40,938 nucleotides of DNA from an uncultured Silvanigrella sp. GTDB taxonomy: Bacteria > Bdellovibrionota_B > Oligoflexia > Silvanigrellales > Silvanigrellaceae. Of this stretch, positions 1 to 40,938 are shown one piece after another (positions within the stretch are counted from its first letter, which is position 1; every line of letters begins with the position of its first letter). The position numbers and the translations under genes were made by a program. The stretch covers positions 1 through 40,938 of the forward strand of contig CAIZJW010000011.1 in assembly GCA_903933385.1 (NCBI GenBank), written 5' to 3'. The notes under the pieces are model-generated. The model saw only the letters and a program-made list of their open reading frames with translations. It made no database searches and was not told where the DNA came from.

Positions 1-1052
1 GCTAAGAAATCGAAAGCACGCAGCTGCGAGAGAACGCGGCGCACGCCTTGGTGTGTTCCTCTCAAACCTTCTTTTGCGCTCAAATCGCAAAAGTCGGATA
101 AATGCACGGGGCTTGTAACGGTGCACTCGCTCTGAACAAATATACACACTTCCGCTTGCGCGTTTTCGAGGGTGACTCCGTTCGTCCATTCGCGGAACCC
201 GTTGGTTATTCTGATGCGTGTATTCTCTGGTTGGATTGCTTTCGAATAGGTGACAATGCTGCATGGCAAGAGAACATCTGCTTCCAACTGGGGAGTCAAG
301 CGCCAGGCCTTGAGGGGCACGCGTGAAACTTCGAGAGAATCAACAGTCATCTCTTTCCATGTACTGGAGCACCGAGGTGTGCAGAGTAATCTGTACCAGA
401 GAAGGTCTACGGTAGAAACGTAGGCCAATGATCGCCACCAATGGAGGTCAGGGTCCTCGGACTGTGCAGCCTCACCTGATAAGGAGGAGGGGCGCAGTGC
501 TTCGCCATTGCTATCCAATATTTCACACATTGCAGCAGCGGCTGGAAGAGCTGCAAGGGTACAGAGTTCCATAACCGCCTCGGTGTGTCCTGTCCGAGCG
601 AGGAGGCCTCCATCTTGAGCTCGTACTGGAAAAACATGCCCGGGGCTCAGGAAATCGTGATGGGTTGCGTGTCCATCGGCCAAGAGAGCGATGGTGTGCG
701 CACGGTCGCTTGCAGAAATTCCACTCGTTATGTTGTTTCGGGCATCAATAGAGAGCGTGAAACCTGTGTGTGACATGCCGCCTGGCCATTTTGGCGCAGT
801 TGGAATTCCAAGTCTGTCGGCAAGCTCATTGGATACCGAAACACACAAGAGACCGCAGGCTTTTCGAATTGCGACATTCACCAATTCAGCAGTTGCATGC
901 GACGCATGAAACACCAAATCGGCCTCATTTTCTCTGCGCCCGTCGTCACCGACAAGAATTGCCTCGCCGCGCGCAAAGGCTTCAACCGCTCGCATTACCC
1001 GATTTCTCATGGCTCCCAGCTCTCGGGAGTGTGTATTGGCCGATGGTCGCAT
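1..1052 (-). CDS. ribB: 3,4-dihydroxy-2-butanone 4-phosphate synthase with degenerate GTP cyclohydrolase II-like C-terminus (RibBX type), partial
   Basis: The minus-strand frame is open from an ATG at 1052 to the window edge: 350 codons without a stop, so the 3' end lies outside. An AGGAG six bases before the ATG supports the start. Residues 1-200 are clearly RibB, which converts ribulose 5-phosphate to the four-carbon riboflavin precursor. The visible motifs are DDGRRENEADL, then SIDARNN..TSGISASDRA, then FLSPGHVFPVRAQDGG and RTGHTEAVMELC. The remaining ~150 residues align loosely with RibA: QSEC corresponds to the zinc-binding HSEC, and FCDLS to the RCDCG element. One zinc cysteine is therefore replaced by leucine, and the substrate-binding parts are not recognisable. 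This matches the proteobacterial RibBX arrangement (RibB plus a RibA-like domain of unknown role). GTP cyclohydrolase II activity is not expected. No FMN riboswitch is visible upstream (1053-1197). Confidence 0.88.
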   Translation of the reverse strand, partial: MRPSANTHSRELGAMRNRVMRAVEAFARGEAILVGDDGRRENEADLVFHASHATAELVNVAIRKACGLLCVSVSNELADRLGIPTAPKWPGGMSHTGFTLSIDARNNITSGISASDRAHTIALLADGHATHHDFLSPGHVFPVRAQDGGLLARTGHTEAVMELCTLAALPAAAAMCEILDSNGEALRPSSLSGEAAQSEDPDLHWWRSLAYVSTVDLLWYRLLCTPRCSSTWKEMTVDSLEVSRVPLKAWRLTPQLEADVLLPCSIVTYSKAIQPENTRIRITNGFREWTNGVTLENAQAEVCIFVQSECTVTSPVHLSDFCDLSAKEGLRGTHQGVRRVLSQLRAFDFL

Positions 1053-1197
1053 CCTAATCTCCTGCTCTGAGCCCCTGAAATGACACGCTGTTTTAAAGAG
1101 GTCAATGCAAAAGGGTAAAGCCTCGGGGCTGAACCTCCGAAGCTCCTTGTCGTGGTATCGGAACGGTCCGAAATCACAAAACCTCTTAAGGAATATT

Positions 1198-3219
1198 ATG
1201 AAGCGTCAAAAACTTAAATGGCGTTTTCAAAATATTGTATTTTTGAGCTCAGTCTGCCTTGCAGTTTTTGGGCAGGCGTCAGCCGAAGATACAAAAAACA
1301 CGGAGGATATCGCTCTGTCTGCCCGGTCTTTGCCCAAGACTCCGAGCCAATCGCCAGCTCCTCCGGGGATTAAGGGGAGCCTGAAGGATTTCAGGATGCC
1401 TGAAGCCGAACGATTTTGGGAGGTGCATGGTGTGGAACGCTCGGCAGCCCACAAAAGGGCGATAGGCAGGCTCAGCGAACATCTCATTGGCACCTCTCGC
1501 GAGAAAACTGCCGCTTTCAAGTATTGTGACGCGCGAAAAAAGGATGCGGCAAGTGACCCGCGTTCAATTCTGACACCCGATGGTCTCAGTTGCCTCTATT
1601 ACCGCTGGCAAAATCTGCTCCGCGAGCGAAAAGAAGCAGAGAAAAAGGCCCTTGCCGCATCGGGCATCGTTCAGCAAAAAAAGAAGAAAAGTGTCTCTGG
1701 AAAGAAGAAATCTGCGCCTGCAACCGTTGGTATCGCCTCTGCTCGAGATTTTAAAGCGTACGCCGATGTGCCGTATGATGTTGTCCTAAAGCGAGTAGAA
1801 TTCAAAACGGAGAGTGCTGCTCTGCGAGCAGCCAGTTTTGCTCTCGACGATGGGAAAGATTGTTCTTTAACCGCTGCGCGCGCAGCAATTTTGCGCGACT
1901 TGGAAAATTATCTGCCTGCACAGTCTGTTTGGCAGATGATGAATCAGCTTTACACCGTGACCGCTCCGTGTCTGCATCCCGAACACGAAGCATTTGAAGT
2001 CGTTAACTTGCGCATGGCCGTTATGCATCTCGATAGAAAAGAGCTCAACAGGGCAGCCTCACTTTTAGAGGTTGTTCTGCAGGGTAAAGATTTGAAGGAA
2101 GAACACTCGGCCCTGTTTTGGAGAGGTTATCTCGATCACCTGCAAATGCCTGCCTCAACTCTCGCAACGTCATTGGGTATTGCGAGCGACTCTGCAAAAA
2201 CTCGTCCTCGCAATACTTATTGGGATCGATTGATTGAGAAGTACCCACTCACGCTGCATTCTCTCGTCGTCGATCATATGAATGGTGTCGATACCTATGA
2301 GAGGTATGCATCTCGTGCGGCTCCCATGGTATCGATGTACCAAGGTCAGGAATGGAATCTTGAAAATGTATCGCATTTGATGGCCGGGATTTTCATGGTC
2401 AATAAATCGTATCCCCAGCTTGAGAGATTGGCGCGTTTATTCGATGAATCAGGGGATTCACTACCATCATTCGAAATGGCAATGTTTCGTCTGAAGCTTT
2501 TCGAAGCAGCGGGTAATCAACGCGCAATAATTAAGATCATTTGGGCATCTTTGAAAAAACACGGGTCGAATTATTTGTGCGAAGATCTCCTCGAGCTTCT
2601 CTATCCAGTTAAGTTTCGAAATGAGATTGCCGAGCAAGCCTCGTTCATCGATCCGGCACTGATTTTTTCACTCATTCGTCAGGAGAGCAGCTTTAATCCG
2701 CGTGCAACGAGTCCGGTGGGAGCACGTGGTCTCATGCAGGTGATGCCTGGCACGGCCCGTAAAATTGATCGACGGCGCAGTCTTGATTTATATGATCCGA
2801 GCAGTAATATTCGGGTTGGTTCGAAGTATCTTTCAATTTTGCGCAAGCAACACAATGGTGATTATTCCCGTCTCATCGCCTCTTATAACGCCGGTCCGAA
2901 CAACACTAAAAAGTGGGATGCACGCTACAATGGCAACGTTCCTCTTCTGTTTGCGGACATCATTCCGTTCCCAGAAACTCGCCATTATGTCAGTGGTCTT
3001 ATGCGACATATGTATTGGTATAGGGCTCTTGTGTCGCATCTCAAGGAGGCGCCTGGAGCGGTCAAAATTCAATGGTCATGGTCACTCCAAGATGTGATTC
3101 CAAAACCAGAGCAGTTTGGTTTGAGGAAGGGAGAGATTCTTCAAGTCAAGCTAGAACAATTGCCCTGGTTGAACCCTGGCGCTGTGGCCGGCGAGAAAGC
3201 TTCCGCTGAAAATAAATGA
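1198..3219 (+). CDS. slt: Soluble lytic murein transglycosylase (Slt70 family)
   Basis: This 673-residue protein cleaves peptidoglycan glycan strands in the periplasm, leaving 1,6-anhydromuramyl ends. I chose the ATG at 1198 because AAGGA precedes it at 1187-1191 and it gives a clean signal peptide (basic start, then NIVFLSSVCLAVFGQASA). The frame also has an ATG at 1105. The N-terminal ~480 residues are helical, like the Slt U-ring, with a lysine-rich stretch near residues 155-175. The catalytic SLT domain starts near residue 485: SLIRQESSFNP holds the catalytic Glu (about E496), followed by SPVGARGLMQVMPGTA, a SYNAGPNNTKKW segment and ETRHYVSGLMRHMYWY. Length and order fit Slt70. It is divergent from ribB, with ~145 bp between the starts. 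It converges with a lipoprotein gene, and I see no terminator in the 71-bp gap. Confidence 0.93.
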   Translation: MKRQKLKWRFQNIVFLSSVCLAVFGQASAEDTKNTEDIALSARSLPKTPSQSPAPPGIKGSLKDFRMPEAERFWEVHGVERSAAHKRAIGRLSEHLIGTSREKTAAFKYCDARKKDAASDPRSILTPDGLSCLYYRWQNLLRERKEAEKKALAASGIVQQKKKKSVSGKKKSAPATVGIASARDFKAYADVPYDVVLKRVEFKTESAALRAASFALDDGKDCSLTAARAAILRDLENYLPAQSVWQMMNQLYTVTAPCLHPEHEAFEVVNLRMAVMHLDRKELNRAASLLEVVLQGKDLKEEHSALFWRGYLDHLQMPASTLATSLGIASDSAKTRPRNTYWDRLIEKYPLTLHSLVVDHMNGVDTYERYASRAAPMVSMYQGQEWNLENVSHLMAGIFMVNKSYPQLERLARLFDESGDSLPSFEMAMFRLKLFEAAGNQRAIIKIIWASLKKHGSNYLCEDLLELLYPVKFRNEIAEQASFIDPALIFSLIRQESSFNPRATSPVGARGLMQVMPGTARKIDRRRSLDLYDPSSNIRVGSKYLSILRKQHNGDYSRLIASYNAGPNNTKKWDARYNGNVPLLFADIIPFPETRHYVSGLMRHMYWYRALVSHLKEAPGAVKIQWSWSLQDVIPKPEQFGLRKGEILQVKLEQLPWLNPGAVAGEKASAENK

Positions 3220-3290
3220 TATTGTATCTGAAAATAAATCAATAAATCTGCATAAAAGCGCGATTTTAAAAAATTGTATTCTAAAAAAAA
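3220..3290. other. A/T-rich convergent gap with a 12-bp direct repeat
   Basis: This 71-bp gap lies between the convergent transglycosylase and lipoprotein genes. CTGAAAATAAAT occurs at 3206-3217 (inside the gene end) and again at 3228-3239. I found no convincing hairpin terminator for either strand. Confidence 0.5.
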
Positions 3291-4028
3291 TCAGTTCTCT
3301 TGAGGGAAAAACGAAGACGATTGAGCTGAAAGTGTTTGGGTCGGTAGAATAAACACCCAATCATTGCGTGCCTTGCGGTTGTCATCGAGAAGTCGCGCCA
3401 TACAGACGCGCGGAGCGAGCTCAACTGGAACGGCTTCATTCATCACATAACTAATTTGACTTTTTCCGAGATGAAATCCTTCGAATGAAACGTCCAGGGA
3501 ACCTTCGCGTTCGTTGCAATGGACGATTCCTTGGTTCGCTGGCGGAATAAGTGCATCTCCGTTCGGTGTAGCTAAAATCACCCGAATTTGACCGCCCCTG
3601 ACAAAAGCGTCTTTTCCGCCAGGATTGAGAGTGATCTGACCAACCGGACGTATCTCGAGCTTGCAGAGGCCGCTTTGAGCACTTCCTTTGACAATGAATG
3701 CGCGGGCATAGTTCGACCAACTGCCATCGACCCAGGCCGATTCACCGCTATTTTGAGCTAACTTTCGTGGTGGCAGAGACTCACATGGGAGCAAATCTTC
3801 CCTTGAGAGTAGCAAAGAGGCCGCAGACAGCTGTGCATTCCCTGATATTGTTGCGGCCTGAGTTTGGCTCGGTGCTGAAAATTTATCGTTTGTTTGCCTC
3901 GCAGCTAAGGCTCGATACGATTCAAGCCTTCCGCGTTGGGTTCCTCCCTGACAGGCGTTGAGAAGCACAGCACCCAAGAGAATGCTTGCGTCACGTGTCC
4001 ATCGAGTTTTTCCAACAAGCTTTACCAA
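3291..4028 (-). CDS. Putative lipoprotein of unknown function
   Basis: This product of about 245 residues has a lipoprotein signal: a basic start (MVKLVGKTRWTR), a short hydrophobic stretch (ASILLGAVL) and the lipobox LNAC, with the acylated cysteine near residue 26. I place the start at the TTG at 4028 because GGAGG lies five bases upstream and this gives a normal signal length. The same frame extends to a GTG at 4070 with no good ribosome site. No known domain was recognised. The body holds scattered cysteines (PCES, GLCKLE, IVHCNE, VCMAR) that could form disulfides after export. It follows trmFO on the same strand with a 56-bp gap, so the two are probably cotranscribed. Function cannot be inferred from context. 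Confidence 0.72.
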   Translation of the reverse strand: MVKLVGKTRWTRDASILLGAVLLNACQGGTQRGRLESYRALAARQTNDKFSAPSQTQAATISGNAQLSAASLLLSREDLLPCESLPPRKLAQNSGESAWVDGSWSNYARAFIVKGSAQSGLCKLEIRPVGQITLNPGGKDAFVRGGQIRVILATPNGDALIPPANQGIVHCNEREGSLDVSFEGFHLGKSQISYVMNEAVPVELAPRVCMARLLDDNRKARNDWVFILPTQTLSAQSSSFFPQEN

Positions 4029-4084
4029 TGCGTCCTCCACCTTGTCGAAGGTATCGGCGCAAAAAGACACGACTCAAGTGCCTG

Positions 4085-5536
4085 TCAAAGGCCAGTGCGT
4101 GTTTTCCAAGACCCGAAAAGCTCCTCAGCACGAATTGCAAGCATCGAGCGTTTTAGGCTTTTGTCGAGTTTTTTTCGCTGGCGTGCAAGCGCAAGTTCAG
4201 GAGATAATTTTTCTTGAGCATCCAGAAATTCTGAACTCATTTCGCTGAATAAACCCCAATGTATATTCATGGGCGAAAAATGTTTTGCTTCAGAATCTCG
4301 GAGGTGTGCGACGAGGCAGCCAAGCGACGTGTCGACGGGGGGAAGTTCGAGCACGCTTTCTCTTGTCAGTTTTTGACCAATCACATGACCAATGAGTAGT
4401 CCCATGGCGGCACTTTCTACATAACCTTCGACTCCGGAAATTTGCCCCGCAAGCCAGACTCCGGGAAGGGATTGAAGAGATAAATCGATTTTGTTGATGA
4501 GTTTAGGTGAAATTAAATAGGTATTTCGATGCATGCTGCCCATGCGATGAAATTCAGCGTTGGCCATGCCAGGCAACAAACGAAAAATGCGTTTTTGTTC
4601 AGGCCATTTGAGGCGCGTTTGGAAGCCCACCATGTTGTAAGCACCGTCTCCGATTTTTTCGCGGCGCAATTGAACGGCTGCATAGGGGCGCCGACCTGTG
4701 CGGGGATCGTCAAGCCCCATAGGTTTCATAGGTCCAAATGACAACGTCTTTGGGCCGCTTTCGGCAAGTACCTCGATAGGCTGGCAACCATTGAAAAAGC
4801 GCGGCTCTTCAAAATTGTGATAAGGCACCTTTTCGCCGGCCTTAAGCTCTTCGACAAAGGCGAAATATTCTTCTTTGTTAAGTGGAAGATTGAGATAATG
4901 ACCAGTCTCTTGGCTATTTTCATCATTATTCTCTTCGCTGCTTTGTAAAGAAACATCGTTTTGTGTTGTGCGTGTTTTGCGATTTGCGAAAAACGCGACG
5001 TCATAATCAATAGTCTCGCCATCGACAATCGGGGCAATTGCATCGTAGAAATAAAGAGCATCAGAGCCAGTTACAGTGCGCAAATTCTCAGCTAAACCAC
5101 TTGCTGTGAGAGGGCCTGTGGCAATCACTGTGGCCGCAACTCCGAATTCAGACAGCTCGCCGAGAGACTGAATTTGTTTCTCGATCACAGTGATCTTTGG
5201 ATGAGCGCGTAGAGTTGCCGTGATGAAGCCTGAAAAGAGTTCACGATCAACAGCCAATGCCTCTCCCGCGGGAACTTCACTTTGCCTTGAAGCTTTCATA
5301 GTAATGCTGCCGAGAGCGTCCATTTCTGTTTTCAACAAACCTGCTGGATTCAGACGACTCTTACTCTTGAGACTATTTGAGCAAACGAGTTCTGCAAAAT
5401 GGTGAGGCTCCGATTGAGCGGGTGTGGGTGTCGATGACTTCATCTCAATAAGAAGAACATCAAGTTGATAGGTGTTAGCTAGTGTCCAGGCGGCTTCCGA
5501 ACCAGCCAAACCAGCGCCAATAACAGCAACTTTCAT
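4085..5536 (-). CDS. trmFO: Methylenetetrahydrofolate--tRNA-(uracil-5-)-methyltransferase TrmFO
   Basis: This is the FAD- and folate-dependent enzyme that makes 5-methyluridine at position 54 in the T-loop of tRNAs. The 483-residue protein begins MKVAVIGAGLAGSEAAW, an FAD-binding dinucleotide fold. It continues with the family motifs ELVCSNSLKS near residue 50, ATGPLTASGLA, YFYDAIAPIV, LNLPLNKEEY, a PIEVLAESGP segment, GPMKPMGL and AGQISGVEGYVESAAMG near the FAD site. The start at 5536 has GAGGGA upstream; 14 further codons lie in frame ahead of it. A hydrophilic insertion of about 20 residues (around TQNDVSLQSSEENNDENS) sits just before LNLPLNKEEY, making the protein slightly longer than usual. 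TrmFO replaces the SAM-dependent TrmA in many Gram-positives and delta-type Proteobacteria. Confidence 0.96.
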   Translation of the reverse strand: MKVAVIGAGLAGSEAAWTLANTYQLDVLLIEMKSSTPTPAQSEPHHFAELVCSNSLKSKSRLNPAGLLKTEMDALGSITMKASRQSEVPAGEALAVDRELFSGFITATLRAHPKITVIEKQIQSLGELSEFGVAATVIATGPLTASGLAENLRTVTGSDALYFYDAIAPIVDGETIDYDVAFFANRKTRTTQNDVSLQSSEENNDENSQETGHYLNLPLNKEEYFAFVEELKAGEKVPYHNFEEPRFFNGCQPIEVLAESGPKTLSFGPMKPMGLDDPRTGRRPYAAVQLRREKIGDGAYNMVGFQTRLKWPEQKRIFRLLPGMANAEFHRMGSMHRNTYLISPKLINKIDLSLQSLPGVWLAGQISGVEGYVESAAMGLLIGHVIGQKLTRESVLELPPVDTSLGCLVAHLRDSEAKHFSPMNIHWGLFSEMSSEFLDAQEKLSPELALARQRKKLDKSLKRSMLAIRAEELFGSWKTRTGL

Positions 5537-5600
5537 GGAAAATCCCTCAAAAATCAACAGATCCTGGATTTGTTGCACACCAGAATCGTTTTGTCATGCA

Positions 5601-5631
5601 AAAGAAAAAACCACGCGGGCTGCGTGGTTTT
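5601..5631 (-). terminator. Rho-independent terminator, potentially bidirectional
   Basis: A perfect 8-bp stem, AACCACGC/GCGTGGTT (5609-5616 with 5622-5629), closes a 5-nt loop. An A-run at 5601-5610 gives a U-tract for minus-strand transcripts, and five T's flank the other side. It lies just downstream of the SH3 lipoprotein gene (minus), which it should terminate, and upstream of trmFO. Confidence 0.87.
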
Positions 5632-5673
5632 TAACTGCTCGATGAACTTTATTCTTGCTTCAGTTGAACTGCT

Positions 5674-6534
5674 TTAAGGGCACTCGAGGTTTGATGTTTC
5701 CACGTAGCAGTTGAGCTCAGGCGACCAGCGCATCAGAGCCGGACGATGCATAAAGAAGGGCCCCCAGCCAAGTCGAATGGTTTCCGGCTTTGAGTAGCAC
5801 GCGACCTGGTCGGTTGTCACAAGAGTTAGGTCGTCATCAACCACAGGCATCCCATTATACACTCGATCAGGAACTTTCAGCCAACAGTTCTGATTGCTCT
5901 TGTTGACCCTACAGGCAACAGTGTCCCTGAATTTACTGCAATCGCGAGAAATTCCTGGAGAGCGTGAACCGGGCGCAGCATTTGCAGGAGGTGTGCCGTT
6001 GCCCCGGGTTGTGAGGAACTGACGTCCCATGTAGCCCACTTTTCCTTTGTAACGGACCTTGGCCCAATCAGGACCTGCGTTGCCCAAATTGCAAACTTCT
6101 TCGCCTTCGTTTGCACCATCGAGAACTGCTCCAGATGTATTCGGTTGCTCACGTAACTTCAAACCAGTTGTCGTACCCGAAACGAACATTGAAATGCACT
6201 CACCACCGCCAGAGGCCGCAGCGTTATTTAATTCGTTGTAGAGTTCCATGGGCCAAGAGGGTTGCAGACACAGCGATGGATCGGCGCTTGCGTATTTGGT
6301 TTTGCATGCATCGACAAGGCTTTGCGGGAAGCCTCCTTGCGGTGCGCATTTGGTTTTCACTTCATCACACTGAATCGCCGGTTGAGCCGCTGCGGGGCTC
6401 TGAAGTGGTGCGGGTGCAACTGGAGCGGGCTCATCGGGTTGCTCAAGCGGTTGGCAACCTAGAAGCGACGTTGTGCCTGCAAGGGCGGCAAGTCCTGCAA
6501 CAATGAACGATGAACGAACGGAGTCTAGAAACAT
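5674..6534 (-). CDS. SH3-domain lipoprotein
   Basis: This 286-residue exported protein has a lipoprotein signal (hydrophobic stretch, then SLLGC with Cys near residue 27) followed by a Pro/Ala-rich linker (EQPDEPAPVAPAPLQSP). A bacterial SH3 (SH3_3-like) domain follows in the middle: GLKLREQPNTSGAVL ... VCNLGNAGPDWAKVRYKG ... VGYMGRQFL. Such domains often bind peptidoglycan or its peptides, so a role at the cell wall is likely (inference). The C-terminal part has several cysteines (ISRDCSKF, VACRVNKSNQNC, LNCYVETSNLEC) that may form disulfides. The ATG at 6534 is preceded by GGGAGGAC. The frame extends 63 codons further upstream, but that part is basic and lacks a signal. It appears monocistronic, with a terminator at 5601-5631. 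Confidence 0.82.
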   Translation of the reverse strand: MFLDSVRSSFIVAGLAALAGTTSLLGCQPLEQPDEPAPVAPAPLQSPAAAQPAIQCDEVKTKCAPQGGFPQSLVDACKTKYASADPSLCLQPSWPMELYNELNNAAASGGGECISMFVSGTTTGLKLREQPNTSGAVLDGANEGEEVCNLGNAGPDWAKVRYKGKVGYMGRQFLTTRGNGTPPANAAPGSRSPGISRDCSKFRDTVACRVNKSNQNCWLKVPDRVYNGMPVVDDDLTLVTTDQVACYSKPETIRLGWGPFFMHRPALMRWSPELNCYVETSNLECP

Positions 6535-6630
6535 GACGATGTCCTCCCTGGACGTACGTATACGAACGGGGTATCGGCAGGTGTGTGTGACACTTGAGAT
6601 AAAGTTATTTGATTGACGAAAGTTTGACTG

Positions 6631-6663
6631 AAAAAAAAGTACCACCTCGTTGCGAGATGGTAC
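6631..6663 (-). terminator. Strong minus-strand rho-independent terminator
   Basis: An 11-bp stem with one mismatch (GTACCACCTCG at 6639-6649 with CGAGATGGTAC at 6653-6663) closes a TTG loop. It is followed, reading the minus strand, by eight U's (complement of 6631-6638). No minus-strand protein gene lies upstream of it, because hldD (from 6873) is on the plus strand. It must therefore end a short non-coding or antisense transcript. Confidence 0.8.
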
Positions 6664-6790
6664 ACAAGGAAGAACAGACCATGTCCGACAACGTAATCTT
6701 TTTCGCTGGGCGAATCCGACCACATTGCCCTTTGGGCACCGCGAATTTCGTTTCGTTGCAGCATGGGGTCAAGGTGCTGGTGTGTTGTGG
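6631..6790 (-). ncRNA. Candidate structured small RNA (novel)
   Basis: The minus strand upstream of the terminator folds into nested pairs. GACC..ATG (6762-6770) pairs with CATGGTC (6677-6683), CAACG (6754-6758) with CGTTG (6689-6693), and TTCGC (6741-6745) with GCGAA (6702-6706). The apical hairpin is GCCC-AAA-GGGC (6727-6737). This gives an irregular rod of about 94 nt followed by the terminator hairpin. The 5' end is a guess; no good promoter was identified. It does not carry the SRP RNA apical motif and is too short for typical 6S RNA. The plus strand here holds a 37-codon frame (6681-6794) that could be an alternative explanation. Confidence 0.4.
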
Positions 6791-6872
6791 ATAGTGAATT
6801 CACAATTGGATGTATTAATGCAATTGTTTATTGGGTATCGGAAGAATCCCGTGGCCTGAAAAGGAGATAGAG

Positions 6873-7991
6873 GTGAACAAGCGTCCTTACGTTGTTGTCA
6901 CTGGCGCGCATGGTTTTATTGGTAATCACATCCTCGAAAAGATGCTGATGACCGACCTCGAAACGCTGAAGGGAAACGAACCTTCGGAATCGGCGGAGGC
7001 CGGCCGGCCACGCACGGCACAAGTGAGGTTTTCACAGCAAACGCGCCTCCCTGCGACCGTATTTGACGTTTGGGCGGTTGACCTCCCAGAGAGTTCCACG
7101 CGCAGCACGGCCCATCGTTTCGCCCAATCGAGCCGAGTGAAAATTATTTTCCAGCGCGACCTTTTGCCAGCCCTGAAGAACGCTTCACATCCGCCCTTGG
7201 CAATTATCCACAATGGTGCTTGCTCATCGACGGTTGAACGTGATCCAGCGGTTTTCGCTGAACTCAATGTGGGTTCTTCACAAGGTCTCTGGACGTATTG
7301 TGCCGAAAATAATGTCCCATTCATCTACGCTTCGAGCGCAGCGGTTTACGGAGATGGAAGCAAGGGATTCTCGGACTCGCCAAATGAGTCAGGTTCTTTT
7401 AGCCCACTGAATCTTTATGGCAAGTCTAAGCTCGACTTTGATCTCTGGGCTATGGAACAAAAAAGCACTCCACCTCTGTGGTTTGGTCTGCGTTACTTTA
7501 ATGTTTATGGTCCGTTCGAAAACCACAAAGGTGGGCAGGCGAGTATGGCGTTTCATGGCTATCAACAAGCCACTCGCACTGGTTGCATTCGCCTTTTCAA
7601 AAGCAACACATCGGAATACACAGATGGAAATCAGGTGAGAGATTTTGTTTATGTGAAAGACATCGTCAAAGTTACGATGCATTTATTGGGTCTTGCCTTG
7701 CGAGGCGAAGCCCCCGCATTTCAGGCAGGGACGCAAAACGGCTGTTTTGTGAATGTAGGCACTGGTGAAACGCGCAGCTGGAATGATCTTGCCGCCGCGA
7801 TTTTTGATGCGCTTTCTCTGCCGCGACGAATTGAGTATATTACAATTCCAGAGAATATTTCGGGTCAATATCAGAACTACACATGCGCCGATCTCTCAGC
7901 TCTGAGAGGCTTGGGCTATCGGCAGCCACTCACACCTTTGAATCAAGGTGTGAGAGAGTATGTGCAAAGATATTTGATGCGTGGCCTTTGA
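6873..7991 (+). CDS. hldD: ADP-L-glycero-D-manno-heptose 6-epimerase-like SDR protein
   Basis: This 372-residue extended short-chain dehydrogenase/reductase probably epimerises ADP-D-glycero-manno-heptose to the L-form used in the lipopolysaccharide inner core. The GTG start at 6873 follows an excellent AAGGAGAT. Visible motifs are the Rossmann loop GAHGFIGNHI (about residues 11-20), the active-site ASSAAVYGDG, the catalytic Y-x3-K in NLYGKSK, YFNVYGPFENHKG, and the HldD-like DGNQVRDFVYVKD. About 35 extra residues (around LKGNEPSESAEAGRPRTAQ) lie between the NAD loop and the second strand, so it is longer than typical HldD (~310 residues). A related nucleotide-sugar epimerase is possible, but the GNQVRDFVYVKD and YGPFENHKG strings favour HldD. 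The next gene starts 13 bp after its stop. Confidence 0.82.
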   Translation: MNKRPYVVVTGAHGFIGNHILEKMLMTDLETLKGNEPSESAEAGRPRTAQVRFSQQTRLPATVFDVWAVDLPESSTRSTAHRFAQSSRVKIIFQRDLLPALKNASHPPLAIIHNGACSSTVERDPAVFAELNVGSSQGLWTYCAENNVPFIYASSAAVYGDGSKGFSDSPNESGSFSPLNLYGKSKLDFDLWAMEQKSTPPLWFGLRYFNVYGPFENHKGGQASMAFHGYQQATRTGCIRLFKSNTSEYTDGNQVRDFVYVKDIVKVTMHLLGLALRGEAPAFQAGTQNGCFVNVGTGETRSWNDLAAAIFDALSLPRRIEYITIPENISGQYQNYTCADLSALRGLGYRQPLTPLNQGVREYVQRYLMRGL

Positions 7992-8004
7992 GGAGCAAAC
8001 TGGA

Positions 8005-10095
8005 ATGAGCGATGTTTCAACATTAACCCGCACCGTGTACTGGTCTCCTTCTGGTGAACTTGCGGCAGCTTTGCACCAAACAACATATCTTTGGTTGGTC
8101 GTTGCACTCGGCGTCATGGGTTGGGGCATCTGGCGACGCATAAAAATCTGGAAAATGGGAAAACCAGAGGCCGTGTTTGATCGACCTTTGGAGCGAATTG
8201 TTCGTTTGCTGAAGGGAACAGCAGGACAAGCTAAGGTTTTACGAGCTCGCCGCATGCGCGATCCCAAACCTCGATCGTACTTTGCTGCCTGGATGCATGG
8301 GCTTATCTTCTATGGGTTCATGGCGCTGGTCTTTGCAACCACCATTGTTGCGCTCAAAGAATACGGCGTTATCGATCTGTATAGCGGCGCATTCTACGGT
8401 TTCGTGGTCATTGTCTCTGAAGTTGGCGGTCTTGCGCTGACTGTTGGATTGGGAATGGGTGTGTTTAGGCGCACAACTCGCAAAGATGAGTTTAAGCACG
8501 CACTCGATTATTCTGTATTGTATGCGTTGCTCTTTTTGCTTTGTGTGCAAGGGTTTGTGATTGAAGGTTTCCGATTGGCAGTTGATACCAACGCTGTCGA
8601 TGCTCAGTTGAGTTTTGTTGGGCGATTCTTTGCACAGTTTTTTCCGGCAGAAATGAGCAGAGAGGCCACAAACAATACCTATGCAGGTTTGTGGTATTTC
8701 CATATGCTCACCACAATGGCCTTCATTGCAACTATTCCCTACACTCGCGCAATGCACATTGTGACTGCTTCGCTCAATCTCTACACACAGCGTCTCGAAC
8801 CCAACGTCGTTCTCCCCAAAATCGATTTCGAAAATCCAGAATCTGAATTTTTTGGCCCACGTTCGATCATGGATTTCACGTGGAAAGATATGCTGAGCTT
8901 CGATAGTTGCACCGAATGCCGCCGCTGTACTGATATTTGTCCGGCAAACGCAGTAGGCAAAGCACTCGATCCGCGGCAGGTGATGCTCAAATTGCGAGAT
9001 AGCATGTTGGTTGAAGCACAGCTTCCTGGCGATAAGCGCAATTCAGAAGAAAACTATCTCTATGAATCGGGTCAGATCACCAACGAAGAAATATGGGCAT
9101 GCACAAACTGCGGTGGTTGTGTGAACGAATGTCCTGTTGGCATCGATCAACTGCGCGGCATCATGCAACTGCGTCGTTATCAAACACTCACTCTCGGTGA
9201 AGTGCCGCCCACCGCTGGCAAGGCCATAGAGAACATCAAACAGCACAAAAACCCGTGGGGCGTTTCTCACGCGGATCGTTTCAAGTGGGCAGAAGGCTTG
9301 GATGTTCCAGTGATAAGCGGTGATACACCCGAGGTCGAATACCTCTACTACGTTGGATGCGCTGGCTCCTACGATTCCGGAAACCAAAAGGTTGCACGCA
9401 GTGTTGTTAAAATTCTCAAGTCCTGTGGAGTTAATTTCGCCGTTCTAGGGAAGGCCGAGCAATGCAACGGCGAGCCAGTCAAACGGCTTGGCGACGAATA
9501 TAGCTTTTCAGAAATTGCCCGCAGCAATGTGGAACAACTCAATGCTCTCAAGTTCAAAAAAATTGTCACCCACTGTCCTCACTGCTTCAACACCATCAAG
9601 AACGATTTCAAAGAATATGGTGGCCATTACGAAGTGATGCATCACAGCCAGCTTCTTGCAGCTCTCCATCGCGATGGTCGCTTGAAAATGCCTGGTGAAG
9701 TGCGCAAAAACGTCACTTTTCATGATCCATGTTTCCTTGGCCGACATAATGGTGAGTATGAAGCACCGCGGCAATTGCTTGAAGGAATTGCTGGGCTTCG
9801 CCTGCACGAAATGGAATATTCCAAGCAGCAATCGAGCTGCTGCGGGATGGGTGGCGGAAATATGTGGTACGAATCAAAGGGTGGCGACAAACCTGTGGTT
9901 ATGCAGAGACTTGAGCACGTAGCTGCAACGGGAGCCAAAACTCTCGTGACAGGCTGTTCATTCTGCATGATTAACTTCAAAGGAGCTTTTAAGAATCTTG
10001 AAGCCACCCAAGACCTCGAAGTCATGGATCTGGCTGAGGCTGTTGCACTCACGCTTCCCGCAGAACCAAGTTCACAGGGGCAAACCAACGGTTGA
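8005..10095 (+). CDS. Membrane-bound Fe-S oxidoreductase, ETF:menaquinone oxidoreductase (EMO)-like
   Basis: This 696-residue protein fuses a cytochrome-b/NarI-like membrane part to a HdrD/GlpC-like part. About five membrane segments (roughly residues 26-43, 92-116, 126-152, 168-190, 228-250) carry candidate haem histidines H98, H233 and H251. Two 4Fe-4S motifs follow: C302-x2-C305-x2-C308-x3-C312 (CTECRRCTDIC) and C366-x2-C369-x2-C372-x3-C376 (CTNCGGCVNEC). Two CCG domains come next: VGCAGSYDSG...CNGEP...HCPHC (450-530) and FHDPCFLGRHN...SCCGMGGG (572-618). This order matches EMO proteins that pass electrons from electron-transfer flavoprotein to menaquinone during acyl-CoA oxidation. The assignment rests on domain order and on menaquinone genes elsewhere in the window. 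ATG 8005 has GAGGAG upstream. Confidence 0.8.
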   Translation: MSDVSTLTRTVYWSPSGELAAALHQTTYLWLVVALGVMGWGIWRRIKIWKMGKPEAVFDRPLERIVRLLKGTAGQAKVLRARRMRDPKPRSYFAAWMHGLIFYGFMALVFATTIVALKEYGVIDLYSGAFYGFVVIVSEVGGLALTVGLGMGVFRRTTRKDEFKHALDYSVLYALLFLLCVQGFVIEGFRLAVDTNAVDAQLSFVGRFFAQFFPAEMSREATNNTYAGLWYFHMLTTMAFIATIPYTRAMHIVTASLNLYTQRLEPNVVLPKIDFENPESEFFGPRSIMDFTWKDMLSFDSCTECRRCTDICPANAVGKALDPRQVMLKLRDSMLVEAQLPGDKRNSEENYLYESGQITNEEIWACTNCGGCVNECPVGIDQLRGIMQLRRYQTLTLGEVPPTAGKAIENIKQHKNPWGVSHADRFKWAEGLDVPVISGDTPEVEYLYYVGCAGSYDSGNQKVARSVVKILKSCGVNFAVLGKAEQCNGEPVKRLGDEYSFSEIARSNVEQLNALKFKKIVTHCPHCFNTIKNDFKEYGGHYEVMHHSQLLAALHRDGRLKMPGEVRKNVTFHDPCFLGRHNGEYEAPRQLLEGIAGLRLHEMEYSKQQSSCCGMGGGNMWYESKGGDKPVVMQRLEHVAATGAKTLVTGCSFCMINFKGAFKNLEATQDLEVMDLAEAVALTLPAEPSSQGQTNG

Positions 10096-10096
10096 G

Positions 10097-10939
10097 GTGT
10101 GCGAGGTTTTGAAAAACTCAATCACCATAAGAATAATTTTGCTTGCGACACTGTTTTGGTGTTCCGCAGCTCAGCACGCTTCTGCGGCACCCCGTGGACA
10201 AAGGCTGATTTTTGGAGCTGCACGTGGGCTCACATTTTATACATCACCTGATTTGGCTACTATAAACTCGCGACTTGGAAACAGTCCGAGGCTGAACGTA
10301 GAGCATGAATTTGGGCGAGCCTTCACCAATCAAGCGACGTTTGAATACACTGCTTTAAAAGATATTTGGACCTGGGGTGCCGAGGCTCAACAATGGGCAG
10401 AAACCCACCGCGGAAGTGCGACTTCAGGAGAAGGAACTCCACGAAGTGAAGCGACTCTGGCATTTGTTCGTCTCTGGGTGACGGGTGGGGTGCGACTGTG
10501 GCCTTGGGTTGGGCCAATTTTCGTTAAGCAAAACACAAATATTCTCGGCCGCGCAGTTCGGATGGCAAGAACGAGAGCTCTCGAGTCTGGGCTCTTTTCT
10601 TGGTTGCGTTTGGGCACCGGGCCTCTTTTGTGGAAACACGATTACCTTCTCTCGGATGAACCTAATCAAACTCAAATAGACTATGCATCTAGAACTCTCT
10701 CATGGGAGGGAGGCCTACGCTGGACACTCGGATGGCGACTCGGTTCATTCTGTGACGTGGGGCTGGATGTTTCTGCGAGCCGTTCGCTTGCCCTAAAAAG
10801 CGAGAACATCGTAGGGCAGTATTATCTGAGTGGTCGCGAATCCCTCGACACAGCTGCGGAACTCAAAGTGAATGACCTTTCGAAGAGCAAGTGGCAAGCG
10901 ACTCAAACTCTCGTGTTCGTTCGTTTTTTCTACCCATAA
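10097..10939 (+). CDS. Exported protein, putative outer-membrane beta-barrel
   Basis: This product of about 280 residues has a clear signal peptide (KNSITIRIILLATLFWCSAAQHASA). The GTG at 10097 lies directly after the stop of the oxidoreductase. A TTG at 10109 with GAGGT about ten bases upstream would give a cleaner signal and is a real alternative. The mature part has alternating polar/aromatic strands (LIFGAARGLTFYTS, WEGGLRWTLGWRLGSF, TLVFVRFFYP) and ends in an aromatic residue followed by proline, close to the outer-membrane C-terminal aromatic signature. I recognise no family. Translational coupling to the upstream gene suggests coexpression, not shared function. Confidence 0.6.
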   Translation: MCEVLKNSITIRIILLATLFWCSAAQHASAAPRGQRLIFGAARGLTFYTSPDLATINSRLGNSPRLNVEHEFGRAFTNQATFEYTALKDIWTWGAEAQQWAETHRGSATSGEGTPRSEATLAFVRLWVTGGVRLWPWVGPIFVKQNTNILGRAVRMARTRALESGLFSWLRLGTGPLLWKHDYLLSDEPNQTQIDYASRTLSWEGGLRWTLGWRLGSFCDVGLDVSASRSLALKSENIVGQYYLSGRESLDTAAELKVNDLSKSKWQATQTLVFVRFFYP

Positions 10940-11036
10940 CCGAGAAAATAGATCTGACACTGCACTTTTTCTCAAGAAGTTCACTGCTTCGCCGAATCAA
11001 CCTTTGAGCAAGGATGCTCAGAGGCGAGGTAGTGTC

Positions 11037-12152
11037 ATGCAAAAACACCGACGTTCCAATGGTCCCGGTACAGGCGCTCTCTTTGCAGGCCTAACCATTG
11101 CAACAGTTGTTGCTTCGGCGGCATGTGGCACTTTGGAGGTGCGCGATCTCAAAGACACCTTTGGTAACAAAAGGAAAGGTACGAACAACTCGGATCAAGA
11201 TTGGGCCAATGTACAGGTGGGCGTGACACCCTCACAGCTTCTTGTCACACGCTTAACTGACGATGGTTTTACGCCGGAAAATTTTTCTCTTTTTGCGTTC
11301 GACCTGGTGAATTCTGCAAGTTTTAAATTCAAGGTCACAGGGTGTGCATCCGGATATTCAGTGGCGACAACCCCGATAGCTTCCTATTCGACGACAATGA
11401 AACTCTACAAAACGGACAAAAACTGTGAAGTGGGTTTGGTTGAGTTCAACTACGATAGCAAAACATATTCGCCTCAATCAGTTGCTGAGCTCAAGGGCGT
11501 CGCCGGAACGTCAGCAATTTTTTCTGCGGGTTCGGGTGATGATCTCAAGGTCAAGGTTTACAAGCAGCTCTTGGCGGGAGGCATAGTCGATGGCCAGGAA
11601 GCGGCGTTCACTTTCCTAAAGAGCACAAAGGGCACAGATGCCAATGTTGTAGATTACACTGCGGGTTCACCACTTTCAGTGAATGGTATCGAAGCTCCAG
11701 CGTTTACTATTTTGAGTCCCAATGGGGTTGAGCTCACCGACATTGCGTCGAGTGATGGCAAAGCTACCTACAAGTTTACATTGCAATGTGCTCAGAACCT
11801 GACAACCCCCGGAGGAGGAAGTGATCACGCCTGCCCACGGGTGAGCGGTGAAACTGATCCGCAGCTTATCAACAGAATGGCTGTCAAATTGATTCACGAT
11901 GTCGCTGATAAAAGTACATATACGTACGATGAAATTGATACGATCATGGCCTCAGGAACAACCCCAGTCACCAACAGCATGAAGGTTGGGGCAAGCACAA
12001 CGAATATTCAGGTTCCTAATATGGTGGGGCCCGGTAAACTCGTTGATTACAAACAAATGGTTTTAATTATTTCGTATTCTGACCCCTCCACTCCGACACG
12101 AGGGACAAGTTACAAATATTTCAACGTGGACATCGGTGCACCTGTCCCGTAA
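11037..12152 (+). CDS. Putative lipoprotein of unknown function
   Basis: This 371-residue product has a lipoprotein signal: basic start (MQKHRRSNGPG), hydrophobic ALFAGLTIATVVAS and lipobox SAAC at about residue 30. ATG 11037 is preceded by GAGGCGAGG. The frame stays open 55 codons upstream, but that region overlaps the previous gene and lacks a signal. The mature part is Ser/Thr/Gly-rich and beta-like, with regularly placed cysteines (VTGCASGYS, KNCEVGL, LQCAQNL, HACPRV) that could form disulfides. It may hold two Ig-like or similar beta domains, but I recognise no family. First of three consecutive lipoprotein genes. Confidence 0.7.
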   Translation: MQKHRRSNGPGTGALFAGLTIATVVASAACGTLEVRDLKDTFGNKRKGTNNSDQDWANVQVGVTPSQLLVTRLTDDGFTPENFSLFAFDLVNSASFKFKVTGCASGYSVATTPIASYSTTMKLYKTDKNCEVGLVEFNYDSKTYSPQSVAELKGVAGTSAIFSAGSGDDLKVKVYKQLLAGGIVDGQEAAFTFLKSTKGTDANVVDYTAGSPLSVNGIEAPAFTILSPNGVELTDIASSDGKATYKFTLQCAQNLTTPGGGSDHACPRVSGETDPQLINRMAVKLIHDVADKSTYTYDEIDTIMASGTTPVTNSMKVGASTTNIQVPNMVGPGKLVDYKQMVLIISYSDPSTPTRGTSYKYFNVDIGAPVP

Positions 12153-12204
12153 TCTGAGACTCTGGCAAAGTAGAGTTACTAGCCACGTTTTGGGCGGACA
12201 GCTC

Positions 12205-12846
12205 ATGAGTTTTTCGTTTAAAGAATATGGTTCTAAATCAGTCTCGGAGAGAGGCGGGTCTCCGTTTGTTCTGCCTTTTACAATCTCTTGTCTTTTTCTC
12301 ATCGTTTCTTGTGGCCCTCGGACTTCGAGCCGAACGTCCCTGACACCCGACGAAGCATTTGCTCGCTTGAAGCCCTCATTTGGGCAACCACTCTTGTGCA
12401 ATCAGTTGAATGGCTTTGGTTGCGGGCGTCTGAGTTTGTCGACGTCCTCTGGTGAGCAGTCCATAACCCACGAAGATTTTCTTGTGAGTTGCTCTGCAAA
12501 TTCCTCCGGCCTCTCTGTGGTCGCGCGTGATCAAGTTGGAATTGGTGCTGGATTGTCTTTTGGTTTCAATATTGCAAACGTAGCTTCCTTTAACGCTGAA
12601 AAGTACGTTTGTACGGGCCTTGAGCTGACAAACGATCCGGTGATCGCGAAGTGGAAAGACAAAAGCTGCGGGGTTTTTGTTCGGTTCGGGGAAACTGAAA
12701 GTTGGACCCTTGCTGATGAACCTTGCACGGTCACGGTGGAATCGGCTGATGGCCAGTGGCGTGGAGTTGTGGATTGCCCGCGTCTTACGAATGGGACACA
12801 AACCTGGAACTTCAATGACCCAGCGGTGTTCACATGTCCAAAATGA
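12205..12846 (+). CDS. Putative lipoprotein of unknown function
   Basis: This 213-residue product begins at ATG 12205 (weak GGGCGGA upstream). The signal has a polar stretch, the hydrophobic segment FVLPFTISCLFLIV and lipobox IVSC. Eight further cysteines (LLCNQ, GFGCGR, LVSCSA, KYVCTG, KSCGV, EPCTV, VVDCPR, FTCPK) suggest several disulfides after export. No domain recognised. The frame also opens 23 codons earlier, overlapping the preceding gene, without a better ribosome site. The next lipoprotein gene overlaps its end by 13 bp, so they are probably translated from one message. Confidence 0.68.
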   Translation: MSFSFKEYGSKSVSERGGSPFVLPFTISCLFLIVSCGPRTSSRTSLTPDEAFARLKPSFGQPLLCNQLNGFGCGRLSLSTSSGEQSITHEDFLVSCSANSSGLSVVARDQVGIGAGLSFGFNIANVASFNAEKYVCTGLELTNDPVIAKWKDKSCGVFVRFGETESWTLADEPCTVTVESADGQWRGVVDCPRLTNGTQTWNFNDPAVFTCPK

Positions 12847-13781
12847 AGTTTAAAACTCTTTTCATTCTCTCTGCAGCCTGTGTCTCGTTATTTGCAATCT
12901 CTTGCGGAAAAAAGGCGGTTTCGGAATCGTTAGAACCAAGCGAAACTTTGCATGTGCATTTTTCCATTCACGCTTCAACCATGTTGCTCGGTGTGACCGA
13001 TGCCCAAGTTTCTGAGATCACCGTCCAACGTTTCAACTGTCCCGATGCCTCTGAAGCAACCGACTACGTTCTTAGCCTTGTTCAGGCTGAGAAGTCGTTT
13101 GTACTCAATGAAGCACGCGAAGTGCTCGAGGGATGTTCTCTAAAAATAAGGAATATTAAACTCAAATGGAAGGAACTTACGGCGAGCTTTGACTCCCTAA
13201 AGGAGAACGCCACAGGCTCCGGAACATCCGAAACAGTTCTGGCAAATTCATCCAAAAGTGCATTTCTGAATGTCATAACACCAGCAAAGGTGGGGATGGC
13301 TGTCGAGAAAAACCTCTTCTGGCCAATGAATATTTCCTATATCGACAGCAAAATAAGATTATTTCCAGCTGTTGCCGAGGCTCGTGAGCCAAATGTTGCA
13401 TCGCTCGGATTGTCTGTTTCGACCTTGGAAGATCGCGGCGTTGTGAACTCGATTTGGAGGGAATTTGGAATTTCAATATCCTGCGGTGGAACGCAAACTT
13501 TTGGGACCTGCAATGGTTCCAATCTCATGGGACTCACTGCGCGGTTAGTGCTTAAAAGCGATATTGATTTGGGCGTTGCTTCCCAGATTCGCTACCAGGG
13601 AGGGTTAAATAACTTGCTGTTCACTTCTGGGCTGACACATCTCGTTGGTTCTGGACTGCGTTTTACTCTCAACATGCCAACTGCGTATTTCGGCCAACAA
13701 CTGTACTTGGTCCTGATGAAAGATCAGAGTTATACAGTTTTTGAAGTTCTGCCGGAGTTAGTCCCGACGGCCAATCAATGA
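12834..13781 (+). CDS. Putative lipoprotein of unknown function
   Basis: This 315-residue product has a textbook lipoprotein signal ([24 protein letters not shown], cysteine 24). ATGs at 12834 and 12843 are both possible, and neither has a strong ribosome site, consistent with coupling to the overlapping upstream gene. The mature part (about 290 residues) is predicted mostly beta from its alternating pattern, with cysteines in FNCPD, EGCSL, ISCGG and GTCNG. No family recognised. Its last 24 bp overlap, tail to tail, with the end of folE on the other strand. Confidence 0.7.
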
Positions 13782-14360
13782 CATAAATTCTGCACGGGTC
13801 GCGGCGTTGTCGCGAAAAACTCCATGAAGTGAACTTGTCACCATCGTTGCGCCTTGTTTTTTGATTCCACGTACACACATGCAGCTGTGTTGTCCTTCGA
13901 TCACAACAGCCACGCCATGCGGTTGAAGGTGTGTTTTCACTGCATCTGCAATTTGTTGAGTCATGCGCTCTTGCACCTGGAGGCGTTGCGCAAAAGCGTC
14001 AACGATACGTGCTAATTTTGAAAGGCCAACAATGCGGCCCTGCGAGGGGAGATAGGCCACATGCGCCTTGCCACCAAAAGTCAGCAAGTGATGTTCGCAG
14101 CAGGACGTAAATTCAATATCTTTGAGCACAACCATTTCATCGGAGCTGCCCTCAAAGGTTGTTGATAATATCTTTTCCGCGTCAACCCGATATCCCTCGG
14201 TCATTTCAATCCAGGCTCGGCAAACTCTATCAGGAGTTTCCATGAGTCCATCGCGATCCGGATTTTCACCCATGTAACGAAGAAGTGTACGCACTGCTTC
14301 ACGTGCTTGTTCAGCGTCAATGCCGTTGTTGTCAGTGGCTTTCACTAAAAACGGACTCAT
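13758..14360 (-). CDS. folE: GTP cyclohydrolase I
   Basis: This 200-residue zinc enzyme converts GTP to 7,8-dihydroneopterin triphosphate for folate (or queuosine) synthesis. Motifs in order: [13 protein letters not shown] near residue 40, [23 protein letters not shown] (zinc Cys and catalytic His near 85-95), [20 protein letters not shown], and [12 protein letters not shown] with the third zinc-ligand cysteine. Length fits the family. ATG 14360 has GGAGGG six bases upstream. It lies 59 bp after yhbY on the same strand, likely in one transcript. Folate made here would also serve the folate-dependent TrmFO at 4085-5536. Confidence 0.97.
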
Positions 14361-14419
14361 TTACTGCCCTCCTTCATACACCCGGCTCAGTTGTACCGCT
14401 CTTCGTTGAGCTGGGGAAC

Positions 14420-14776
14420 TCAACGCAGGCCTTTCAGGGGAATTTGTGCTTCATCCGGAGATTTTTCAAGATACAAAATCACCGTTCTACCAATTCTAGA
14501 AACAACAAAAGAGTGCTCTGGGAGCGCTTCCTCGAGTTCTTCGAGAGACTCCTTTTTCTCGGATGCTTCTGTTTGGCCAGGGAGTTGGAGCTTGATGAGT
14601 TCGTGTGTGTTTAACGCTCTGACCATTTCAGCGAGAACTGTTGCACTCAGTCCTTGACCGCCAACCTGAATAACGGGCTTTAGGTGGTGAGCTTTGGCTT
14701 TGAGGGCCGCTCGTTGTTGGCTTGTGAGTTGTTCCGCAAAGCGGTGAGCCTTCGATGGACGCGGAGCTTCTTTCAT
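14420..14776 (-). CDS. yhbY: YhbY/CRM-domain RNA-binding protein
   Basis: This 118-residue protein has a single CRM (CRS1-YhbY) domain, associated with large ribosomal subunit assembly. It reads LTSQQRAALKAKAHHLKPVIQVGGQGLS, then LNTHELIKLQLPG, then VVSRIGRTVILYLEKSP. The GxxG-like loop (VGGQGLS) is present. A charged insertion (EASEKKESLEELEEA) before the last strand makes it ~20 residues longer than E. coli YhbY. ATG 14776 has GAGGA five bases upstream. Only 44 bp separate it from the divergent peptidase gene, so the promoters must overlap. Confidence 0.9.
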   Translation of the reverse strand: MKEAPRPSKAHRFAEQLTSQQRAALKAKAHHLKPVIQVGGQGLSATVLAEMVRALNTHELIKLQLPGQTEASEKKESLEELEEALPEHSFVVSRIGRTVILYLEKSPDEAQIPLKGLR

Positions 14777-14820
14777 TCTAATCCTCGGTCGGTCTGCATG
14801 ATCTAGCTAACGAAGGGCCC

Positions 14821-15960
14821 ATGAGAGTTTCCTTCTGTGGCTATGGCCTTAGCCGCTTTTGTAAATTATGCAAACATAAAAACTGGAATTTAACCCCCAT
14901 GAATCAGGACCTTTCAGATCCTTCAGAGATAATTCCTCCCTGCCAGGAGGAGTGCGTTATTGAGCTCACCGACCCCGGGCTTCGGCTTTTGATTCATGGG
15001 GGTGCGTGGGACATCACACCATCCCTTCATCAAGCTCATGCTCTTGGCGTGAAAGCTGCCTTCAACGAGGCTGTCTCCTGCTTTCGGTCGGGCGGAAGTG
15101 GAATGGACGTCGTGCTCGAAGCATTGCGAGTTCTTGAGGAGGATCCGACCTTCGACGCAGGCCGTGGGAGCTTTCTCAATGAGCACGGCGATGTTGAGTT
15201 GGATGCTGGGATCATGGAAGGGGCATCGTTGCGCGCAGGTGCCGTCGGTGGTCTTCGAAATTTTCTTCATCCCTCTCGTATAGCCAGAGAAGTGATGGAA
15301 AAAACAAATCATGCTTTTTTGGTGGGTGAAGGGGCCGAAGAGTTCGCGAAAAAATGTGGTTATTTGCCTTTGCTTCCTGAACAGCTTGTTGATCCCCGTG
15401 AGCGTGAAGTCTTTGCTCGCTGGGTGGCGGCAGGAAAGCCCGATGCCAAAAGGTTCTTTTCCAGTTCTGCCGCAAATTCGGTTCGTTCCGGAGCGCACCC
15501 AGACAAACGCGGAACAGTGGGTGTGGTGGCTGCAGTGCGTGACCACAATTCTCGCGCCGGTTGGACTCTTTTTGCGGGGACAAGCACTGGCGGGACTCCC
15601 GGAAAAATGAAGGGGCGGGTTGGCGATGTGCCAGTGATTGGAGCTGGGGTTTATGCTGACGACGAAGGGGCTGCTGTGAGCTGTACAGGCTGGGGGGAGG
15701 GTTTGCTTAGAATTTCAGCAGGGCAGCGTATCTCTGCTGCGGTGCGTGCCGGAGTCCCCATTCAAAAGGCAGTAGAAGAGACACTCTCCGATTTGTACCG
15801 GCGACTCGACGGACATGCTGGAATCATTGCAATAGATGCCTTCGGAAATCTGGCTGCGAGTTATTCGACCCCCTTCATGGCCTTCGCAGGACCAAGAGGA
15901 GTGCTCTCTCACTTGCGACTGCCAGACGGCTGTGCCACAGTGCGCGGCCAAGACCTCTGA
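14821..15960 (+). CDS. Isoaspartyl peptidase / L-asparaginase (plant-type, Ntn hydrolase)
   Basis: This 379-residue threonine-type N-terminal nucleophile hydrolase self-cleaves into two subunits and removes isoaspartyl residues from peptides or hydrolyses asparagine. Motifs: LLIHGGAWD near residue 57, DPTFDAGRGSFLNEHGDVELDAGIM (108-132), the processing site GTVGVVAAV with nucleophile T232, GTSTGGTPGKMKGRVGDVPVIGAG with substrate-binding residues, and SCTGWGEGLLR. The first ~50 residues are extra relative to the family and cysteine-rich (FCGYG, CKLCKHK), with no typical signal peptide. ATG 14821 has AAGGG nearby; ATG 14899 is an alternative start. First gene of a three-gene plus-strand unit. 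Confidence 0.92.
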   Translation: MRVSFCGYGLSRFCKLCKHKNWNLTPMNQDLSDPSEIIPPCQEECVIELTDPGLRLLIHGGAWDITPSLHQAHALGVKAAFNEAVSCFRSGGSGMDVVLEALRVLEEDPTFDAGRGSFLNEHGDVELDAGIMEGASLRAGAVGGLRNFLHPSRIAREVMEKTNHAFLVGEGAEEFAKKCGYLPLLPEQLVDPREREVFARWVAAGKPDAKRFFSSSAANSVRSGAHPDKRGTVGVVAAVRDHNSRAGWTLFAGTSTGGTPGKMKGRVGDVPVIGAGVYADDEGAAVSCTGWGEGLLRISAGQRISAAVRAGVPIQKAVEETLSDLYRRLDGHAGIIAIDAFGNLAASYSTPFMAFAGPRGVLSHLRLPDGCATVRGQDL

Positions 15961-15979
15961 TTTACTGGAGAGATAAGCC

Positions 15980-16678
15980 ATGTCACTGGGTGCGGGTGCT
16001 CTTGCGTTGCGGCGCGTGCAAATTCTTGTTTCTCCGAAAGATGTTCAATTTGCGGACATCGTTAAAAAGCTCAAGAGCCGAAGTATCACTCCATTGGGAG
16101 TGGACGAAGAGCGTGAGCAGAGTATGGGCTGGTGTCATCCCTATTCAGGAGAGTCTGATTTCGACCAAGCTCATGATCTCGTTTATGGGCAGGCTTTTGT
16201 TTTTGGGCTGCGAGCCGATGTGAAGCGCATCCCCGGAACATACTTCCGTTTGCAAATGAAAAATGCGCTTGAAGCTTTGCAGAAGAATGAAAAAGGCAAG
16301 GGGCGTTTGCAAGGAAAAAAGTTGCGCGATGCGACGCGAGATAGGCTCAAACTCGAGCTGCTGCGCGGAACTCTACCCTCGGTACGACTGACAGAGATTG
16401 TATGGCATCTCGACAACAATGAACTTTGGATTTTAAGTTCTTCACAATCTGTCTATGACGACGTTGAAAAGATGTTCATCGAGACTTTTGGCTGGCCTCT
16501 GGCGTTGTATAATCCAGGAACATTGGGCGTTGATTTCAACCGGATGCTTCATGGGCTATCAGTTCCTCTCGATGACAACCTGAACATTATTCCCGCAGAT
16601 TTTCGCGGAGATGTTGCCGGCAAGGCAGCTTTATTAAAATCAGACAACCCAGCACTTGCGGAAACAGACCTGTTTTGA
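15980..16678 (+). CDS. RdgC-like protein
   Basis: This 232-residue protein resembles RdgC, a ring-shaped DNA-binding protein that restrains RecA in Proteobacteria. Shared features are the early SITPLGVDEEREQSMGWCHP (compare MGWVPP in RdgC), a RIPGTYFRLQMKNALEALQ helix, the lysine-rich KGRLQGKKLRDATRDRLKLELL segment, and IVWHLDNNELWILSSSQSVYDDVEKMF matching the repeat-like second half. It is shorter than E. coli RdgC (about 303 residues), lacking much of the C-terminus. Family membership is judged by eye. ATG 15980 has GGAGAG upstream and begins 19 bp after the peptidase stop. Confidence 0.68.
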   Translation: MSLGAGALALRRVQILVSPKDVQFADIVKKLKSRSITPLGVDEEREQSMGWCHPYSGESDFDQAHDLVYGQAFVFGLRADVKRIPGTYFRLQMKNALEALQKNEKGKGRLQGKKLRDATRDRLKLELLRGTLPSVRLTEIVWHLDNNELWILSSSQSVYDDVEKMFIETFGWPLALYNPGTLGVDFNRMLHGLSVPLDDNLNIIPADFRGDVAGKAALLKSDNPALAETDLF

Positions 16679-16710
16679 TTCAACCGTGTTTCTGAATTGA
16701 GGACTTTTGC

Positions 16711-17361
16711 ATGCATACAACGCCAGAATTGAGTCGAATTGAAAAAGCGGGTGAAATCCTTTTCCGTTTGCGTGACTACACCCCAATTCCAATCATTCTG
16801 CTTGCGATTCTTTTTGCACAACCGACGCTTGGAACGCTTGTGTTTGGTGGATGTTTAGCGTTGTTAGGTGAATTCTTGCGCACCTATGGGGTCGCGTACA
16901 TTGGAACAATCTCCAGAACCCGCAGCTACTCAAACGGGCAGTTGGTTCAAGAGGGGCCATTCGCGCTCCTGCGCAATCCACTCTATTTCGGAAACTTGGT
17001 GCTCAGTGTTGGATTAGCCTTCATGTGCAACGTATCGTGGTTGCCTGCTCTGGTTGTGGTGGTGTTCTACGCACAATATATTCCGGTTGTTGCGTGGGAA
17101 GAGCGTAAACTCAATCACATCTTCGGAGAAGCATATGCACAGTACTGCGCGACGGTGCCAAATCGATGGTTCCCGAGTCTCGGAAGAATTCGCGCAACTA
17201 ACCTCTATGCGGCTCCACAATCCTGGAAACCTGCCATCAAAAGTGAAAAACGGACTCTCACATCGGTTGTTGCCTACTTCATCATCATGACAGCTCTGTT
17301 TTGGTTCGCATACCAAGGAAGCATGGAACTTCCTTTGATTTCAAAACTCACGAACCATTGA
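16711..17361 (+). CDS. Isoprenylcysteine carboxyl methyltransferase (ICMT)/phospholipid methyltransferase-family membrane protein
   Basis: This 216-residue integral membrane protein has about five hydrophobic segments. The hallmark C-terminal SAM-binding region is RNPLYFGNLVLSVGLAF, then WEERKLNHIFGEAYAQYCATVPNRWFP. This pattern (RNPxY ... EExxLxxxFGxxYxxYxxxVxRWxP) defines the ICMT/PEMT-like superfamily. The bacterial substrate is unknown: lipids or small lipophilic molecules are likely, not prenylated proteins. ATG 16711 has TGAGGA upstream. It is the last protein gene of the peptidase-rdgC-like unit. The next 300 bp hold no protein gene, only the candidate regulatory RNA. Confidence 0.83.
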   Translation: MHTTPELSRIEKAGEILFRLRDYTPIPIILLAILFAQPTLGTLVFGGCLALLGEFLRTYGVAYIGTISRTRSYSNGQLVQEGPFALLRNPLYFGNLVLSVGLAFMCNVSWLPALVVVVFYAQYIPVVAWEERKLNHIFGEAYAQYCATVPNRWFPSLGRIRATNLYAAPQSWKPAIKSEKRTLTSVVAYFIIMTALFWFAYQGSMELPLISKLTNH

Positions 17362-17464
17362 ATTTCGCCTCGAGCTGTTTCTCGCGACAACTTCCCCCCG
17401 GGATGCAAAAACGTCTCATTCAGAGCTCTGAGTCTGCTCCGAAACAAACTTCAGCGGGCTCTGT
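17362..17464. other. Intergenic stretch upstream of candidate regulatory RNA
   Basis: No coding signal is seen. It contains the 12-bp palindrome TCAGAGCTCTGA (17420-17431) and a GGGATG at 17400. A clear -35/-10 pair was not found. Confidence 0.5.
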
Positions 17465-17697
17465 GGGTAGTTTTGCGACGCTCCAGGGACGGGGAAAAAC
17501 AGCCTCTATGCGCAGGAAGCGCTCTTGTGCCTTTGAGAAAGGTTCAGGACTGCCAGGATGGTCGATTCTCAGGAAGAGAATCTGCTTTGGGGAGGCGAGT
17601 TGATCGACTGCTTTGCGCGGAGCCCGCTTTGTTCTCTCGTTTGAACGAGTGAACTTTTAAAAACGCCAGGTCACGTTGTGGCTTGGCGCTTTTTTTT
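17465..17697 (+). ncRNA. Candidate CsrB/RsmZ-type CsrA-sequestering small RNA (novel)
   Basis: The non-coding stretch holds four CAGGA motifs within 62 nt: CAGGAAG (17513), CAGGACT (17545), CAGGATG (17554) and CAGGAAG (17570). Three match the CsrB repeat consensus CAGGA(U/A/C)G exactly. Two sit precisely in hairpin loops: GCGC-AGGAA-GCGC (17510-17522) and GATTCTC-AGGAA-GAGAATC (17564-17582, perfect 7-bp stem). The 17555 AGGAT lies in the loop of a short CC/GG stem. Further GGA triplets occur at 17487, 17493, 17591 and 17619. The RNA would end at the strong terminator 17664-17697. The 5' end is not defined. A 12-bp palindrome TCAGAGCTCTGA (17420-17431) upstream could be an activator site. It could instead be the 3' UTR of the upstream operon. 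CsrA itself is not in the window. Confidence 0.6.
17664..17697 (+). terminator. Strong bidirectional rho-independent terminator
   Basis: An 11-bp stem including two G-U pairs (17664-17674 with 17678-17688) closes the triloop GTT and is followed by C and eight T's. On the minus strand the same hairpin is followed by TTTTT (complement of the A's at 17659-17663), so it can also end the apt transcript. The T-run overlaps the apt stop codon at 17696-17698. Confidence 0.92.
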
Positions 17698-18232
17698 ACA
17701 AAGTGAGGAGTGAGTATACGCCTGCCTGAGGCGAAAGCTCTTGCAATGATTTTCGTCCGGCCAAAAAACTCAATTCAATCACGAAAGAAAAACCAGCTAC
17801 TGTTCCGCCATTGGCTTGAATCAGCCTGGCAACAGCTCCCGCCGTTCCACCCGTGGCAACCACGTCATCAACAACGAGATATCGAGCGCCCGGAACAATC
17901 GAGGCTTTTTGAATTTCAACATGATCAATACCGTATTCGAGGGTGTAGCTCTGTTTGAGAACTTCCCCTGGAAGCTTTCCAGACTTACGAGCTGGAATAA
18001 AGGGAACTCCTAATTCCGCTGCCAATGGCATTGCAAAAAGAAAACCACGACTTTCCATGCCCACAACATGTGTCGCCGAGCAGTCACCCGCATGTTCTGC
18101 CAAGTGCCTCAGCACCCTTTTAAAAACTGCAGGATTCGCGAGGAGTGGGCAAATGTCCTTGAAGACAATCCCGGGCTTAGGGAAATCGGGGTAGTCTTTT
18201 AGAACAGAGAGAAGCTCTTGTTGAATATTCAT
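17696..18232 (-). CDS. apt: Adenine phosphoribosyltransferase
   Basis: This 178-residue cytosolic enzyme salvages adenine to AMP using PRPP. Features: the N-terminal DYPDFPKPGIVFKDICPLL segment, MESRGFLFAMPLAAELGVPF with the adenine-binding part, RKSGKLPGEV, and the PRPP motif YLVVDDVVATGGTAGA near residue 125. Length fits the family (~180). ATG 18232 has GAAGGA upstream. It follows prfB by 89 bp on the same strand and ends inside the bidirectional terminator. Confidence 0.96.
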   Translation of the reverse strand: MNIQQELLSVLKDYPDFPKPGIVFKDICPLLANPAVFKRVLRHLAEHAGDCSATHVVGMESRGFLFAMPLAAELGVPFIPARKSGKLPGEVLKQSYTLEYGIDHVEIQKASIVPGARYLVVDDVVATGGTAGAVARLIQANGGTVAGFSFVIELSFLAGRKSLQELSPQAGVYSLLTL

Positions 18233-18321
18233 CGAAAGAAGTCCTTCAGAGACATCGGCGTTCCATGCTCAATGGCAAAAGCCCGCAGTTAAACCTAAAA
18301 TCGCTCAAATTTTAAACCCGT

Positions 18322-19462
18322 TCATTCATCATCATCGACGTTGCCGCCTTTTCCTTTGAAGCTTCCGGCAGCTGACTGCCTCAAATACTCAAGTGAAAAT
18401 TCGGCGATTTCGCCATCGAGAACCTTTTGAGGGTCCGAAGATTGGCAAAGCGTGCGGGTGTCTTTCACAAGTTTATAGGGATGCAGAACATAAGAACGAA
18501 TCTGTGAACCGAATGCATTGTCCATTTTTGAGTCTTCAATGGCACGGCTCTCAGCTGTCCGTTTGTTGATTTCAACTTCGTACAGTTTGGCTTTGAGGAG
18601 CTTCATACAGGTTTCACGGTTCTGGATTTGGCTGCGCTGGCTCTGCGACTGAACAACAATGCCCGACGGCATGTGAGTGATACGCACTGCGGAATCGGTT
18701 CGGTTCACGTGCTGACCGCCAGCGCCACCTGCGCGGTAGGTGTCCACGCGCAGATCACTTTCTTTCACTTCAATATTAATATCATCATCGACCACAGGGC
18801 TCACGAACACTGAGCAGAACGACGTATGCCGGCGCGCGTTTGAGTCGTAGGGTGAAATTCGAACCAGACGGTGAACACCTATTTCAGATTTCAGCAGACC
18901 ATATGCAAAGTCACCATCGACAGTGATGGTTGCGTTGCGGATGCCAGCACCTTCACCTTCGAGTTCGTCTACGACTTGTGCTTTCCATTTGCGGATATCA
19001 CAATGACGAAGGATCATACGCATAACCATCATTGCCCAATCGCAGGCTTCAGTTCCTCCTGCGCCAGCGTTGATTTGAACGATGGCTGAGTTCTTGTCGG
19101 TTTCACCTGAAAGAAGACGTTGTGTTTCGAGGTCTGTTACTTTGGCATCAAGTTCCGAGAGCGCGAGTTCCGCTTCTCTGTCCGAAGCTTCATCGCCGCC
19201 TTCAGCAAATTCAATGAGGACAAGAACATCGTCAGCCATCCGTTGAATGAGAGCCACGTTCTCGAATCCATCTTCGAGCGCTTTTTTCTCTTTCAACATC
19301 TTTGAAGATTTGCGCCGATCGTTCCAGAAATTTGGATCACTGAGGCTTTCTGCATCAATCTCCAACATCCGTTTGCGCCTTAGAGGCGTGTCAAAGCGAC
19401 CTCCGGATCGGTTCGTATTTTCCAATAATCTCTTGAACTCTATTTCTTTGTAATTCGCTCAT
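18322..19462 (-). CDS. prfB: Peptide chain release factor 2, with programmed +1 frameshift
   Basis: RF2 releases finished proteins at UGA and UAA codons. The gene is in two frames. A short first frame starts at ATG 19462 (GAGGTG upstream) and encodes 23 residues ending ...IRRSL before an in-frame TGA at 19391-19393. A +1 shift on CTT-TGA-C then continues at 19392 for 356 more residues, giving about 379 in total. The GGQ catalytic motif is in AGGAGGQHVNRTDSAVRI. The stop-codon recognition tripeptide reads SPY (18847-18855) where most RF2s have SPF. Frameshifting needs a slow stop at UGA, so the protein limits its own synthesis. An ATG inside the second frame (19425) would be a misannotated start. 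It lies 47 bp downstream of the aminotransferase gene. Confidence 0.97.
19390..19405 (-). promoter_or_regulatory. prfB programmed +1 frameshift site
   Basis: The minus strand reads CGGAGGTCGCTTTGAC. An internal Shine-Dalgarno-like CGGAGG lies three bases before the slippery CTT, followed by the UGA stop and C. Same layout as the E. coli site (AGGGGG-TAT-CTT-TGA-C). Confidence 0.96.
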
Positions 19463-19509
19463 TTCACACCTCTGTACACAAACGGATTTTGAGTAATGTT
19501 TTTATAAAT

Positions 19510-20664
19510 TTAAGACAAGCGGTTCCGAACCATAACCGTAAGCATTTCTTTGAACAAACCTGGTTGGAGACCAAACCCTATGCGAAACCCAGATGAGAAT
19601 TGAGAGGGAAACAAAAAAGAGTCCCCAAAGGATGACAATGGAAGCAGAAATATCTCGTTTTTTCGAAGAGTTAAGAAAATATCCCGTTCTGAACTTGGAT
19701 GCCTCGAAAAAAGGCAAGAAACGAGCCCGCCACAGGGAGAAGCACCAAACCAACTCTCTTGGCTCTTTATCCACTTTTCAAAGGTCTCTTTATTCAGAAG
19801 CCACTCGCGATGAAGCGGGGCGAAAAACGAATTATTCCTTTCAAGACTCTGCAAAAACCACAGAGCTAATATCTGCGACAATGGATTCACGGTGTGTGTC
19901 AGGTAGTTTTTTTCACTCTGCATGGCGCGCAAAGTTTCAGAATCCCCCACACACCACCCAATGCGCAGACCCGGCGTTCCGGTGCATTTGATGAAACTAC
20001 CTGTGACAAAACGACCAGGCCTATAAAGGGTTTTACCGGCGTCGGGATTCAGACCACTCAGAAATCGATAGTGTTCATCACCGACAACGATACATCCCAC
20101 TGATTCGGCAGCCTCAATCAGGCAACCCATCTCAAAATCATCAAATACCAAACCCGAGGGATTATGCGGGTGATTCAAGATAAAAACATCTGGCCTCTCA
20201 GAACGCAGGAGCTCACACCAATGCTTTAAATCAGCATTCGGAATTCCGTGTTCATCCCAATGCACCGATAGGGGAAGAATTTGCGCGCCCAGTGATTTGG
20301 GGATTTCTGTCAGAAGCTGGAAAGCAGGAGTGAGAACCGCAACCTTCTTAGGCTTCAGTTGCCTCAAAAGCAGTAAAATAGCTTCGCTTGTGCCTGTGGT
20401 AATTAGAATATTTTCGAGCGATGAGCCCGGATGCAGGGATGCTACGGCAACACGAAGTTCATCCATGCCCATGTTCGGTGCATCACAGAGCATCACCTCT
20501 GCTAGAGCCTCACCTAAGCTGAAAGAAAAATCGGGCTGCAACCCAGCGAGAAACGATGCGAGGTTTTGCGAGCGATGCCCAGACTCTCCTGCGTTAAAAC
20601 GGGCTGAGAAGCGATGCTTTTCAAGCCAATCTTCCATGAGAAATTCTGAGAGGGTTGCTTTCAC
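19510..20664 (-). CDS. PLP-dependent aminotransferase, class I/II
   Basis: This 384-residue fold-type I PLP enzyme has FNAGESGH near the start, ITTGTSEAILLLL for cofactor phosphate contact (about 88-100), NHPHNPSG (164-171), GDEHYR with D196 and Y199, and the Schiff-base lysine K226 in GSFIKCTGTPGLRIGW, with the substrate-carboxylate-binding Arg expected near the C-terminus. It looks closest to the histidinol-phosphate/threonine-phosphate-decarboxylase-like or general MalY-like groups, but substrate cannot be told. The GTG start at 20664 overlaps the mqnC stop in GTGA, showing translational coupling to the menaquinone genes. That could mean a role in making or recycling a futalosine-pathway metabolite, or simple operon economy. 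The AT-to-prfB gap is 47 bp. Confidence 0.85.
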   Translation of the reverse strand: MKATLSEFLMEDWLEKHRFSARFNAGESGHRSQNLASFLAGLQPDFSFSLGEALAEVMLCDAPNMGMDELRVAVASLHPGSSLENILITTGTSEAILLLLRQLKPKKVAVLTPAFQLLTEIPKSLGAQILPLSVHWDEHGIPNADLKHWCELLRSERPDVFILNHPHNPSGLVFDDFEMGCLIEAAESVGCIVVGDEHYRFLSGLNPDAGKTLYRPGRFVTGSFIKCTGTPGLRIGWCVGDSETLRAMQSEKNYLTHTVNPLSQILALWFLQSLERNNSFFAPLHREWLLNKETFEKWIKSQESWFGASPCGGLVSCLFSRHPSSERDIFLTLRKNEIFLLPLSSFGDSFLFPSQFSSGFRIGFGLQPGLFKEMLTVMVRNRLS

Positions 20665-22010
20665 TGAACCTTGGTCTCTGGGTACTCGGCAAGAATGTTG
20701 TAGTAAGTATCGCGTTGCACAGGAACAAATCCCGAACGACGGATGAGTTCAATCATGTTATTGCGATCGAGAGTGTAGGACGTACCAGCTGCGCTCACGA
20801 CGTTCTCTTCAATCATAATAGAGCCCATATCGTTGGCACCATAATGTAAAGAAATTTGGCCTATTTTCGGACCCATCGTGACCCAACTTCCCTGAATGTT
20901 CGGAATGTTGTCCATCATAAGACGACTGACTGCCAACACACGTAAATACTCAGCGCCCGTGGTGGGCTGCATGTCAGGGTTCTTCTTCGCAAGCTCGGTA
21001 TTTTCTCCCTGGAAAGTCCAGAGGATAAAAGCGTAAAAACCATGGGTTTCATCTTGGGCTTCACGAATTCGCAAAATATGCTCAATGATGTGTTTGCGCT
21101 CTTCAAGTGCTCCGAACATCATCGTTGCCGTTGTAGGCAAATCAGCCTTGTGAGCGGTTTGCATTACCTTAATCCAGCGGTGGCTGTGACGCTTCACCGG
21201 ACTCTGCTCCAAACGAATTTCATCAGAGAGAATTTCAGCCCCAGCTCCAGGAATGGAATCGAGACCAGCAGACTTCAATCGCTCTAAAGTTTCCTCAAGA
21301 GTCAAGCGCGACACCTGCGCTATACCTTCAATCTCAATCACCGACAGCGCGTGAAGATGAATTTTATAGCGCTCTTTTATACTGCGAAAAAGATCTTCAT
21401 AATATTCGATTTTGAGGTGTGGATTCACGCCACCCTGCATCAGAGTACCAGTTCCGCCGACTTCAAGCGTTTCTTCGATCTTCTTATAAATTTCTTCTTT
21501 AGGAAGAACGTAAGAATCGTTTTCGTGTCCTCGACGATAGAAGGCGCAAAAATCGCAACCAATTCTGCAAATATTTGTGTAGTTTATGTTTCGATCGAGA
21601 AGGAACGAAACCTTTCCAGTGGGATGAAAACGCTCCTTGGCCCGAGTTGCCAACCAACCTAGTAAGTTTAAATCCCCAAAATCGAGAAGCTTTTGGCCTT
21701 GTTCAGCGCTCAGGCGAGCGCCGTGAAACGCCGTCGAGTACGCTGACTTCAATTCAGCATCTGTTGTTTTTTCAATGGCATCGAGCATTAGCGCATCATG
21801 AACTTTAGTGGGGCGTTCAGTTGCTGCAACTATGCTCTGACGGAGAGTGTCACGGGCGTTGATTTCACTGAGCAACGGCGCTTCCTGAAAGCCAGGTGCC
21901 ATCGGCAGAGTGCTTTGGTTTATTGTTTTCTCAAAATCACGCTGGGGCGTTTTCTTTTCGCAATTCAGTGCATAAGGATTTTTGTTATTGGTTATGGAAG
22001 CGTCGATCAT
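20661..22010 (-). CDS. mqnC: Cyclic dehypoxanthine futalosine synthase
   Basis: This 449-residue radical SAM enzyme closes the ring of dehypoxanthine futalosine in the futalosine route to menaquinone. The cluster motif is C148-x3-C152-x2-C155 in TNICRIGCDFCAFYR. MqnC-specific stretches follow: GTGTLMQGGVNPHL, GLDSIPGAGAEILSD, TTATMMFGALEERKH, HGFYAFILWTFQGENTEL and LHYGANDMGS. The N-terminus before the radical SAM domain has about 80 extra residues, the first 45 of which are polar and probably disordered. The start at 22010 overlaps the mqnE stop by ATGA, so the two are translationally coupled. Confidence 0.95.
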   Translation of the reverse strand: MIDASITNNKNPYALNCEKKTPQRDFEKTINQSTLPMAPGFQEAPLLSEINARDTLRQSIVAATERPTKVHDALMLDAIEKTTDAELKSAYSTAFHGARLSAEQGQKLLDFGDLNLLGWLATRAKERFHPTGKVSFLLDRNINYTNICRIGCDFCAFYRRGHENDSYVLPKEEIYKKIEETLEVGGTGTLMQGGVNPHLKIEYYEDLFRSIKERYKIHLHALSVIEIEGIAQVSRLTLEETLERLKSAGLDSIPGAGAEILSDEIRLEQSPVKRHSHRWIKVMQTAHKADLPTTATMMFGALEERKHIIEHILRIREAQDETHGFYAFILWTFQGENTELAKKNPDMQPTTGAEYLRVLAVSRLMMDNIPNIQGSWVTMGPKIGQISLHYGANDMGSIMIEENVVSAAGTSYTLDRNNMIELIRRSGFVPVQRDTYYNILAEYPETKVQ

Positions 22011-23194
22011 TGAATGATGTCCTCCGCTGGATTTTCATAACGACGGATGGGTTCATAGACGGTGGACCGCTCAACAGGAATGCGATCCGCGTCACGAATC
22101 ACTCTAAGGATTTTGCTTTTAGCCATCGCCATTCCTGCACGACTTCCAGCCATGTTGGCGATCTTTTCCTCGACAACGGTACCATCCAAATCATTGGCGC
22201 CAAAGTGCAAAGCCGTTTGTGCCACACGATCCCCAGTCATGACCCAATAGCTCTTAATATGTCGGAAGTTGTCGAGCATCAGGCGACCAATTGCGATCGT
22301 TTTGAGATCGTCGACTCCATAGGTGTGTCGAGTGATTCCCAGCTCGTTGTTTTCAGGTTGAAAAGCCAATGGAATAAAAACATTGAAGCCAGAGGTTTCA
22401 TCTTGAAGCGCTCGCAAACGCATCATGTGGTCGATACGCGCCTCAACATCTTCGATGTGACCATAAAGCATGGTGCAATTGGAGCGCAGGCCCATTCTGT
22501 GTGCCGTGCGATGAATATCCAGCCAACCATCGCCAGTCAGTTTTGTGTCGCAGATTTTTTCTCGAACGTATGGGGTGAAAATCTCAGCTCCGCCACCTGG
22601 CAAACTACCGAGACCAGCCTCACGAAGTTCTGTCAAAACCTCTGCAATGGTTTTGCGCTCTTTGCGAGCAAGCCAATCAAGTTCTACGGCTGTGAAAGCC
22701 TTCACATGAAGCTGAGGCGCAGTTTCTTTAACAGTGCGAATAATGCTCGTGTAGTTAGAAAGTTTCCAGCGAGGATGCAATCCGCCCACCATGTGTACTT
22801 CGGTTGCTCCAGATTCAGCTGCAACCCTCGCTTTATGAGCGATTTCGTCTTCAGAGTAAGCATATGCTCCCTCTTCGCCTGGCTTTCGTGAAAATGCGCA
22901 GAACTTGCATGAGAGTGCACAAATATTGGTTGGGTTGATATGTCGGTTGACGTTAAAAAAAACGTCTCGCCCGTTTTTGCGGTTATTCATTTCGTTGGCA
23001 ACCGCACCAAGCTCAACGAGATCTGGTGAATGATACAAATTCACACCATCTTCGAAACTCAATCGTTCACCGCGGAGTGCTTTACTCAATGCGGTTTGAA
23101 CTGCACCGTAAGTCACTTGAACCTGCGGATGCGTTCGTTCGCCGAGAGGTGAGGTGGTGGGTAGATGCGATGAGTTGCAAGTCACCGATTCCAT
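22007..23194 (-). CDS. mqnE: Aminofutalosine synthase
   Basis: This 395-residue radical SAM enzyme joins 3-[(1-carboxyvinyl)oxy]benzoate and SAM to make aminodeoxyfutalosine, the second step of the futalosine menaquinone pathway. The cluster motif is C92-x3-C96-x2-C99 in NICALSCKFCAFSRKPGE. Further family strings are VHMVGGLHPRW, LPGGGAEIF, TMLYGHIE, FIPLAFQPENN, and LHFGANDLDGTVVEEKI. ATG 23194 has AGGAAAGGG upstream. It heads a minus-strand unit mqnE-mqnC-aminotransferase-prfB-apt. MqnA, MqnB and MqnD are not in this window. Confidence 0.96.
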   Translation of the reverse strand: MESVTCNSSHLPTTSPLGERTHPQVQVTYGAVQTALSKALRGERLSFEDGVNLYHSPDLVELGAVANEMNNRKNGRDVFFNVNRHINPTNICALSCKFCAFSRKPGEEGAYAYSEDEIAHKARVAAESGATEVHMVGGLHPRWKLSNYTSIIRTVKETAPQLHVKAFTAVELDWLARKERKTIAEVLTELREAGLGSLPGGGAEIFTPYVREKICDTKLTGDGWLDIHRTAHRMGLRSNCTMLYGHIEDVEARIDHMMRLRALQDETSGFNVFIPLAFQPENNELGITRHTYGVDDLKTIAIGRLMLDNFRHIKSYWVMTGDRVAQTALHFGANDLDGTVVEEKIANMAGSRAGMAMAKSKILRVIRDADRIPVERSTVYEPIRRYENPAEDIIQ

Positions 23195-23255
23195 GGGAAC
23201 CCTTTCCTATGAATTTGCCAACATGACTGATAGCATCCTTTTTCGAGCCCTCAAA

Positions 23256-23293
23256 TGGGATTGACCACCGTCAATAATTTCGTGGGATTGACC
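23256..23293. repeat. Direct repeat in divergent mqnE/tatA promoter region
   Basis: TGGGATTGACC occurs at 23256-23266 and 23283-23293, 27 bp start to start. Each copy contains TTGACC, a good -35 match. The second copy has TATTAA 14 bp downstream (short spacing). It may be tandem promoters or a regulator site shared by the divergent operons. Confidence 0.5.
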
Positions 23294-23365
23294 TCAGAGT
23301 TCGGCCCTATTAAGCCGATATGCGCTCAACGGTTCTGGAATGCGTCCTAGTTTAGGAGTGCGGGT

Positions 23366-23668
23366 ATGGCAAATATTGGATTTACTGAGCTTTTAGTTAT
23401 TCTCGCTATCGCTTTGTTGCTTTTCGGCAATCGTCTTCCAAACGTTGGGAAGGCTCTGGGAGAAGGCATTCGAAACTTCAAAAAGGGCCTCGATGGCAGC
23501 GAAGATGAGAGTAAAAACGCTCAACAAACCGCCTCGCAGCAAGCGGTATCTCAGCCACAAGCTGTCAACGCACAGGCCATGCAACCCAACTCCCTGCAAA
23601 GCGCACAAAGCCAACAGCAGGCCAAGGTTGATTACGTCGATGTTGAACATCGCGATCCCAACAAATGA
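23366..23668 (+). CDS. tatA: Sec-independent protein translocase subunit TatA
   Basis: This 100-residue TatA-family protein forms the translocation element for folded proteins carrying twin-arginine signals. It has the N-terminal membrane helix ([16 protein letters not shown]), the conserved FG hinge, and the amphipathic helix [21 protein letters not shown]. The polar tail is glutamine-rich. ATG 23366 has TAGGAG upstream. TatB and TatC are not adjacent. Its stop overlaps the start of the first ArsA-like ATPase (ATGA). Confidence 0.93.
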
Positions 23669-24723
23669 CATCGTCAGCCAATCTCGCTGAACAGATACCG
23701 CAGCGATTGGTATTTTTTCTGGGCAAGGGCGGGGTGGGAAGAACCACTCTCGCAACATCCTTTGCTCAGTCGTGTGCTTTGCGTGGTGAAAAAACACTCA
23801 TTGTTCAATGGGCGCTCCAGGACTCAGTGTCCCTTTTGTTTTCTCGTCCGACCGCAGGCCATGACTCCGAACAGATCTCAAACAACCTTTGGACGATGAA
23901 TTTCTCGACCGATGAAGCGATCCGCGAGTATTTCATCGACCACCTAAAGCTCAAACTCATCTACAATTTGGTGATCGAAAACAAACACGTCCAAAGGCTG
24001 ATTCATGCTGCGCCCGGCGTGCAGGAATTGTTTTTTCTTGGACGACTCTTTTGGTTGGTTTGTCTTTCCGAAGAGATCCGCGGCACGCGCTTCGATCGTG
24101 TGATTGTCGATGCTCAGGCAACGGGCCACGGTGTCTCATTGTTCACAATTGCTCCCACTATTGCACAATTTGGCATGACAGGTCCTTTGGCCAGCGAATG
24201 CGACCGGGTTGCCAAAATGATTGCCGATCCAAAACTTGTTGGGGTCGCTCTCGTAACACTTCCAGAAGAATTGCCCGTTGAAGAGACGTTGGAATTTTTG
24301 CCTCGTTTGAGTCACGATCTTGGGCGCGATCCCAATGCAATGTTCATCAACCGCTCTATTGCTCCATTCATCGAAAAAAATCCCCTTTCCATGGATTCAA
24401 AGCACGTGATGGACATCTGGCAAAGCCATCTCAAAACGCCAGAGGCAATGCGCGCGCTTTCAGTTCTCCACCGAGATCTTTGTAAGCGCCAGCACTTCGA
24501 AGAGTTCTTGCGCAAAGAACTCAACAACCGCCGGCTGAGTATCCCAATCACATCGGTTCCGGACATCGGTTTGTCGGACCCAGAAGCGGGTGCTCCCGCC
24601 GTATTGCGTGGTGTCACTGATTGGCTCGTCGATGGTAACGACTCCGTTCTAGAGATGCATCAACAACACGCCTCGCCGAGTTGGCATTCAAACGACTTTG
24701 AAATCAGCGAGGATCAGCGTTGA
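23665..24723 (+). CDS. ArsA-family ATPase, first of a pair, P-loop lysine replaced by arginine
   Basis: This 352-residue SIMIBI-class ATPase is related to ArsA/Get3. The deviant Walker A is at residues 20-28 as GKGGVGRTT: the signature lysine (K21) that reaches across a dimer is kept, but the P-loop lysine is arginine (R26, codon AGA). The switch I motif usually reading DPAHS is not recognisable (VQWALQDS), and switch II is VDAQATGH instead of DTAPTGH. It probably binds nucleotide poorly and serves as the non-catalytic partner of the next gene product. No metal-binding cysteines typical of arsenite pumps are seen. Start overlaps tatA by 4 nt and its stop abuts the second ATPase. Confidence 0.85.
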
Positions 24724-25850
24724 TGAAAAAACAATCGTCTGAGACCTTCAAGGGTAAAAACATTCCTCGTCTTCATCTTTTTCTCGGTGCCGGTGGGGTT
24801 GGTAAAACCACACTCTCCGCTGGCTTTGCACTCGCACTCGCGCAACAAGGCCGACACGTTGGTCTCATGTCCATCGATCCGGCTAAGCGACTCCAGGGGG
24901 CACTTGGTTTAGACGAGCTGCCAGAATCGGGTGCGCAAATCGAACTTCCAAATTGCCCGGGAAGCGTTCGCGCAAGTGTTCTGCACATTGGTGAAAGCTT
25001 AAAACGCTGGGTCAATGAAGCTGGACTTTCAAAGGCTGCGCAGGAGCGTCTTTATGAAAACCAGTTATTTCGGGCTTTAGCCGAACGCCTCGCGACGGCT
25101 ACCGACACATTCGCTGCAGTGCGCATGGCAGAGTGGCCGGAACGCGAAGAAGGACTCACGGATCTTGTTGTTGACACAGCGCCTGGAATTCACGCCATCG
25201 ACTTCTTGTCGAAACCAGAAAAACTATCAGCATTTCTGGATGGCAAACTGATTGAGTGGCTGAAATGGTTCGCGCAGGAAAACAACACTCAAACAAGTTT
25301 TATCCAACGGGTTGTCAAAGGGGGCGCTCGCCGCGTTCTCGATGGATTATCGGAACTTGGTGGTCAGCGATTCATGCTTCATTTCGCTGAATTCTTGATT
25401 CTTCTTGATGAAGTGTTCGCGCGTATGATGACTCGTCTTAACTTTGCAGGACACTGGCTGCGCTCCTCTGAAACACACTGTTACGTTGTTACGTCGGTGC
25501 GTTACGATGCAGTTCAGGTGGCTTGGGAGTTGAGCCGCACTCTCAAAGGTTTGAAAATGAAGCCCGGACAAATCATTATTAACCGGGCCTTCCCAGAAGC
25601 TCTTCGCAATGATCCAGCCTTTACAGATGCATTGGAAAAGATGCGTCAACAAGAAGATGATTCATTCTTTGCAAACTATATCGATAATTTTATAATCGTT
25701 CAAAGACGGGTTCAGGAGCAGTTAGGACGCGGCGCTCAATCGGTGATCACTCTTCCGGTTGCCGAGCATCTCGACGCCCACTCAGCCTTGCGTCTCGACG
25801 ACCTAGCCTCGCTAGGCCACCGCATTTTGGAGCATTCTGGAGACCACTGA
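24723..25850 (+). CDS. ArsA-family ATPase, second of a pair, signature lysine replaced by alanine
   Basis: This 375-residue partner has Walker A at residues 22-30 as GAGGVGKTT: the P-loop lysine K28 is kept but the signature lysine is alanine (A23). Switch I (SIDPAKRLQGALG) and switch II (VVDTAPGIHAIDFL) are close to the family standard. With the preceding protein it would form a heterodimer whose single competent site uses this P-loop plus the partner's K21. A TTG at 24720 is an alternative start; the ATG at 24723 overlaps the upstream stop by one base (TGATG). The MCE permease gene follows after 2 bp, tying the pair to envelope transport, not to arsenic resistance. Confidence 0.87.
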   Translation: MKKQSSETFKGKNIPRLHLFLGAGGVGKTTLSAGFALALAQQGRHVGLMSIDPAKRLQGALGLDELPESGAQIELPNCPGSVRASVLHIGESLKRWVNEAGLSKAAQERLYENQLFRALAERLATATDTFAAVRMAEWPEREEGLTDLVVDTAPGIHAIDFLSKPEKLSAFLDGKLIEWLKWFAQENNTQTSFIQRVVKGGARRVLDGLSELGGQRFMLHFAEFLILLDEVFARMMTRLNFAGHWLRSSETHCYVVTSVRYDAVQVAWELSRTLKGLKMKPGQIIINRAFPEALRNDPAFTDALEKMRQQEDDSFFANYIDNFIIVQRRVQEQLGRGAQSVITLPVAEHLDAHSALRLDDLASLGHRILEHSGDH

Positions 25851-25852
25851 CC

Positions 25853-26641
25853 ATGATGGAAGTTGCCCTCAGTGGACTCGAGTCGCTTGGCGGATTGGTG
25901 CGTGGACAAATTATTGGATTGGGTCGCTTCACTTTACTTATCCGCGAGCTGTTTTTTTGGATGGTTCGTCGGCCGTTTCGTATCCAGCTCATTTTCAAAC
26001 AATTTGAATTTGTCGGAAACAAATCTCTCTCAATTGTGACACTTTCGTCACTCTTCACTGGCGCCGTACTTGGCTTGCAAATTGGCAAGATCTTCGGAAT
26101 TTTCAAAGCCGAAGGTCTCATGGGCGCAGCCACTGGGAAGGCTTTGGCATTGGAGCTCGCTCCAGTGATGTGCGGTTTCATCGTAACCGGGCGTGCCGGA
26201 GCCGCCATGGCTGCAGAAATTGCCACAATGCGGGTGAACGAACAACTTGATGCCATGGAGGCCATGGGAGTCTCACCCGTAAGTTACCTTATCGTCCCAC
26301 GCGTTATTGCAAGCACCCTCATGATGCCCCTGCTTTCAGCTATTTTTCTCAGCCTTGGACTCGTGGGTTGTTACATTATCGGACTTGTCATGTTTAGAGT
26401 CGATACGTCGGTTTTCGTTGCCCAATTGCAATGGTTGGTCTGGGTCTCGGATATACAGAAGGGGATGACAAAAGCTCTTGTTTTTGGATTTATACTTTCA
26501 ACTATTGCTTGCTATAAAGGTTTTCATGCGCGAGGCGGAGCAAAAGGCGTTGGAGAGGCAACGACTCAAGCAGTGGTTGCAAGTCTCTTGACCATCCTAA
26601 TTGTCGACTTTTTCATCTCCCTCGTTCAAATGAAGGGCTGA
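25853..26641 (+). CDS. mlaE: MlaE/YrbE-type ABC transporter permease (MCE lipid transport)
   Basis: This 262-residue inner-membrane permease belongs to the MlaE family, which moves phospholipids between inner and outer membrane. It has an N-terminal amphipathic helix and about five membrane segments, with conserved stretches SLSIVTLSSLFTGAVLGLQ, ALALELAPVMCGFIVTGRAGAAMAAEI, TMRVNEQLDAMEAMGVSPVSYL (the family EQ loop) and GVGEATTQAVVAS near the end. Length fits. ATG 25853 has GGAG upstream, with a second ATG directly following. It is followed after 3 bp by the ATPase gene. Confidence 0.95.
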   Translation: MMEVALSGLESLGGLVRGQIIGLGRFTLLIRELFFWMVRRPFRIQLIFKQFEFVGNKSLSIVTLSSLFTGAVLGLQIGKIFGIFKAEGLMGAATGKALALELAPVMCGFIVTGRAGAAMAAEIATMRVNEQLDAMEAMGVSPVSYLIVPRVIASTLMMPLLSAIFLSLGLVGCYIIGLVMFRVDTSVFVAQLQWLVWVSDIQKGMTKALVFGFILSTIACYKGFHARGGAKGVGEATTQAVVASLLTILIVDFFISLVQMKG

Positions 26642-26644
26642 GGC

Positions 26645-27448
26645 ATGGCCATCCCTCCAGGGCAGAGCCAATCCAAAACTCACACAATTCCTGTTGTGTG
26701 TTTTAAAAATGTTCGAAAAACGTTTGGCAACCAACAGGTTCTACGCGGGTTAAGCTTCGAACTTCAACCCGGAGAAATCAGCTTTATCATCGGACGCTCC
26801 GGTGAAGGAAAATCAGTCACCATAAAGCACATCATTGGAGTCCTTCACCCAGACGTTGGCGAGATCTTCATTAATGGTGAATTGCTGACGAGGGCACCTG
26901 AAACGAGTTGGATTCGGGCGCGTAAAAATATGGGGCTGCTTTTTCAAGATGGAGCCCTGTTCGATAGTATGACTGTTGGTGAAAACGTGGCCTTCCCAAT
27001 TCGCGAATTCGAGCAGCTCACACCAAAAGAACTGTCTTTACGTGTCGAAAGCCTGCTGGATTTGGTAGGGCTCCCTGGTTATGGTTTAGCACGAGTACCA
27101 GACCTGTCGATTGGCGAACGCAAACGGGTTGGCCTAGCGCGCGCATTATCCCTAAATCCCTCGTTGCTTTTGTATGATGAGCCAACAACCGGAATGGATC
27201 CTCTCATTTCTGAATTGATCGACTCTCTCATTTTGGAAATGCAGAAAAAAATCCCAGGCCTTTCAAGCGTCGTGATAAGTCACGACATTCAATCGGTCTT
27301 GCGCTTAGCAGATCGCATTTTTTTCCTGCACGAAGGAAAAATGTACGCCACAGGAACCCCCACCGAATTTAGAGCAAACACCGACCCAATCATTCAACAG
27401 TTCATCACCGGTTCGCTCAAAGGCCCCTTGGGACAGCCCATTGCCTAA
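26645..27448 (+). CDS. mlaF: MlaF-type ABC transporter ATPase (MCE lipid transport)
   Basis: This 267-residue ATPase powers the MCE transporter. Motifs: Walker A GRSGEGKSV, Q-loop FQDGALFDSMTVGENVAFP (typical of MlaF), signature LSIGERKRVGLARAL, Walker B LLLYDEPTTGMDP, and H-loop VVISHDIQSV. The signature departs from LSGGQ at the third and fifth positions (LSIGE). E. coli MlaF has a related variant LSGGM, so activity is still expected. ATG 26645 follows GAAGGGCTGAGGC. The MCE gene begins 125 bp later, after a palindrome. Confidence 0.95.
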   Translation: MAIPPGQSQSKTHTIPVVCFKNVRKTFGNQQVLRGLSFELQPGEISFIIGRSGEGKSVTIKHIIGVLHPDVGEIFINGELLTRAPETSWIRARKNMGLLFQDGALFDSMTVGENVAFPIREFEQLTPKELSLRVESLLDLVGLPGYGLARVPDLSIGERKRVGLARALSLNPSLLLYDEPTTGMDPLISELIDSLILEMQKKIPGLSSVVISHDIQSVLRLADRIFFLHEGKMYATGTPTEFRANTDPIIQQFITGSLKGPLGQPIA

Positions 27449-27459
27449 GTAAGTGGTGG

Positions 27460-27473
27460 CTCTGTCGACAGAG
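27460..27473. promoter_or_regulatory. 14-bp perfect palindrome between mlaF and the MCE gene
   Basis: CTCTGTCGACAGAG is a perfect palindrome located 12 bp after the mlaF stop, with no T-run. It could be an operator, or a weak hairpin reducing read-through. An extended -10-like TGCTACAAT lies downstream at 27520-27528, so the MCE gene may have its own promoter. Confidence 0.45.
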
Positions 27474-27573
27474 TGAAATTGTTACCTAGTAAAATTCAAG
27501 CGCAAGAAAATCATTCCGATGCTACAATGGGCTAAACCTTGTGTCTTTGCTCTATAGCATTGAAAGAGGGAAC

Positions 27574-29118
27574 GTGTTCGAACGCACCATTACGACAGAA
27601 TTGAAGGTGGGTATTTTCACAGTTGCAGCATTGGCTGCCGTGGGGACGCTCGTGCTCACTCTGGAAGGAAATCCCTTCACATCACGCGCACAGAAATTCA
27701 ACACGGTTTTACAAAACGTAGGTGGCGTCGGACCTCGCACACAAGTGCGAACCAGTGGTGTGCAAGTGGGAGAAGTAGAATCAATTGACATTCTACCCAA
27801 AGGCGCAAAGGTTAACTTCCGCGTCAATGGAACCATCAAGATACCAAAGGGTTCATATATCGAACTTCGTTCTCGCGGCATTCTTGGTGACGTGTATTTG
27901 GAAATCGTCCGCAATGAGGAAAGCAAAGAAGAGCTAGAGTCTGGCGCTCAGATTCCTCAAATGAAGGAATTCAACGATATGGGAACTCTGATGAGTTCTC
28001 TTGGAAGTATTGCTCAGGATCTCCAAACCGTTAGCAGAACACTTGCAAAAGTCTTCGGAACTGGCGATGGACAATCAACCCTGCAGAGCATCGTCTCAAA
28101 TGTAGAAAAGATCACAGCCGAGGCTCGTGACATCGTTGCCGGCCAGAAAGAAAATATCTCACTGACACTCGAAGCTTTGCGGGAATCCGTAACCCGGGTG
28201 AACACAATGCTCGGCAGACATGATGGTCGAATAGACGAGATCATGTTGGCGGTTGCGGATGCCAGTAAAGATATGAAAATATTCAGCGGCGAGCTCAAAA
28301 AAATTATGACCGGTGAAAACAAACACCGCGTTGAAAACATTATTGCTGCGCTCGATGATTCAATGCAAAGCGTGCGCCAGGCGACAAGTAAAGTGCAATT
28401 GATTGTCGACAAAGTAGAAAAAGGCGAAGGTACAATTGGCCAACTTATTGCCAAAGATGACACTGCCAACGAACTCAAAATGACTCTAAAAAGCGTCCAA
28501 GATTTACTCAAACCTGCAGCAAAACTGCGTATTGAAGTCGATTACAAAGGCGAACTCAGAAGTTCGGAAACTCAATATGTGGGCGACGCCGGAAACCACT
28601 TCAACCTCCGTTTAGCCACGCGACCCGATCGTTATTATCTGCTTGGTGTCTCCGACTCACCACAGAGTCGAAGAATCAGTGAAGTTCGCAAAACAACTAC
28701 AAAAGACTCAACGGGTGCAGAAATCACCCGAGAGGAAACCACCTCATCGGAAGATCGCACGCGGATCAAATACAACGTTCAGTTCGCCAAACGATTTGAC
28801 AATCTTGGAGTTCGATTCGGACTGTTCGAAAGTTACGCAGGCGTCGCCGGAGACCTCTATTTATTCTCAGATAAGTTGAGCACTTCTATAGAAGTTTTCC
28901 AATTTGGCGACGACCCTTCGGAAGCAGAAAATCGCTCCAAGGGTAAAGCTCGAGTCAAGGGTTATGCTAATTTATTTGTGACTCCAAATATCTACCTGAC
29001 AGGTGGAGCCGACAACATCGGCCGTTCTCCCAAGCCCATCCAGTTTTTCGGTGCTGGCCTCCGCTTTTCCGATGATGATCTCAAAGCAGTCATCGGTGCG
29101 GCAGCATTGGCAAAATAG
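27574..29118 (+). CDS. mlaD: MlaD-type MCE protein with beta-rich C-terminal domain
   Basis: This protein of about 514 residues is anchored by one N-terminal membrane helix (VGIFTVAALAAVGTLVLTL) and has one MCE domain at about residues 40-115 (VGGVGPRTQVRTSGVQVGEV, then SYIELRSRGILGDVYLEIV). A long helical region (about 130-320) probably forms a hexameric coiled-coil tube. The last ~190 residues are beta-like with aromatic strands (HFNLRLATRPDRYYLLGVSD, FAKRFDNLGVRFGLFES, YLTGGADNIG, IQFFGAGLRFS) and resemble an outer-membrane or periplasmic beta domain. One chain could then span inner membrane, periplasm and outer membrane. I prefer GTG 27574 (AGAGGG upstream); an in-frame GTG at 27541 lacks a ribosome site. 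MCE proteins bind and shuttle lipids. Confidence 0.9.
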   Translation: MFERTITTELKVGIFTVAALAAVGTLVLTLEGNPFTSRAQKFNTVLQNVGGVGPRTQVRTSGVQVGEVESIDILPKGAKVNFRVNGTIKIPKGSYIELRSRGILGDVYLEIVRNEESKEELESGAQIPQMKEFNDMGTLMSSLGSIAQDLQTVSRTLAKVFGTGDGQSTLQSIVSNVEKITAEARDIVAGQKENISLTLEALRESVTRVNTMLGRHDGRIDEIMLAVADASKDMKIFSGELKKIMTGENKHRVENIIAALDDSMQSVRQATSKVQLIVDKVEKGEGTIGQLIAKDDTANELKMTLKSVQDLLKPAAKLRIEVDYKGELRSSETQYVGDAGNHFNLRLATRPDRYYLLGVSDSPQSRRISEVRKTTTKDSTGAEITREETTSSEDRTRIKYNVQFAKRFDNLGVRFGLFESYAGVAGDLYLFSDKLSTSIEVFQFGDDPSEAENRSKGKARVKGYANLFVTPNIYLTGGADNIGRSPKPIQFFGAGLRFSDDDLKAVIGAAALAK

Positions 29119-29206
29119 TCTCCCCGAGAAATTAGCCTGAAAAAACATATAAAGTTTTTGACGTACCGATCGATAACTTTTGCAGGTCTACTTAGAGGTA
29201 ACGACC

Positions 29207-29908
29207 ATGTGGAAGATATCAGTGTTGCTCGCTTTGGCGGGCTTGAGTTCTGTTTGCCAAGCGGCCGACAAGCGTGAAGGCAGGCTGGTAGCGCTCAGTC
29301 GGACGGAAATATCCGACGTGACTCCAACAGTCATTCAAAATCGCTTTTTCACCAAAAAACTGCGCGCAGAAACCGGCGCAAGCTTTGGAACAGTTCTAAA
29401 CGAAAGCTACAGCCAAACTAAAACAGTAGGGGGGCGCTTTGGACTTTTCCTCACTGAAAAGGTTGGAGTTGAATACAACTTTGCACAATTTCGTTCCGAT
29501 GACTCCTCCGATTTAATTGCTCTTCGATCGCAGGAAGTGTGTATAGAACGCGAATGTCGGTCGATTGAGCCGAGCTTCATTCGACTGAATCGAATGCACC
29601 AAACACAGGTCGTGACAGCACCGATTTATGGCAAAATTAATCTCTTGGACACTCTAATTCTCTATTCGGATCTCACCTTGAGCGCCGGAGTGGCCAGAGT
29701 CAGCACGACCCAAGGCGAAAAATGGGCTTTCACACCGGGAATTGGACAAAGATTCTACTTTTCAAAGTCATTCAGCCTGAGAGTCGATGTCACAGACATT
29801 TATTTGAAAGAAAAGTTAGTCAGCGGAAGTAAATCTAAAGAAAACTGGCGACACAATTGGATTGCGCAAGCTGGACTCAGTGTTTTTCTCAACTCATGGG
29901 AGCCCTGA
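29207..29908 (+). CDS. Outer-membrane beta-barrel domain protein
   Basis: This 233-residue protein has a signal peptide (MWKISVLLALAGLSSVCQA) and a mature part of alternating hydrophobic/aromatic strands. It includes GRFGLFLTEKVGVEYNF, APIYGKINLLDTLILYSDLTL, FTPGIGQRFYFSKSFSLRVD and the closing WIAQAGLSVFLNS. This pattern recalls the myxobacterial outer-membrane barrel family that includes gliding components (GltA/GltB-like); that link is from memory, not a search. One cysteine pair (VCIERECRS) may bridge a loop. ATG 29207 has GAGGT upstream. It is followed after 3 bp by a TPR protein gene. Confidence 0.75.
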   Translation: MWKISVLLALAGLSSVCQAADKREGRLVALSRTEISDVTPTVIQNRFFTKKLRAETGASFGTVLNESYSQTKTVGGRFGLFLTEKVGVEYNFAQFRSDDSSDLIALRSQEVCIERECRSIEPSFIRLNRMHQTQVVTAPIYGKINLLDTLILYSDLTLSAGVARVSTTQGEKWAFTPGIGQRFYFSKSFSLRVDVTDIYLKEKLVSGSKSKENWRHNWIAQAGLSVFLNSWEP

Positions 29909-29911
29909 GCC

Positions 29912-31567
29912 ATGAAACATAGACTATTTTTAACAATCATTCTTCTCGGCACAACACCCTGTATGGGCTTGGCTTCTCAAGCGGCAATGCCTAAGCAATC
30001 TGCGCAGATCAAAAAAAATGCAAAAGAGTTACAATTGCTCGATAAAGCTTGGGCCTTGCGAAAAGAAACGGTTTCCAAAAAACTCGCTTTCACGGAGAAA
30101 CTGCTCAAAGATTTTGAAAATCAGAATCATACCGCAGAAAACAGATCGCGCCTTTTGTTGGCCACAGCGCTTGTTTTGCTCAGCGAAGAAAATACTCAAA
30201 TGGCCTCTGCAGAGCTTATTTCTGAAGCAGCCAAAATTGCTCCCCTAAAACTCAACCGAACTGCCGCTCAATTCATTTGGAATGACATCTTGAAGCGAAT
30301 TCCAAGTGAGACGAGTTCAGGATTAAACGCTTTAACCGATGTTGCAGCCGCAATTGCATCTGACAACCAAAGCGAAATCAATGAGTCGCATACTTATTTT
30401 CTGGCTCTATCGAGGAATCAACAGGGAAGCGCAAAAGACGCGCTCAGTTTATTTGCCAAAATTGAGACCTCCTCAAAATTTTATCGCCAGGCTAAATTGC
30501 AGGAAGGTCTCATACACGCGCGCGACGGAAACATCGCTCGCGCCAAAGTGTCACTGGAAACTGTTCTTTCTTTGGAGAAAACTGACGCTGAAAAGAAAGC
30601 TGCCTTCGGCGATCAATTCATTATTGATCTCAAGGAAAGAGCTGTTCTGAACCTCGCACGCCTGCACTTTGAAAGCAAAGAATTCAAAGAATCAATCTCC
30701 CTCTATCGCAGCATCGACTCTCAAAGTCCGCTCTTTTACGAAAGCCTGAGTGAGCAAGGGTGGGCCTTCTTCATGGCCGGGCATCCGAACCGCGCACTTG
30801 GCGTTGGATACGGCGCAACAAGTCCGCACTACAACCAACAATTTCAGCCAGATCAATATTTCCTCAACGCATCGGTTAACTATTGGCTTTGTGATTTCCC
30901 GGCCGCGCGTAAAAGCATTCAATCTTTTGTGATGCACACGCGCGATGATGGTCAATTACTCCGCCGCTGGGGCGACTCAGCATCTCCAAAGGCTCGAGAT
31001 ACAGATTCTGAAAGACTGCAAAAAGCCTTTAAAATTGTGGAAGGGTTGGCTCAAGGAGTGACTCATTCCAACAACCTTCTTGGTCCCCGCAGTTTGCAGA
31101 CTCTAGGCCGGAAACGTTCCCTCATTAATGGCATCGATGAATTAGCCACACTGCGTGCCAACCGCATGAAACTTCTTGGCAGCGCTTGGCCGTTGCAGAG
31201 TAAAAAGACTCTGATTGATGCCCTGCTTAACCTGGAGAAAAAAGAACAAAGAAGAATAGGCAAGCTGGCTTTGTCTATCATCGATGCAATGCGAAGCGAC
31301 TATGAGCGTTCTCTCGCACAAATGCGTCTTATCCATCTCGAAATTATGACTGCCGAAAAAGACAAGTTGATGAAATCAGGAAGAAGCGCAGAGGGTCAAC
31401 AATTTACGGGCAGTGAGCAAGAATTTCTCGAGAGTGCCGAGGGCTCGGCGCGCATCTGGGAAGACAACAAACGAGAGTTTTGGAAAGACGAACTCGACAG
31501 CTTCGTGTTCAACAAGAAATCGGAATGCAACACTGATGAGGAGGAGAGAAAACATGCAGTCAAATAG
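29912..31567 (+). CDS. Exported TPR-repeat protein
   Basis: This 551-residue protein has a signal peptide (MKHRLFLTIILLGTTP...) and a helical-repeat body. TPR-like pairs are visible around residues 165-215 (LSLFAKIETSSKFYRQAKLQ, EGLIHARDGNIARAKVSLE), 235-290 (AVLNLARLHFESKEFKESISLYRSI), and 265-330. It probably works in the periplasm as a scaffold. The neighbours (an outer-membrane barrel before, a large TPR protein after) match the arrangement of the Myxococcus gltC-gltA/B genes in kind, if not surely in descent. ATG 29912 has GGGAG upstream. Its end overlaps the next gene start by 14 bp. Confidence 0.72.
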   Translation: MKHRLFLTIILLGTTPCMGLASQAAMPKQSAQIKKNAKELQLLDKAWALRKETVSKKLAFTEKLLKDFENQNHTAENRSRLLLATALVLLSEENTQMASAELISEAAKIAPLKLNRTAAQFIWNDILKRIPSETSSGLNALTDVAAAIASDNQSEINESHTYFLALSRNQQGSAKDALSLFAKIETSSKFYRQAKLQEGLIHARDGNIARAKVSLETVLSLEKTDAEKKAAFGDQFIIDLKERAVLNLARLHFESKEFKESISLYRSIDSQSPLFYESLSEQGWAFFMAGHPNRALGVGYGATSPHYNQQFQPDQYFLNASVNYWLCDFPAARKSIQSFVMHTRDDGQLLRRWGDSASPKARDTDSERLQKAFKIVEGLAQGVTHSNNLLGPRSLQTLGRKRSLINGIDELATLRANRMKLLGSAWPLQSKKTLIDALLNLEKKEQRRIGKLALSIIDAMRSDYERSLAQMRLIHLEIMTAEKDKLMKSGRSAEGQQFTGSEQEFLESAEGSARIWEDNKREFWKDELDSFVFNKKSECNTDEEERKHAVK

Positions 31568-34500
31568 ACGATTTATATGGTCCGCAGGGGTTCTAGCTCT
31601 GCTTGGCGCGACACTAGAGGAAGCTCACGCCAAGCAAGCAGCAAACAGAATCCAGGCCGCCCTTGAGAGCCAAGCCACACTCAGTTCAGCTCGTGATCCG
31701 CGAGCAGAACTGAACAACTGGCAGGGAGTCAATGGAGAACGTAACAAGCAATCGAAGACTCTGGCCATTCAAAGCTCGGGACTCTCGTCACTCGAATCTT
31801 TGAATCAGCAAACCAAGCAGTTCTCCAGTTCACTTCGCCTAAAGGAAGACGTAGGCGAAGGCCGCTTCGAGGCTCCTGGTCTTTTCGAATTCTCAACTTT
31901 CGTTGCTCAAACACAGAATGGCGCATCGGCGACTGGAAATAAGGAGGAGGATATTGAGAAACTTCGAATAACCACCATTGCGAGTATCGAAAAAATCATC
32001 CGCCAACCTGGGTCGGCTTCGCAGCGAGTTGAACTTCTGTTGCGCTTGGCTGAACTTCATGCCGAACGCCACATCTACTTCCTCCAACGCGAGATGACCA
32101 CATACGAAAATGCCTATGAAAAGTGGCAAAAGAATCATCGCAGTGGCGTTGAACCGAAGTTCGTGCAAAATCAATCTTTACAATCGATCAACACCGCAAC
32201 ACAAATTCTGCGCACCCTTGTGAGTCAGTATCCAAACCATGCAAAGACGCCGGATGCTCTCTACCAGCTTGGCTTTTTACTCACAGAAATGAAGAGTGAC
32301 AGCGCTACTCTCTATTTTCAGCGTCTTATTGAACGCTTTCCAAAATCCAAATTCATCCCCGATGCCCATCTAGCATTAGGTGAATTTCATTTCAGCCGTA
32401 ACAAATTCAATGACGCAATGGTCCATTATCAAAAAGTTCTCCAGGACCGGCAAAACAGAAGCTATCCCTACGCCGTCTACAAGCTTGGCTGGACCTTCTA
32501 TAACATGCGAGGCAGCGAAGAAGAGACGATAAAGAACCTGCAAAAGTCGCTGGTCGCGTTTAAGTTGCTTGTCAAATTTGCTCAAGAAGCCCCCAAGGAG
32601 AGAAAACTTGGCCTTCTGCGCAAAGACGCCCTGCGCGACATGGTTCTTGTCTATGCCGATCTCGGCGACATTAGCGAAGCGCAAAGCTATTTCAAATCAA
32701 TGAACGAACCCGAACTCTATGCGACACTGCTAGAGCGACTCGCTTGGCTGCATGCGGAGGCTGGCAGGAATCGTGAATCTGCAGAAATCTATTCACGCCT
32801 TGTAGAAGAATTTCCACTCAGTTCAAAGAACCCGCAGTTCATGGTGCGCCTTGCAGCACTCCATGAAAAAGATCAACGACGAGAAATGCTCATAAACGCT
32901 CTTGAGCGCGCCTCAGAGATGATTCAGCGGGGCTCGAAATGGTCAGTGGCACAAAAAAAAGAACAAGACCGCGACAATGCGAGCGATGCCTTGTTGAAGG
33001 AAACTGGTCTCTGGAGTCTGCGGTTTCACGCCGAATTCCAAAAAACGAAAAACAAGAAAACAGCACAAGAGAGTCTTCAACTCTATGATCTCACCCTCAA
33101 ACACCATGCCGAATCAGCTGCATCCTACACAACACTGTTCAACCGTGCTCAGCTGCTCACTGCGCTCGGTGAACACGACAAAGCAATTGATGGCTACTTG
33201 AAAGCTGCACAACTCGACAAAAAACTATCGCTCAAACGAAATGAAAGCAAAGTGGGACTTGAAAACGCGATGGCCGAAAGCGAGATCCTGCTGCAAGAGC
33301 GCGGCGCAGTAACTCAAAAAGTTGCTGTCCTACAGCCTATTGAATCTCGCCTGATAAGAATCATTGATCTCCACTCTGCCATGTTTCCCAAAGACCCAGA
33401 CCGACTCGCGCACTTGCACAGAGCTGCCGTTTTGCTTTTTCAAGCAAACCAAATACCACAAGCAAACCAGCGCTGGATGAGCATGGCCAAAGAAAATCCA
33501 AACAGTGTTCATGTGAGCGAAGGTCTCAGATTGGTCGTTAAACGTTCATTTGACGCTTCCGATTGGATTCGTGCAGGTCAAGAAACGAAACAGTTTCTGG
33601 CTATTCCTGGAATCAACGCTGCTGCAGTCGGTGCGCAGCTTTCAAAGCTGCAACGAGTGGCGCATTTCCAACAAGGACTCGTGCTCGAAAAATCGGGTCG
33701 ATATTCTGAAGCTGCACAGATCTTTATCGACTTTCAAAAGCAATTTCCATCCGATCCTGATGCTTCCAAAGCACTGGTAAATGCTGCAAACAACCAATTC
33801 AAAAACAACCGGCCAGATAACGCCCTTGCCACCCTAGAACGCTTCGTCGTTCAATACCCCCAGTCAGAATACAAATCCAAAGCGCTCGACCTTATGTCTG
33901 CAACCGCAGAAGGAATGGGCCGCTACAGCGATGCTGCGAAAGCTCTCGAACAGCTTGCAGCTAGAAACACTAATCTTGAAACATCTGCTCAAGATCTCCA
34001 TCGTGCAGCAAAGTTTCGCTTGGCTGAAGGCAACCCGACACAGGCGATCGCAAATCTCCAATCAGCGTTACCAAATTTCAAACGCAGCAATGACTTATGC
34101 GAGGCCTACAAAACCGTCTTTGATGCGCAAAACCAAATCCGCTCCACACAAGTTTTGGAGACTGCAAAAGTTGCAACACAGCGCTGCCAAACAGCTTCTC
34201 CCGAGTGGGGTATTTACTTTGCGGGCATGGGTGCACGGATAAGCATGAACAGTCATCAGGCAAGCGAAGCTTCAAGACTCTCAACGCTAGCTCTTTCACG
34301 CGGCCGCATCCTGAAAGGCAAACTACAGAGTCCATTTGCGTTTGAAGGTTTACGTCTTGCTGGAGTTGTTCAACTGGAACTTCTCGAAACTCAAAGCCGC
34401 ACACTGATTGGAAAGAGAATTGTAAATTCAAATTCAATTCAGGTTGAATTTGGTCGAATCAAAAATGAAGCTCATTCCTTAGCCCAACAGTATGCACAAC

Positions 34501-34880
34501 TCGCACAAGTTGGACAGGCAGAAACTTCTGTGGGGGCTTTGTATAGAGTTGCTGAAATCCAGGAATCACTTGCAAATATGCTCGTACAATCTCCTAACCC
34601 GAGTGGTGTTTCGGCTACAGAAATTGAAACATTCCGCACTCGAATAGAAAAAATTGCATTACCTCTGCAAGAAGAAGCTACCCAGCTGTATACCCAGGCA
34701 CTTGAAAAAGCCAATGAGGCCGAAATCATCTCCCCGTATACAATTCTTTTGCAAGAAAAATTGTCATCAGCGCGTCCTGGTGAATTCAGAAAAGTCATTG
34801 AAGTGATGCCAAAACCTTCATATATGGCGCACGAACTTCCGATAAATAAGGAGACGAAAGGAATTGTTCAAGAGGAATAG
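31554..34880 (+). CDS. Large exported TPR-repeat protein (GltD/AgmU-like)
   Basis: This protein of about 1108 residues has a signal peptide (MQSNRRFIWSAGVLALLGATLEEAHA) and at least ten TPR-like repeats. These include ALYQLGFLLTEMKSDSATLY..FPKSKF, HLALGEFHFSRNKFNDAMVHYQKVL, LERLAWLHAEAGRNRESAEIYSRLVEEFPLS, and FQQGLVLEKSGRYSEAAQIF..FPSDPDA. The first ~110 residues are low-complexity. I chose ATG 31554 because GAGGAG lies upstream and a signal peptide follows. Size, TPR content and a following TPR lipoprotein recall GltD-GltE of the Myxococcus gliding complex (inference). It likely forms a periplasmic scaffold linking inner- and outer-membrane parts. Confidence 0.75.
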   Translation: MQSNRRFIWSAGVLALLGATLEEAHAKQAANRIQAALESQATLSSARDPRAELNNWQGVNGERNKQSKTLAIQSSGLSSLESLNQQTKQFSSSLRLKEDVGEGRFEAPGLFEFSTFVAQTQNGASATGNKEEDIEKLRITTIASIEKIIRQPGSASQRVELLLRLAELHAERHIYFLQREMTTYENAYEKWQKNHRSGVEPKFVQNQSLQSINTATQILRTLVSQYPNHAKTPDALYQLGFLLTEMKSDSATLYFQRLIERFPKSKFIPDAHLALGEFHFSRNKFNDAMVHYQKVLQDRQNRSYPYAVYKLGWTFYNMRGSEEETIKNLQKSLVAFKLLVKFAQEAPKERKLGLLRKDALRDMVLVYADLGDISEAQSYFKSMNEPELYATLLERLAWLHAEAGRNRESAEIYSRLVEEFPLSSKNPQFMVRLAALHEKDQRREMLINALERASEMIQRGSKWSVAQKKEQDRDNASDALLKETGLWSLRFHAEFQKTKNKKTAQESLQLYDLTLKHHAESAASYTTLFNRAQLLTALGEHDKAIDGYLKAAQLDKKLSLKRNESKVGLENAMAESEILLQERGAVTQKVAVLQPIESRLIRIIDLHSAMFPKDPDRLAHLHRAAVLLFQANQIPQANQRWMSMAKENPNSVHVSEGLRLVVKRSFDASDWIRAGQETKQFLAIPGINAAAVGAQLSKLQRVAHFQQGLVLEKSGRYSEAAQIFIDFQKQFPSDPDASKALVNAANNQFKNNRPDNALATLERFVVQYPQSEYKSKALDLMSATAEGMGRYSDAAKALEQLAARNTNLETSAQDLHRAAKFRLAEGNPTQAIANLQSALPNFKRSNDLCEAYKTVFDAQNQIRSTQVLETAKVATQRCQTASPEWGIYFAGMGARISMNSHQASEASRLSTLALSRGRILKGKLQSPFAFEGLRLAGVVQLELLETQSRTLIGKRIVNSNSIQVEFGRIKNEAHSLAQQYAQLAQVGQAETSVGALYRVAEIQESLANMLVQSPNPSGVSATEIETFRTRIEKIALPLQEEATQLYTQALEKANEAEIISPYTILLQEKLSSARPGEFRKVIEVMPKPSYMAHELPINKETKGIVQEE

Positions 34881-34939
34881 ATATTTTCTTGTTCTAGTTT
34901 TTTGAAAAAAACTCAGGCTTTCATTAGAGGAAAAATGCC

Positions 34940-35995
34940 ATGAGAACAGAGAGAAAAGTATCGACTTTGATGCGTATTATTTGCATGAGTGGATGCCTTG
35001 GGATCGTTGCCTGCCAAACCACTCGACTGCCGACAGCCACAAAGAGTGCAGACAACTCAGCAATGATTGTTCAAGTTTCTGATGACCAAAGAAGTCTGAT
35101 GTGGAGTGATGCAAACTCGAACAAATTGCAAAACAAAAACACTGCTTCAATCTCTCATCGGGCTACAACCGATACTGCGCTTCTTCAGATGCATGCCGAG
35201 CTGGCGCTGCTGGGGCATTTGACTCGAGCAGCAAGCGAAAATGCAAAGTCCATTTTGCGCACGGATATCAGAAATATTCGCGCCATGAAGACACTTATCA
35301 AAGCTGCATTGATGGAGAGAAAAGCCCACGAATCGTTGACGATGATTGAAACGGCTCTCTCACTCGCCCCACAAGACGCCGAACTTTTTTCACTTCAGGG
35401 TCTTGCTCAAAGTCAACTCGATCATCCTTTGTACGCAAAGGCATTGTGGAGCAAAGCGCTTTCACTTGATCCACTGCATATTCCAACTTTGATGAACATG
35501 GGAGTGATGCTTTTCCAGAATGGGCATTCCGGAAAGGCGGGTGCACATTTCGACAAAGTTCTTGCTATCGTTCCTCAACATCTCGATGCACAGGTTGGTC
35601 GAGCACTTGTCATGAGCGCACAAGGGCAAACTGATTCAGCCGTTGAAGCCCTAGAAATGGTCCTCAAAAAAACGGGCGATAATGCGCTCATTTTAGAGAA
35701 TCTTGCCGTCATTGCTCGTGATCGACTGAAGGATTACAAGAAAGCCTCCACCTACGTCGAACGCTCTCTCGCTTTAAGTAAATCGGACCGTCGATCACTC
35801 GAAACTGCTGTTGGGATGAAACAGGAGTTGCGAAAATTGATGGCTGGGCAAGACAAACATTTATCCGATGAATCACTTCGAGAAATGGCTGCAACCAGTT
35901 CAAGTCAGGGTAGCCAAGCGACTGAACAGAGTGCGATTGACTCAAATTCAAATTCGACATCGGAACTATTCAAAATGGAGGAAAGCCTCAAATGA
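34940..35995 (+). CDS. TPR-repeat lipoprotein (GltE-like)
   Basis: This 351-residue lipoprotein has signal MRTERKVSTLMRIICMSGCLGIVAC, with the cysteine of LGIVAC as the acylation site. Five to six TPRs follow from about residue 75 to 290 (LLQMHAELALLGHLTRAASENAKSIL, LFSLQGLAQSQLDHPLYAKALWSKALSLDP, LMNMGVMLFQNGHSGKAGAHFDKVL, VGRALVMSAQGQTDSAVEALEMVLKKTG). The last 50 residues are Ser/Gln-rich and unstructured. Outer-membrane attachment is likely. The layout next to a large TPR protein is as in gltD-gltE. Its stop overlaps the next start by 4 nt (ATGA). Confidence 0.78.
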   Translation: MRTERKVSTLMRIICMSGCLGIVACQTTRLPTATKSADNSAMIVQVSDDQRSLMWSDANSNKLQNKNTASISHRATTDTALLQMHAELALLGHLTRAASENAKSILRTDIRNIRAMKTLIKAALMERKAHESLTMIETALSLAPQDAELFSLQGLAQSQLDHPLYAKALWSKALSLDPLHIPTLMNMGVMLFQNGHSGKAGAHFDKVLAIVPQHLDAQVGRALVMSAQGQTDSAVEALEMVLKKTGDNALILENLAVIARDRLKDYKKASTYVERSLALSKSDRRSLETAVGMKQELRKLMAGQDKHLSDESLREMAATSSSQGSQATEQSAIDSNSNSTSELFKMEESLK

Positions 35996-36378
35996 AGAAC
36001 AAATATCAAGTTGCTCCGCATCTTAGTTTCTTGGACAAAGTTGCAGTTCTCATAAAAATCATTCTTTCAGGAATAGTGGCTCTCGCGCTTATACATTCAG
36101 CCTGGGCAGGAGCCGACACCATTCCCGCAACCGGAAAAGTTTCTGGGGAGGAGGGTGCCGTCCTCAAAGTGAACCGAGATGCGCGCGGGAGAAAGGTGCA
36201 ATACGTTGATTTTAGCGATGCTCTTATAGAGGGAAAAGCACGCACACCCGACGGTTTCGTTCTCCAAAGCAGAAAGGCCGGAAAATTCAATTCCCTGATT
36301 GAGCTGCGAAGTCACTTCAGAGAGAATATTAAAATTCATGCTCTTGAAGGCAATGCGTCCCCGGGCGATTCCGACTAG
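35992..36378 (+). CDS. Small exported or membrane-anchored protein, end of the TPR cluster
   Basis: This 128-residue product has a hydrophobic stretch at residues 15-39 (KVAVLIKIILSGIVALALIHSAWA), cleaved or retained. The mature part is basic and short, with YVDFSDALIEGKARTPDGFVLQSRKAGKFNSLIELRSHFREN. The segment 'IEGKARTPDGF ... FNSLIELR..F' reminds me of small proteins found beside TPR gliding genes in myxobacteria (GltF-like position), but I cannot name the family. It is translationally coupled to the TPR lipoprotein by an ATGA overlap. Confidence 0.65.
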   Translation: MKNKYQVAPHLSFLDKVAVLIKIILSGIVALALIHSAWAGADTIPATGKVSGEEGAVLKVNRDARGRKVQYVDFSDALIEGKARTPDGFVLQSRKAGKFNSLIELRSHFRENIKIHALEGNASPGDSD

Positions 36379-36460
36379 CCTTCAGTGTGAGAGTTGCAGC
36401 CCCCGGCACAGCCTGAATTTCCGGCGAAGACTCTTCCAACCCAGCCCTAACTGCCCTAAG

Positions 36461-36494
36461 CCGCCTCATTCTTGAAGATCAGAATGGGCGGTTT
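36461..36494 (+). terminator. Possible terminator after the TPR cluster
   Basis: CCGCC-(T)-CATTCT pairs with AGAATG-GGCGG (36461-36472 with 36481-36491), closing an 8-nt loop. It is followed by only three T's, so it is a weak intrinsic terminator. It lies 80 bp beyond the last cluster gene. Confidence 0.5.
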
Positions 36495-36593
36495 ACAAAA
36501 TCTTCAACCTAGTGCATACATACGACCCAAAGTGTCGAAATTCATGAATGAATGAATCAACTCTGGCTATGTGTGCAGCAGGAGGTTGCTGAA

Positions 36594-36992
36594 ATGGCAT
36601 CAAAGATCTCGAAAGAGCTTCAGGAATTGACTCCCGACGAAGTTCTGAAGCTGAAGGATGTTTTACTCAAAACTCGCGAAACACTCCACGAGAAATCACG
36701 TGAGCGGAAAGCAGAAGGAATGTACGAAATCAGCCGCGATGATTTGGCTGATGAGGCTGACCTCGCGTCCGTTGAAACCGCTCAAGACGTAGGTATGAAG
36801 CTCGCGGAACACGACCGTCATAAGCTGAACCTTGTTGAAAAGGCACTCAAGAAGATTGAGGCCAATGATGGTTCATACGGATTGTGCGAAGGGACGGGTG
36901 AACCTATTGGGTTCCGCCGTTTGGAAGTGCAACCTTGGGTTCTTTATTCGTTGCGTTACCAAGAAGAGCTTGAAAGAGGGCGCAGAGCTTAA
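36594..36992 (+). CDS. DksA/TraR-family regulator with degenerate zinc finger
   Basis: This 132-residue protein has the DksA coiled-coil (LTPDEVLKLKDVLLKTRETLHEKSRERKAEG) with the acid tip region (DDLADEADLASVE). The C-terminal globular part, normally CxxC...CxxC, reads LCEGTGEPIGFRRLEVQPWVLYSLRYQEELE. Only one cysteine remains; the others are Thr, Tyr and Arg-region residues. This type is common in delta-type bacteria and may fold without zinc, as some one-cysteine or cysteine-free DksA paralogues do. It would bind the RNA polymerase secondary channel and modulate rRNA and stress promoters. ATG 36594 has AGGAGG eight bases upstream; an upstream in-frame ATG (36552) is less likely. Confidence 0.88.
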   Translation: MASKISKELQELTPDEVLKLKDVLLKTRETLHEKSRERKAEGMYEISRDDLADEADLASVETAQDVGMKLAEHDRHKLNLVEKALKKIEANDGSYGLCEGTGEPIGFRRLEVQPWVLYSLRYQEELERGRRA

Positions 36993-37023
36993 TTTGAGCT
37001 TCGTCTTGATTGACACAGCATGG

Positions 37024-38001
37024 TTAATGGGAGCTGGTTCTGAGCTGCGCGACTAATTGAGCGGGGCCCTTCAGAATCAGCTCGTTTTCTTTTTCAGAAA
37101 TTTCAATGACCCCTCCAGGCATCTTCAGCGCAAGAGTGCCTGTCAGTTCTTTTCTTCTTGTAGCATTGAGAGCAACTCTCATTGCGCAACCACCAGAGCC
37201 ACAACATTGGGTTAATCCAGCCCCGCGCTCATAAACAACTGCATTCAAGGGTTGGGAAGAAGGACTTTCACTGACTTCAACAAACCCAATATTCGAGAGC
37301 GGAATGTTCAATTGTTTGCATATCTCTTGCAACTGCAAAAATCGGCCCATTTCTGAAATCTCATTCAGAGTCAGGTTCTCAAAACAACCAGGAGCAATCT
37401 GCAATACTAGGTGAGGATTGGCCAACTGCACGAAAGAAACAGCTACGACCTTTGATAACAACTCCTGATTCTCTATGCGGCTGCTGCATCTACGAAATGC
37501 CTCAAGCATTCCTCCACGATGTTCAACAACATGTCCCATTTCCACAGCAGCTGTATATTCACCAAATGAATTGCTCTGCTTTGCTTCTAGAAGTGCAGCA
37601 AAACTTCGTTCCCCAGGAACAAACACATTTTCCGACCAAACAATTTCTTTGATTTGAAGTGACTCAGCACCGGCCCATATTTTCTTCGAGAATAGCAGGC
37701 TTGCTAAGCAGCGGAGCGCATTGCCGCAGGTTTGCGCACGCGAACCGTCGCTGTTCCAAATTCCAGCAAAGGTGGTTCCATCACTTGTATCGAATTCCCA
37801 GACAACTAAGCCGTCAGAGCCAATGCCAATGTTGCGATGGCAGAGCTCAACCGCAATTTCAGCCACGGTTTCTGGATTTGCTGGGCCGGACATGGATGAA
37901 ACAAAATCTGTGAGACGAACAAATAAGAAATCGTTGCGCGCACCATGCCACTTTTCAAAAGAGAGTTCTGTTTTGAAAAAACGGTCGAGCGAATTCATCA
38001 T
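37024..38001 (-). CDS. dapF: Diaminopimelate epimerase-like protein
   Basis: This 325-residue pyridoxal-independent epimerase interconverts LL- and meso-diaminopimelate for lysine and peptidoglycan. Both catalytic cysteines are present: TCGNALRC near residue 100 and TQCCGSGGCAMRV near 280. Other family strings: ARNDFLFVR, GIGSDGLVVWE, IWNSDGSRAQTCGN, QLANPHLVL and YERGAGLT. It is about 50 residues longer than usual, mainly in the middle. The match is recognisable but diverged (WHGARNDF for KMHGLGNDF; CGSGG for CGTGA). It may be a DapF paralogue with another substrate. It overlaps the ferredoxin stop by 4 nt (ATGA). Confidence 0.82.
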   Translation of the reverse strand: MMNSLDRFFKTELSFEKWHGARNDFLFVRLTDFVSSMSGPANPETVAEIAVELCHRNIGIGSDGLVVWEFDTSDGTTFAGIWNSDGSRAQTCGNALRCLASLLFSKKIWAGAESLQIKEIVWSENVFVPGERSFAALLEAKQSNSFGEYTAAVEMGHVVEHRGGMLEAFRRCSSRIENQELLSKVVAVSFVQLANPHLVLQIAPGCFENLTLNEISEMGRFLQLQEICKQLNIPLSNIGFVEVSESPSSQPLNAVVYERGAGLTQCCGSGGCAMRVALNATRRKELTGTLALKMPGGVIEISEKENELILKGPAQLVAQLRTSSH

Positions 38002-38279
38002 TCGGAGACTTCGACAACAACATCTCCAAGAACCCGACATTGACACGCCAGCCGTTCATCTTCACGAGCAGCCATGGTTTCAAGGAAATCGCGTTCGTGT
38101 TCTTCCATTTTACTCAAATGTTCTGGGTGCTCAACAACGCGGATCATACACGCGCCACATGCACCATCACGGCAACCGAAAAGAATGCTGGTGTCGTGAT
38201 GTTCACATACGTCAATGATCGAGGCGTTTTTTTCGACTTCAATGGTTTTTTTATCTGTCTTTATCGTGAGTACCGGCAT
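37998..38279 (-). CDS. [2Fe-2S] ferredoxin, plant type
   Basis: This 93-residue electron carrier has the cluster motif C-x4-C-x2-C in FGCRDGACGACMIRV near residue 35 and the fourth ligand in LACQCRV near 80. It has a beta-grasp N-terminus (MPVLTIKTDKKTIEVEKNASII). Length is normal. Its start codon shares CATG with an in-frame ATG of the divergent gene, but that gene most likely starts further in (38416). Partners of this ferredoxin are unknown; the dapF-like gene is coupled downstream. Confidence 0.94.
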   Translation of the reverse strand: MPVLTIKTDKKTIEVEKNASIIDVCEHHDTSILFGCRDGACGACMIRVVEHPEHLSKMEEHERDFLETMAAREDERLACQCRVLGDVVVEVSE

Positions 38280-38415
38280 GAGCGAGCCCCCTGACTTTAC
38301 GTTCGAGAGTCTTAAATTAGTTCAGCGACTCCGGATAGATGGATCATTTGGCATAAACCTGGACTTGATTCAACCGATATATGCAAAGGTTGCAGAGGTT
38401 CGGGGAGAAAAGCGC

Positions 38416-40086
38416 ATGGCCAAGGATTTAAGAGGGTTGCTTGAACCCGCAACCGCTTCAAACAGCGGTAACGGCCCTCAAACATCGGCTCCACTGGCCC
38501 AAAGGCGAAGCTTGTCCAGCCCCGGAGAGCCTCGGGTTTTTCGCGTTCGAAGCGGATTTGTTTGTGGACTCTGTGGACGGCTCCACACTGGCCTTGAAAA
38601 GGCATTCGATTGCCTCGGACGCTGCACTATCGAATTGCGATTGCGAGCTCCTGCTGGACCTACCCACCTCGGGGGCCAAGCCCATTTTGCATGCACCGCA
38701 TGTGGTCGTGGTTTTGTGAATAGCGATGATGCAGAGCAGTGTTTCGAACGTTGCCTCGGCCGGATGAAGCCCAACCCGCAATTTGAGAAGGCGCTGCGCA
38801 GAGTTCAAGTGCGATATGCACAAAGGCTCGCTTCACATGGAGTCAGGGCACTCGAACGCATCGACCCGCTCACCGAACATACAAAAATGCTAACAACTCT
38901 CACGAAAGAACGGGCTGCGCTCGGACGTGACACCACCGTATCCCCGCCTCGCCAACAACCCTCTTCTTCAAAGCATCACACGCAACAGGAGCCTCACACG
39001 GCAGTCGAGCAAGTGTTGAGAACTGATCTTCATGCGGAACAGGAACTGTCCCAACTCTCAGAAGAAACTCTCATCGCCCCAATCTATGAAAATGAAGGGG
39101 CCGAGTTTGAAAACCATGCCATTGAGGCCCGCGAAAACACAGAACCTGCAGCTATTGATGAAAATGCTTCTACAGCTGCAGCAGAGGCGATGAGCGGAGA
39201 ACACGCCCATCATGAGTCTGCGATGGCAACAGAAGTCAGTTCGAGCGCGTCAGCAGCAAGTCAATTTGAGGAGGATATGCCTTCACTCGAGGAATTTGAC
39301 TCCAACTCGAACCCCGAGAGCTCCAACCATGATTCCGCTCTCCAAGCTGATTCAACTGAAGCAGCGCACATGAGTGAGTCGAGTGTCAACGAACTTGTAA
39401 ACGCAGATGAACTCGATGCTGTTGCGCAAATTGACCTAGAATCGATCGACTCTCCACAACCAGAGTTCGACACTTCATCGGCGCTTTCAGCATTGGCTTC
39501 CGCAACCCCAGAATCTCAAAACACATTACCACAACGTGACACAGCCAAAGTTTCGAACGCGAGCCAACTGAACCCTAACATCGCAGACACATTGAGTGCT
39601 CTAGGTGCTGACGATCTTGGAAGCGCATTTGCAGAAGCATCAGAGTTTGCATCTGTGGCAACACAACCAGAGGAGGAAGGCTCAGGGTTTGCCTCAATGG
39701 AAGTGCAAACTTCAGACGTCGCTTCAATGGGGGCAGATGTCTTGGCTCTTCTTCAAGCTCCTCCAGAGGGAGAGAACCTCAAATTAAATGCCAATCAAGA
39801 AAAAATTCTCAAAGACAAAACAATCCAGATTGATGAAGCACTTTTGGATGCGGTCACTTCCAGCAAGGAAATTCCAATCGAAGTCGCAGAGATCTTTGTC
39901 AGAAAAGCGGATATGAAGCCCTACAGGAGAAACAACGCAAAATACGGCTGCAGCGCCTGTACCCGCGAGTTTTTTACGAAAGAACAGGTTGAAGCATGCT
40001 TTTACTCGCATCCGGAAGAGGGCTCAGAGGAGGAAAAGGTTTTGCGCGAAAAGATTGCAAAAAACAAAGCAAATTCAGCAGCCTAA
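38416..40086 (+). CDS. Protein with three C-x2-C-x12-C-x3-C/H zinc-finger-like motifs and long acidic linker
   Basis: I do not recognise this ~556-residue protein. It has three finger-like motifs of identical spacing: C50-x2-C53-x12-C66-x3-C70 (CGLCGRLHTGL..CLGRC), C93-x2-C96-x12-C109-x3-C113 (CTACGRGF..CFERC), and near the C-terminus C512-x2-C515-x12-C528-x3-H532 (CSACTREFFT..CFYSH). Each has an aromatic or hydrophobic residue around the middle, as in eukaryotic C2H2 fingers (C-x2-C-x12-H-x3-H). Between finger 2 and finger 3 lies about 370 residues of Ala/Ser/Glu-rich, low-complexity acidic sequence, probably disordered. ATG 38416 has GGGGAG eight bases upstream; an earlier in-frame ATG at 38278 would leave no room for a promoter. 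Metal-dependent nucleic acid or protein binding is a guess. Confidence 0.8.
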   Translation: MAKDLRGLLEPATASNSGNGPQTSAPLAQRRSLSSPGEPRVFRVRSGFVCGLCGRLHTGLEKAFDCLGRCTIELRLRAPAGPTHLGGQAHFACTACGRGFVNSDDAEQCFERCLGRMKPNPQFEKALRRVQVRYAQRLASHGVRALERIDPLTEHTKMLTTLTKERAALGRDTTVSPPRQQPSSSKHHTQQEPHTAVEQVLRTDLHAEQELSQLSEETLIAPIYENEGAEFENHAIEARENTEPAAIDENASTAAAEAMSGEHAHHESAMATEVSSSASAASQFEEDMPSLEEFDSNSNPESSNHDSALQADSTEAAHMSESSVNELVNADELDAVAQIDLESIDSPQPEFDTSSALSALASATPESQNTLPQRDTAKVSNASQLNPNIADTLSALGADDLGSAFAEASEFASVATQPEEEGSGFASMEVQTSDVASMGADVLALLQAPPEGENLKLNANQEKILKDKTIQIDEALLDAVTSSKEIPIEVAEIFVRKADMKPYRRNNAKYGCSACTREFFTKEQVEACFYSHPEEGSEEEKVLREKIAKNKANSAA

Positions 40087-40114
40087 CATAATCCAGACTT
40101 TTCTTTATTGAAAT

Positions 40115-40137
40115 CGCTTTGTCTCTCCGGTAAAGCG
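40115..40137. promoter_or_regulatory. Inverted repeat upstream of the PhnD-type gene
   Basis: CGCTTT (40115-40120) and AAAGCG (40132-40137) flank 11 bases. There is no T-run, so it is more likely an operator or leader hairpin than a terminator. CTCCG and CGGAG (about 40124-40128 and 40165-40169) could form an alternative pairing, so the leader may be structured. No known riboswitch motif was recognised. Confidence 0.4.
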
Positions 40138-40179
40138 CTGTTCCGGGCAACTCTGCCTAATCTTCGGAGGGATCTTCGT

Positions 40180-40938
40180 ATGTTTTATGGAAAAACGGCA
40201 GCTCTTGTCATGGCGCTCTCCTCAACCATCGCGCACGCAGACGATTCGAAGCTTGGAACTCGCAAAAACCCACTCAAACTTGTGATGGTACCATCGACCG
40301 ATTCCACCAAAATCCTTTCGAGCATGAAGCCGGTCGCTCAGTGTCTCGAAAAAGAAACCGGACTTAATTTCGATATCTCCGTTCCCAACAGCTACATCGT
40401 TGCCATTGAAGGAATGGGTTCAAAAAAAGTCGACATCGCATTTCTTCCGACCTTCGGTTACTTGCTTGCCCATGAAAAATTTGGTGCAGAAGCTCTCCTG
40501 AAGGCTTCGAGAAATGGCGAAACAACATATCGCGCAGCAATCCTCGCTCGCTCAGATCGCAACATAAAAACTGTGAGTGACCTCAACGGCAAAAAGATTG
40601 CCTACGTCGATCCAGCTTCGACTTCTGGATACATTCTTCCGAAAAAACTTTTTCTCGATTCGAAGGTAAAACCAGCTCAAGAAGTTTTCCAAGGAAAGCA
40701 CGATGCCGTTGTGACTGCTGTATATCAGGGCCAAGTCGATGCAGGTGCAGTGTTCTACAACAAGCCTGTGGATGGCAAAATCAAGGACGCTCGGGAAAAG
40801 GTGAAAACCCAATTTCCAGACATTGAAGAGAAAGTGAAAATTGTTACCCTCACTGAGGATATTCCAAACGATCCAATCGTAATCCGCAAGGAAGTGTCTG
40901 CAGAATCAAAAACAAAAATTGCAAAGGCCTTCCAAAGC
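40180..40938 (+). CDS. PhnD-type phosphate/phosphonate ABC transporter substrate-binding protein, partial
   Basis: A frame open to the right edge gives 253 codons, with the 3' end outside. A signal peptide (KTAALVMALSSTIAHA) precedes a periplasmic-binding-protein fold of the PhnD/PtxB type: LVMVPSTDSTKILSSMKPVAQCLEKETG, YIVAIEGMGSKKVDIAFLPTFGYLLA, RSDRNIKTVSDLNGKKIAYVDPASTSGYILPK and GKHDAVVTAVYQGQVDAGAVFYN. These proteins capture phosphonate, phosphite or phosphate for ABC import. Ligand cannot be read from sequence. ATG 40180 has CGGAGG at 40165-40170. The permease and ATPase would be expected just beyond the window. Confidence 0.9.
   Translation, partial: MFYGKTAALVMALSSTIAHADDSKLGTRKNPLKLVMVPSTDSTKILSSMKPVAQCLEKETGLNFDISVPNSYIVAIEGMGSKKVDIAFLPTFGYLLAHEKFGAEALLKASRNGETTYRAAILARSDRNIKTVSDLNGKKIAYVDPASTSGYILPKKLFLDSKVKPAQEVFQGKHDAVVTAVYQGQVDAGAVFYNKPVDGKIKDAREKVKTQFPDIEEKVKIVTLTEDIPNDPIVIRKEVSAESKTKIAKAFQS

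Follow-up and report, generated by a model that had tools for sequence, protein, structure and literature searches.

A Putative CsrA Sponge RNA in the FliW-Bearing Family Silvanigrellaceae

The locus studied here raises the question of whether a noncoding RNA of the CsrB/Rsm type can be found in a lineage that encodes FliW. CsrA-titrating sRNAs have been described mainly in Gammaproteobacteria, where fliW is absent, and the literature leaves it open whether sRNAs and FliW operate jointly (PMC7652899, PMC13407953). The locus lies on contig CAIZJW010000011.1 of an uncultured Silvanigrella sp. (assembly GCA_903933385.1; G000 hereafter), and the whole stretch of DNA analyzed, 40,938 nt in length, is called the window. 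An initial annotation, made without database searches, had proposed a CsrA-sponge RNA of ~200 nt at 17480-17697, between a methyltransferase gene and apt, and had named among its checks a csrA gene in the genome, AGGA loops in relatives between the same genes, and a covariance model. Our analysis supports that reading, with transcription and CsrA binding being inferred only. We consider it likely that the locus specifies a noncoding RNA of ~250 nt that titrates CsrA in the manner of CsrB/Rsm RNAs; transcription, binding, and titration are inferences, as there are no expression or binding data.

Motif cluster at the locus

The motifs claimed by the initial annotation are present in the sequence. 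Four CAGGA motifs occur within 62 nt (at 17513, 17545, 17554, and 17570), three of them exact matches to the CsrB repeat CAGGA(U/A/C)G; two perfect hairpins with AGGAA loops lie exactly at 17510-17522 and 17564-17582; at least eight GGA triplets had been claimed in about 150 nt, and eight were found within 17487-17621; and the stretch does end in a strong intrinsic terminator (stem at 17664-17688 and a U-run). Besides, two more GGA loops had been missed (AGGGAC at 17485-17490 and AGGAU at 17555-17559), as had a long-range closing stem, the 5' half of which is truncated by a start at 17480. The proposed start and length did not hold; the structure begins near 17440-17453, and the RNA is ~250 nt long.

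The GGA density alone is unremarkable, since eight to nine GGA triplets are also found in other 150-nt segments of the window. The CAGGA count of 4 compares with a mean of 0.27 in shuffled sequences (P = 0.0002), and the CAGGAHG count of 3 with a mean of 0.07, a value of 3 being reached in 0 of 5,000 shuffles. Hairpin loops of the type AGGAN or ANGGAN, with at least 3 closing pairs, numbered 4, compared with 0.17 for the shuffled sequences (P = 0.0004); elsewhere in the window, neither strand has a 150-nt stretch with more than two such loops. The arrangement CAGGANG-N4-34-CAGGANG-N4-34-CAGGA has a single occurrence in the 3.3-Mb genome, which is the RNA site. The fold of 17476-17697, excluding the closing stem, was also better than those of dinucleotide shuffles (z = -2.5). 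A coding region was rejected, since the open reading frames running through the RNA core are not common to the relatives.

Anatomy of the predicted RNA

The features of the locus are listed in Table 1. The 5' end of the RNA was inferred from a conserved CGAAA at 17440, the real start being possibly up to ~30 nt further upstream, and the 3' end was set at the terminator U-run. The closing stem encloses four hairpins with AGGAN/ANGGAN loops (H1, H2, H4, and H5), and P1 and P2 together contain 5 pairs with double-sided changes among the three same-genus genomes. The ensemble prediction frequently shows the H4 loop as paired, and in the sister genus described below H4 competes with an alternative pairing. 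Conserved unpaired segments also exist besides the GGA loops, namely, GGGGAAAAACAG in the window genus and UGGUUGC in the sister genus. Judged from sequence, the terminator can act in both directions and could therefore serve the convergent apt gene as well. A promoter search upstream of the RNA in the window genus gave no good sigma-70 match, and the best matches to the UvrY/GacA palindrome TGTAAGN6CTTACA had 3 to 6 mismatches, none of them common to both genera.

Table 1. Predicted features of the RNA locus and its neighbors (window coordinates)
Feature	Position	Strand	Remarks
Proposed CsrA-sponge RNA gene	17440..17697	+	~250 nt; alignable over its full length with G001 and G002; alignment with the sister-genus RNA runs from CGAAA on
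Conserved upstream block (CGACAACTT...TGCAA...CTC), candidate promoter/control region	17385..17439	+	Kept in three genomes
P1, long-range closing stem	17453-17465 paired with 17614-17628	+	
P2, closing stem	17466-17472 paired with 17606-17612	+	
Inner helix	17476-17479 paired with 17599-17602	+	
Inner helix	17502-17507 paired with 17591-17596	+	
H1, CUCC-AGGGAC-GGGG, ANGGAN hexaloop	17481..17494	+	G002 loop AUGGAC, only the free N changed
H2, GCGC-AGGAA-GCGC, CsrB-type pentaloop	17510..17522	+	G002 loop AGGAU; GGA retained in 3/3
H3, compensatory changes in stem	17524..17548	+	Loop without GGA; one GGA at stem base
H4, GCC-AGGAU-GGU	17552..17562	+	G001 ACC-AGGAA-GGU; G002 AGUAA, loop GGA lost
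H5, GAUUCUC-AGGAA-GAGAAUC	17564..17582	+	AGGA retained in 3/3, final loop base variable
Hairpin between core and terminator	17631..17654	+	Loop without GGA; predicted fold in all three genomes
Intrinsic terminator	17664..17697	+	Stem 17664-17688 and U-run; bidirectional by sequence
PEMT/ICMT-like methyltransferase, upstream neighbor	16711..17361	+	Pfam PF04191/PF04140; ahead of the RNA in 3/3 same-genus genomes
apt, adenine phosphoribosyltransferase, convergent downstream neighbor	17696..18232	-	Pfam PF00156; relatives at 83-88% identity

Conservation within the genus

Two further genomes of the genus were shown by DNA search to carry the RNA, G001 (contig of VGHE01000003.1) and G002 (contig of RFOM01000050.1), in both cases behind the same methyltransferase gene. 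When the fold was checked on the three sequences, 97% of the pair cells were standard pairs, compared with 40-47% in slid controls, and 9 pairs showed double-sided changes. The loop substitutions fall on degenerate positions of ANGGAN/AGGAN (AUGGAC in place of AGGGAC in H1; H2, H4, and H5 differ in their final base). The sole exception to the retention of loop GGA in these RNAs is H4 of G002 (AGUAA). The terminator of G002 has been replaced by an unrelated one, GAGACCGGC-AGGAU-GCCGGUCUC, the loop of which is a CsrB repeat, so that the GGA-loop count of G002 is still four. Both the conserved structure and the retention of the loop motifs are shown, and two of the named checks, the AGGA loops of relatives (kept, apart from the single H4 loss) and the covariance model (fold supported, relatives found), came out favorably.

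The location between the same genes held only in part. The upstream methyltransferase gene is shared by all three genomes of the genus, whereas apt as the flanking gene failed in G002, where it lies ~4 kb further on, so that proximity to apt is not required; in the sister genus, the RNA occupies another locus, upstream of prs. As a side observation, the public records of the same-genus genomes are labeled "Betaproteobacteria bacterium" and "Proteobacteria bacterium"; the ranks disagree, and at least the first label is possibly wrong.

A probably related RNA in the sister genus

We also scanned 2.4 Mb of a complete sister-genus genome (G010, 32% GC) for clusters of at least 3 AGGAN/ANGGAN hairpin loops, a procedure that does not rely on similarity. 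Outside open reading frames, one nonrepetitive cluster was obtained, between a carboxypeptidase gene and prs. It has three GGA hairpins (UCCCC-AAGGAA-GGGGA, GCCU-AUGGAU-GGGU, and AACUCC-AAGGAA-GGAGUU) within a long closing stem, followed by U7. A covariance model built from this RNA (R2) found it in 7 of the 8 sister-genus genomes, flanked by the same two gene families where these were read, with an extra open reading frame between the RNA and prs in G006. The RNA of the window genus thus adjoins apt, and that of the sister genus precedes prs; both genes specify enzymes concerned with PRPP, which is probably a coincidence.

Among six distinct sister-genus sequences, 93% of the cells pair (slid controls, 41-48%), double-sided changes occur in 20 of the 42 pairs, and GGA is present in 18/18 loops. 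With both genera pooled, loop GGA is retained in 29 of 30 loop instances from nine distinct sequences. A -10-like TATAAT/TATAAA stands at near-constant spacing upstream of the conserved CGAAA in the sister genus, which favors a promoter of its own there; this is inferred from sequence alone, and the window-genus promoter is not clear.

It is likely, though not certain, that the RNAs of the two genera are one family of common descent, because they find each other reciprocally and have the CGAAA at the 5' end, the order of their parts, and the overall plan in common. At 6 of the 7 loci, the window-genus covariance model (R1) had its best hits on the sister-genus RNA, with scores from 10.5 to 25.2 bits, the highest unrelated score being 7.3, and the best window hit of the sister-genus model R3 was 17442-17639 (17.1 bits; the next elsewhere had 10.8, excluding the adjacent terminator at 13). 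The evidence for homology from sequence alone is weak, and R2 finds nothing in the window genus.

Over 58 genomes of the class, R1 matched only the three window-genus genomes. No convincing match to R1 or R2 was obtained for the family members G003, G004, and G005, and in G003 and G004 the RNA is not behind the methyltransferase gene, which is closely followed by another gene instead. An R1 hit in G003 at a lax threshold (17 bits, L069) was rejected for want of a cluster of at least 3 CsrA-type loops, and an R2 hit in G013 (17.8 bits) was rejected because GGA loops are absent. In G013, which is assigned to the sister genus, CsrA is shorter and divergent (H55), and the RNA was not convincingly matched; this genome (1.5 Mb, 72% complete) is possibly reduced, misplaced, or merely incomplete.

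CsrA and FliW in the lineage

The csrA gene named as a check by the initial annotation was found, a favorable outcome. It is present in a single copy in G000, G001, and G002 and occurs in 49 of the 58 class genomes, and the RNA-binding residues L4, R6, V42, and R44 are in place. The fliW gene is present in 50 of the 58, the family of the window genome included. In all 13 window-family genomes having both genes, fliW lies apart from csrA (on a different contig in draft genomes and ~1.5 Mb away in two single-contig genomes), whereas the two are adjacent in 34 of 35 genomes elsewhere in the class, the single remaining case being a fragmented assembly.

CsrA N55, the FliW-contact residue, has been described as invariant in CsrA-FliW systems (PMC13407953). 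Residue 55 is N in 25/25 other class genomes read and I, T, or H in 13/13 family genomes (I in G000, G001, G002, and G004; T or H in the remaining members). The presence of both genes and the absence of N55 and of csrA-fliW adjacency are therefore shown; that the FliW brake on CsrA is uncoupled in the family is possible, being a correlation inferred from gene order and residue 55. Since the family is one clade, the csrA-fliW split and the loss of N55 count as one evolutionary event rather than as independent replication, and the timing of these changes relative to the RNA is unresolved, because G003 to G005 gave no R1 or R2 hit. The csrA gene of G000 (L001:1501-1935) also encodes a long charged C-terminal extension, ~90 residues past the core, which is found in G001 and G002 as well.

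Comparison with known systems

An Rfam search of the window RNA gave no family at gathering score, including CsrB, CsrC, RsmX, RsmY, and RsmZ, and the best RsmY score (10.9 bits; gathering score, 57) is noise; thus, the RNA is not a member of those families. The sister-genus RNA has no Rfam match either. Identity with 6S RNA was rejected, as the locus gave no 6S match and 6S RNA is on another contig; that 6S RNA gene (L029, contig C28 of G000) scored 56.1 bits, somewhat over the gathering score of 46.4.

The repeats of CsrB have the sequence CAGGA(U/A/C)G and lie in hairpin loops (PMC7652899), and CANGGANG hexaloops are high-affinity sites (PMC4894983). The window RNA resembles CsrB/CsrC of Escherichia coli in its exact CAGGA(U/A/C)G loop repeats, intergenic position, intrinsic terminator, and the presence of csrA in the genome. 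It differs from them in having 4 loop sites, whereas CsrB has about 18, in having a long-range stem that closes the platform bearing these sites, in lacking a detected UvrY-type box and an Rfam match, and in belonging to a lineage with FliW. RsmX/RsmY/RsmZ of Pseudomonas are similar in their few GGA hairpin loops and comparable size, and their C-ANGGAN-G hexaloops are matched by H1 and by the sister-genus RNA, but the global fold is different and no GacA box was found.

Two systems of FliW-bearing organisms can also be compared. The flaA leader in the CsrA-FliW network of Campylobacter jejuni has conserved ANGGA hairpin loops and is able to titrate CsrA, a likeness that is inferred on the side of the window RNA. 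That leader has two sites and belongs to a target mRNA as its 5' UTR, whereas the window RNA lies behind a gene and has its own terminator and four sites. The FliW-CsrA partner switch of Bacillus subtilis, C. jejuni, and Geobacter sulfurreducens likewise involves genomes with both csrA and fliW, which in the window family are not neighbors, and residue 55 of CsrA is there I, T, or H instead of the FliW-contacting N.

Alternative explanations

We regard it as unlikely that the locus belongs to the methyltransferase mRNA as its 3' UTR (in the sister genus, to the carboxypeptidase mRNA), acting as an mRNA-derived CsrA sponge or as a mere CsrA-controlled stability element. In favor of this alternative, a same-strand gene immediately precedes the RNA, the distance being ~80-90 nt in the window genus and 55-60 nt in the sister genus, a terminator was not detected in the gap after the methyltransferase gene in the window, the window-genus promoter is unclear, and a precedent exists in RsmU, an mRNA-derived RsmA sponge reported in Xanthomonas (PMC7694677). 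Against it, the structure is kept behind unrelated upstream genes in two genera, the sister-genus -10-like element precedes CGAAA at near-constant spacing, and a conserved block precedes the RNA in the window genus.

It is less probable still that this is a structured RNA with another role, the AGGA loops serving tertiary contacts or a different protein. The large conserved fold and the conserved unpaired segments outside the GGA loops would suit such a role, but several loops of one RNA share the CsrA consensus while the stems vary, the last loop base varies (A, U, or G) contrary to GNRA-type loops, there is no Rfam match, and 6S RNA is accounted for elsewhere in the genome. A chance motif cluster in an intergenic spacer with a terminator can be all but ruled out; nothing except the small number of motifs speaks for it, and the shuffle tests, the uniqueness in the genome, the covariation in two genera, and the loop GGA retention of 29/30 speak against it.

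Proposed mechanism and evolutionary reading

The explanation that we prefer remains the CsrA sponge. In the proposed mechanism, the long-range stem would fold the RNA into a multibranched platform displaying the four AGGAN/ANGGAN-loop hairpins, each GGA loop providing a site for one binding surface of the CsrA dimer. Accumulation of the RNA would draw CsrA off its mRNA targets, which would then be derepressed. The RNA would belong to a family represented in two or more genera of this GTDB family, and it may have assumed some of the control of CsrA from FliW, a takeover suggested by the facts that fliW no longer adjoins csrA and that CsrA lacks N55. Any division of labor with FliW is an inference. 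Against the sponge reading stand the small number of loop sites (only 3 to 4, compared with 22 GGA in CsrB), the frequent pairing of the H4 loop, the lack of a recognized UvrY/GacA box and of a clear window-genus promoter, the lack of convincing model hits in G003 to G005, and the fact that FliW is still encoded.

A bolder reading is that the sponge arose independently of the gammaproteobacterial CsrB/Rsm RNAs and records a switch from protein to RNA in the control of CsrA, set in a FliW-encoding lineage and in the same family where the csrA-fliW pair split and CsrA lost its FliW-contact residue. We would not lean toward or against this reading.

Significance and further search

Our search of the literature found nothing joining CsrA and Bdellovibrionota, although coverage was partial and absence is no proof. 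On the likeliest reading, the locus specifies a CsrB/Rsm-type CsrA sponge, absent from Rfam, in a FliW-bearing lineage where sponges were not expected; its binding to CsrA is inferred. The window lineage combines CsrA, FliW, a sponge-like RNA, and a CsrA altered at the FliW contact, and it may provide a test case for the coexistence of RNA and protein control. The covariance models offer a means of seeking such RNAs in other FliW-bearing lineages.

In a motif search across the class, the inspected hits to the CAGGANG cluster were coding or tandem repeats, except for the window site and its G001 copy (not every hit was opened). In G019 and G043, from other families of the class, arrays of repeats containing CAGGATGAC (L082 and L090) occur many times per genome; they resemble dispersed repeats and would mislead CsrB motif searches.

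Follow-up and report, generated by a model that had tools for sequence, protein, structure and literature searches.

The closest described counterparts of the gene pair considered here are bagA and bagB of Mycobacterium tuberculosis, whose products Rv3679 and Rv3680 have been crystallised together (PDB 6BS3, 6BS4 and 6BS5; Hu et al. 2019, doi 10.1128/JB.00159-19, cited through PMC10597346). PMC10597346 reports a link of bagAB to glycerol and nitric oxide tolerance, and no connection of the mycobacterial genes to a tatA/MCE operon was seen in the literature consulted. What the intradimer lysine and the switch-I aspartate do in Get3 has been described (PMC10248533). The same source describes NosGet3d of Nostoc, the product of one gene, which keeps the signature lysine, has glutamate in place of the switch-I aspartate and carries an alpha-crystallin domain. 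With arginine in its P-loop, NosGet3d is an active ATPase, its activity having been measured (PMC10248533).

The window, by which we mean the whole 40,938-nucleotide stretch analysed, comes from an uncultured Silvanigrella sp. and contains a block of six genes on the forward strand, tatA-bagA-bagB-mlaE-mlaF-mlaD. The first, at 23366-23668, encodes the twin-arginine translocase protein TatA (PF02416, 58.6 bits; TIGR01411 above cut-off), and its 3' end shares four bases with the start of bagA. Both bagA (23665-24723, 352 aa; ATPase 1) and bagB (24723-25850, 375 aa counted from the ATG at 24723; ATPase 2) encode Get3/ArsA-fold ATPases that score above the PF02374 cut-off. The two reading frames share one base, and an alternative TTG start for bagB at 24720 is located one codon upstream of the ATG. 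Three MCE-system genes follow: mlaE for the lipid transporter permease (25853-26641; PF02405, 240.8 bits; TIGR00056 above cut-off), mlaF for the ABC ATPase (26645-27448; PF00005, with MlaF as top NCBIfam match but under the equivalog cut-off) and mlaD for an MCE-domain protein (27541-29118; PF02470, 55.9 bits). Genome searches gave the TatA of the block as the best TatA of the genome, placed tatC at a separate site away from the block, and found no MCE protein other than MlaD; the MCE gene of the block is the only one found in genomes G000, G010, G011 and G021.

Adjoining the block and divergently transcribed are the genes for MqnC and MqnE of the futalosine menaquinone pathway (20661-23194), both above their NCBIfam cut-offs, and their position beside tatA-bagAB is kept in near relatives (L038-L040). 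A gene for a 1155-aa TPR protein (31413-34880), which passes the cut-off of TIGR02795 with a YbgF-like match, is located 3' of the MCE genes and of a possible outer-membrane-barrel gene.

The two deviant Walker A motifs given for this locus in a preliminary description, GKGGVGRTT in ATPase 1 and GAGGVGKTT in ATPase 2, are present in the window at 23722-23748 and 24786-24812 of the forward strand, respectively. BagA retains the signature lysine (Lys21, codon AAG) and carries arginine at the P-loop lysine position (Arg26, codon AGA at 23740-23742), while BagB has alanine at the signature position (Ala23, codon GCC at 24789-24791) and retains the P-loop lysine (Lys28). Switch I and switch II had been described as normal only in ATPase 2, which agrees with the sequence for switch I but not for switch II. 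Switch I is lost in BagA, which reads VQWALQ where ArsA has STDPAS, the aspartate being replaced by Ala50, and is intact in BagB (IDPAKR, Asp52-Pro53). Switch II of BagA, however, keeps both its aspartate and the TGH triplet (DAQATGHG, Asp149), whereas that of BagB retains DTAP and has lost TGH (DTAPGIHA, Asp151). No CxxC zinc motif was found in the translated BagA or BagB of the window.

Sequence and profile searches both assign the pair to the BagAB kind. The best PDB match of BagA is Rv3679 (6bs3_A, E 6e-18) and that of BagB is Rv3680 (6bs3_B, E 6e-27), with BagA and BagB, respectively, as top NCBIfam matches. Single-chain AF2 models gave a pLDDT of 83.7 for BagA and 79.0 for BagB. In fold comparisons 6bs3_A ranked first for BagA (Z 25.9 and rmsd 3.8 over 307 residues), on a par with Get3 3zq6 (Z 25.8), and 6bs3_B was tied first for BagB (Z 26.1 over 332 residues, rmsd 4.3). 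Because the scores fall far below the NCBIfam equivalog cut-offs (89.9 bits vs 400 for BagA and 130.4 vs 521 for BagB), the window pair is taken as a member of the wider BagAB kind and not as the mycobacterial equivalog; a pair from Oligoflexales with lysine in the BagA P-loop is likewise under both cut-offs.

A residue census covered 70 distinct sequences of BagA and 72 of BagB, M. tuberculosis being left out. These were drawn from 58 genomes of the phylum of the window, 198 genomes of the phylum to which a Leptospiraceae locus belongs (10 matches), 146 genomes of a Myxococcota-like phylum (136 matches) and named contigs from Silvanigrellales, Leptospiraceae and one delta-proteobacterium. A cultured member of the Silvanigrellales, Fluviispira multicolorata (L041), is in the set. 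The signature lysine is present in 70/70 BagA and 0/72 BagB, the latter having Ala, Ser, Gly or Pro instead. The switch-I aspartate shows the reverse distribution: all 72 BagB have it and none of the 70 BagA does, the position being occupied by Ala, Ser, Asn, Thr or Val (and by Glu in M. tuberculosis BagA). Lysine is found in the P-loop of every BagB (72/72). The switch-II aspartate is intact in all BagA of the census and TGH in nearly all, and residue 27 is Thr or Ser throughout. By this residue pattern each pair of the census has one complete composite site, made of the BagB core and the BagA lysine.

The P-loop lysine of BagA is the position that varies by lineage. It is arginine in 26/26 members of one lineage, hereafter R-type, and lysine (K-type) in the 44 others as well as in M. 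tuberculosis. R-type BagA occurs in Silvanigrellales (the group of the window), in Leptospirales and in two Myxococcota-like genomes; this range of phyla is a minimum, from a sample that does not extend to Bdellovibrio proper. A tree built with the P-loop column masked places all R-type BagA in one clade (99/100 support) with a single K/R change, which rules out independent changes in separate lineages. The only outgroup row in this tree forms a very long branch, and neither the direction of the K/R change nor horizontal transfer between Silvanigrellales and Leptospirales is readable from it. The BagB partners of R-type BagA also form one clade in the BagB tree (100/100). Arg26 is encoded by six different codons among the 26 sequences (AGA in 10, AGG in 1, CGN in 15); the residue is therefore neither a chance occurrence nor a sequencing error and has been maintained for long. 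An error at the GCC codon of BagB is excluded in the same way by the absence of lysine from all 72 BagB. Within the R clade the P-loop glycines, Asp149 and the base-pocket residue Asn229 of BagA are invariant, and Trp49, in the former switch I, is fixed, while only 1 of 44 other BagA has it.

A second and different weakening of the loop is seen in Oligoflexales, where the motif GKGGIGK[ST] is continued in 17/19 BagA by Leu, Val or Cys at the position where others have Thr (most of L023-L029, L031-L037 and L069-L083). Two genomes, G062 and G326, each carry a second, K-type BagA locus beside the R-type one, and in these genomes the R- and K-type BagA are distinct paralogues.

These distributions modify the preliminary picture of two complementary lesions. 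Loss of the signature lysine is a trait of BagB across the family, whereas the K-to-R change is limited to one BagA clade; the former holds in 72/72 BagB and the latter in 26/70 BagA, and the two lesions are no matched pair. Judged by its residues, the site that the K-to-R change affects, that of BagA, is already incomplete in all pairs examined.

We regard it as likely that the window pair is a BagAB-type heterodimer in which the BagB site hydrolyses nucleotide and the BagA site binds it, with little or no hydrolysis. The hydrolytic site would be that of BagB, formed with Lys28 of its P-loop, Asp52 of switch I and Asp151 of switch II, and Lys21 of BagA would reach across the interface to supply the signature lysine that BagB is missing, a trans position suggested by what is known of the family. 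The reciprocal BagA site would have no switch-I aspartate, no lysine from BagB, and arginine for the P-loop lysine. It would still bind nucleotide through its intact glycines, Thr27, Asp149 and the base-pocket Asn229, and might hold the dimer together and sense or lock the nucleotide. One ATP per dimer would then be turned over at the BagB site, leading to opening and closing of the Get3 type. The BagA site of R-type pairs is read as nucleotide-binding because the glycines, Asp149 and Asn229 are invariant and residue 27 varies only between Thr and Ser, and as probably not or hardly hydrolysing, which would leave these pairs with hydrolysis at one site.

The K-to-R change in the P-loop is by itself no proof of a dead site, because Nostoc Get3d hydrolyses ATP with arginine there and glutamate in switch I (PMC10248533). 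The half-site claim rests instead on the missing switch-I aspartate of BagA and the missing trans lysine, both apparent from the residues of every pair examined. The earlier claim that only the site of ATPase 2, completed by K21 of ATPase 1, can work gains from the composite-site logic found in every pair examined, from the gene fusion described below and from the M. tuberculosis complex. Its treatment of the P-loop change as the lesion that inactivates ATPase 1 fares less well given the active Nostoc enzyme, and the absent switch-I aspartate is the better argument.

The Nostoc precedent also bears on a heterodimer with two working sites, in which Arg26 would replace the lysine and the BagA site would hydrolyse too, leaving the pair asymmetric in rate and not half-dead. 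The measurable ATPase activity of Nostoc Get3d with P-loop Arg and switch-I Glu (PMC10248533) speaks for such an arrangement, as do the intact switch-II aspartate of all BagA and the nearly universal TGH. We nevertheless consider it unlikely, since BagA has Ala, Ser, Asn, Thr or Val in place of the switch-I aspartate, none of the 72 BagB offers a signature lysine, and Nostoc Get3d differs on exactly these points, having kept the signature lysine together with Glu in switch I. The BagA site might stay active if another group stands in for the switch-I aspartate. At the opposite extreme, BagA could be a pure pseudo-ATPase that holds no nucleotide, its P-loop doing no more than presenting Lys21 and Arg26 serving as structural filler in the phosphate site. 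That Arg26 and Trp49 are fixed in the R clade and absent or nearly absent elsewhere would fit a pocket remodelled in this way, and the Oligoflexales BagA, with GKGGIGK[ST][LVC], have weakened the same loop by other means. However, the glycines, Thr/Ser27, Asp149 and Asn229 conserved in the R clade exceed what the presentation of one lysine needs, and we hold the pseudo-ATPase to be improbable as well.

Indirect support for joint action of the two proteins comes from G326, one of the two Myxococcota-like genomes with R-type BagA, in which R-type BagA and BagB are naturally fused in one 703-aa frame (L105:1453-3561). In the fusion GKGGVGRST stands at about residue 23 and GAGGVGKTT at about residue 370, and each half matches over its full length. 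Such a fusion is strong, if indirect, evidence for a 1:1 BagA-BagB complex. For the organism of the window, the M. tuberculosis complex and the G326 fusion point to a heterodimer of BagA and BagB. Two genomes could be cited for the contrary proposal that BagA and BagB are separate homodimers or monomers which merely share an operon. The reduced genome G014, from the same order as the window (1.2 Mb, 74% complete), keeps tatA next to an R-type bagA (L164:5028-5864), yet no BagB match was found genome-wide at this completeness, and no bagB or mla genes adjoin bagA; in G024 the sole bagB found sits on another contig. Separate proteins are nonetheless very improbable in view of the complementary residue loss in every pair, the co-segregating BagA and BagB trees, the natural fusion and the joint structure of the M. 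tuberculosis proteins. G014 is a possible case of a solo BagA, and because it has an R-type BagA and no detectable BagB, obligate pairing may not be universal.

The coupling of bagAB to tatA and MCE genes noted in the preliminary description is real and conserved. The order tatA-bagA-bagB-mlaE, continued by mlaF and mlaD where the contig permits, is found in 12/14 Silvanigrellales genomes with bagA, the two exceptions being G004, in which tatA was not detected, and G014, which is without bagB. Of the 31 K-type loci in this phylum, 21 show bagA-bagB-mlaE-mlaF-mlaD, many of them with tatA, and the order holds in most complete K-type loci; the remaining ones represent additional copies, lie at the end of a contig or have been rearranged. 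An MCE association as a trait of R-type pairs can be dismissed, as K-type relatives have MCE genes too and the R-type loci of Leptospirales are without them. The MCE link therefore goes with the phylum of the window and not with the arginine.

In Leptospirales the 5' neighbour of R-type bagAB is a gene for a conserved protein of about 480 aa that belongs to no Pfam family and matches Mg-chelatase-like ATPases only weakly, and several loci have an AlgH-family gene downstream (L134:9424-10887 and L134:6678-7283, with counterparts in L135-L141). Some Oligoflexales carry a second bagAB pair outside the tatA/mla block (L168, L173 and L175, in G020, G028 and G021, respectively).

Through the tatA-bagAB-mlaEFD block, which is kept across the phylum, BagAB has a concrete genetic setting that connects it with the transport of envelope lipids, and it may plausibly take part in envelope biogenesis. 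Its client would probably be a protein of a membrane or of the envelope that is handled jointly with the MCE and Tat components encoded in the operon, which is the weakest step of the favoured one-site model. A more specific proposal, put forward only tentatively and in our view doubtful, is that R-type BagAB is an ATPase specialised for work at one site, with nucleotide permanently held in BagA, and that it is a chaperone dedicated to targeting or assembling the MCE lipid transporter (with TatA) which the six-gene block encodes across most of the phylum.

Several known systems share parts of this design. ArsA of E. coli and L. ferriphilum resembles BagAB in that two nucleotide domains cooperate, and its two-domain layout is shared by the G326 fusion. 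However, both halves of ArsA keep GKGGVGKT and the DPA of switch I, giving two full sites in one chain, whereas the window encodes two chains, each with an altered Walker A. The ArsA model TIGR04291 gives 43.4 bits for BagA and 49.4 for BagB, under an equivalog cut-off of 650; as this model is far from reached and the annotated neighbours include no ars genes, an arsenic function of the pair was rejected. The KGGVGR-motif variant AAA ATPase family (NF047398) was also rejected, for although the P-loop letters KGGVGR match, the score is 26 bits vs a cut-off of 90. Get3/TRC40, the chaperone of tail-anchored proteins, has in common with the window proteins the fold (Z about 24-26), the deviant Walker A and the cross-dimer lysine, but is a homodimer with two full sites, and the CxxC zinc motif of its dimer interface is missing from both window proteins; BagA and BagB score 75.6 and 66.0 bits, respectively, with TIGR00345, below its cut-off of 135. 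NosGet3d (All4481, PDB 3IGF/8EGK) is like the window BagA in having the P-loop Lys-to-Arg replacement within a deviant Walker A.

The greatest likeness is to M. tuberculosis BagAB, which also consists of two adjacent, unequal Get3/ArsA-fold ATPases. Its BagB has the GAGGVGKTT, the switch-I DPAKR and the switch-II DTxP of the window BagB, and its BagA has the signature lysine and lacks the switch-I aspartate. Unlike the window BagA, the mycobacterial protein has lysine in its P-loop (GKGGTGKST) and Glu in place of the switch-I aspartate, and identity between the two pairs is just 22-24%. The asymmetric BagAB heterodimer is thus an already known class, to which the present locus and its relatives add a clade with fixed arginine, a natural fusion and a block of six genes. 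The design with one complete site spans all pairs examined and is no quirk of a single pair, and the forms now seen, from full P-loop through weakened P-loop and fixed arginine to fused pair, offer a natural series for testing a Get3-fold machine that runs on one ATP.
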